Source: Candidatus Anaerostipes avistercoris
GTDB lineage: Bacteria; Bacillota; Clostridia; Lachnospirales; Lachnospiraceae
Reading direction: 5' to 3'
DNA: 33,304 nt
Assembly (NCBI GenBank): GCA_019119895.1
Contig: DWWD01000025.1
Coordinates: 1-33,304, forward strand
Of this stretch, positions 1 through 33,304 are shown one piece after another. A model generated the notes under the pieces. It was not told where the DNA came from. It saw nothing but the letters and a program-made list of their open reading frames with translations, and did not search any database. Each line of letters begins with the position of its first letter. Within the stretch, counting starts at the first letter, position 1. Both the position numbers and the translations under genes were made by a program.

Positions 1-239
<239 letters not shown>

Positions 240-263
240 TTATTTCCTCCTAATGGATTATTA

Positions 264-1835
264 TTAAAGCAGAGTTTCAAATTTATCTCTTACTTTCGGT
301 ACTCTCAGTCCGATGATAACCTGATATGCTTTACCGTTGATAGAGCATCCATGGGTACCAATGGCTTTGAAGTACGGATCGTCTTTACAGAGTGTCTCGT
401 CTTTTACATTAACACGAAGTCTTGTAGCACAGTTTGTAACATCTACAATGTTGTCTTTTCCACCGAGTCCCTCGAGGATCATCTCGCAAAGTTCAAGATC
501 AGGATCATCAGACGCGTCTTTTCCTTTTGCAGCCTGTTTCTCTCTAAATTTAGCTTTAGAACCAAATTCGATTTCTGCATCGTCCTCTCGTCCAGGTGTC
601 TTAAAGTCAAATTTCAGAATCAGGAAACGGAATACTACGAACCAGATTCCTACGAATACAAGACCGATCGCAAGCATTAACAAGTACTGCTGCCAGTGAT
701 TTCTCATCAGTGGTATCAGGTTCAGAGATGCAATCTCAATTAATCCACCTGAGTTGATACCTACAATTCCAGCCAGCCACATAGTCGTTGCCAGAGTTGC
801 TGCCAGTAATGCATGTACTACGAACAATCCCGGTGCTACGAACAGGAATGTGAACTCGATTGGCTCTGTGACACCACAAACGATTGCTGTTAAAGTAATT
901 GGAAGTAACAGCGCGAATACCTGTTTCTTCTTTTCTGGTTTCGCCGTGCTGTAAAATGCCAGTGCGGCACCAGTACAACCGAACATTTTTGCAAATCCGC
1001 TGGCCGTAAAACCTGCTTCCGGACAGAAGGATTTTAAGGATGCGGTAGATGATGCGATTTCTGGAAGCAGATTTGCCCAGTATGCATACAATCCGCCTGG
1101 TACTACGATGTTGTCATAGTAGAATGGTGAGTACAATAAGTGATGCAGTCCGAATGGGATCAATGCTCTCTCAAGGAAGTTGAATACCCAGATACCAAGT
1201 GCTCCTGCGCTTGTTACAAATCCCTGGAATGCTGTGATTCCCAGCTGTACTTTCGGCCAGATTAATGCAGCAAGGAAAGCTACCGGAATCATTACGAAGA
1301 AACCGATCATGAATACGAAAGTAGATCCGCTGAAAGATCCAAGCCATTCCGGAAGTTCTGTATCAAAAAATCTGTTATGTAAATAAATAACTAATCCTGA
1401 TACTGCCAATGCTCCGATCATACCCATATCCAGTGTCTTAATGCTGGCGATCATCGTCAGTCCGCTGGTTCCTCCTGTTTCTGCAGCGAAGTCAACGCCG
1501 AACGCAGGTCCCCACTGAGAAAGGATTGTGTTCAGGAAGTAATGGAATGTCAGATAAAGTACCAGAGCTTCCATACAGCATCTGGCGTTCTGTTTTGTTG
1601 CCAGCCCGATTGGAAGAGATACGGCGAACAACAGCGGCAGCTGATTAAATACGGTCCATCCACCCTGCAGGAACACGTTCCAGAGTTTGTACCACATACT
1701 TTCAGGCGCTGCCAGGCTTCCCATGATTGCTTCGGTGGTGAACAATGTTCCAATACCTACAGCAATACCTGCGAAGGCAAACAGAAGTACCGGTGTGAAC
1801 ATGGCTCCACCGAACTTTTGAATTTTCTGCATCAT
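264..1835 (-). CDS. PTS alpha-glucoside (maltose-type) transporter, EIICB
   Basis: A 523-residue membrane permease that takes up and phosphorylates an alpha-glucoside such as maltose. The EIIC domain fills about residues 1-420 with many hydrophobic segments and carries the family motif GVTEPIEF. A charged linker (about 420-450) leads to a EIIB domain whose phosphorylation-site Cys is in NCATRLR at about residue 469. No EIIA domain is present, so EIIA must come from elsewhere, as is usual for GlvC/MalB-type permeases. The ATG at 1835 has GGAG 11 bases upstream; a second ATG at 1832 is adjacent. The GH4 gene follows after 27 bases, giving a two-gene catabolic operon. A promoter and a palindromic operator precede it (separate entries). 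The exact sugar is inferred from the GH4 partner. Confidence 0.9.
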   Translation of the reverse strand: MMQKIQKFGGAMFTPVLLFAFAGIAVGIGTLFTTEAIMGSLAAPESMWYKLWNVFLQGGWTVFNQLPLLFAVSLPIGLATKQNARCCMEALVLYLTFHYFLNTILSQWGPAFGVDFAAETGGTSGLTMIASIKTLDMGMIGALAVSGLVIYLHNRFFDTELPEWLGSFSGSTFVFMIGFFVMIPVAFLAALIWPKVQLGITAFQGFVTSAGALGIWVFNFLERALIPFGLHHLLYSPFYYDNIVVPGGLYAYWANLLPEIASSTASLKSFCPEAGFTASGFAKMFGCTGAALAFYSTAKPEKKKQVFALLLPITLTAIVCGVTEPIEFTFLFVAPGLFVVHALLAATLATTMWLAGIVGINSGGLIEIASLNLIPLMRNHWQQYLLMLAIGLVFVGIWFVVFRFLILKFDFKTPGREDDAEIEFGSKAKFREKQAAKGKDASDDPDLELCEMILEGLGGKDNIVDVTNCATRLRVNVKDETLCKDDPYFKAIGTHGCSINGKAYQVIIGLRVPKVRDKFETLL

Positions 1836-1893
1836 TTTTCAATTCACTCCTTTTCTTTTCATTGTGTTTGTTTTTCATTTTCTTATTGTTTCG

Positions 1894-1905
1894 AATACCG
1901 GTATT
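1894..1905. promoter_or_regulatory. palindromic operator candidate for the PTS/GH4 operon
   Basis: The perfect 12-base palindrome AATACCGGTATT sits just downstream of the predicted transcription start (about base 1915), between promoter and EIICB start codon. A repressor bound there could block the operon in the absence of sugar. No regulator gene for it is in the window; an RpiR/GntR/LacI-type protein is possible. It does not match the catabolite-repression cre consensus well. Confidence 0.5.
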
Positions 1906-1921
1906 TCTTAACTACAATCGC

Positions 1922-1950
1922 ATCATATCATGGCAGATTTTTTTTCTCAA
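1922..1950 (-). promoter_or_regulatory. sigma-A promoter of the PTS/GH4 operon
   Basis: On the minus strand TTGAGA (1945-1950) and TATGAT (1922-1927) are separated by exactly 17 bases, with a TGA immediately before the -10 giving an extended -10 (TGnTATGAT). It reads towards the EIICB gene about 90 bases away. Match to the vegetative consensus is strong. Confidence 0.75.
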
Positions 1951-2032
1951 TAGATTGGAACCCTTTAGAAACAACGGCAATTAGTTTATAATTTTTCACA
2001 TTTCCTGTGATTTCTCACACCCTTTTTCACAG

Positions 2033-2072
2033 AAAAAAACGCCCCGGAAATCTGTCTGATTTCCGAAGCGTT
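2033..2072 (-). terminator. intrinsic terminator after the sulfotransferase gene
   Basis: Arms at 2038-2052 and 2058-2072 (AACGC..GGAAATC with GATTTCC..GCGTT) form a long stem with a 5-base loop and a small internal mismatch. On the minus strand it is followed by a run of seven T. It lies 25 bases beyond the stop codon of the sulfotransferase gene. Confidence 0.85.
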
Positions 2073-2096
2073 CCGCTGTGTATTCAAGCGTTCAGC

Positions 2097-3791
2097 TTAT
2101 GAGAAATAGAATCCATTGAAATCATATTTATACACACGATAAATAAATTTTTCAACGTCTATACTGAAACTTCTAATTAATTTGTGGGAGCTGTCATATT
2201 CCCCAAAGATTCCTGATGTTCCACTGTCCATGACTGTATTCTCTCCTATATCCTGCGCACTGCTGACATAACCGGAATATGGCACCGCAAAAGAATCTGT
2301 CAGTTCAAAGGTTCCCTTATTCTCATCGACCAGATACCGATAATAATAGGAGTTATCTCCTCCTTTTCCCGTATCGTTGGTCAGTCCGATGGAAGACCAT
2401 GAGAAGTCTGGCTGTGATTCGCTGTATCCAATGTTATTATTATACATGTAAAGGTAGTACTGACCATCCTCCAGGCTGTCATCTTCCACATAGGTGACAG
2501 AATGCTGACCTCCCTGGAGTGTAAAGTCTCCGTCCTGGGTCAGCAGAAGGGATTCATACCCTGTACCGTCCCAGAAGTCTTCCGAACCGATCATATATTC
2601 AATAGACGGATCATCATACAGATGATCGATCTTCATGATTGTAGAAGTTTCCCTGGAGCTTATGATAATCTGTCCGTCTCCCAGCCACTGAATCGTATTG
2701 ATATGCATCCAGTCCAGATCGCCGTCCGATGCTTCCTCACAGGTCTTTTTATAATCTCCCAGAAGATCCGCCATATCCAGAACTTCCGTCACTTCCCCTG
2801 AATCTTTATCGATACGGATGATCCTGTCTTCCACACTTTCACTGTCAGTATCCGTAGCCAGCGTCAGGATATTTCCTTCATCATCAAAAACATAATCGTG
2901 ATGCAGATTATAATCGCCGGTGTCATAGACTTTGGTCACCTGTCCCAGCCGGTTCACTCTTGCAATCTTTGTCTGGGAAATACTGTAATACATGCCGTCA
3001 TCATCAAACAGCTGTCTGTGGCTGCGGTATCCGATAATCGGCACCTCTCCCCTGAGAACTCCGTTGTTATCATAATAGTACATGAAATCCAGGCTTTCAC
3101 TGTCATTACCCATAACTACATAAAGTCCGTCCGCCAGCTGCTGAGAAGAAGTTCCTTCTGTCATGTCAATGGTCGTATCCTCACTTCCAAGGAGACTTCC
3201 CATGGTATAATTGATCGTTTTTTCTGTGGTCTGCCCATCCTGTGTCTGAATGGTAAAGGTGATGGTATTTTCCGTATCCGGAATCAGACCCAGCATCTGA
3301 AATTCATGTTCTGTCTGATATTCTTTTCCCTGATAAGCATCGGCCGTAAAATCATCAATCCCTTCTTCATCCACATGCACGGTATATGAGACAGCAGCCG
3401 CCTCATCTGTTGTAAAATACACATAAAGAGATTGTGTATTCGTGCCATACGGATTATATTTTATGAGCATGTTGTCTTTCGTATAAGTTCCGGATGCTTT
3501 CTCTTCTTCAATATCCTACTGGATTTCTTCCTGATTTTCCTCATTATAGACCGCCTTGATATCTTCCAGAGTCTCTTTCTGGTCAGAGGTTAAAATAGTC
3601 TTCCCCACATCCATATCCACGGTCGCTGTTGTTTCCTGTCCGGAAGTCCCTGCATCAGCTTTTCCTTTGTACCATTGGTAGCCCAGAACTGCAGCTGAAG
3701 CTGCTGCGGTCACGATCACACACACCACCGCAATCACAATACTCCTGCGTTTCTTCTTTTTTCTCAACTGAATCGTAATCTCCTCCTTCAT
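2097..3791 (-). pseudogene. aryl-sulfate sulfotransferase (AssT family) broken by an in-frame TAG
   Basis: Two open stretches, 3516-3791 (91 residues) and 2097-3470 (457 residues), are in one frame. They are separated only by a TAG at 3516-3518 (codon 92) and 15 sense codons, so this is one 564-codon gene with a nonsense codon. The first part has a basic start (RKKKKRRS), one hydrophobic membrane or signal anchor and a linker. The second is the beta-propeller enzyme domain. Conserved AssT residues are visible in full-length numbering: His in LHHDYVFD (about 297-298), His363 (DWMHINT), Arg380 (SSRETS) and His430 (GQHSVTY). AssT moves sulfate between phenolic compounds outside the cytoplasm. 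The ATG at 3470 has no ribosome binding site, and a product from it would lack the export signal. The annotated ATG at 3789-3791 lies just before an AGGAGG, so an ATT at 3771-3773 or a TTG at 3765-3767 may be the true start. Confidence 0.8.
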
Positions 3792-3924
3792 TTTCTCTGC
3801 ATCTTCTATACTGGAACATTTTATCGGAAAATTATGTGCGTCTTATGACCAAAATATATTGCTTTTGTGTAAAAAATATGAAGAAATTATGACTGTTATA
3901 TATGCCGGAAATTCAGCGTCTTTC

Positions 3925-3953
3925 TTTACAATTCCGGGTTTTTATGTTATGAA
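3925..3953 (+). promoter_or_regulatory. promoter of the ABC-class ATPase gene
   Basis: TTTACA (3925-3930) and TATGAA (3948-3953) are 17 bases apart and point at the gene starting at 3991. AAAGGAG (3971-3977) follows as ribosome binding site. The 199-base gap 3792-3990 between the divergent genes otherwise shows only AT-rich sequence; no clear minus-strand promoter was picked out. Confidence 0.5.
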
Positions 3954-3990
3954 ATAAGAAATCAGAACAGAAAGGAGCTTCTTAATTATT

Positions 3991-5688
3991 ATGAAACCTT
4001 CATCTCTTTTGAGAAATACCCTGAAATCCATTGATCATAAAGGATATCCGGCTTACAAAGGCCTGAAAGGCACCTACCGGTTTTCATCCTATCTTTTAAA
4101 TATCAACCACGTACAGGGAGATCCTTTTGCGTCTCCTTCCAGCTTAAGCCTCTCGATTTCCGGCAGGGGCGCTGGATTCCCAAAAGAATTGTATGATACG
4201 CCGTGGCGGCGGATTGCTTTCCAGGATCATCTTCTCCGGTTATTTTCCAGACAGCTCAGCCGCGTCAGTTTCCAGGCCAAAGGTTCCGGAAAAAGCGGAC
4301 TTCTGGCTACCAGCAGCTGCGGTCAGGAGATTCTGGAGCGGACCGCGCTTCAGGTCGATCCTGAGACCGGCGATATCACAGCATGTTTTGAAGCCGGTTT
4401 TCCTGCCAGAGGGCGTACCATCGATGCCAGAGGTCTGGAAAAAATGCTGTTTGATCTGATTCCGAAGGCTGCCGAAGCCTCCCTGTATTATCAAAACATC
4501 CGCCGGGAAAATCTCATCCGGGATATCCATCTGGCCGATGACCAGCAGTATATCAGGGAACAGCTTCCTCTCCTCGGTCTCTGTGCCTTTGTTGCGGATG
4601 GGGCCATCCTGCCGAGAGAAAGCGGCGTTTCCCAGAAGCCGATGAAAGATTCTGTACCGTTTGTTTCCCCGGAGGCGTATCAGATAACTCTGACCCCTCC
4701 TCACTGCGGATCTATCACCGGAATGGGAATTCCTAAGGGCATTACTCTGATCGTCGGAGGCGGATACCACGGAAAATCCACTCTGCTGAAGGCGCTGGAG
4801 CTGGGCGTCTACAACCATATCGCCGGAGACGGCCGGGAATATGTCATTACCGACGACACCGCCTTTAAACTGCGGGCTGAGGATGGAAGGAGTATCTGCC
4901 GCACCGATATTTCTCTTTTCATCAATGATCTTCCAAATGGTAAAGATACAACTTCTTTTTCCACGGAAGACGCCAGCGGAAGTACTTCCCAGGCAGCCAA
5001 TACTATAGAGGCCGTGGAAGCAGGCACTTCTCTTCTGCTGATCGATGAGGATACCAGCGCTACGAACTTTATGATCCGGGACGAACTGATGCAGAGAGTC
5101 GTAAGCCGCCATCAGGAACCGATCACGCCTCTGATCGAAAGAATCCGCTGTCTTTATGAGGCTCATGGTATTTCATCGGTACTGGTTGCAGGAAGTTCCG
5201 GTTCTTTCTTCCACACGGCAGACCATATCATCCAGATGGAAAATTACAAACCGAAAGACATCACGGAAGCTGCCAAAACCGCGGCCAGAGACTTCCCTGC
5301 GGTTTCCATTCCGAAGGAGGAACCTCATTTCCCAGATTTCTCCCGCTGCTTTTCTCCGGACAAACGTCTCCGCAGAGAACACCGCGTGAAGATCAAAGTC
5401 TTCGGAAAAGACTCTGTTTCCATCAACAAAGAAACCATTGATCTGCGATATGTGGAACAGCTGGCCGATTCTGAGCAGACAGCTGCCCTGGGCTACGCCT
5501 TCCTTTACGCCCAGCTTCATATCATGGACGGGAAAAAGACACTGCAGCAGGTAGTGGAACAGCTGATGGAACAGATTCAGCGCAAAGGTCTCGGATCCAT
5601 TTCCGGAAGCAGTTATCCAAGAACCGGTCTCGCCATGCCGAGAAAGCAGGAAATCTTCGCCTGCATCAACCGGTACCGGAAACTCTAA
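3991..5688 (+). CDS. ABC-class ATPase of unknown role (COG3044 / ABC_ATPase family)
   Basis: A soluble 565-residue protein with no membrane segments. It has a Walker A motif GGGYHGKST at residues 256-264, an ABC-signature-like STEDASGSTSQAAN region at about 324-337, and a Walker B LLLIDEDTSATN at about 348-359, where D352/E353 would be the metal and catalytic residues. This arrangement (long N-terminal region, ATPase core at 230-410, C-terminal alpha/beta tail) is that of the uncharacterised predicted ATPase of the ABC class (Pfam ABC_ATPase). Eukaryotic relatives in trypanosome mitochondria bind RNA, so a nucleic-acid role is conceivable but not shown here. It stands alone with its own promoter and a shared terminator, divergent from the sulfotransferase gene. 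The ATG at 3991 is 13 bases after AGGAG. Confidence 0.85.
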   Translation: MKPSSLLRNTLKSIDHKGYPAYKGLKGTYRFSSYLLNINHVQGDPFASPSSLSLSISGRGAGFPKELYDTPWRRIAFQDHLLRLFSRQLSRVSFQAKGSGKSGLLATSSCGQEILERTALQVDPETGDITACFEAGFPARGRTIDARGLEKMLFDLIPKAAEASLYYQNIRRENLIRDIHLADDQQYIREQLPLLGLCAFVADGAILPRESGVSQKPMKDSVPFVSPEAYQITLTPPHCGSITGMGIPKGITLIVGGGYHGKSTLLKALELGVYNHIAGDGREYVITDDTAFKLRAEDGRSICRTDISLFINDLPNGKDTTSFSTEDASGSTSQAANTIEAVEAGTSLLLIDEDTSATNFMIRDELMQRVVSRHQEPITPLIERIRCLYEAHGISSVLVAGSSGSFFHTADHIIQMENYKPKDITEAAKTAARDFPAVSIPKEEPHFPDFSRCFSPDKRLRREHRVKIKVFGKDSVSINKETIDLRYVEQLADSEQTAALGYAFLYAQLHIMDGKKTLQQVVEQLMEQIQRKGLGSISGSSYPRTGLAMPRKQEIFACINRYRKL

Positions 5689-5730
5689 AAAATACCGGCA
5701 GACTGTATCCCTCAGCCTGCCGGTATTTTT
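5689..5730. terminator. bidirectional intrinsic terminator
   Basis: A 12-base-pair stem (AAATACCGGCAG with CTGCCGGTATTT) is flanked by A-run and T-run, so it can stop transcription in both directions between the convergent ATPase gene and LysR gene. The LysR stop codon at 5729-5731 lies inside its flank. Confidence 0.85.
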
Positions 5731-6592
5731 ATAATGACCGTATATATTTCAAAAACATCTTCTCCGCCGGATCCAGCGGCTGTTTCCTCGGGTAGATCAG
5801 GGAGATCGGAGAGCGGAAATCATCGGTCAGAGGAATCATCCGAATCCCCTGGCAGGATAAAGATACTTCCTCGAATACCTTTGTGAAGGTCACGGTGATC
5901 CCGACATGCTCTTTCACAAAACTCATGATCGTATTGGCCTGAGGGAATTCGTACTGGATATCCGGCACAAATCCCGCCTTGTGGCAGCTGTCATAAAAGA
6001 ACTCATAGCTTCCGCTTCCTTTCAGCGGGAAAACAAAAATCTCTCCTTCCAGTTCCTTCAGCTGGATTTCTTTTCTTTCTGCCAGAGGATGATCCTCATA
6101 GACTACCGCACAGAGCCGGTCTTCATACAGGGGATGAAACCGGAATTTCTCCTTTTCTTTTATGATAGATTCCCTTAAAATCATAAAATCATAAGAATCT
6201 GCATCCTCAAGAATATCTCTGCCCTTTTTTTCATCCACAATCAGCTGAATGTCCGGGTGTTTTTCGTGAAAATCCGCCATAATGCGGGCGAAATGATAGG
6301 GCGCCAGCACCGGCATGCTTCCAATCCGGATTTCCCGTTTCTTCTGTATCTGCGAGAGCATTTCTTCGTACAGATCTGTCATTTTCCGGGCATATTTCAG
6401 AAATTCCTCTCCTTCCGCGGACAGCTCGAATTTTCTTGTATTGCGCCGGATCAGGGTCACGCCCAGTTCCGTTTCCAGTTTTTTGATTTGTTTTGACAGA
6501 GCTCCCTGGGTCATGTTGCAGGCATATCCCGCCTCTGTGAAATTTTCGTGTCTGCATAATTCCATATAGTAATATAACTGCTGTATTTCCAT
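5729..6592 (-). CDS. LysR-family transcriptional regulator
   Basis: A 287-residue regulator of normal LysR length. Residues 1-60 form the winged helix-turn-helix (ENFTEAGYACNMTQGALSKQ then LETELGVTLIRRNTRKFELS). Residues about 88-287 form the two-lobed inducer-binding domain (RIGSMPVLAPYHFARIM.., then HPLAERKEI and VKEHVGITVTF). The start codon at 6592 has AAAGGA 10 bases upstream, and this ribosome binding site overlaps a perfect inverted repeat (6597-6619), which suggests autoregulation. It is divergent from the DUF6198 membrane-protein gene 116 bases away and probably controls it; that link and the inducer are inferences. Specific subfamily not recognised. Confidence 0.9.
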   Translation of the reverse strand: MEIQQLYYYMELCRHENFTEAGYACNMTQGALSKQIKKLETELGVTLIRRNTRKFELSAEGEEFLKYARKMTDLYEEMLSQIQKKREIRIGSMPVLAPYHFARIMADFHEKHPDIQLIVDEKKGRDILEDADSYDFMILRESIIKEKEKFRFHPLYEDRLCAVVYEDHPLAERKEIQLKELEGEIFVFPLKGSGSYEFFYDSCHKAGFVPDIQYEFPQANTIMSFVKEHVGITVTFTKVFEEVSLSCQGIRMIPLTDDFRSPISLIYPRKQPLDPAEKMFLKYIRSL

Positions 6593-6596
6593 TTTT

Positions 6597-6619
6597 ATAT
6601 ATTCCTTTCAGGAATATAT
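6597..6619. promoter_or_regulatory. LysR operator candidate (inverted repeat)
   Basis: ATATATTCC (6597-6605) and GGAATATAT (6611-6619) are perfect 9-base arms around a 5-base centre, matching the T-N11-A style of LysR binding sites. The repeat overlaps the LysR ribosome binding site and lies about 17 bases upstream of the -35 of the divergent promoter, a classical position for both self-repression and activation of the neighbour. Confidence 0.65.
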
Positions 6620-6635
6620 TATAGCGTAAGTGGAA

Positions 6636-6665
6636 TTGACTGTAAAGGGGTCTGGTCCCTATACT
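6636..6665 (+). promoter_or_regulatory. promoter of the DUF6198 membrane-protein gene
   Basis: TTGACT (6636-6641) and TATACT (6660-6665) with an 18-base spacer, 43 bases before the ATG at 6709. The spacer contains GGGGTCTGGTCCC, a short imperfect inverted repeat. Confidence 0.65.
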
Positions 6666-6708
6666 AGAGATACAAAAACAAGAGAAAACAATTTTGAGAG
6701 GAGTCGTT

Positions 6709-7359
6709 ATGAACCAGAAAAACTTTTTCTATCATCGAATGATATTTTATATATCCGGACTTCTGATTATGTCCGTAGGATCTAACTTATTTTTGAAGGC
6801 CGCTCTCGGCGTTGCGCCAAGCTGCACCATCGCCCTGACGCTGACCTACCTGTTCCCGTTTCACAGCTATGCATCTTTTAACTTTCTGATCAATACAGCA
6901 TTTCTGATCGGTGAGATTGCTGTGATGCGGCAGTTGAAAAAGAGCCAGCTGATCCAGCTGGCCCTGACCTTTCTTTATTCCGCGTTTATTGAGTGTACCT
7001 CCCGTGGATTGTATTTCATCCAGCCGGAAGGCATTCTGGAAAAGATATCCCTGTCCCTGCTGGCATGTATTATCTTATCCATAGGAGTTGCATTTACAAT
7101 AAATTCCGGATTTGCCGTTATGCCGATGGAAGGACTGGTAAAGAGCATTGCAGAGAAAACAAAACACAGTTTCGGCGCCATCCGAGTCCTGTTAGAGCTT
7201 TCACTGACTGCTTGCTCCGCCATTCTGGCCTTTACCCTTCTCCATAATTTATCTCCGATCGGTATCGGCACAATCCTTACCGCTTTCTTAAGCGGAAACA
7301 TTACCAATTTATTTGCCTTCTTTTTTGGTAAAAGAATGCAGGCCTTTCTGGGCGTTTAA
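6709..7359 (+). CDS. YczE/YyaS/YitT-type membrane protein (DUF6198 family)
   Basis: A 216-residue integral membrane protein with about five hydrophobic segments. It opens with ISGLLIMSVGSNLFLKAALG and the motif GVAPSCTIALTL, which is the signature of the YczE/YitT-like (DUF6198) group of uncharacterised inner-membrane proteins. The reading frame can be extended to a TTG at 6694, but GAGAGGAG at 6696-6703 then falls inside it; the ATG at 6709 has this site at the right distance and is chosen. It is divergent from a LysR gene that probably regulates it. A YczE neighbour affects a carrier-protein step in Bacillus, but nothing here points to the same job. Function unknown. Confidence 0.85.
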   Translation: MNQKNFFYHRMIFYISGLLIMSVGSNLFLKAALGVAPSCTIALTLTYLFPFHSYASFNFLINTAFLIGEIAVMRQLKKSQLIQLALTFLYSAFIECTSRGLYFIQPEGILEKISLSLLACIILSIGVAFTINSGFAVMPMEGLVKSIAEKTKHSFGAIRVLLELSLTACSAILAFTLLHNLSPIGIGTILTAFLSGNITNLFAFFFGKRMQAFLGV

Positions 7360-7378
7360 CTCCCGGGGGGCCTTTTTT
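7340..7378 (+). terminator. possible terminator after the DUF6198 gene
   Basis: AGGCC (7340-7344) can pair with GGCCT (7369-7373), with GGG/CCC inside, followed by six T on the plus strand. The stem is short and interrupted, so the call is tentative. It also abuts the end of jetC on the other strand. Confidence 0.45.
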
Positions 7379-7379
7379 C

Positions 7380-10300
7380 TTACAGCTGATCCATCCAGTC
7401 CCAGATTTCGGCCTGACTTCCCGCTTCATACAATTCCATGTGTTCCAGTTTTTCATTTTCAGACAATCCCGGCTGATTCACTCTCATATCGCCAATTTTC
7501 AGTACTTCCTTATCGCTGTACATTCTCTTTCGGATACTCAGCTGATAGATCAGACTGAACCGGTTGGTAATAGAACTCTGACTCAGGTCAGAAAGGCAGA
7601 TCAGCTGAATGGAAAATGTCTTCGCAATGTCCATCACAGCCCGCAGAAGGTGCTCAGATGAGGTTCTCGCAAATGGATTGTCCATGATCAGAACCTTGGA
7701 TTCATCCATAGGATCTTCCCCGGCGGATCTTCTTCCCGCAGCCCTGATATATGTGATCAGAATCGATACCATGGTGAAAAATACAACAAATTTTTCCCCT
7801 CCGGAATTCTGGGACATGGCGTCTTCCCATCGTTTCATACCGCTGTTTTTCTCATTCAGATCAATCTTATAAACATAAACCGGTATCTTGCTGGTTCCAA
7901 TCACCTGATTCAGCAGCTCCCGTCCGGACGTCAGCGCCGCGAGACGGTCTCTGATCTTCTTTTCTTCCGTATTTTCCGCCTCTTTGTTATATTTCATAAC
8001 AATTTCCAGGCAGGAATCCAGATATTCTTCCATCCTCTCCCTGGCTCCCGGATCCAGCTGTTTTGGAATATCGATTCTCAACATCTGTACCGCCCTGCTT
8101 TTTCCCGTCAGGCGGATCCTCGATTTCTGCACGATGGATTTTATTTCCTCATAAAGCATAACGGCATAACTCATGCACTGGTCCGCCACCTGCTGTTTTG
8201 TATGCTGGATGTTTTCCAGCTGTGTCTCATAATAATCCAGCAGTTTCCGGAGACTTTCCCTCTTTCGCTGATATTCTTCCATATATGGCTGAAGAGTTTC
8301 CTGGTCTAAATCTTCCGATTCAAACGGCAGAGATTCCAGAGTATCCAGAATATCTGAAATACATTTGTCCTTTCCGTAAAATTCCGACCGGATATCCTGA
8401 TACAATTTGCGGCAGTACTGTTTCTTTTCCTGACTCCGTTTTTTCGCCTGCTGCAGCCGGCTTCTTAATTCCCGGAACTGGCGGTTCGGATCTGCCTCCA
8501 GCACAGCCGCTTCACCGGTTCCCGGAAGGATTTCTGTGAAATCTTCAATCCTCTTCATAAGATTTCCTGCGTCATCCCGCTGTCTGGCAATCTGACTCCG
8601 TTTTTTCCGGTTCTCTTCGGCCTTCTTTTCCAGCTGCGTCCTTCGCCGGTCATAGTCACCGAGAATCTCATCTTTCTCCAAAGGCGCGTCAAGACCTGTT
8701 TTCTCCAGCGCCTTCTCCGCATGGGAGACATTGGATTCTGCCTTTCCTTTGGCTTCTTTGACTTGTTCCACCTGACGGCTGAAACGAATGGTCTCTGCTG
8801 CCAGACGCTCTCCATCTGCCTTCAGACGTTTGAACTCTTCCGGATCATACTGGAGATTCCGGTAATCTTCCGGCTCCAGTCCGATTTCCTCCAGTTCAGA
8901 AGCCGCCTCACGGATCTGATTTTCTTTTTCCTCCAGCTGTCTCTTTTTCGCAGCTTCGTCTTCATTCTGCTCCCGGACCAGAGTTTCATATTCTTTCTCC
9001 ATCTGCTGCAGACTGATTTCTACAAATTCTCCTTCCCCGGCGAATTCATATCTGGCAGCCTGCCTGGAAGCCTCGTCTTTCTTCACTCTGACGCCGTGCA
9101 GTTTCTGGCGGAGATGATCCGCTGCCTCCTCGGATGATTCCTGATATTTCTGGATTTCTTCTGATTATTTCTGTGCCTCCTGAAGTTTTTCAGTGACTTC
9201 TTCCAGCTCCCTGCGAGTTTCCTGGCAAATCCGGTCTTCTTTCAGAAAATCCGCGAAATCTGATTCCCTGCCGGCGGCCTCCTTCCATGTCTGTTCCAGA
9301 CCCGGTATCTGATCTCTGAGTGTTTCCAGCCGTTCTTTCACTGTCTTCCGGCTTTCCTCAAGGTTCCTGCTCTGTTCTTCCAGTTCCTGCCTCCGCTGTT
9401 TCAGCTGTTCCATTTTATTTTCTATGGATTCCCCGGTTCCTTTTTCATATGCAAAGGATTCCAGCACATTTTTACCCTGATACAGCCGGTCCTGTTCCTG
9501 TTCCCAGTGGCTTCTCCGTTCCCGGCAGTCTGACAGCTGTTTCTGCTTCCGGGCAATATAGGCTTTCCGCTGACTGCTGTCAAACAGTTCCCGGTCACAG
9601 GCTGCCAGGAATCCCGGTCCTTTTTCATAGCGGCAGACCGGTCCCCCTTCCGGACAGTTCTCTGCCAGTTCCTGATAGGTAAAAACAGGAATCAGCTGCC
9701 GGAGCATACATCCCTCATAGGAAATCTCCTCCAGCTTCTTCCATTCTTCCGTCGGCACAAGAATTCCAAAAGCCAGCAGAGGATTGCGGTCAAGTATCTC
9801 CATTCTCCGCTGCTGTTCCAGATTCTGGAGATAATCCTCCCCGGTCTCATAAGGCACGTCCGCCTCTTCCAGACACTCTAAAATAGAATTTGGAAGATAC
9901 ACATTGTTATGTTCCATGCCGTCCAGCATATCCCGGATCAGCCGTTCTTCCGCCTGTTCCCCGGCAATCCGTTTTCTCTGTTCCCGGATTTTGTCCTCCA
10001 TCTTCTTCTGCGCCGTTTCCCTGTCATAGAGCAGCTCATCATCCAGATCATACAATTTTAAAATGGTAAGACATTCTTCTTCGGCTTTCCGGAAATCTGC
10101 CATCCACCGTTCCTGCTCTGACATTTCGTATTGGAGAGCATTTAACTGCCGCGCGGTCTCCATCTGCTGCCCGGACTGTTCTTCTTCCTTCCGATACAGG
10201 GCGTCTCTCTCCTGTTTCGCGGCTTCGCAGGATTTCTCTGCTTCTTCCCGCGCTTCCCGGAGCTGTTTTTGCGCCGCTCTGACCTCTTCCGACTCCAGTT

Positions 10301-11804
10301 CTCCCAGCAGATTTCTCAGAAGAGAAACTCCTGTTTTCTCCAGAATCTTCGCCTCCTGCTCCTGAAAGTCTTTCATTTTTCCTTCCAGCATTCCTCTGGT
10401 CTGATGAAATCTTCCAATTTCTTTTTCCAACTGACTCTTCTCTGCTTTTTCCCGGCGGCGCTGTTCCTGGATATCTTCCAGCTCTTTCATGTACGCTTCT
10501 TCCTTCTCTCCGGCTTCCTGCAGCCGTTTACTCCAGCTGCATCTCAGAGAGTAAGCAAGATCCCGGATTCTCCGGGATGTCTCATTTTCCTGCTGAGCTT
10601 CGGCAATCTGAAGTTTCAGGGCGTCTGCCGCGCCCTGCAGCGTCTCGATTTTCGTCCAGAGTCTCGCCGCCTTCTGGCATTCCTGAAGCCAGACATTTTC
10701 CTGTTTCTCCTCTTCCGCCTTCTTCCTTGCCGTCTCAGCCTGCTCTTCCTGCTCATAAATTCGGTCCAGCTGTTCTCTGCTGTCATACCACTGCTCGGAA
10801 GCCTGCTCCTGCCGGATATGGAGTTTCTTCTGTTCCTGCTGTTCCAGTTCCAGAGTGATCTGTTCCAGCTGCTGTTCCAGTTCCTTTCTCAGATGCTCCA
10901 GCGCCGGATACATCCCCTGAAACTCTTTTTCCGCACTCCTGCACTGTGACAGCGTTTCTTCCAGTTCTTTCAGTTCTCCCTCCATCTGCTCATGGAAAGT
11001 TTCATACTTCTCCATCCGTTCTTTTGCCCGGATATAGTCTTCTTTGCGCATGGTTTCCTCTGACAGACTCTGCAGCAGATCCTGAATCCCGGTCTGATCC
11101 GCCTCGCCCGCCAGGTGTACTTTCTCGATATTCTTAATGATCCATTCATTTAAAATGCTGTCGGAGGTGTTGCACCGCTCAAATAATTCCGTGATACCGC
11201 CCTCATCGTTATTCATGCGGACGATGATATTTTTCCACTCTTCCTGAGAAATGCCGAATTCCAGAAGTTTTTTCCTGTATTCCCTGGCGTCCTCCCGGCT
11301 GTAATAGAAAGCCTCTCTGTTGGAGGAAACCGCCTTCTTCACACTTTCTCTGGCTTTCTCAAAAGGAAGCAGAAGCTGTCTCCCGTTTTCTTTCCGCACA
11401 AACGGAAGTGACTGCAGGTCAAAAGAAGACGCCTGCCGGTAATAATTTCCAAAGGTAAAATAGTGAATGCGCCCGCTTTCATCAGAAGCTGCCGTCCTCG
11501 GGGCAATGGCAATGCCGGTCATCAGATATTCCCTCCGGACCTCATTGTCCAGCTTCCATTCCAGAATCACATACGAAGGACTGGTGCCTTTTCTGAAATA
11601 ATCGGCCATCCGCCGTTTCTGCATTTTCAGATCTGGAAGGATCGGCTGCATCATCAGCTGGACCAGCACACTCTTTCCCCCGCCGTTAGCAAGATTTAAA
11701 AGAGCATTTTCCCCGTCATAGAAGCGGAAAATCTCGTCTGTGATTTCTCTGGTGTCATCGTTGTATGCAAAATTTATAATACGAATTCTGTTAATCTTCG
11801 GCAT
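7380..11804 (-). pseudogene. jetC: Wadjet JetC, SMC-like ATPase, interrupted by an in-frame TAA
   Basis: JetC is the SMC/MukB-like motor of the Wadjet anti-plasmid system. Two open stretches (9165-11804, 879 residues; 7380-9086, 568 residues) are in the same frame, separated by a TAA at 9165-9167 (codon 880) and 26 sense codons that keep coiled-coil character. The intact gene would give 1474 residues. Fragment one has Walker A LNLANGGGKSV (Lys44), a long coiled coil (about 235-590), a non-coiled hinge-like region (about 595-770) and part of the return coil. Fragment two has the rest of the coil, the signature SQNSGGEKFV (about 1332-1341) and Walker B KVLIMDNPFA (Asp at about 1375), where Asn follows the Asp in place of the usual Glu. 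The GTG at 9086 has no ribosome binding site. JetB ends 3 bases before the ATG, with AAGGAG inside its last codons. One missing base change or sequencing error would restore the gene. Confidence 0.85.
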
Positions 11805-11807
11805 CGG

Positions 11808-12494
11808 TCACTCTCCTTGTCCTAATATCCGGTGCAGATCCTGCACCCTTGCCTCATCCAGATAATGATAAAGAAACAGATCATCCAGACGTTTGGTCCT
11901 GCGGATCTGCTGTCCTTCTTCAAAAATGCGGATCAGCCGCTCCTGTTCCAGCTGGTGATAAGCCCGGCTTATGGTTCCGTACTTGGATTTTCTCAGATTC
12001 CAGTCGCCAATCTGCTTGCTGTCCCAGAGTCTCGCAATCTTAGCGAAATTCACATCCGCTTCTTCTTCCAGCTCTCTGGTTTTTTCCTCATTTTCCAGAT
12101 AAGACCGCATCTTCTGATCCAGCGCCTCCATCAAATCTTTGGTCTGGATAAATTCTCTCTGGATCGGATTGGTATTCTTTCCTCCGTAAAACATCTGGAA
12201 AATCATCATAAAAATATAACTCTGAAGATAGGCGTCTGCCAGTCTGGCGTCCGCCGCGATATTCAGCCGGTATTCCTTCAGGGTATATCCAAGCACCCCG
12301 TTATCCATATCCGGAATCAGATAAATGGTTTTTCCTGTATCCAGCAGCTCAAATCCCAGTTCTTCCTCAAACTGGCTGAGAATCTGCCGCACCTCTTCCT
12401 TACGGAACTCCAGATATAACTCTCCGTCCTGCTTTGCGTCCAGCTCTCCATCCTCCAGCAGTTTATGAAATATTGCCAGCGCTTTCTTCAACAT
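11808..12494 (-). CDS. jetB: Wadjet JetB, MukE-like subunit
   Basis: A 228-residue, highly charged helical protein. Its size, winged-helix-like ends (LYLEFRKEEVRQILSQFEEE near the start; GTISRAYHQLEQERLIRI near the end) and position between JetA and JetC fit the KITE/MukE-like JetB subunit that bridges kleisin and SMC heads. The frame opens at a GTG (12509), but the ATG at 12494 has an AGGAAAAGG stretch just upstream and is preferred. It overlaps the end of jetA by 32 bases and is followed within 3 bases by jetC, so translation is probably coupled. Assigned mainly by context and general shape rather than a diagnostic motif. Confidence 0.8.
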   Translation of the reverse strand: MLKKALAIFHKLLEDGELDAKQDGELYLEFRKEEVRQILSQFEEELGFELLDTGKTIYLIPDMDNGVLGYTLKEYRLNIAADARLADAYLQSYIFMMIFQMFYGGKNTNPIQREFIQTKDLMEALDQKMRSYLENEEKTRELEEEADVNFAKIARLWDSKQIGDWNLRKSKYGTISRAYHQLEQERLIRIFEEGQQIRRTKRLDDLFLYHYLDEARVQDLHRILGQGE

Positions 12495-14109
12495 CCGCCT
12501 TTTCCTCACTTTCTTTCTTCTGTACCGTTATCCTGATATCGTCCATCACAATCCGCCTGACCTTTTTCTCTGTCATGCCGCCGTATTCTTCCACGTCTTC
12601 TTCCACTTCCGTCTGAAACTTCTCCCCGGTCTTTTCAAAGGAAAGACTTCGGATTCCATAGAAATCCGGATGTTCCATTTCCATCTGATACAGGCAGTAA
12701 GAAAGGTCAAATTCCCCGTTGGCTTCCGGTATTTCTTTGTCCTCCCTCTGCCCCCATTCTTCCAGATCTATGGTTTTATAATCGTATAATTTCAGCATCA
12801 CAAGGAAAATCCGTTTTTCTTCCGTGTAAACTTCCGGCTTTTCCGCATTCTCTTTCAGATACTGATAAAACTCGGAAAAGCTGTAGGATGGATGGTCATT
12901 TCCATAAGAAAACATCCGGTCCATCAGTTTCACATGAATGGCGTCCCGGCGTTTTTGCTGCTGGAATCTTTGATCCACCTCGAATACTTCTTCTTCGATC
13001 GCGGCTTCTTCCGTCTCTTCTTCACGCAGTTTTCCCTGAGGCTGATACGGCATGGACAGCAGAAGCTGTTTTCTGGCTCTCGGCCGCTTCAGCGGAACAA
13101 ATAATTTCCAGAGAGATGCAATCTGTTCCCCTTTCACATGCTCCAGAGGTTCCATGATTTCCTTCTGAAAATCATAGCGGCGCACCATGGCCGTGTAAAA
13201 ACTGTCGCGTATGGTTTCCTCGTAAATATCGTTCATCTCAAACCGCCTGCCGATGAGATTTCTCTGCTGCATGGTCACTGTAGACAGATTCTGCCGGATC
13301 TGCGCCAGACTGCGCAGGGCTTCCGCCACCGCCTCATCTTCCATGGTGTGGTCTGCCTGTTCCTGATAAATCCGCTCTTCATCTCGCTCTACCTGCTCTT
13401 TCAGTTCCAGCATTCCCTGATATTCTTCATCCAGCAGATGGTACGTCTCATCCAGGAGCTTCTTATGCTCTCCCCGGTCGATGGTGTGGATGTTCTGCCG
13501 GATCCGGTCGATAAACAATTCCAGTTCGTGCTCTTTCTGGCGCAGCATATTCATAAGCTCCTGACTCTGGCGCAGGGCATGACGGTAATTCCTGCGCTTT
13601 AACAGCTCTTTCAGCTTCAGCTGTTCCAGCCGGAAATCCAGTTCTTTGTCCACTTCCCTGGTCCGGAACAGCAAGTTATATCCCTGATCCGTCAGCTGAT
13701 ACACAATCCTGCCTCCATCGGTGATCTTATCCCGGATCAGCCGGATCCGGATTTCTTTCATTCCCTGATCATAATCCATGACCCGGTATGTCTTTTCTTC
13801 CCCTTTGTTCTGGAGAATATCCCTTACCATATACTCCGTCAGCCGGTAAATCTCGGCATGGGAAAATTCCCTTCCATAATACGGAAGAATCTCCTCGAGA
13901 AATGCCGCCATATTTTCCATGGTGCACTGGTCATTCTCATTCAGTGTCTGCTCCATAATATAAACCAGCAGTGAAAAAAAGAGGTTGTCCATTTCCTCTT
14001 CCTCAAACCATTCCTCTATTTCCGTGGAACGATTCCTCCGTCCGATAATGGAATCCACTGCTGCCACAAATCCCATCCGCTCCTGAAATCCCTGCAAATA
14101 TTCTAGCAT
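12463..14109 (-). CDS. jetA: Wadjet JetA, kleisin-like subunit (DUF5716 type)
   Basis: A 548-residue acidic protein. The N-terminal 180 residues look like a winged-helix region (HAEIYRLTEYMVRDILQNKGEE, then TDGGRIVYQLTDQGYNLLFRTRE). A helical coiled region at about 185-290 and a C-terminal domain ending in an acidic tail follow. This is the layout of MukF/kleisin-like JetA, and the TDQGYNLLFRTREVD stretch is what I recognise from the DUF5716 group. JetA would join the JetC heads into a ring with JetB. Its ATG overlaps the jetD stop codon (7 bases) and its end overlaps jetB, marking one tightly coupled operon. No frameshift or early stop seen. Confidence 0.85.
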   Translation of the reverse strand: MLEYLQGFQERMGFVAAVDSIIGRRNRSTEIEEWFEEEEMDNLFFSLLVYIMEQTLNENDQCTMENMAAFLEEILPYYGREFSHAEIYRLTEYMVRDILQNKGEEKTYRVMDYDQGMKEIRIRLIRDKITDGGRIVYQLTDQGYNLLFRTREVDKELDFRLEQLKLKELLKRRNYRHALRQSQELMNMLRQKEHELELFIDRIRQNIHTIDRGEHKKLLDETYHLLDEEYQGMLELKEQVERDEERIYQEQADHTMEDEAVAEALRSLAQIRQNLSTVTMQQRNLIGRRFEMNDIYEETIRDSFYTAMVRRYDFQKEIMEPLEHVKGEQIASLWKLFVPLKRPRARKQLLLSMPYQPQGKLREEETEEAAIEEEVFEVDQRFQQQKRRDAIHVKLMDRMFSYGNDHPSYSFSEFYQYLKENAEKPEVYTEEKRIFLVMLKLYDYKTIDLEEWGQREDKEIPEANGEFDLSYCLYQMEMEHPDFYGIRSLSFEKTGEKFQTEVEEDVEEYGGMTEKKVRRIVMDDIRITVQKKESEEKADVEESAGNIS

Positions 14110-15110
14110 GTCTCACCTCTGTACATTCTTCTGTAATCCTGATAATTTATAATTTCCTGAGGTATCATCTTTTTCCGGTCCAGAATCTGCCCCAGCCATT
14201 CCCGGTTTCTGTCTGAAAACACTCTCAGCACCTCCCGGTTCCACTCCATATCCTTTCGGCTGGGCGCGTCGGGAAGTTCTGGGATTTTTTCCGCTTTCCC
14301 CAGCATTTCCTCATACAATCTGACAAACAGCCGTATCTTAAGTTCCGGATTTTCTTTCTGCATTCCGTCAAAAATGCAGATTCCTTCCCGGTCAATATCT
14401 CCTCCGTAAAGAATCTCCGCCTGTTCCCATCCGATTTCTCTCAAATAATCCGTCAGAGCTCCGCTTCTCTGTACTTTTTTTCCTTCTCCGTAAACCAGAA
14501 GTCCGATCTCTTCTCCCAGCAGATGACAGGTCTCTTCCTCTGAAAACAGTCGTCCGAGAGAATACCAGGGATCCTTATTTTCCAGGACAAGGACGGCTCC
14601 TTCTTTCTGCAGCTCTTTGGAAAAAAACGGCTCCGGCGTCTCATAGACTCCCAGATCTTCCATTGTAATGCCGTGAAACTTCAGCATCTGCCGTCCTCCG
14701 GGACTTTCCAGGAATTTCTCATCACCCCATATGTCAAAGGACTTTTCCTTCACAGACATGTCCGTACTCCAGTCAGACTTCCACAGATACTCACTCAGCC
14801 TGATCACCGCATCCCTTTCTTCTATATATAATGGGACATTCTTCAAATATCCTTCCACGTTCAGCCTTGTGTGGAGACGCCTGATTTCCGGAACATAGGC
14901 ACTCACATCCTGCTTCTTCCTGATCTTACGGTACATCTGATACACCGACGGCCGGAAGGATGTCTTTCCCTGACGCTTCACCGGGCGGACCCGTCCCTCT
15001 GTCTCCCACTGTTCCAGCAGGTCATGAAGTTCCTGGTAGTTCATATCAGGCTTCAGAGCCAGGACATCTTCGTATCGAAATGTAATGTTGGAAATACGAT
15101 CTAATAACAT
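14103..15110 (-). CDS. jetD: Wadjet JetD, TOPRIM nuclease subunit
   Basis: A 335-residue protein with an N-terminal winged-helix-like part (DRISNITFRYEDVLALK...) and a C-terminal TOPRIM domain related to topoisomerase VI A. The catalytic glutamate is in VLVLENKDPW (Glu177), and the metal-binding acidic motif is YGGDIDREG (Asp238, Asp240, Glu242). In Wadjet systems JetD cuts circular DNA that JetABC has looped, which removes plasmids. The ATG at 15110 has AAGGAG 5 bases upstream. It is the second gene of the apparent operon, 45 bases after the AlbA_2-type regulator with no terminator between. A jetD-first order with this JetA type suggests Wadjet type III, recalled from memory rather than checked. 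Confidence 0.9.
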   Translation of the reverse strand: MLLDRISNITFRYEDVLALKPDMNYQELHDLLEQWETEGRVRPVKRQGKTSFRPSVYQMYRKIRKKQDVSAYVPEIRRLHTRLNVEGYLKNVPLYIEERDAVIRLSEYLWKSDWSTDMSVKEKSFDIWGDEKFLESPGGRQMLKFHGITMEDLGVYETPEPFFSKELQKEGAVLVLENKDPWYSLGRLFSEEETCHLLGEEIGLLVYGEGKKVQRSGALTDYLREIGWEQAEILYGGDIDREGICIFDGMQKENPELKIRLFVRLYEEMLGKAEKIPELPDAPSRKDMEWNREVLRVFSDRNREWLGQILDRKKMIPQEIINYQDYRRMYRGETC

Positions 15111-15155
15111 GACTCTCCTTTTTCTGTATTTGTAAATATCTTAATTCTTATTTCA

Positions 15156-16802
15156 CTACGGCAGCTCATATCTTGCCGCTCTTCCTCTTCCAACCAGGAC
15201 TAATTTTTTTTCTCCTGTCAGCTTTTTCAACAAACGATATGCCTGGCTGGTAGAAATATTTAATAATTCACTGACATTATCTCTTGTAACATATCCTTGC
15301 TGTCCGGCAAGTTTGCATATCAATTCCTCAAATCTTAACTGATCGATACCTGTTTGTCTCACATACCCAACCGCATTATTTTGAGCTTTATAGACCTTAG
15401 CACTCAGAATATACGCTCTTCCTTTTCCACTGCCGCTGGCTTCCACGAGTCCGCTTTCCCGCAGACGCTCTACATTGGCTTTGGTTCTAGCCTCACTGAT
15501 ATGAATTGCTTCTGCCAGTTCTCGAATCGTTGCTCTCCTCTGGGTCTGCAGTGTTGACAAAATCAGAAGAGAATGGATTGGAAGCATCCTTCCCATCCTG
15601 TTTTCTTCATTGGCAATCATACGAGCAAATGCTAAATCCGGCTTCGCTCTTTGAATAAACAATTTGACATAACGTTCCGTTGATTCTGAATAGTCTGGTA
15701 CCGGCCGTCCGTATATGATAGACCCTTCAAAAATACGATCAATTCCTCGACCCGTACGCTCTGCCAGGCCAATTCTTTTTAAAGCATCCGCCAGAGCCTG
15801 ATTTCGTCCATGAGGTTCTACTGTAAGAAGATTATTTAAATTTACTCCCTCAATAAACCCTCCCGGACTGCTGATCGTCATTCCTTCATCTTCAATCGCC
15901 AGCCGTACCATCTGCAAAATAGAGTAATCTCTGTGACAGAAAGCATTCACCAGTCCTTCTCGAAATGCTGCTTCTGAAAATTCCGGAATCGGAATTCGAA
16001 ATAGTCCATATTCCATTTCACGTTCAGGGTTCCATGCCTTCATATAGTTTTCAAAAATCTCAAAAGTTGCCAGAATCGGCTTTGCAAATTGTTCGTTTAC
16101 TCTTACTTTTGTTCCTTCGAGAACTTGAAAACTTGCTTTCGCAGTTGGCATAATTTCCTGCAGACGTTCTTCTTTTCCAATCAAAAGCATTCCCGTAACC
16201 GTTGGATATAAAATACCGTTCTCTTCCTTCACCAACCGAAGTGCTTTATCCAATTCTTCATCCGATAATTTTAAAAGAGATTCTTCACCTTTTCTCATTT
16301 TGATAATTCTACGCAGGCGTTCTCGCTCATTCGAATCCAAATCGCTTATTTGTGCCTCGGTAACAACCTGGGCAGAAAAATCTAATAAGCTTAACTCTGA
16401 TAATCGTGTATTAATCTCAAAGGGGTACATCGGAACATTTTCTGGTGTTCCATCTAATTTTAATCGGCGTCTCAAAATTTTCCCATCGGCAGATGCTACG
16501 ATCGTCTTACTCATGGGAATCTCTATTTTTAAGACATCCAAACCTTCTTCCGTTATAATCTCGGCTCTTGCAGCTACGGAAGGAACTGTTTTATTTGCAA
16601 TCAATGCAACAACTCCTATTTCATCTGCATGTTGTTTATGAACTCCCGTAATTTCTCCGTTGTCCTCCACTCCCAAATACAATACTCCGCCATCTGTATT
16701 TGTCATTCCAATAATTGCTTCAATTAAATCATTATCCCTTAGTTTTTTTAAATCACTTTTAAATTCTACGGTAAGCGTTTCCTTTTTTGGTATTGTTCTC
16801 AT
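15156..16802 (-). CDS. AlbA_2 / HATPase / winged-helix putative regulator (COG2865 type)
   Basis: A 548-residue protein. Residues about 8-125 form a Schlafen AlbA_2 domain (TVEFKSDL, MTNTDGGVLYLGVEDNGEI). Residues about 270-375 form a divergent GHKL-type HATPase_c_4 region (EGLVNAFCHRDYS, SSPGGFIEG, GLAERTGRGIDRI). Two winged-helix segments close the protein (about 405-460, ATIRELAEAIHISEAR; and 490-548, YVTRDNVSELLNISTSQAYRLL). Such proteins are annotated as ATP-binding putative transcriptional regulators. The frame runs up to 16832, but the ATG at 16802 follows GGAGGG by 4 bases and the mapped promoter starts at about 16814, so 16802 is chosen. Repeated operators sit on that promoter, indicating autoregulation. 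The jetD start follows after 45 bases, so it probably controls the Wadjet operon. Confidence 0.85.
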   Translation of the reverse strand: MRTIPKKETLTVEFKSDLKKLRDNDLIEAIIGMTNTDGGVLYLGVEDNGEITGVHKQHADEIGVVALIANKTVPSVAARAEIITEEGLDVLKIEIPMSKTIVASADGKILRRRLKLDGTPENVPMYPFEINTRLSELSLLDFSAQVVTEAQISDLDSNERERLRRIIKMRKGEESLLKLSDEELDKALRLVKEENGILYPTVTGMLLIGKEERLQEIMPTAKASFQVLEGTKVRVNEQFAKPILATFEIFENYMKAWNPEREMEYGLFRIPIPEFSEAAFREGLVNAFCHRDYSILQMVRLAIEDEGMTISSPGGFIEGVNLNNLLTVEPHGRNQALADALKRIGLAERTGRGIDRIFEGSIIYGRPVPDYSESTERYVKLFIQRAKPDLAFARMIANEENRMGRMLPIHSLLILSTLQTQRRATIRELAEAIHISEARTKANVERLRESGLVEASGSGKGRAYILSAKVYKAQNNAVGYVRQTGIDQLRFEELICKLAGQQGYVTRDNVSELLNISTSQAYRLLKKLTGEKKLVLVGRGRAARYELP

Positions 16803-16820
16803 ATCACCCTCCATAAACAC

Positions 16821-16849
16821 ATCATAACACAACGCGTGCGTTTATTCAA
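16821..16849 (-). promoter_or_regulatory. promoter of the regulator-jetDABC operon
   Basis: On the minus strand TTGAAT (16844-16849) and TATGAT (16821-16826) are 17 bases apart, and TGT just before the -10 makes it an extended -10. The spacer contains one copy of the operator (16831-16843). Predicted start of transcription is about 16814, 12 bases before the ATG, so the leader is very short. Confidence 0.75.
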
Positions 16850-16895
16850 TTTCAAAAACGCACGCGTGCGTTTTTGACGCGTTTTTCGTGCGTTT
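16831..16895. promoter_or_regulatory. operator array (GTGCGTTT repeats with a 26-base palindrome)
   Basis: Three copies of GTGCGTTT start at 16836, 16866 and 16888, 30 and 22 bases apart, close to whole helical turns. The first lies within AACGCGTGCGTTT between -35 and -10. The second is the right half of a perfect 26-base palindrome at 16852-16877, centred on ACGCGT and immediately upstream of the -35. The third is further upstream. GC-rich repeats in an AT-rich promoter of this shape fit cooperative binding by the downstream winged-helix protein. Confidence 0.8.
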
Positions 16896-16932
16896 ACTGC
16901 AATCACTATAAGAACAAAATTGTTTTAACATC

Positions 16933-17067
16933 TTATTCTTCCATAAGTGTTTTCAGTTCATCCAGATTAAGCCAGTCCTCTCCGTCTTTCACTGCTTCTT
17001 CGGCTTCCTGCAGCTTCTTCAAGAGCTTCTTCTCAGCACGGTCACGCTCAAAATCATCAATATCCAT
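16933..17067 (-). CDS. small acidic protein, antitoxin-tail-like, 44 residues
   Basis: A short ORF encoding a 44-residue charged helical peptide starting MDIDDFERDRAEKK. It has a textbook AGGAGGTGA 9-12 bases before the ATG at 17067, the main reason for calling it a gene. The C-terminal pattern (EAVKDGEDWLNLDELKTLMEE) resembles the short regulatory tails of small antitoxin-like proteins common in this group (a Lys/Glu helix, a Gly-x-x-Trp turn, then a short helix). No toxin gene is next to it; it lies between the Wadjet-operon promoter and the ABC exporter. It could be an orphan antitoxin remnant or an unrelated small protein. No confident function. Confidence 0.6.
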   Translation of the reverse strand: MDIDDFERDRAEKKLLKKLQEAEEAVKDGEDWLNLDELKTLMEE

Positions 17068-17223
17068 AATTACAAATCACCTCCTGCCATTCTTCGTATA
17101 TTTCATATTGTTTCTTTCTTTATTTTATCCTATAATATTTTCTTAGTCAGTGCTAACTGATATTTGTATGATCCAATGAAATTTTTCCGCTCTGTGCGGA
17201 CTTGAAAAGATAGGAGTGAAATT

Positions 17224-18972
17224 ATGAATACATTCAAAAAATTTATTCGATACTACGGCCCCTACAAGAAAGTATTCTTTTTTGATTTATTCTGCGCGGC
17301 CTCCATCAGTATCGTGGATCTGGCCTTTCCCCAGATTTTAAGAACTATGACCAATACCCTGTTCCAGAGAGATGCCTCTGTGATTCTACGCACTCTGCCG
17401 TGGATTGCAGCCATTCTGCTGATCTGTTACATCCTGCAGGCGCTGTGCAAATACTATGTCAGCTGCCAGGGACATATTATGGGAGCCCGGATGGAGCGGG
17501 ATATGCGAAAAGAATTATTTGAACATTATGAAAATCTTTCCTTTTCTTATTATGACAAGAATAATACAGGACAGATGATGAGCCGTCTGGTATCCGACCT
17601 GTTTGATATCTCTGAATTTGCCCATCACGGACCGGAAAACCTGTTTATCTCTGTGGTAAAGATTGTCGGTTCCTTCATCTTCCTGTTTATGATCCAATGG
17701 AAACTGGCTCTGATTCTGGCCGCTGTCGTTATTTTTATGATCATTTTCAGCGCTTATCAGAATCAGCGGATGCAGGCAACTTTTCTGGACAACCGCCGCA
17801 AAATCGGTGACATCAACGCTACCCTGCAGGATTCTCTGGAAGGCATCCGGATCGTCCAGTCTTTTGCCAACGAAGATATTGAGCGCAGAAAGTTCCATAA
17901 GGGAAATGAAAACTTCCTTCTCTCCAAGAAGGATAACTATCGTGCCATGGGAACGTTCCAGGGCGGAAATACATTTTTCCAGGGACTTATGTACCTGATC
18001 ACTCTGACAGCCGGCGGCATCTTCATTGCTCTTGGCGAAATGTCTCCGGCGGATCTTGCCATGTACGCCCTGTATATCGGTATCTTTATCAGCCCGATCC
18101 AGGTTCTTGTGGAACTGACGGAAATGATCCAGAAAGGTTTGTCCGGTTTCCGCCGTTTCCTGGATATTATTGAAACAGAACCGGAAATTGTCGATGAAGA
18201 GAATGCCGTTCCGATTCAGAATCCGCAGGGAGATATTTCCTACAATGACGTATCTTTCAGCTATGAAGACAATGAAATTGTCCTGAATCACATTAACTTT
18301 AAAATAGAATCCGGAAAATCCGTTGCCCTGGTAGGACCTTCCGGCGGAGGAAAAACTACCATCTGCTCTCTCCTGCCGAGATTCTATGATATTACCGGCG
18401 GAACCATCACCATCGGAAATCAGAATGTCCGGGAAATGACCCTGGAAAGCCTCAGAAATTCCATCGGTATTGTTCAGCAGGATGTGTATCTGTTTGGAGG
18501 AACCGTAAAAGAAAATATCGCCTACGGCAAACCGGATGCTTCTATGGATGAAATTATCCAGGCTGCCAAAAAGGCGAATATCCATGATTTTATTATGGGC
18601 CTGCCGGACGGCTACGATACGTTTGTCGGTGAGCGGGGCACCCGCCTGTCCGGAGGACAGAAACAGCGGATTTCCATTGCCAGAGTCTTCCTCAAAAACC
18701 CTCCGATCCTGATTCTTGACGAAGCAACCAGCGCCCTGGATAATGAAAGCGAGCGCCATATCCAGAAGAGTCTGGAGGCGCTCTCTAAAAACCGTACGAC
18801 CATCACCATCGCCCATCGTCTCTCTACCATCAAAAATGCAGATGAAATCCTCGTGGTATATGACCACACCATCCGGGAAAGAGGCTCTCACCGGGAACTG
18901 ATGGAAAAAGACGGCATCTATGCCCGTTACTACAAAATGCAGTTTGAAGGTCTGGAAACCCTGGATCTCTAA
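17224..18972 (+). CDS. ABC exporter, fused membrane and ATPase domains
   Basis: A 582-residue half-transporter that should work as a homodimer in the membrane. Six membrane helices occupy about residues 15-310. The ATPase domain follows with Walker A GPSGGGKTT (371-379), signature LSGGQ (475-479), Walker B ILDEATSALD (D499, E500) and the switch His531 in AHRLST, all intact. The overall look (YYDKNNTGQMMSRLVSDLFD, SFANEDIERRKF) is of the MsbA/Sav1866/YknU multidrug or lipid exporter class; the substrate cannot be told. The ATG at 17224 has AGGAGTG upstream. It is a single-gene unit: the next gene is convergent 18 bases away. The 156-base gap upstream holds an AT-rich stretch, a TATGAT-like -10 near 17171, a TCAGT/ACTGA inverted repeat and a small CCGC/GCGG hairpin, none strong enough to list. 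Confidence 0.9.
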   Translation: MNTFKKFIRYYGPYKKVFFFDLFCAASISIVDLAFPQILRTMTNTLFQRDASVILRTLPWIAAILLICYILQALCKYYVSCQGHIMGARMERDMRKELFEHYENLSFSYYDKNNTGQMMSRLVSDLFDISEFAHHGPENLFISVVKIVGSFIFLFMIQWKLALILAAVVIFMIIFSAYQNQRMQATFLDNRRKIGDINATLQDSLEGIRIVQSFANEDIERRKFHKGNENFLLSKKDNYRAMGTFQGGNTFFQGLMYLITLTAGGIFIALGEMSPADLAMYALYIGIFISPIQVLVELTEMIQKGLSGFRRFLDIIETEPEIVDEENAVPIQNPQGDISYNDVSFSYEDNEIVLNHINFKIESGKSVALVGPSGGGKTTICSLLPRFYDITGGTITIGNQNVREMTLESLRNSIGIVQQDVYLFGGTVKENIAYGKPDASMDEIIQAAKKANIHDFIMGLPDGYDTFVGERGTRLSGGQKQRISIARVFLKNPPILILDEATSALDNESERHIQKSLEALSKNRTTITIAHRLSTIKNADEILVVYDHTIRERGSHRELMEKDGIYARYYKMQFEGLETLDL

Positions 18973-18990
18973 ATCAGAAATCCTGATATC

Positions 18991-20661
18991 TCAGGCTTCC
19001 AGCACTACGACCTCGTAAGGTTTCAGCAGGAGATCTTTCCCCTGCATAGTCGTCTGCTCATAATTGACAAATACAACATTTTCATACTCTGTTTCCAGAG
19101 TGACACTGGAAGGCTGGCCGCTGAAATTACAGATCAGGGCCAGTTTTTTTTCACCCAGCTTCCGTTCATAGGCAAAAATATGATCCTGGTCTTCCATGAT
19201 CGGCTCATAACTTCCATAGGTCAGGATTTCCTTATATTCCGCGGATTTACGGAACCTGATCAGTCTCTTATAATAGTTCAGAACAGAACCGTATTCTTTT
19301 TCCTGATCCTCCACATTGATTTCCGTATAATTTTCGTTGACCGGCATCCATGGCGTTCCCTCACTGAATCCCGCATTTTTTTCGTGATTCCACTGCATCG
19401 GAGTCCGCGCATTGTCCCGGCTGTGATGACTGCAGATTTCCAGAGCCTCTTCCGGCTCGATTCCCGCATCGATGGAAATTTCATACTGGCTCAGGGTTTC
19501 CAGGTCATTGAATTCCTCCAATTTCCATTTTCGGTTGCACATGCCGATTTCCTGTCCCTGATACAGGAACGGAAGACCTCTCTGGCATATGATAATCGTG
19601 GCAAGAGCCGTTACACTGTAAAATCCGTAATCCTTCTCCGGAATAAACAGACTGGATCCTCTCGGCTGGTCATGATTTTCGATGATATTGGCCTCAAATC
19701 CTGCGTCTCCCAGCATCTTCTGATTTTTCGCCGTTTCCTCCCTCCAGTCGTCAAATGGCTGCGGCCACATGTATTCTTTATAATTTTTCCCTTTGCGGTA
19801 AGCATGGCATGGTTCAAAGGCAAATATAGATGAAAAATAGCCCTTTTCCCCGATGAAACGCTGCACCGCATCTTCCTTTAAAAACATGGCTTCTCCTATG
19901 GCAAGTCCGTCATAGGGATCAAAGCAGCGATGGCGCATTTCCAGGAGAAAGTCGCCGATTCCGTCGACTTTCTGGGACACTTTATATACATCCGCCATTC
20001 CGTCCGGCCCGTCTGCCGGAAGATCGGTCCACGTAAGATCCTTTTTGATGTTCATAATGGCGTCGATCCGGAAACCTCCCAGACCTTTTTCCATCCACCA
20101 GCAGATCATTTTGTAAATCTCTTCTCTCACCTTCGGATTTTCCCAGTTAAGATCCGGCTGCTCTTTGGCAAATGAATGAAAGTAGAATTTATTCTCATAT
20201 CCCGGTACCTTTTCCCAGACGCTTCCTCCGAAATAAGAGCGCCAGTTACATGGAACTTCCCCGTCTTTTCCATCCACAATATAAAAATATTTTCCATAAG
20301 GACCGTCCGGATCTCTCATAGCTTCTTTGAACCATTTGTGTTCACTAGAACAATGATTGACGACCAGATCCATCAGGATGGAAATCTTCCGCTTCTTCGC
20401 CTCCGCAATCAATTCCTCCATATCTTCCATGGTTCCGAACATCGGGTCAATGGCGTAATAATCTGAGATATCATAGCCGTTATCCACCATCGGCGACTGA
20501 AACATGGGAGATATCCACAAAATATCAATTCCAAGATCGTGGATATAATCCAGTTTGCGGATAATTCCCTGAATGTCCCCGATTCCGTCTCCGTTGGAAT
20601 CGTAAAAACTCTTCGGATAAATCTGATATGCAGCTTTATCGTGCCACCATTCTCTCTTCAT
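18991..20661 (-). CDS. alpha-glucosidase, GH13 (oligo-1,6-glucosidase-like)
   Basis: A 556-residue cytoplasmic enzyme with the full GH13 (beta/alpha)8 barrel and C-terminal beta domain, hydrolysing alpha-glucosides to glucose. It shows GDGIGDIQGI and the region MDLVVNH. Catalytic residues are the nucleophile Asp200 (GFRIDAIMN), the acid/base Glu257 (AIGEAMF) and the stabiliser Asp331 (ENHDQPR). The residue after the nucleophile is Ala201, whereas enzymes that prefer alpha-1,6 bonds usually have Val there, so this one may favour alpha-1,4 substrates. The frame opens at a GTG (20664), but ATG 20661 has AGGGAG 7 bases upstream. It stands alone on the strand with its own promoter, distinct from the PTS operon, giving a non-phosphorylated sugar route. 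Confidence 0.9.
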   Translation of the reverse strand: MKREWWHDKAAYQIYPKSFYDSNGDGIGDIQGIIRKLDYIHDLGIDILWISPMFQSPMVDNGYDISDYYAIDPMFGTMEDMEELIAEAKKRKISILMDLVVNHCSSEHKWFKEAMRDPDGPYGKYFYIVDGKDGEVPCNWRSYFGGSVWEKVPGYENKFYFHSFAKEQPDLNWENPKVREEIYKMICWWMEKGLGGFRIDAIMNIKKDLTWTDLPADGPDGMADVYKVSQKVDGIGDFLLEMRHRCFDPYDGLAIGEAMFLKEDAVQRFIGEKGYFSSIFAFEPCHAYRKGKNYKEYMWPQPFDDWREETAKNQKMLGDAGFEANIIENHDQPRGSSLFIPEKDYGFYSVTALATIIICQRGLPFLYQGQEIGMCNRKWKLEEFNDLETLSQYEISIDAGIEPEEALEICSHHSRDNARTPMQWNHEKNAGFSEGTPWMPVNENYTEINVEDQEKEYGSVLNYYKRLIRFRKSAEYKEILTYGSYEPIMEDQDHIFAYERKLGEKKLALICNFSGQPSSVTLETEYENVVFVNYEQTTMQGKDLLLKPYEVVVLEA

Positions 20662-20738
20662 CACAAAACTCCCTTCTTACAGACATTGATTCATCAAATC
20701 ATTCACTCTCGTTCCCTGATATAGAATCACTATACTTG

Positions 20739-20744
20739 ATTATA
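20739..20744 (-). promoter_or_regulatory. extended -10 promoter of the GH13 gene
   Basis: A perfect TATAAT preceded by TGG (TGnTATAAT) reads toward the GH13 gene about 80 bases away; no good -35 is seen. The leader contains the palindrome TTGATTCATCAA at 20686-20697, which could be a regulator site. Confidence 0.6.
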
Positions 20745-20766
20745 CCAGAAAAAGTCCTTCCATAAT

Positions 20767-20792
20767 AGAAAAGCCCGGCACAATTGCCGGGT
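20767..20792 (-). terminator. intrinsic terminator after the deacetylase gene
   Basis: CCCGGCA and TGCCGGG (20774-20780 and 20785-20791) form a 7-base-pair GC stem with a 4-base loop. On the minus strand it is followed by CTTTTCT. It ends the operon whose last gene stops at 20841. Confidence 0.8.
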
Positions 20793-20840
20793 CTTTATCT
20801 GCGATTTGAATCTCCTGCTGCCGCAGAAGCTTTTATGTAT

Positions 20841-21704
20841 CTATCTGATCTGATGGGCGCTGAGCACCACATCTCCTTTTTTCACCTGGACTCCTTTTGC
20901 TTCCAGCAGTTCGGAAACCGTACATACTTCATATCCTCTTTGCTTAAGAATCGGCAGTACATGCTCCACTGCCTGTACTGTGGATTCGTGGATATCATGC
21001 ATCAGCACAATATCTCCATCTTTTGCCTTTTCCAGGATGATTTTTTCCGTTGCCTTGGCTGACTTTGTCTTCCAGTCCAGCGTATCAATGTTCCACAAGA
21101 TCAGCGGTCCGTCAATGATTTTCTTTACGCTGTCGTTAAGCCCTCCATACGGCGGCCGGAAACTTACGGCTTTGCTGCCGCACGCTTCATACAGCGCCTG
21201 ATTCATTCTGTCCTGCTGGCTTTTGATCTGGCTCTCGCTCAGTTTTGTCAGCAGCGGATGATCCCAGGAATGGCCTGCGACTTCATTTCCGGATTTGTAA
21301 ATCTGTTCCGCAACCTGCGGATACTGTTTCACATTTTCACCAAGCATAAAGAATGTCGCTCTGAAGTTTTCTTTCTCCAGTGCCTTTAAAACTCTCTCCG
21401 TCTTTCCCTGCATCGGACCGTCATCAAATGTAAAAGCGATCAATTTTTTACTTTTATCGATTTTCCGCGGCACATACAGCGATTTTTCCATTTTTTCTCT
21501 GGTATCCGCCGCCAGAATTCCGTCATTGGCCTGTACTACATACTCACCAATGCTTTTATTGACCGACCGATACTCCTGCGTGCTTCTTGCACGGATGAAA
21601 GTCACGATTCCTGTCAGCATCAAAGCCATGATTACCAGCAGTACCGCAGCTCTCCTTTTTCTCCATCTTCTCCGACGTCTTCTTGTTCTGATTGTCCTTC
21701 GCAT
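20841..21704 (-). CDS. polysaccharide deacetylase, NodB domain
   Basis: A 287-residue membrane-anchored enzyme. Residues 1-18 are strikingly basic (TRRRRRRWRKRR), then one hydrophobic anchor (about 19-37) and a short stem, so the catalytic part faces outside. The NodB motifs are all present: TFDDGP (92-97, Asp94/Asp95), the metal ligands HSWDH (145-149), RPPYG (183-187), DTLDW (207-211) and LMHD (His236). It would remove acetyl groups from peptidoglycan or another surface glycan. It lies 29 bases after the adenine deaminase gene and shares its operon, ending at a clear terminator. The ATG at 21704 has AGGG-type ribosome binding sequence. The exact substrate is not determinable. Confidence 0.9.
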   Translation of the reverse strand: MRRTIRTRRRRRRWRKRRAAVLLVIMALMLTGIVTFIRARSTQEYRSVNKSIGEYVVQANDGILAADTREKMEKSLYVPRKIDKSKKLIAFTFDDGPMQGKTERVLKALEKENFRATFFMLGENVKQYPQVAEQIYKSGNEVAGHSWDHPLLTKLSESQIKSQQDRMNQALYEACGSKAVSFRPPYGGLNDSVKKIIDGPLILWNIDTLDWKTKSAKATEKIILEKAKDGDIVLMHDIHESTVQAVEHVLPILKQRGYEVCTVSELLEAKGVQVKKGDVVLSAHQIR

Positions 21705-21733
21705 CTTACCCTACCCTGTTTCCTTTCTGTTTT

Positions 21734-23380
21734 TTAAATAAATTGAAAATTAGTAACATCCACAAGCCCCTGATCTGTCAGCCTGAGCTCCGGTATCACC
21801 GGAAGCGCCATAAATGACAGCGTGATAAATGGATCGATTTCTTTGGAAATTCCCATATCCCATGCTTTTTTCAGCATATCATCTATGTTTTTCTGAATTT
21901 CCTCAGAAGATTCCATACTCAAAAGGCCTGCGACCGGGAGAGGCAGTGTTCCTTTCACCTCTCCGTCTGAAACCAGCACATATCCTCCCTGCATCTTCTC
22001 CATCATTTTCACTGCCACAAGAATATCTTCGTCATTGTCTCCCGCAGCAATAATATTGTGAGAATCATGGGCAACAGAAGTCGCAATGGCTCCTCCTGTG
22101 ATTCCGTACCCTTTCAGCGGGGCGGCTTTGGCATTGCCGGTCCCTCTGTGGCGTTCAAACACACACAGTTTGGAATATTCCTCATTTGGAACAAACAGCC
22201 CATTTTCTGACGGCACTTCTTCTCTTAAAAATTCCGTCACGATCTGCCCGGATACCATACCGATCACCGGTACTTTTCCGGAAGCTTTCACCTGGATCTT
22301 ATCTGCGGAAACATCTGACAGAACCACGGTATGGAGCATAGATTCCTCCACCGGGGCGGCTTCCATTTCAAACATGGCAGCTCCCACCCGCCTGCCTTTT
22401 CGATATACCTGATCTACAGATACATCCTCCAGCGAATCCAGCACAACGATATCCGCGTCCTTACCTTTCTTCAGGACTCCAATCTGATCCAGCCCGTATG
22501 CAGATGCCGCATGGTACGTGGCCATGGCAACGGCATCCACCGGATTCATCCCCAGCTGAATACTCCGCTTTACATTGTAACTAATATGTCCTTCATTTGC
22601 AATAGTATCCAAATGTTTATCATCGGTACAGAACATATAATTTGAAATATCTTCCGGTTTCCCCAATAGTCCCGGGATAATATCCCCTGCATTTCTTGCG
22701 GCGCTTCCCTCTCTCACCAGGATTTTCATGCCTGCATGGCATTTTTCTTCCGCCTCTTCATAAGAAGTACACTCGTGATCCGTCATGACGCCGGCTTTCA
22801 CATAAGTCTCCAGATCTTTTCCCGTCAGACCAGGGGCATGGCCGTCGATCACCATTCCCTGACATAGCCTGAGTTTATCAAAAATTTCCGGATCGCCTGC
22901 CAGCACTGCAGGATAGCACATGACTTCTCCCAGTCCCAGCACTCTCTCGTGATCCTTCCACTGTTTCATGTCTTCCGCCGTAAAATCGGCTCCGTTGGTC
23001 TCAAATGGAGTCGCCGGAATGGAAGACGGCATCATCACATAGACGCTCAGAGGAATATTCTCCGTGGCGTCCAAAATATATTTCATGGCCTCGTTTCCTT
23101 TCACATTGACCAGTTCATGCGGATCCGCAATGACCGTAGTGGTTCCGTGGGGCATCACGGCTCTGGCAAATTCCAGCGGCGTCGCCATGGAAGACTCAAT
23201 ATGCACATGGGCATCAATAAATCCCGGGCAGAGATACTTTCCGCTGCAGTCAACTTCCTGCTCACCGGAGAAGCTTCCGATTCCCGCAATTTTCCCTTTG
23301 GATACCGCAAGATCGCCTTTTATCAGTTTTCGTTCTTTTACATCAATTATGGTTCCGTTTTTCAACACCAGTTCGTACAC
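21734..23380 (-). CDS. ade: adenine deaminase
   Basis: A 548-residue cytoplasmic amidohydrolase converting adenine to hypoxanthine in purine salvage. The metal-binding HVHIESS is at residues 58-64. Further family motifs are visible: HGTTTVIADPHE, GLGEVMCYP, DGHAPGLTG, MTDHECTSYEEA and FCTDDKHLD, plus a C-terminal region with VAHDSHNI. Length and motifs match the AdeC type of adenine deaminase. The start is a GTG at 23380 (codon 1 of MYELVLKNG), with GGAGGG 7 bases upstream, inside the end of the preceding gene (19-base overlap). It is followed by the NodB deacetylase gene 29 bases on. Confidence 0.95.
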   Translation of the reverse strand: MYELVLKNGTIIDVKERKLIKGDLAVSKGKIAGIGSFSGEQEVDCSGKYLCPGFIDAHVHIESSMATPLEFARAVMPHGTTTVIADPHELVNVKGNEAMKYILDATENIPLSVYVMMPSSIPATPFETNGADFTAEDMKQWKDHERVLGLGEVMCYPAVLAGDPEIFDKLRLCQGMVIDGHAPGLTGKDLETYVKAGVMTDHECTSYEEAEEKCHAGMKILVREGSAARNAGDIIPGLLGKPEDISNYMFCTDDKHLDTIANEGHISYNVKRSIQLGMNPVDAVAMATYHAASAYGLDQIGVLKKGKDADIVVLDSLEDVSVDQVYRKGRRVGAAMFEMEAAPVEESMLHTVVLSDVSADKIQVKASGKVPVIGMVSGQIVTEFLREEVPSENGLFVPNEEYSKLCVFERHRGTGNAKAAPLKGYGITGGAIATSVAHDSHNIIAAGDNDEDILVAVKMMEKMQGGYVLVSDGEVKGTLPLPVAGLLSMESSEEIQKNIDDMLKKAWDMGISKEIDPFITLSFMALPVIPELRLTDQGLVDVTNFQFI

Positions 23381-24018
23381 AATGAACCCTCCTTCTTTTT
23401 ATGTTCCGCAAATCTCTGAAACCGTACCATTCCCACATAATATTTCAGGCGGGGATCAAACAGCTGATCCCAGCTGATCACTTCCCGCTCTCCGCAGTTG
23501 GACCAGATCAACGTATGATTTTCCTCATCATATCCGGTTATAGTCACCCAGTGCCAGTTGTCTTCCCGAAGCCATCTGGCAGGGTGGCGCAGAATCAGAA
23601 ATGCCACCGGATCTCCTGCCTTGATCGCTCCGAGGATAAAGTTCAGAGACTGTTCTTTCTTCTTCGGCAGAAACAGCTTCTCTGGTGAAAGAAGAATTCC
23701 CCGATTCCCTGCATATCTGACAAAATCCCTGGCAAAACGCCCGATCAGAGGATATCCCATAAATCCGGGCTTCATATAAGCATACATAGTTTCCATCAAT
23801 TTCAAATATTCTTCTTTACAGTATGGATCTGTTTTCGGATCGTACAGAGGTTTCATATTTTCGTCCGACGCAGCGTAAATCGCGGCAAGATTACTCCCCG
23901 TCACGCTGCCGCAGCCTGCCAGCCTCTGAAATTCTCCGGAAAACCACTCCTGATTACCTCCATATCCAACTATCTTTCCATTCCGGGTGATCCGCGGACA
24001 CTGAAGTTCTTCCCGCAT
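23362..24018 (-). CDS. C39-like cysteine protease fold protein
   Basis: A 218-residue protein with a papain-like triad pattern: Cys in LAGCGSVTGSNL near residue 36, His in NWHWVTITGYD near 155 and Asn in WSNCGERE near 170. This is the look of C39-like or bacteriocin-processing-type peptidases, though no ABC transporter is fused. No signal peptide or membrane segment is obvious, so it is probably cytoplasmic. The frame begins earlier (ATG 24039), but an AAGGAGG lies 8 bases before the ATG at 24018, which is chosen. It is first in the operon with adenine deaminase and the deacetylase. A substrate cannot be named, and non-protease roles are possible. Confidence 0.7.
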   Translation of the reverse strand: MREELQCPRITRNGKIVGYGGNQEWFSGEFQRLAGCGSVTGSNLAAIYAASDENMKPLYDPKTDPYCKEEYLKLMETMYAYMKPGFMGYPLIGRFARDFVRYAGNRGILLSPEKLFLPKKKEQSLNFILGAIKAGDPVAFLILRHPARWLREDNWHWVTITGYDEENHTLIWSNCGEREVISWDQLFDPRLKYYVGMVRFQRFAEHKKKEGSLCTNWC

Positions 24019-24067
24019 ATTTCCTTCCTCCTTCTGCATAAGCTATTAAAAAATGCTGGAGTTTCCT

Positions 24068-24538
24068 ATGAAACATCTATCACCCCATCAGATTTTTAAG
24101 TTATGCCTCATTCTTCCGGTCATCGCTGTGTTATGCTCTTTTCTGCTGTCGCCCGGCATCACCGATGCCTGGTCCCAATTCCGGCTTCCGCCTTTTACAC
24201 CAAAGCCGGGGGCTTTTCTGATCCTTATGATCTTATTTACTCTGCCAAACAGCTTTCCTCTCAGTTTTCTGGCCCGTTCTATTCATTTTGAAAGGAATAA
24301 AGCCTTAAAACTATTCCTTGTTTCTTATTTTTTTCTGTTTTTCTGGCCGATTCTTCTCTTCGAATATCAGGTAAGCATCTTCGCCCTGGTATGGACGGTT
24401 ACCTTAAACCTGATCAATGGCTGCCTGTTTCTGCAGCTTTTCCTGATTCGTCCGAAATCTGCCTTCTGGCTTCTGCCCTATCTTCTGTGGTGCGTTTTTT
24501 TATGCTGTCTGAATCTTGGCATCCTGATCCTGAATTAG
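24068..24538 (+). CDS. TspO/MBR family membrane protein
   Basis: A 156-residue protein with about five hydrophobic segments. The early WSQFRLPPFTPKPGAF fits the TspO pattern W..L..PPF.P....F, and the ending LPYLLWCVFLCCLNLGILILN fits the family ending PYLAWV..A..LN...W.LN. Bacterial TspO proteins bind porphyrins and similar lipophilic molecules and are linked to stress signalling. The ATG at 24068 has GGAG 6 bases upstream; an in-frame ATG at 24053 lacks a ribosome binding site. It is divergent from the C39-like gene, and its 3' end overlaps yaaA by 4 bases in a convergent arrangement. Less conserved than most homologues. Confidence 0.85.
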   Translation: MKHLSPHQIFKLCLILPVIAVLCSFLLSPGITDAWSQFRLPPFTPKPGAFLILMILFTLPNSFPLSFLARSIHFERNKALKLFLVSYFFLFFWPILLFEYQVSIFALVWTVTLNLINGCLFLQLFLIRPKSAFWLLPYLLWCVFLCCLNLGILILN

Positions 24539-25272
24539 CGGGAAATAAACACAAACTTGTTTTCCGCTGACAGGGCTTCTTCATATTCATATCCGTGAAA
24601 TTCAAAGGCTTTCAGTTCCTCGGGATCTTCCGGCCGCCGCTGCGCTATAAAACGAATCATCTGACCCCTGGCCATCTTCGCCCACGCGACGATGGTCTTT
24701 AACTTTCCATTCCGCATGGTCAGAAATTCTATATCAATCCAGCGGTCAAAAGGATCCGCATATTTTCTCACTGCCTTCGCGTACTCCTCTGAAGCCAGAT
24801 TGATCACCGGTTCCCCGGGGGTGAAAATTTCTCCGGCCAGACTGTCTCCCCAGAACCGGTACAGATTCTGTCCGTCAATTTTTATGGGAGATGCCATTTC
24901 CAGACGGTAAGGGCGGATTTCATCCAAAGGTCTTAAGACGCCGTACAATCCGCTGAGGATCCGCACATGACGGTTCAGATATTCCAGTTCTTCCGGCGTC
25001 ATATGTCCGGCGTCTACATTCTTAAAAACAAGCCCGTCATAGGCGAATACGGCTGCTGTCCCTCCCTCTTTCTTCCAGTCCTGAAAATCGAGAAAAGCCT
25101 GCAGGGCAATCTTTTCATTTGTCTTCATCAGACTCTGGATTTCCCAGGGCTGAAGCTTTTTTAATTCCTCGTAAATCCTTTCGGCTTTTTCCATCATAAC
25201 CGGCCTGGACAGGCGGATATCCGGTGTTTTCCCCATCCGCATATTCATAGCCGGCGAAATTATCCCTATCAT
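24535..25272 (-). CDS. yaaA: YaaA-family peroxide-stress protein
   Basis: A 245-residue soluble protein of the YaaA (DUF328) family. Recognisable parts are the N-terminal IIISPA-like start (MIGIISPAMNM), AVFAYDGLVFKNVDA, LSGLYGVLRPLDEIRPYRLEM, NLYRFWGD, INLASEEYAKA and the C-terminal FEFHGYEYEE. In Escherichia coli YaaA lowers free iron during hydrogen peroxide stress and binds DNA; the role here is inferred from family. AAGGAG precedes the ATG at 25272. The convergent end shares 4 bases with the TspO gene. Confidence 0.95.
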   Translation of the reverse strand: MIGIISPAMNMRMGKTPDIRLSRPVMMEKAERIYEELKKLQPWEIQSLMKTNEKIALQAFLDFQDWKKEGGTAAVFAYDGLVFKNVDAGHMTPEELEYLNRHVRILSGLYGVLRPLDEIRPYRLEMASPIKIDGQNLYRFWGDSLAGEIFTPGEPVINLASEEYAKAVRKYADPFDRWIDIEFLTMRNGKLKTIVAWAKMARGQMIRFIAQRRPEDPEELKAFEFHGYEYEEALSAENKFVFISR

Positions 25273-25345
25273 TTCTTCTCCTTATCCGATATACTTGATT
25301 TATAAGATTCCATAATGACTTACATTTAGAAAGGACTCGATCATC

Positions 25346-25987
25346 ATGAAACGATTTGTGCTTCCGATTCTTATCACACTTTTTATCATATCCGCTTCCG
25401 CCGTTTTCACACTGAATTTCCGACCTCTGTATTACCATGATATTTCATCGCTGAATATCGAAGAAACTTCCGGTTATTCTGAAAATGTTATCCGTGAAAA
25501 CTACGATGCACTGATCGATTACAACAGCGTTTTCCACCGGGGTTCCCTGGATCTGTCTCTTCCCATGTCAAGAGAAGGCCGGATCCATTTTCAGGACGTA
25601 AAACGAATTTTTGACGTCCTGCAGATCCTGTGCGTCCTTTCCCTGATCGGCTCCCTGATTCTGGGAATCCGCGCATGGAAACAGGGATACCGCGGCTTTC
25701 TGAAATCTGCCGCTGTTTTGTCTGTATTCCTTCCGGTGATTGCCGGCATCCTGATTGCTTTCAACTGGGGCAATGCCTTTATTCTGTTCCACGAGCTCAT
25801 GTTTTCCAATGACTACTGGCTCTTCGACGAGCGGACAGATCCGGTCATCAACATCCTGCCGGATGAATTCTTCCTCCACTGTGCTCTCCTGATCATTCTC
25901 CTGATCCTGGCGGCCAGTCTAATCATGGGACTTATCTATCTCCGGCAGAAAAAACGCAGATCCGGCGGACCGCAGCTCACATTCTGA
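25346..25987 (+). CDS. lit: lipoprotein intramolecular transacylase candidate (Lit, TIGR01906/DUF1461)
   Basis: A 213-residue membrane protein with four hydrophobic segments and a large outside loop after the first. It belongs to the TIGR01906/DUF1461 family, which includes Lit, the enzyme that moves an acyl chain within bacterial lipoproteins to make the lyso form. The two histidines expected to be essential can be seen: His81 in GRIHFQDVKRIF and His149 in FILFHELMFSNDYW, followed by the family motifs WLFD (about 158-161) and LPDEFF (about 171-176). It starts at the ATG at 25346 and ends 1 base before the convergent dehydrogenase. The Lit assignment is established-family knowledge recalled from memory, and activity is not proven. 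Confidence 0.75.
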   Translation: MKRFVLPILITLFIISASAVFTLNFRPLYYHDISSLNIEETSGYSENVIRENYDALIDYNSVFHRGSLDLSLPMSREGRIHFQDVKRIFDVLQILCVLSLIGSLILGIRAWKQGYRGFLKSAAVLSVFLPVIAGILIAFNWGNAFILFHELMFSNDYWLFDERTDPVINILPDEFFLHCALLIILLILAASLIMGLIYLRQKKRRSGGPQLTF

Positions 25988-26953
25988 CTATTTGCGGTAT
26001 CCGGTTTCCCGGTCCACGATATTGATCAGCGGCTCTCCTGCACAATACCGTTTCAGGTTGCCTGCCACAATATCCACAATCCGGTATAACGTAGCCGGAT
26101 GATGGAAATCTCCGGAAATGTGGGGCGTGATCACGACGTTCTGCATATTCCACAATTTATGCTGGCTCGGAAGCGGCTCCGGATCCGTTACATCGAGCCC
26201 CGCCCCATAGATTTCTCCGGCGATCAGTGCCTGGCACAGATCTTCTGTATTGACGGCGCTTCCTCTTCCCGCATTCAGGAAGATCGCGCTGTTTTTCATC
26301 TCACGGAAACGTCTGGCGTTAAACAGGTTCTTTGTCACCTTTGTTTCCGGCAGAATGGAGAATACGACATCCGCCTCCGGCAGGAGTTCATCCAGATGGT
26401 CCATGGTATACAGTTCATCCACTCCCTGAGGCACCTGGCCCGGACGGCGTTTGATGCCAATAATCCGATATCCGAAGTTTCTCAGAAGTCTCGCGAAATA
26501 CAGGCCGATATCCCCGAGGCCGACGATCAGGGCACAGCCGCCTCTCAGAGACATCACCTCTCCCTCATCGTACCACTCGCACTGATTCTGGTTATCCCGG
26601 TACAAATGCAGCTTCTTCTGAAGGGAAAATAAAACTGCCAGCATATGCTCAGCGACTCCCGGGCCGTAAGCCCCGGTGGCGTTGGTCAGCATAACGTTCT
26701 CCGGCAGTACCCCTCTTTTTACGTAAGCATCCGCTCCCGCTGAATTCAGCTGAAGCCATTCCAGATGTTCCGCATACTCCAGCAGATCCGGATCGATATT
26801 TCCGATAATAATATCAGCCTCTTTTACCATTTCTTCCGTTGCTTTTTTGTAAGATGTATAAGTAAAGCAGCTTTTATCTGCATATTCTTCTAATTTCTCT
26901 TTTTGTCCTTCGCTGACAGGAAGAACCACTAATATTTTCTTTCCTTTGATCAT
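25988..26953 (-). CDS. D-2-hydroxyacid dehydrogenase
   Basis: A 321-residue NAD(P)-dependent dehydrogenase of the D-isomer-specific 2-hydroxyacid type. It shows the catalytic-domain start KILVVLPVSEGQ, the Rossmann GLGDIGLYFARL, the Arg-containing substrate loop (LNAGRGSAV), Glu in TDPEPLPSQHKLW and the catalytic His in VVITPHISGDF. The KRRP after the Rossmann strand suggests NADPH preference. The start was moved to the ATG at 26953 with AGGAG 8 bases upstream rather than the earlier TTG. It has its own extended -10 promoter after crcB. Substrate unknown; a keto-acid reductase is likely. Confidence 0.9.
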   Translation of the reverse strand: MIKGKKILVVLPVSEGQKEKLEEYADKSCFTYTSYKKATEEMVKEADIIIGNIDPDLLEYAEHLEWLQLNSAGADAYVKRGVLPENVMLTNATGAYGPGVAEHMLAVLFSLQKKLHLYRDNQNQCEWYDEGEVMSLRGGCALIVGLGDIGLYFARLLRNFGYRIIGIKRRPGQVPQGVDELYTMDHLDELLPEADVVFSILPETKVTKNLFNARRFREMKNSAIFLNAGRGSAVNTEDLCQALIAGEIYGAGLDVTDPEPLPSQHKLWNMQNVVITPHISGDFHHPATLYRIVDIVAGNLKRYCAGEPLINIVDRETGYRK

Positions 26954-27002
26954 ATTCAAAACTCCTTCCAACACAAAGTCCGGTTTTTGAGGAACAGGAC
27001 TT

Positions 27003-27008
27003 ATTATA
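27003..27008 (-). promoter_or_regulatory. extended -10 promoter before the D-2-hydroxyacid dehydrogenase
   Basis: TATAAT preceded by TGT (TGnTATAAT), no clear -35. The leader holds a hairpin with arms AAGTCC and GGACTT (about 26974-27002). It lies between crcB and the dehydrogenase gene. Confidence 0.55.
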
Positions 27009-27044
27009 ACACACTCTTCGGATCAAGTGGCGCTTTTCTTATGC

Positions 27045-27416
27045 TTATCCGCGCACCACCAGTTTTCCGGCAAATACCGCCGCAAGGCACAATATGACAC
27101 TCAGCGCCATATATGCCGCTGACATTCCATATTTCCCTGCCGCTGCCAGATCTGAACTTTCCAGAGCGAAGGTGGAAAATGTTGTAAATCCTCCGCAGAC
27201 TCCTGTTTTCAGGAACAGGATCCACCTGGAATCGGACATGCCGTACCGAACGGCCGCCTGACTGATGACGCCGATGGCAAATGCTCCCAGAATATTGATT
27301 CCCAGCGTGATTACCGGAAACTGGGTCTTATCTGATAACGGCAGGAATCCCAGAAGATAACGAAATACCGCTCCGAGAAAGCCTCCGGCTCCAACACAAA
27401 AACAATTCCATAACAT
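27045..27416 (-). CDS. crcB: fluoride channel, CrcB/Fluc family
   Basis: A 123-residue membrane protein with four hydrophobic segments. It exports fluoride as an antiparallel homodimer. Motifs are GGFLGAVFRY (11-20), LGIN (Asn41) and the ion-selectivity segment GGFTTFSTF (75-83). Only one copy is present here, so it would be a dual-topology homodimer. It follows the aldolase gene by 63 bases. Its AGGAGG ribosome binding site is buried in a terminator-like hairpin (separate entry). No fluoride-riboswitch core was found in the gap. Confidence 0.95.
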   Translation of the reverse strand: MLWNCFCVGAGGFLGAVFRYLLGFLPLSDKTQFPVITLGINILGAFAIGVISQAAVRYGMSDSRWILFLKTGVCGGFTTFSTFALESSDLAAAGKYGMSAAYMALSVILCLAAVFAGKLVVRG

Positions 27417-27420
27417 AAGA

Positions 27421-27461
27421 AAAACCTCCTGAATGATTCTATTCTATATCACTCAGAAGGT
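27421..27461 (-). terminator. terminator-like hairpin hiding the crcB ribosome binding site
   Basis: On the minus strand, ACCTTCTGAGTGAT and ATCATTCAGGAGGT (27461-27448 and 27437-27424) pair almost perfectly (two G-T pairs) around a 10-base loop. They are followed by TTTTTCTT and then the crcB ATG. The 3' arm contains AGGAGG, 8 bases from the ATG. The element could terminate the dehydrogenase-aldolase message, or lower crcB translation, or both. Confidence 0.75.
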
Positions 27462-27479
27462 CTTCGCAATCCATCTTAT

Positions 27480-28307
27480 TTATTTTTCGTACAGAAATTT
27501 TTCCGGCAGGCTCACCTGAAAGGCTTCTCCCAGTTTTCGGAATCCTTCTGCCGGTATGGTCTGCCGTTTTACCGGTGTCACAGCAAGCACTTTGCATAAA
27601 ATCTCCGCCGCCTTTTCCACCGTATGGGCCAGTCCGAAGGTCTGGTCAAAATCTTCCCCGGAACAGAACATTCCATGATGTGCCCAGATGATCACGTCAT
27701 GATCTTTGATATATCTGGAACTTTCCACCGCGATTTCTTTCCCTCCCGGCACCATCCACGGAATGACAGCGATTCCATCCGGGAAAATCACCGGACACTC
27801 TGTCATCATCTCCCATAGTTCCCTTGTAAACACTTCTTCTTTTAATGGAAGAACAAAGGTCAGGGCAATGATATTAGCCGGATGGCAGTGGTAGATCACA
27901 CGATGCTTTCCATTGGTTCTTTTTTTCTTCACTTCATGATTCATAAGATGTGACGGCAGTTCACTGGTCGGTACTCCTCCATCCCGCAGTCCCCAGCAGA
28001 TCCGGTACCGGCGGCCCTGTTCATCGATCTCAATAACCGCAAGATTTCCCTCCGGATCCGCCGCTGTATTTCCAAAAAACTTTCCGGATCCTGTTACCAG
28101 GAAATATTCTCCCGCAAGATCCGGAACCTCGGTTCCGATTTCTCTCCACATATCCGTATCATTGAGATTTTCTCTGATCTGCTCTATCTCCTCCGGACGG
28201 ATACGGTAGGAAAAATTGCCTCCGTTTCTTTCATGCCACCCCATCCGATGGCCGTCCATGCACATTTTAATAAATCCTTTTCCGAACTCTGTCTCCGCTA
28301 TCTGCAT
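27480..28307 (-). CDS. rhaD: rhamnulose-1-phosphate aldolase
   Basis: A 275-residue class II aldolase of RhaD length (274 in E. coli). It splits rhamnulose-1-phosphate into dihydroxyacetone phosphate and L-lactaldehyde. The phosphate-binding GWHERNGGNFSYR, the catalytic Glu116 (TSELPSHL) and zinc ligands His140, His142 (IYHCHPANI) and His211 (WAHHGMF) line up with E. coli E117, H141, H143 and H212. The start overlaps the upstream dehydrogenase by 10 bases. No rhamnose isomerase or kinase is in the window, so substrate could differ from rhamnose. It is regulated with the dehydrogenase, probably by the divergent DeoR protein. Confidence 0.9.
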   Translation of the reverse strand: MQIAETEFGKGFIKMCMDGHRMGWHERNGGNFSYRIRPEEIEQIRENLNDTDMWREIGTEVPDLAGEYFLVTGSGKFFGNTAADPEGNLAVIEIDEQGRRYRICWGLRDGGVPTSELPSHLMNHEVKKKRTNGKHRVIYHCHPANIIALTFVLPLKEEVFTRELWEMMTECPVIFPDGIAVIPWMVPGGKEIAVESSRYIKDHDVIIWAHHGMFCSGEDFDQTFGLAHTVEKAAEILCKVLAVTPVKRQTIPAEGFRKLGEAFQVSLPEKFLYEK

Positions 28308-29335
28308 TTCTTTTCCCCTTTTTCAAAACTTTTCAAACGATCTTCCAGCTGTGCCATCACGGCTTCCGGAGCCATAGTATAAGATTCCAGCGTATCTCCT
28401 CCCCGATGATTTCCTGCTGTTACGCAGTCCATTTTCACCAGCGGATCATCTGCCGGCACCGGCTCCACCGGAAATACGTCCACTGCCGCTCCTTTTATTT
28501 TTCCTTCCTTCAAAGCCTGATACAAAGCATCCATATCAACCAGCGCTGCCCTTGCTGTGTTGATCAGATATGCATCCTCTTTCATTATCTCCAGCTCTTT
28601 TGCACCAATCAGCGGCGGCTCTCCAGGCTGGATTCTGCCGTGAAGGCTGACAATATCGGCTTCCTGAAGAAGTTTTTCCTTTGTCACAGAAATACATCCT
28701 TTCTTTTCTGCTTCTTTTGGATCTACATACGGATCATATATCAGAATCCGGCTTCCAAAACCTGTCAGCCGTTCCGCCACAAGCCTTCCAATCGTTCCAA
28801 AACCTATCAGCCCGATTGTCTGGCTCCGCATCTCCCGGATCCTGCCGGAATTCGGATACTGTTCTCTCCACTCTCCATTTTTCAGGGCTCTGTCTGCTCT
28901 TGCGATATTTCTTGTTTCGCAGAGCATCAGCCCGATGGTATATTCCGCAACCGCATACGCATTATGACTCGGACAGTTGATCACCTGGATTCCTTTCTCT
29001 TCTGCGGCTTCCATATCAATATTTTCCACGCCGCCCCGGCAGGTAAGAATATATTTCAGATGATCTGCCTTTTCAATCAATTCCCTGCCAACCGGACACA
29101 GATGGACAAACACAGCGTCTGCATCCTGGATTTCCTCAGCCAGAGCCTGATCCGGCGGATATGCCGTAGAACCTTTCGTCTCAATATTCCGTATAATTTT
29201 TCTGGCCTGGGGCCTTTGGGCGTCCTCTTTCCATGAAAGATACCGGCAGGTTTGAAACAGACTGCTTTTCTCCAGCGCTCTTCTAAAATCCTCCTCATGG
29301 ATAAACATATCTCCCACTGCTACACATTTTTCCAT
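28298..29335 (-). CDS. 2-hydroxyacid dehydrogenase, phosphoglycerate-dehydrogenase-like
   Basis: A 345-residue D-2-hydroxyacid dehydrogenase family protein. It has the NAD Rossmann motif LIGFGTIGRLVAERL with DPYVDP, preferring NAD. The substrate Arg is in NTARAALVD, Glu in FPVEPVPADDPL, and His in AGNHRGGDTLE, where the usual TPHIAG is altered. The ATG at 29335 has AAGGA 9 bases upstream; an alternative ATG at 29341 is closer to the same site. It is first in a operon with rhaD (10-base overlap), facing the DeoR gene. Pairing with a sugar-phosphate aldolase suggests a sugar-acid or lactaldehyde-linked pathway; substrate unknown. Confidence 0.85.
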   Translation of the reverse strand: MEKCVAVGDMFIHEEDFRRALEKSSLFQTCRYLSWKEDAQRPQARKIIRNIETKGSTAYPPDQALAEEIQDADAVFVHLCPVGRELIEKADHLKYILTCRGGVENIDMEAAEEKGIQVINCPSHNAYAVAEYTIGLMLCETRNIARADRALKNGEWREQYPNSGRIREMRSQTIGLIGFGTIGRLVAERLTGFGSRILIYDPYVDPKEAEKKGCISVTKEKLLQEADIVSLHGRIQPGEPPLIGAKELEIMKEDAYLINTARAALVDMDALYQALKEGKIKGAAVDVFPVEPVPADDPLVKMDCVTAGNHRGGDTLESYTMAPEAVMAQLEDRLKSFEKGEKKCR

Positions 29336-29367
29336 CTGCATTCGTCCTTTCCTTGTAATTTTGTTCT

Positions 29368-29396
29368 ATATTAACATTCAATGTTCGTTTTGTCCA
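29368..29396 (-). promoter_or_regulatory. promoter of the dehydrogenase-rhaD operon
   Basis: TGGACA (29391-29396) and TAATAT (29368-29373) on the minus strand, 17 bases apart. The spacer is covered by the AACATTCAATGTT palindrome, so a bound repressor would block it. Confidence 0.6.
29373..29387. promoter_or_regulatory. DeoR-type operator candidate
   Basis: AACATT-C-AATGTT is a 13-base palindrome (29373-29385), extended by CG to give AATGTTCG. An inverted half, CGAACATT, lies at 29436-29443, 56 bases away, between the two divergent promoters. TGTTCG half-sites are typical of DeoR-family operators. Confidence 0.65.
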
Positions 29397-29445
29397 GTAT
29401 TTTTGTTCTTTTATGGCATTTTATTCTGTTTATATCGAACATTTC

Positions 29446-29474
29446 TTGTTTTTCTTTTTCGTTTTGGGTATAAT
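29446..29474 (+). promoter_or_regulatory. promoter of the DeoR regulator gene
   Basis: TTGTTT (29446-29451) and a perfect TATAAT (29469-29474), 17 bases apart. The half-site CGAACATT ends 3 bases before the -35, consistent with autoregulation. Confidence 0.75.
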
Positions 29475-29510
29475 GGTTGAAGAGAATTCCAAAAGAAAGG
29501 ATTTGCACTT

Positions 29511-30275
29511 ATGAACAAAACCGAACGTCATCAGGAGATCCTGAATCTTCTGATTTCCAAAGAACGGATTGAAATCAATGAGTTATGTGAGATGTTCCAC
29601 ATCGTTCCCATGACAGCCCGCAGGGATCTGAAAGAACTGGAAGAACAGGGAAAACTAATCCGCACCCACGGCGGGGCGGCTCTGCCTCCGGAAAAAGAAG
29701 ATGTCAATCTCCCGTTTTTCCAGCGAACAAAGATTAACTCTGCCCAGAAGCTGGCCATTGCAGCCAAAGCCTGCTCGTTTCTTAAAGCCGGACAGCACAT
29801 TTTTCTCGCTTCCGGTACAACCGTTCATGCCTTCGCCCAGTCTCTGAAAGAGAGTATCCCCCTGACTGTCATAACCGATGCTGTCAATATTTCCTATGAA
29901 CTAAGCGCCTTCTCTAATATTCATCTTCTGTCTGTGGGAGGAGAACTGAGACCTAATTCCCTGACACTGACAGGAAAAATAGCCGAGGAAAATCTCTCTC
30001 ATTTTCAAATGGATGCGGCCTTTATCGGCATCAATGGAATTGACCGGGATGGAAATATTTATGTCAGCAGCATCGTGGAGTCTTCCATTCTAAATGTCCT
30101 GTTTGACAGAGTCCCGGACATCTATATTCTGGCAGACGCCTCCAAGCTGGATCAGAAAGATTTTGTTCATGTGGGAACGCTGGACTCCCGCCATACTCTG
30201 ATCACCACAAAAGAGATTCCGGAAATCTGCCTGGAAACGTATCAGTCTTTAGGCGCTCAAGTTATCCTTGCTTAA
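29511..30275 (+). CDS. DeoR-family transcriptional regulator
   Basis: A 254-residue regulator of typical DeoR length. Its N-terminal helix-turn-helix spans about residues 1-55 (MNKTERHQEILNLL, then MTARRDLKELEEQGKLIRTHGGA). The C-terminal sugar-phosphate-sensor domain includes IFLASGTTVHAFAQSL, VITDAVNISYEL, LSVGGELRPNSLTLTG, FIGINGID and the conserved DASKLDQKDFVHVG. It should respond to a phosphorylated sugar, presumably from the divergent aldolase pathway. AAAGGA precedes the ATG. The TGTTCG operator cluster lies in the shared promoter region. Confidence 0.93.
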   Translation: MNKTERHQEILNLLISKERIEINELCEMFHIVPMTARRDLKELEEQGKLIRTHGGAALPPEKEDVNLPFFQRTKINSAQKLAIAAKACSFLKAGQHIFLASGTTVHAFAQSLKESIPLTVITDAVNISYELSAFSNIHLLSVGGELRPNSLTLTGKIAEENLSHFQMDAAFIGINGIDRDGNIYVSSIVESSILNVLFDRVPDIYILADASKLDQKDFVHVGTLDSRHTLITTKEIPEICLETYQSLGAQVILA

Positions 30276-30290
30276 AACACCGCACAGCAT

Positions 30291-30333
30291 AAAACCCGGC
30301 TGCAGGTTTCATCTCCTGCAGTCCGGGTTTTTC
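30291..30333. terminator. terminator shared by the DeoR and LysR genes
   Basis: AAACCCGG-CTGCAGG pairs with CCTGCAG-T-CCGGGTTT (one bulge) around an 8-base loop, followed by TTTTTC on the plus strand and preceded by A residues for the minus strand. It lies between convergent genes. Confidence 0.85.
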
Positions 30334-30337
30334 TATA

Positions 30338-31246
30338 CTATAATATGTTCTTTTCGAACTTTCTCAGTTCGCTGATATACCGTTCTCCCAGCCGGCTTAA
30401 CGGCATGCCTTTTTTCTTAATATATCCAATGTGCATTTTTTCATCTGTATGGAGAGGAACTGCTGCATATTCGTTTCCATTCAGATCATTGCATATGATT
30501 CCGGAACAAAGGGTATATCCGTTCAGCCCGATCATAAGATTCAGGATCGTTGCCCGGTCATCTGTCTTTATGATCTGTTTATAATCATATGTACTGAACA
30601 CTTCTTCCGCAAAATAGAACGAATTCTCATCTCCCTGTTCAAACGACAGACACGGATAATCTTTCAGATCCTCAAATTCAATCAGCTCTTTTTGTGCCAG
30701 AGGATTTCCCTTCCAGAGGAATACATAGATTCCACAGTCAAACAGCTCAGTAAATTCCACTGCGTTTTCCTGAAAAATCTTCTCCATCACCTGCCGGTTA
30801 AAATCATTGAGATACAAAATCCCGATTTCACTTTTCTGATTTCTTACGTTCTCAATAACTTCATGAGTCTTTGTCTCATGAACCGCAAACTCAAAATCAT
30901 CCATCCCAAAATCCTTTGCCATTTCAATAAAGGCCTGGACCGCAAAGGTATAATGCTGCATGGATACACTGAATTTCTGTTTTGGTTTCTTTTTCTCAAT
31001 AAACTTCTCTTCCATCAGCTGATACTGCTGCAAAATCTGTCTTGCATACCCCAGAAAATCTTCTCCTTCCGGTGTTATGGTAATCCCACGATTGGATCTT
31101 GAAAATATCTTCATTCCAATTTCTTCTTCCAGATCCCGGATGGTACCGGACAGACTCGGCTGCGAAATAAATAACTTAGAGGCAGCCTTGTTCATAGACT
31201 TACACTCTGCTGTGCAGACGGCATATTTTAACTGCTGCAACGTCAT
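30338..31246 (-). CDS. LysR-family transcriptional regulator
   Basis: A 302-residue regulator of normal LysR length. The N-terminal winged helix is clear (MNKAASKLFISQPSLSGTIRDLEEEIGMKIFSR as its core, then GITITPEG). The inducer-binding domain spans about residues 90-295. AAAGGAG lies 7 bases before the ATG at 31246. Convergent to the DeoR gene and transcribed in the same direction as the heat-shock genes upstream. Its target is unknown; no divergent partner or LysR box was picked out here. Confidence 0.93.
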   Translation of the reverse strand: MTLQQLKYAVCTAECKSMNKAASKLFISQPSLSGTIRDLEEEIGMKIFSRSNRGITITPEGEDFLGYARQILQQYQLMEEKFIEKKKPKQKFSVSMQHYTFAVQAFIEMAKDFGMDDFEFAVHETKTHEVIENVRNQKSEIGILYLNDFNRQVMEKIFQENAVEFTELFDCGIYVFLWKGNPLAQKELIEFEDLKDYPCLSFEQGDENSFYFAEEVFSTYDYKQIIKTDDRATILNLMIGLNGYTLCSGIICNDLNGNEYAAVPLHTDEKMHIGYIKKKGMPLSRLGERYISELRKFEKNIL

Positions 31247-31287
31247 ATGTCTGCTCCTTTCCGTCTCCCCATTTTTTCATTTCATAG

Positions 31288-31293
31288 ATTATA
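31288..31293 (-). promoter_or_regulatory. extended -10 promoter of the LysR gene
   Basis: TATAAT preceded by TGC (TGnTATAAT). It lies just after the T-rich tail of the upstream terminator, so the -35 region is poor. Confidence 0.6.
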
Positions 31294-31304
31294 GCACAGG
31301 ATCC

Positions 31305-31371
31305 CAAAAAACAAAATAAGCCGGATTCTCTCATGATTCACAAAATTTGTGCAAACCAGAGATCATCCGGC
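31305..31371 (-). terminator. terminator of the hsp20-dnaJ unit
   Basis: GCCGGAT and ATCCGGC (31320-31326 and 31365-31371) close a long hairpin. Inside, TCTCT/AGAGA and CACAAA/TTTGTG also pair. On the minus strand it is followed by a T-rich tract. It starts 14 bases after the DnaJ-like gene. Confidence 0.75.
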
Positions 31372-31384
31372 ATATCAATCTATC

Positions 31385-32389
31385 TTAACCGCATGCCCGC
31401 TCGAATTCCCGCAGTTTCTGTTTGGCTCCCGGATTCAGATTCCTTGGTACCTGAATCTGGACTGTCACATACAAATCTCCGTGGACAGACGGATTTTTCA
31501 TTGAAACAATTCCTTTTCCTCTTAATCGTATTTTCGTTCCGGACTGGGTTCCCGGCGCTATCTTGCAAAGAACTCTTCCATTCAGAGTCTGTACCATAGC
31601 TTCTCCGCCCAAAACAGCTGTTGTAAACGGTATATTAGCAGTGGTATAAACGTCCATGCCTTTTCTTTCAAAGCCAGGCTTGCTTCCTACATGGACTTCC
31701 AAAAGCAGATCTCCCGGTTCTCCGCCGCCGCTTCCCGGCATTCCTTTTCCCCGCAGACGAATGGTCTTGCCATCCTCGATTCCTGCAGGTATGCGCACCT
31801 GAAGAGACTGGGTCTTTCCATTGCCGCTGTTAAACCGGAATACTTTTTCACATCCATTGACTGCTTCGTCAAATGTAACATCGATTTCTGACGTCAGATC
31901 AGAGCCTTTCTGCCTTCCGGAAAATCCGCCGCCAAAGCCTCTGCTGTTAAAGCCCCGGCTGCTGCCAAATCCGCCGCCGAAACCACTGCTGCCTGTAAAG
32001 CCCTGACTGGATCTAAAACCTCCCTGATCAAATCCATGGAACATTCCGCCAAAGATATCTCCAAAAATGTCGTCCATTGATCCGTCATCATTATTAAAAT
32101 GGAATTCCCGATACGTAGTGCCTCCTCCCGGATTTCCCTGCTGGAATCCAGATGCACTTCCGTCAAACGCCGCATGCCCGAACTGATCGTACATCTTACG
32201 TTTCTCCGGGTCACTCAGTACCTCATAAGCCTCTGTTGCTTCTTTAAACATCTGCTCCGCATGAGCATCCCCCGGATTCATGTCCGGATGATATTTTTTC
32301 GCAAGCTTTCGATACGCTTTTTTTAGTTCACTTTTGTCTGCATTCCGGTTTACCCCAAGAACTTCATAATAATCCCTCTTTGCTGCCAA
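31385..32389 (-). CDS. DnaJ-like co-chaperone without zinc finger (CbpA type)
   Basis: A 334-residue J-domain protein. The J domain (about residues 5-70) has [20 protein letters not shown] and the HPD motif in [11 protein letters not shown] long Gly/Phe-rich linker follows (about 95-165, e.g. [20 protein letters not shown]). The C-terminal substrate-binding domain has [19 protein letters not shown] and GDLLLEV. No CxxCxGxG zinc repeats are present, making it a class B/CbpA-like partner of DnaK. The start is a TTG at 32389 with AGGAGG 8 bases upstream; the GTG at 32398 overlaps that site and is rejected. It follows hsp20 by 75 bases, probably in one heat-shock unit. Confidence 0.9.
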
Positions 32390-32416
32390 GATCCTCACCT
32401 CCTACTATACAAAGCG

Positions 32417-32439
32417 TCCCCGGAACATCATTCCGGGGA
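32417..32439 (-). other. hairpin between hsp20 and the DnaJ-like gene
   Basis: TCCCCGGAA and TTCCGGGGA form a perfect 9-base-pair stem with a 5-base loop. No T run follows on the minus strand, so it is more likely a partial terminator or RNA-stability element that sets the hsp20 to dnaJ ratio. Confidence 0.6.
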
Positions 32440-32464
32440 ACAGGACTTCACATTTTGCTTCTTA

Positions 32465-32899
32465 TTAGCCTTCAATTGTAATGTAGCTCTTCTTGTCTTC
32501 TACTTTCTTTGCTTCTTTCTTTGGAACTGTCAGTTTCAGGATTCCATCTTCAAATTTTGCATGGATATCTTCCTGGGTCATATCTTCTCCAACATAGAAG
32601 CTTCGGCTTACATTTCCAGAAAAACGTTCTTTTCTGATATATTTGCCGTCTTCTTTCTTGTCTTCCGTGCTTACATTCTTTGCAGCGCTGATGGTCAGAT
32701 ATCCGTCTTTCAGTTCCGCTTTGACATCTTCTTTCTTATATCCAGGAAGTTCGATGTCTACTTCATATTCTTTGTCTTTTTCTTTTATATCTGTCTTCAT
32801 GACCTGATCTGTATTCTTTCCATAATATTTTTTATCAAAATCCGGGAAGGAAAACCAGTCATTAAATAAATCTTCTCCAAAAATACTAGGCATTAACAT
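32465..32899 (-). CDS. small heat-shock protein, Hsp20/alpha-crystallin family
   Basis: A 144-residue cytoplasmic holdase chaperone. After an N-terminal arm (SIFGEDLFNDWFSFPDFD), the alpha-crystallin domain spans about residues 40-130: VDIELPGYKKEDVKAELKDG, ISAAK, the loop with RKERFSGNVSRSFYVGEDM, and the GILKLTVPK motif. The frame extends to ATG 32920 with no ribosome binding site; the ATG at 32899 follows AAAGGAG and is used. A CIRCE operator and strong promoter lie upstream, so expression is expected to be HrcA-repressed and heat induced. Confidence 0.93.
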   Translation of the reverse strand: MLMPSIFGEDLFNDWFSFPDFDKKYYGKNTDQVMKTDIKEKDKEYEVDIELPGYKKEDVKAELKDGYLTISAAKNVSTEDKKEDGKYIRKERFSGNVSRSFYVGEDMTQEDIHAKFEDGILKLTVPKKEAKKVEDKKSYITIEG

Positions 32900-32997
32900 A
32901 ACACATCTCTCCTTTATCATTCATATCATTACTGTCAATTGTTCAGAAGAACTTTGGATCGGTACCTTTTTTGTACCTCTTCCTTTGTTCTATATGT

Positions 32998-33026
32998 AAT
33001 ATAACATTTATTGTTAGCACTGTCAA
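32998..33026 (-). promoter_or_regulatory. heat-shock promoter of hsp20
   Basis: A perfect TTGACA (33021-33026) and TATATT (32998-33003) on the minus strand, 17 bases apart. The -35 lies inside the CIRCE element. Transcript start is about 32991, giving a leader of about 90 bases that contains a GGTAC/GTACC and a GTTC/GAAC small hairpin. Confidence 0.85.
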
Positions 33027-33040
33027 GTGTTGAGTGCTAA
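33014..33040. promoter_or_regulatory. CIRCE element (HrcA operator)
   Basis: TTAGCACTG, nine bases, GAGTGCTAA: matches the CIRCE consensus TTAGCACTC-N9-GAGTGCTAA with a single mismatch in the left arm. It overlaps the -35 of the hsp20 promoter, the usual place for HrcA repression. HrcA itself is not in the window. Confidence 0.92.
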
Positions 33041-33202
33041 TTTTTTTAAAAATTTTTTCTTTTATCTGATTGTATAAAATGCTTTCATATACATAGGAAG
33101 GAAGAAAAGAGCCATTGCTCTATCAATGAAAAACTCATCTCCTTTGCAATGACTCCTTCCTTTAGGAATTTATATTTCTCAGTTAAAATTTCTATACCCC
33201 TT
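33041..33202. other. non-coding stretch upstream of CIRCE
   Basis: AT-rich near the CIRCE element, then a complex inverted-repeat area: AGGAAGGA near 33097 against TCCTTCCT near 33168, with CATTGC/GCAATG and GAGC/GCTC within. No ORF with a ribosome binding site was seen. Together with the hairpins to the right it could be a small RNA or long leader on the plus strand. Confidence 0.4.
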
Positions 33203-33229
33203 GAAAACACTGGTGTTTCCAGCGTTTTC
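33203..33229. repeat. inverted repeat, GAAAACACTGG / CCAGCGTTTTC
   Basis: Eleven-base arms with one mismatch around the loop TGTTT. There is no T run, so it is not a plain terminator. It may be part of a structured RNA or the end of an element running beyond the window. Confidence 0.55.
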
Positions 33230-33248
33230 GCCACCTCGGTTTGGCCCT

Positions 33249-33295
33249 TTTCCCTCATTTTTTCCCTTGCGAGAAGAAATGAGGGAAACTTTTTT
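33249..33295 (+). terminator. strong plus-strand terminator with no gene upstream
   Basis: TTTCCCTCATTT (33249-33260) and AAATGAGGGAAA (33277-33288) form a perfect 12-base-pair stem with a 16-base loop, followed by CTTTTTT. The only plus-strand sequence before it in this gap is non-coding, so it may end a small RNA. Confidence 0.7.
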
Positions 33296-33304
33296 CAGGC
33301 CGTC

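Follow-up and report, generated by a model that had tools for sequence, protein, structure and literature searches.

Wadjet (JetABCD) systems cleave closed-circular plasmids. A described precedent for a regulator encoded before a defence operon is BrxR, which passages of PMC9122601 present as a winged-helix WYL repressor targeting inverted repeats in the promoter of its own gene; Wadjet appears there among the systems co-localized with BrxR homologues. Domains of the SLFN_AlbA_2/HATPase_c_4 type are mentioned in PMC7641849, and in the titles and abstract openings covered by our literature search no function and no link to Wadjet is described for COG2865-type proteins that combine them.

Here we analysed a stretch of 33,304 nucleotides, referred to as the window (contig DWWD01000025.1, assembly GCA_019119895.1, Candidatus Anaerostipes avistercoris), in which an AlbA_2/HATPase/winged-helix gene directly precedes jet genes. 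An earlier note had read this arrangement as a five-gene minus-strand operon with a built-in, dedicated Wadjet regulator. Our analysis favours, with a probability of roughly 0.8, a solitary AlbA_2 autorepressor that was inserted before an ordinary type III Wadjet, now with an interrupted jetC, and that is not a fixed Wadjet component. The features concerned are the following:

7380..9086, minus strand: jetC 3' part, same frame as the 5' part (PDLC00583, 1.3e-52, profile 941-1431)
9165..11804, minus strand: jetC 5' part, 879 codons, then TAA (PDLC00583, 8.8e-105, profile 1-884 of 1471)
11808..12509, minus strand: jetB (PDLC00576, 2e-83)
12463..14109, minus strand: jetA (PDLC00562, 1.6e-182)
14103..15110, minus strand: jetD, TOPRIM-type, GDIDREG seen by eye (PDLC00592, 2.6e-78)
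15111..15155, minus strand: 45-base gap from the AlbA_2 stop to jetD, without terminator, promoter or operator match
15156..16802, minus strand: AlbA_2 + HATPase_c_4 + winged-helix protein, 548 aa (Pfam PF04326 8e-17, PF13749 4e-15, PF13412 4e-10)
15156..17107, no strand: segment missing from the syntenic Anaerostipes butyraticus locus, antitoxin-side edge approximate
16821..16849, minus strand: sigma-70-like promoter TTGAAT-17-TATGAT of the AlbA_2 gene (9/12 plus TG), operator copy in the spacer
16832..16843, minus strand: operator copy AAACGCACGCGT between -35 and -10
16852..16877, no strand: 26-bp perfect palindromic operator
16877..16895, minus strand: further half sites, outer array edge (ACGCGT, AAACGCACG)
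16933..17067, minus strand: 44-codon remnant of a Phd/YefM-type antitoxin (C-terminal half), with 73-83% identity to three copies from the same genus

The Wadjet itself is called as type III by PADLOC, with JetD3, JetA3, JetB3 and JetC3 all matched (E 1.3e-52 or better) by adjacent genes on one strand. The proposed operon stands as far as gene order (regulator, jetD, jetA, jetB, jetC), spacing (a gap of 45 bases, overlaps of 7 and 47, a gap of 3) and the terminator-free 45-base gap are concerned; jetC, however, consists of two ORFs. From 11804 onwards these share one frame, which is interrupted by an in-frame TAA at 9165-9167 (codon 880). By eye, a Walker A-like GGGKS motif is found in the 5' part and SGGEK signature-like and VLIMDNP Walker B-like motifs in the 3' part, i.e. 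the two halves of the JetC ATPase head are matched as separate ORFs, and the intact JetC of a type III Wadjet was not found. Because the stop parts these two halves, the locus, a Wadjet by descent, is probably inactive in the present assembly.

No stop interrupts jetC in L100, L101, L102 and L126, the four closest relatives that are complete, and the one seen here may reflect a recent event or a sequencing error. Compared with A. butyraticus, the jet genes show dN/dS ratios of 0.03-0.16, with dS saturated in several pairs; such purifying selection indicates that they would have been functional until recently. Relaxed selection was considered and dropped, since relative to Candidatus A. excrementavium the genes of the window have evolved no faster than those of A. 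butyraticus except for a slight excess in jetD (dN 0.265 versus 0.251). If the stop were a sequencing or assembly error, the Wadjet would be intact, and the presence of only one in-frame TAA, the alignment of both halves to the profile in register and the low dN/dS in both would all fit; yet the frame is otherwise unbroken and the assembly's rated completeness is 100%, its contamination 3.55%, and on balance we regard an error as unlikely, albeit the least unlikely of the alternatives considered here.

That the regulator gene is a newcomer is suggested by comparison with the same Wadjet site in three Anaerostipes-like genomes, on which our judgement of the ancestral state is based. A. butyraticus carries the same locus (identity 98.6% for the ABC transporter, 86% for jetA, 94% for jetB and 87% for the flanking DUF6198 gene) without the AlbA_2 gene, the distance between the ABC transporter gene and jetD being 292 bp as compared to 2113 bp in the window, and Candidatus A. 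excrementavium has a PDDEXK_2 gene in the regulator's position. The AlbA_2 gene would thus have been inserted, along with a fragment of a Phd-type antitoxin, between the ABC transporter gene and jetD; two of the three same-genus antitoxin copies are whole and have PF02604 matches, while the remnant itself has no Pfam match. The gene is also foreign in composition, with GC and GC3 of 0.405 and 0.322 (measured on 15156-16832), against 0.47-0.50 and 0.53-0.58 in the jet genes. This measurement refers to the ORF as called, with a TTG start at 16832 that would fall at the operator; the actual start is likely the ATG at 16802, which is preceded by GGAGG.

Had the gene been a dedicated part of Wadjet, as the earlier note supposed, it should recur in front of jetD. 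By tblastn, neither 29 other loci of the family (1.5-kb flanks, some ended by contig ends) nor 69 Wadjet loci from named genomes, in 5 of which jetD or an upstream ORF is not visible, showed an AlbA_2 gene directly before jetD; PF04326 genes do occur elsewhere in 21 of the 49 genomes behind 50 of these 69 loci. The regulator protein has a match (E 0.001 or better) in 238 of the 397 family genomes, and eleven other full-length orthologs, at 53-84% identity, were found among the 397. Orthologs (51-84% identical) adjoin unrelated genes, and 18 AlbA_2 loci of orthologs and relatives, each covering 3.3-17 kb, contained no jet gene. In G083, G293 and G110, three genomes of the family, a close ortholog or fragment coexists with Wadjet on different contigs. 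Thus, the regulator seems to stand beside Wadjet by chance and not as its built-in switch. In principle it could be an ancient component of this Wadjet lineage, since lost from A. butyraticus and A. excrementavium, a reading that the small number of Anaerostipes Wadjet loci, only three, leaves some room for; the absence of the gene from the other Wadjet loci examined, its composition sharply unlike that of the jet genes and the fact that the closest ortholog found (84%) belongs to another genus, with no jet genes in 16 kb of sequence at its locus, make this very improbable.

The claim that repeated operators cover the regulator's promoter is borne out by the 26-bp perfect palindrome, which exceeds every other palindrome of the window in length (20 dinucleotide shuffles reached 18 at most), and by the further sites of an array that spans about 16832-16896. 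In the 2.83-Mb genome, the operator 12-mer, with one mismatch allowed, is confined to this promoter, which led us to discard a wider regulon. The number of genomic matches, three (two of them both strands of one palindrome) as compared to six for a reversed-pattern control, is not in itself above the control, and only their clustering is striking. By contrast, this is not the only clear promoter, as had been stated: better same-strand consensus matches lie inside jetC (9583-9555, 11/12) and jetA (13199-13171, 10/12), in a scan whose 16 sites are near chance expectation (11.9 +/- 3.3). What speaks for the regulator promoter is the operator inside it and the orthologs, 8 of 15 of which (window included) have an operator in the -35/-10 spacer by script, with L086 and L087 added by eye. 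Since the operators sit in the promoter and change with the protein clade, the protein is probably a DNA-binding autoregulator, which would occupy the palindromic array and thereby silence its own promoter.

How such an insertion might affect the jet genes depends on what it displaced. In A. butyraticus, a promoter-like TACACA-16-TATACT (a 9/12 match, in a scan that found 4 sites versus 1.9 expected) ends 62 bp before jetD in a stretch that is absent from the window, so replacement of this spacer may have left the jet genes dependent on read-through from the repressed regulator promoter. Read-through need not be the sole source of their transcription, because equal or better promoter matches reside within jetA and jetC. 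Of the proposed control of the defence operon, a probable autoregulator and a terminator-free transcript that could feed the jet genes remain, and a dedicated role does not. A working, lineage-specific capture, in which the autorepressor has been recruited as a Wadjet switch and a nucleotide or nucleic-acid signal to its HATPase/AlbA_2 parts frees the operon, would agree with the common strand, with the 45-base gap, for which a scan matched neither promoter nor terminator, with the lack of the downstream operator repeat of many orthologs, so that the way for transcription into jetD is open, and with the invariance, in 14 of 14 aligned sequences, of the residues that we take to be the HATPase motif. 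Occurrence in one genome only, the interrupted jetC and no sign of co-inheritance nevertheless render it rather improbable.

Downstream, the operator motif is repeated immediately behind the regulator's stop codon in 10 of 19 orthologs and fragments; the window copy lacks this repeat. It raises the idea that the genes of this AlbA_2 clade are self-contained, horizontally moving units with an operator array at both ends, which upon loss of the downstream array fuse to a neighbouring operon, here Wadjet, and take control of it; we consider this improbable. In the A. butyraticus comparison, one insertion edge is at the AlbA_2 stop and the outer edge about 200 bp past the array. Among five loci of relatives of L088, one also has the AlbA_2 region and four share one flank only; three relatives of L087 have one flank in common, with an edge well outside the array, and in these seven loci the second flank was not found within 1.5 kb. 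The genus of L080 comprises a single genome, and relatives of L081 gave short partial matches only. In the absence of clean, array-bounded empty sites, an array-delimited mobile element is thus not borne out. The motif count is a wider test than sequence alignment, by which repeats exceeded their shuffles only in L080, L081, L086 and L087, and not in L082-L085 and L088-L090, among the 14 close orthologs (window not counted) that could be tested. Among distant paralogs, 4 of 23 loci beat their 15 shuffles: L066 scored 15 where its shuffles reached 11, L067 and L078 were each ahead by a single point, and the repeat of L047, alike at 64 of 67 bases, lies in what seems to be the promoter region of the following gene. 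An array starting inside a broken ParE toxin gene was likewise rejected, as 2, 31 and 229 of 500 shuffles were equally good and, for L187 and L189, the best-scoring alignments lay away from the toxin start. Carriage of the regulator by plasmids (86 records, all below 60% identity, the best 15 of 86 at 22-26%) or phages (23 records, all below 60%, the best 15 of 23 at 24-29%) was also discarded, and a single-protein query of IMG/VR, which detects close relatives only, returned none.

Overall, these data remove the claim, tempting as it was, that Wadjet has an AlbA_2 switch built into it, and they illustrate that one self-controlled gene can come to lie in front of a defence operon and displace the sequence upstream of it. 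For a common, little characterized kind of protein, COG2865-like as we take the regulator to be, the operator motif that flanks many AlbA_2 orthologs on either side offers a testable handle.

Among known systems, the locus shares the gene order D-A-B-C with the type III Wadjet of relatives L100, L101, L102 and L126, and differs by the in-frame stop in jetC and the foreign gene before jetD. A putative regulator just upstream of jetD is likewise seen in Butyrivibrio/Pseudobutyrivibrio (L141, L142, L146 and L161), where, however, an Xre-type HTH gene for an unrelated 101-aa protein recurs in four loci with a 5-base gap. With BrxR, as passages of PMC9122601 describe it, the regulator has in common a winged helix, the position before a defence operon and inverted repeats at its own promoter, whereas the other domains differ (no WYL family was among its Pfam matches at E 0.001, which sets it apart from the BrxR family) and the BrxR association recurs while the AlbA_2 case was found once. 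With COG2865-type proteins and the solved relative 3lmm (E 3.5e-19, titled 'Uncharacterized protein'), finally, it shares winged helices and the domain order, SLFN_AlbA_2 followed by HATPase_c_4 and winged helix, as found by Pfam and in a 14-sequence alignment to which the window protein belongs.

The minus-strand order described in the earlier note, i.e. AlbA_2 gene, jetD, jetA, jetB, jetC, was borne out by the ORF map, and PADLOC assigned all four jet genes to type III. A 45-base gap separates the AlbA_2 gene (Pfam matches to SLFN_AlbA_2, HATPase_c_4 and a winged helix) from jetD, which overlaps jetA by 7 bases, while jetA overlaps jetB by 47 bases and 3 bases lie between jetB and jetC. The window is an entire contig (G000:C2) of a 2.83-Mb genome, with these features:

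9165-9167, minus strand: in-frame TAA, codon 880 of jetC
15156-16802, minus strand: AlbA_2 gene
about 16832-16896: predicted operator array
16933-17067: C-terminal, 44-codon remnant of a Phd/YefM-type antitoxin, just outside the array

The proposal that the AlbA_2 gene is a dedicated regulator built into Wadjet found no echo at other loci. In a family sample of 397 genomes, taken out of a larger group, jetD was matched in 30, 29 besides the window's own; in these 29 other loci jetA adjoins jetD in 26, and none shows an AlbA_2 match anywhere in its 1.5-kb flanks (some loci being cut by contig ends). Nor did tblastn detect the gene directly before jetD in any of 69 Wadjet loci of named genomes, collected by a jetA-profile scan, three of which contain AlbA_2-like matches:

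L133: about 1.9 kb from jetD, divergent, 31% identical
L136: about 6 kb downstream of jetA
L126: on the opposite strand and confined to the HATPase part

Fifty of these 69 loci come from 49 genomes, of which 21 have PF04326 genes. Eleven other full-length AlbA_2 orthologs (53-84% identity) are present in the family sample, and three more (52-59%) in other families among 391 genomes of the class. The jet genes are absent from all 18 AlbA_2 loci L080-L097 (3.3-17 kb each), where scanned neighbours include tgt (L084) and genes for an acyl carrier protein (L090), an MBOAT protein (L081) and a Cu/Zn superoxide dismutase (L080), as well as defence-like Avs5-like (L082) and PDC-S27-like (L087) genes. 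Three family genomes (G083, G293, G110) have Wadjet and a close AlbA_2 ortholog or fragment on different contigs.

The nearest named Wadjet relatives, by the jetA-profile scan of named genomes, are those of Anaerostipes butyraticus and Candidatus Anaerostipes excrementavium. The former keeps the following order, with its identity to the window:

ABC transporter, 98.6%
jetD, 72%
jetA, 86%
jetB, 94%
jetC, 73/85%
DUF6198, 87%

From ABC gene to jetD there are 2113 bp in the window versus 292 bp in A. butyraticus; DNA similarity ends at the AlbA_2 stop codon and, on the other side, at about 17107. A middle stretch of about 130 bp of the A. butyraticus interval, with a promoter-like TACACA-16-TATACT, ending 62 bp before jetD, is missing from the window. 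In A. excrementavium a PDDEXK_2 gene occupies the AlbA_2 spot. GC3 is 0.322 in the AlbA_2 gene as against 0.53-0.58 in the jet genes. Across 7380-18972, dS to A. butyraticus is about 0.9-1.5 for the jet genes and DUF6198 versus 0.29 for the ABC gene, which lies on the opposite side; this difference hints at recombination close to the Wadjet locus.

jetC, previously taken as a single open frame, is interrupted by the TAA, past which the frame runs on unshifted to 7380. JetC profile positions 1-884 match the N-terminal part and 941-1431 the C-terminal part (PADLOC). By eye, a Walker A-like motif lies 5' of the stop and signature-like SGGEK and Walker B-like motifs 3' of it, which leaves each ORF with an incomplete ATPase head. 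Since dN/dS of the jet genes against A. butyraticus (0.03-0.16, with dS saturated in several comparisons) gives no sign of long decay, the stop is either recent or an error.

The array was confirmed as a 26-bp perfect palindrome, the longest of the window (maximum of 18 in 20 dinucleotide shuffles), with further AAACGCACGCGT/AAACGCACG copies, one of them between TTGAAT and TATGAT of the AlbA_2 promoter. Allowing one mismatch, the operator 12-mer has three matches in the genome, all in the array and two being both strands of the palindrome; because a reversed control pattern gives six, it is the clustering that is unusual, not the count. The AlbA_2 promoter is neither the sole nor the strongest consensus match on its strand: in a scan whose total of sites was near chance, it scored 9/12, versus 11/12 within jetC and 10/12 within jetA. 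The gene probably starts at ATG 16802, preceded by GGAGG, rather than at TTG 16832.

A predicted operator in the -35/-10 spacer was found by script in 8 of 15 full-length sequences (the window, L080, L081, L082, L088, L169, L170 and L171) and by eye in L086 and L087. Upstream CGCACG-type motifs occur in 10 of the 15; among the other five, TTAACTCG-type sequences were noted by eye in L082-L084 and TTGAATTAA in L090, and inspection of the region upstream of L085 revealed no clear operator-type sequence. Operator type tracks protein clade, a pattern from which we infer that the AlbA_2 product is an autorepressor, which would act on its own promoter via the array. As no terminator follows the AlbA_2 gene, jetD-A-B-C may be transcribed from this promoter here; the jetC stop probably makes such control moot.

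Operator-type motifs also lie within 150 bp past the AlbA_2 stop codon in 10 of 19 orthologs and fragments, namely L080, L081, L086-L088, L091-L093, L097 and L170 (a shorter stretch was compared for L170 and L171); these ten comprise 6 of 15 full-length genes and all four fragments retaining the 3' end. Elsewhere in these loci the motif occurs at 0-0.32 per kb. L080 repeats a 59-bp upstream stretch directly downstream of the gene (score 35, against no more than 10 in 15 shuffles). No such downstream repeat was found at the window's copy, and comparison with A. butyraticus and relatives of the ortholog loci yielded no proof that the arrays border a mobile unit. A distant AlbA_2-like gene (L047, genome G399) lies between two repeat copies alike in 64 of 67 bases, which resemble the promoter region of the next frame, by eye a translation-GTPase-like one. 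The antitoxin remnant has no detectable toxin partner; in the same genus, L187 has an intact pair of whole antitoxin and ParE-type toxin, and L189 a whole antitoxin with a toxin-like frame.

Other loci have HTH genes at jetD. Four Butyrivibrio/Pseudobutyrivibrio loci (L141, L142, L146, L161) have an HTH gene of 101 aa that ends 5 bases short of jetD, and the one in L146, scanned alone, matches HTH_31 at 8.9e-12; in L153 a 77-aa HTH_26 gene overlaps jetD. As regulators built into Wadjet, these HTH genes are stronger candidates than the AlbA_2 gene. Among the titles and abstract openings listed from a library with few subscription papers, none dealt with an AlbA_2 regulator of Wadjet. BrxR is a known case of a regulator that represses itself in front of a defence operon, and BrxR homologues are also reported to be co-localised with Wadjet (PMC9122601).
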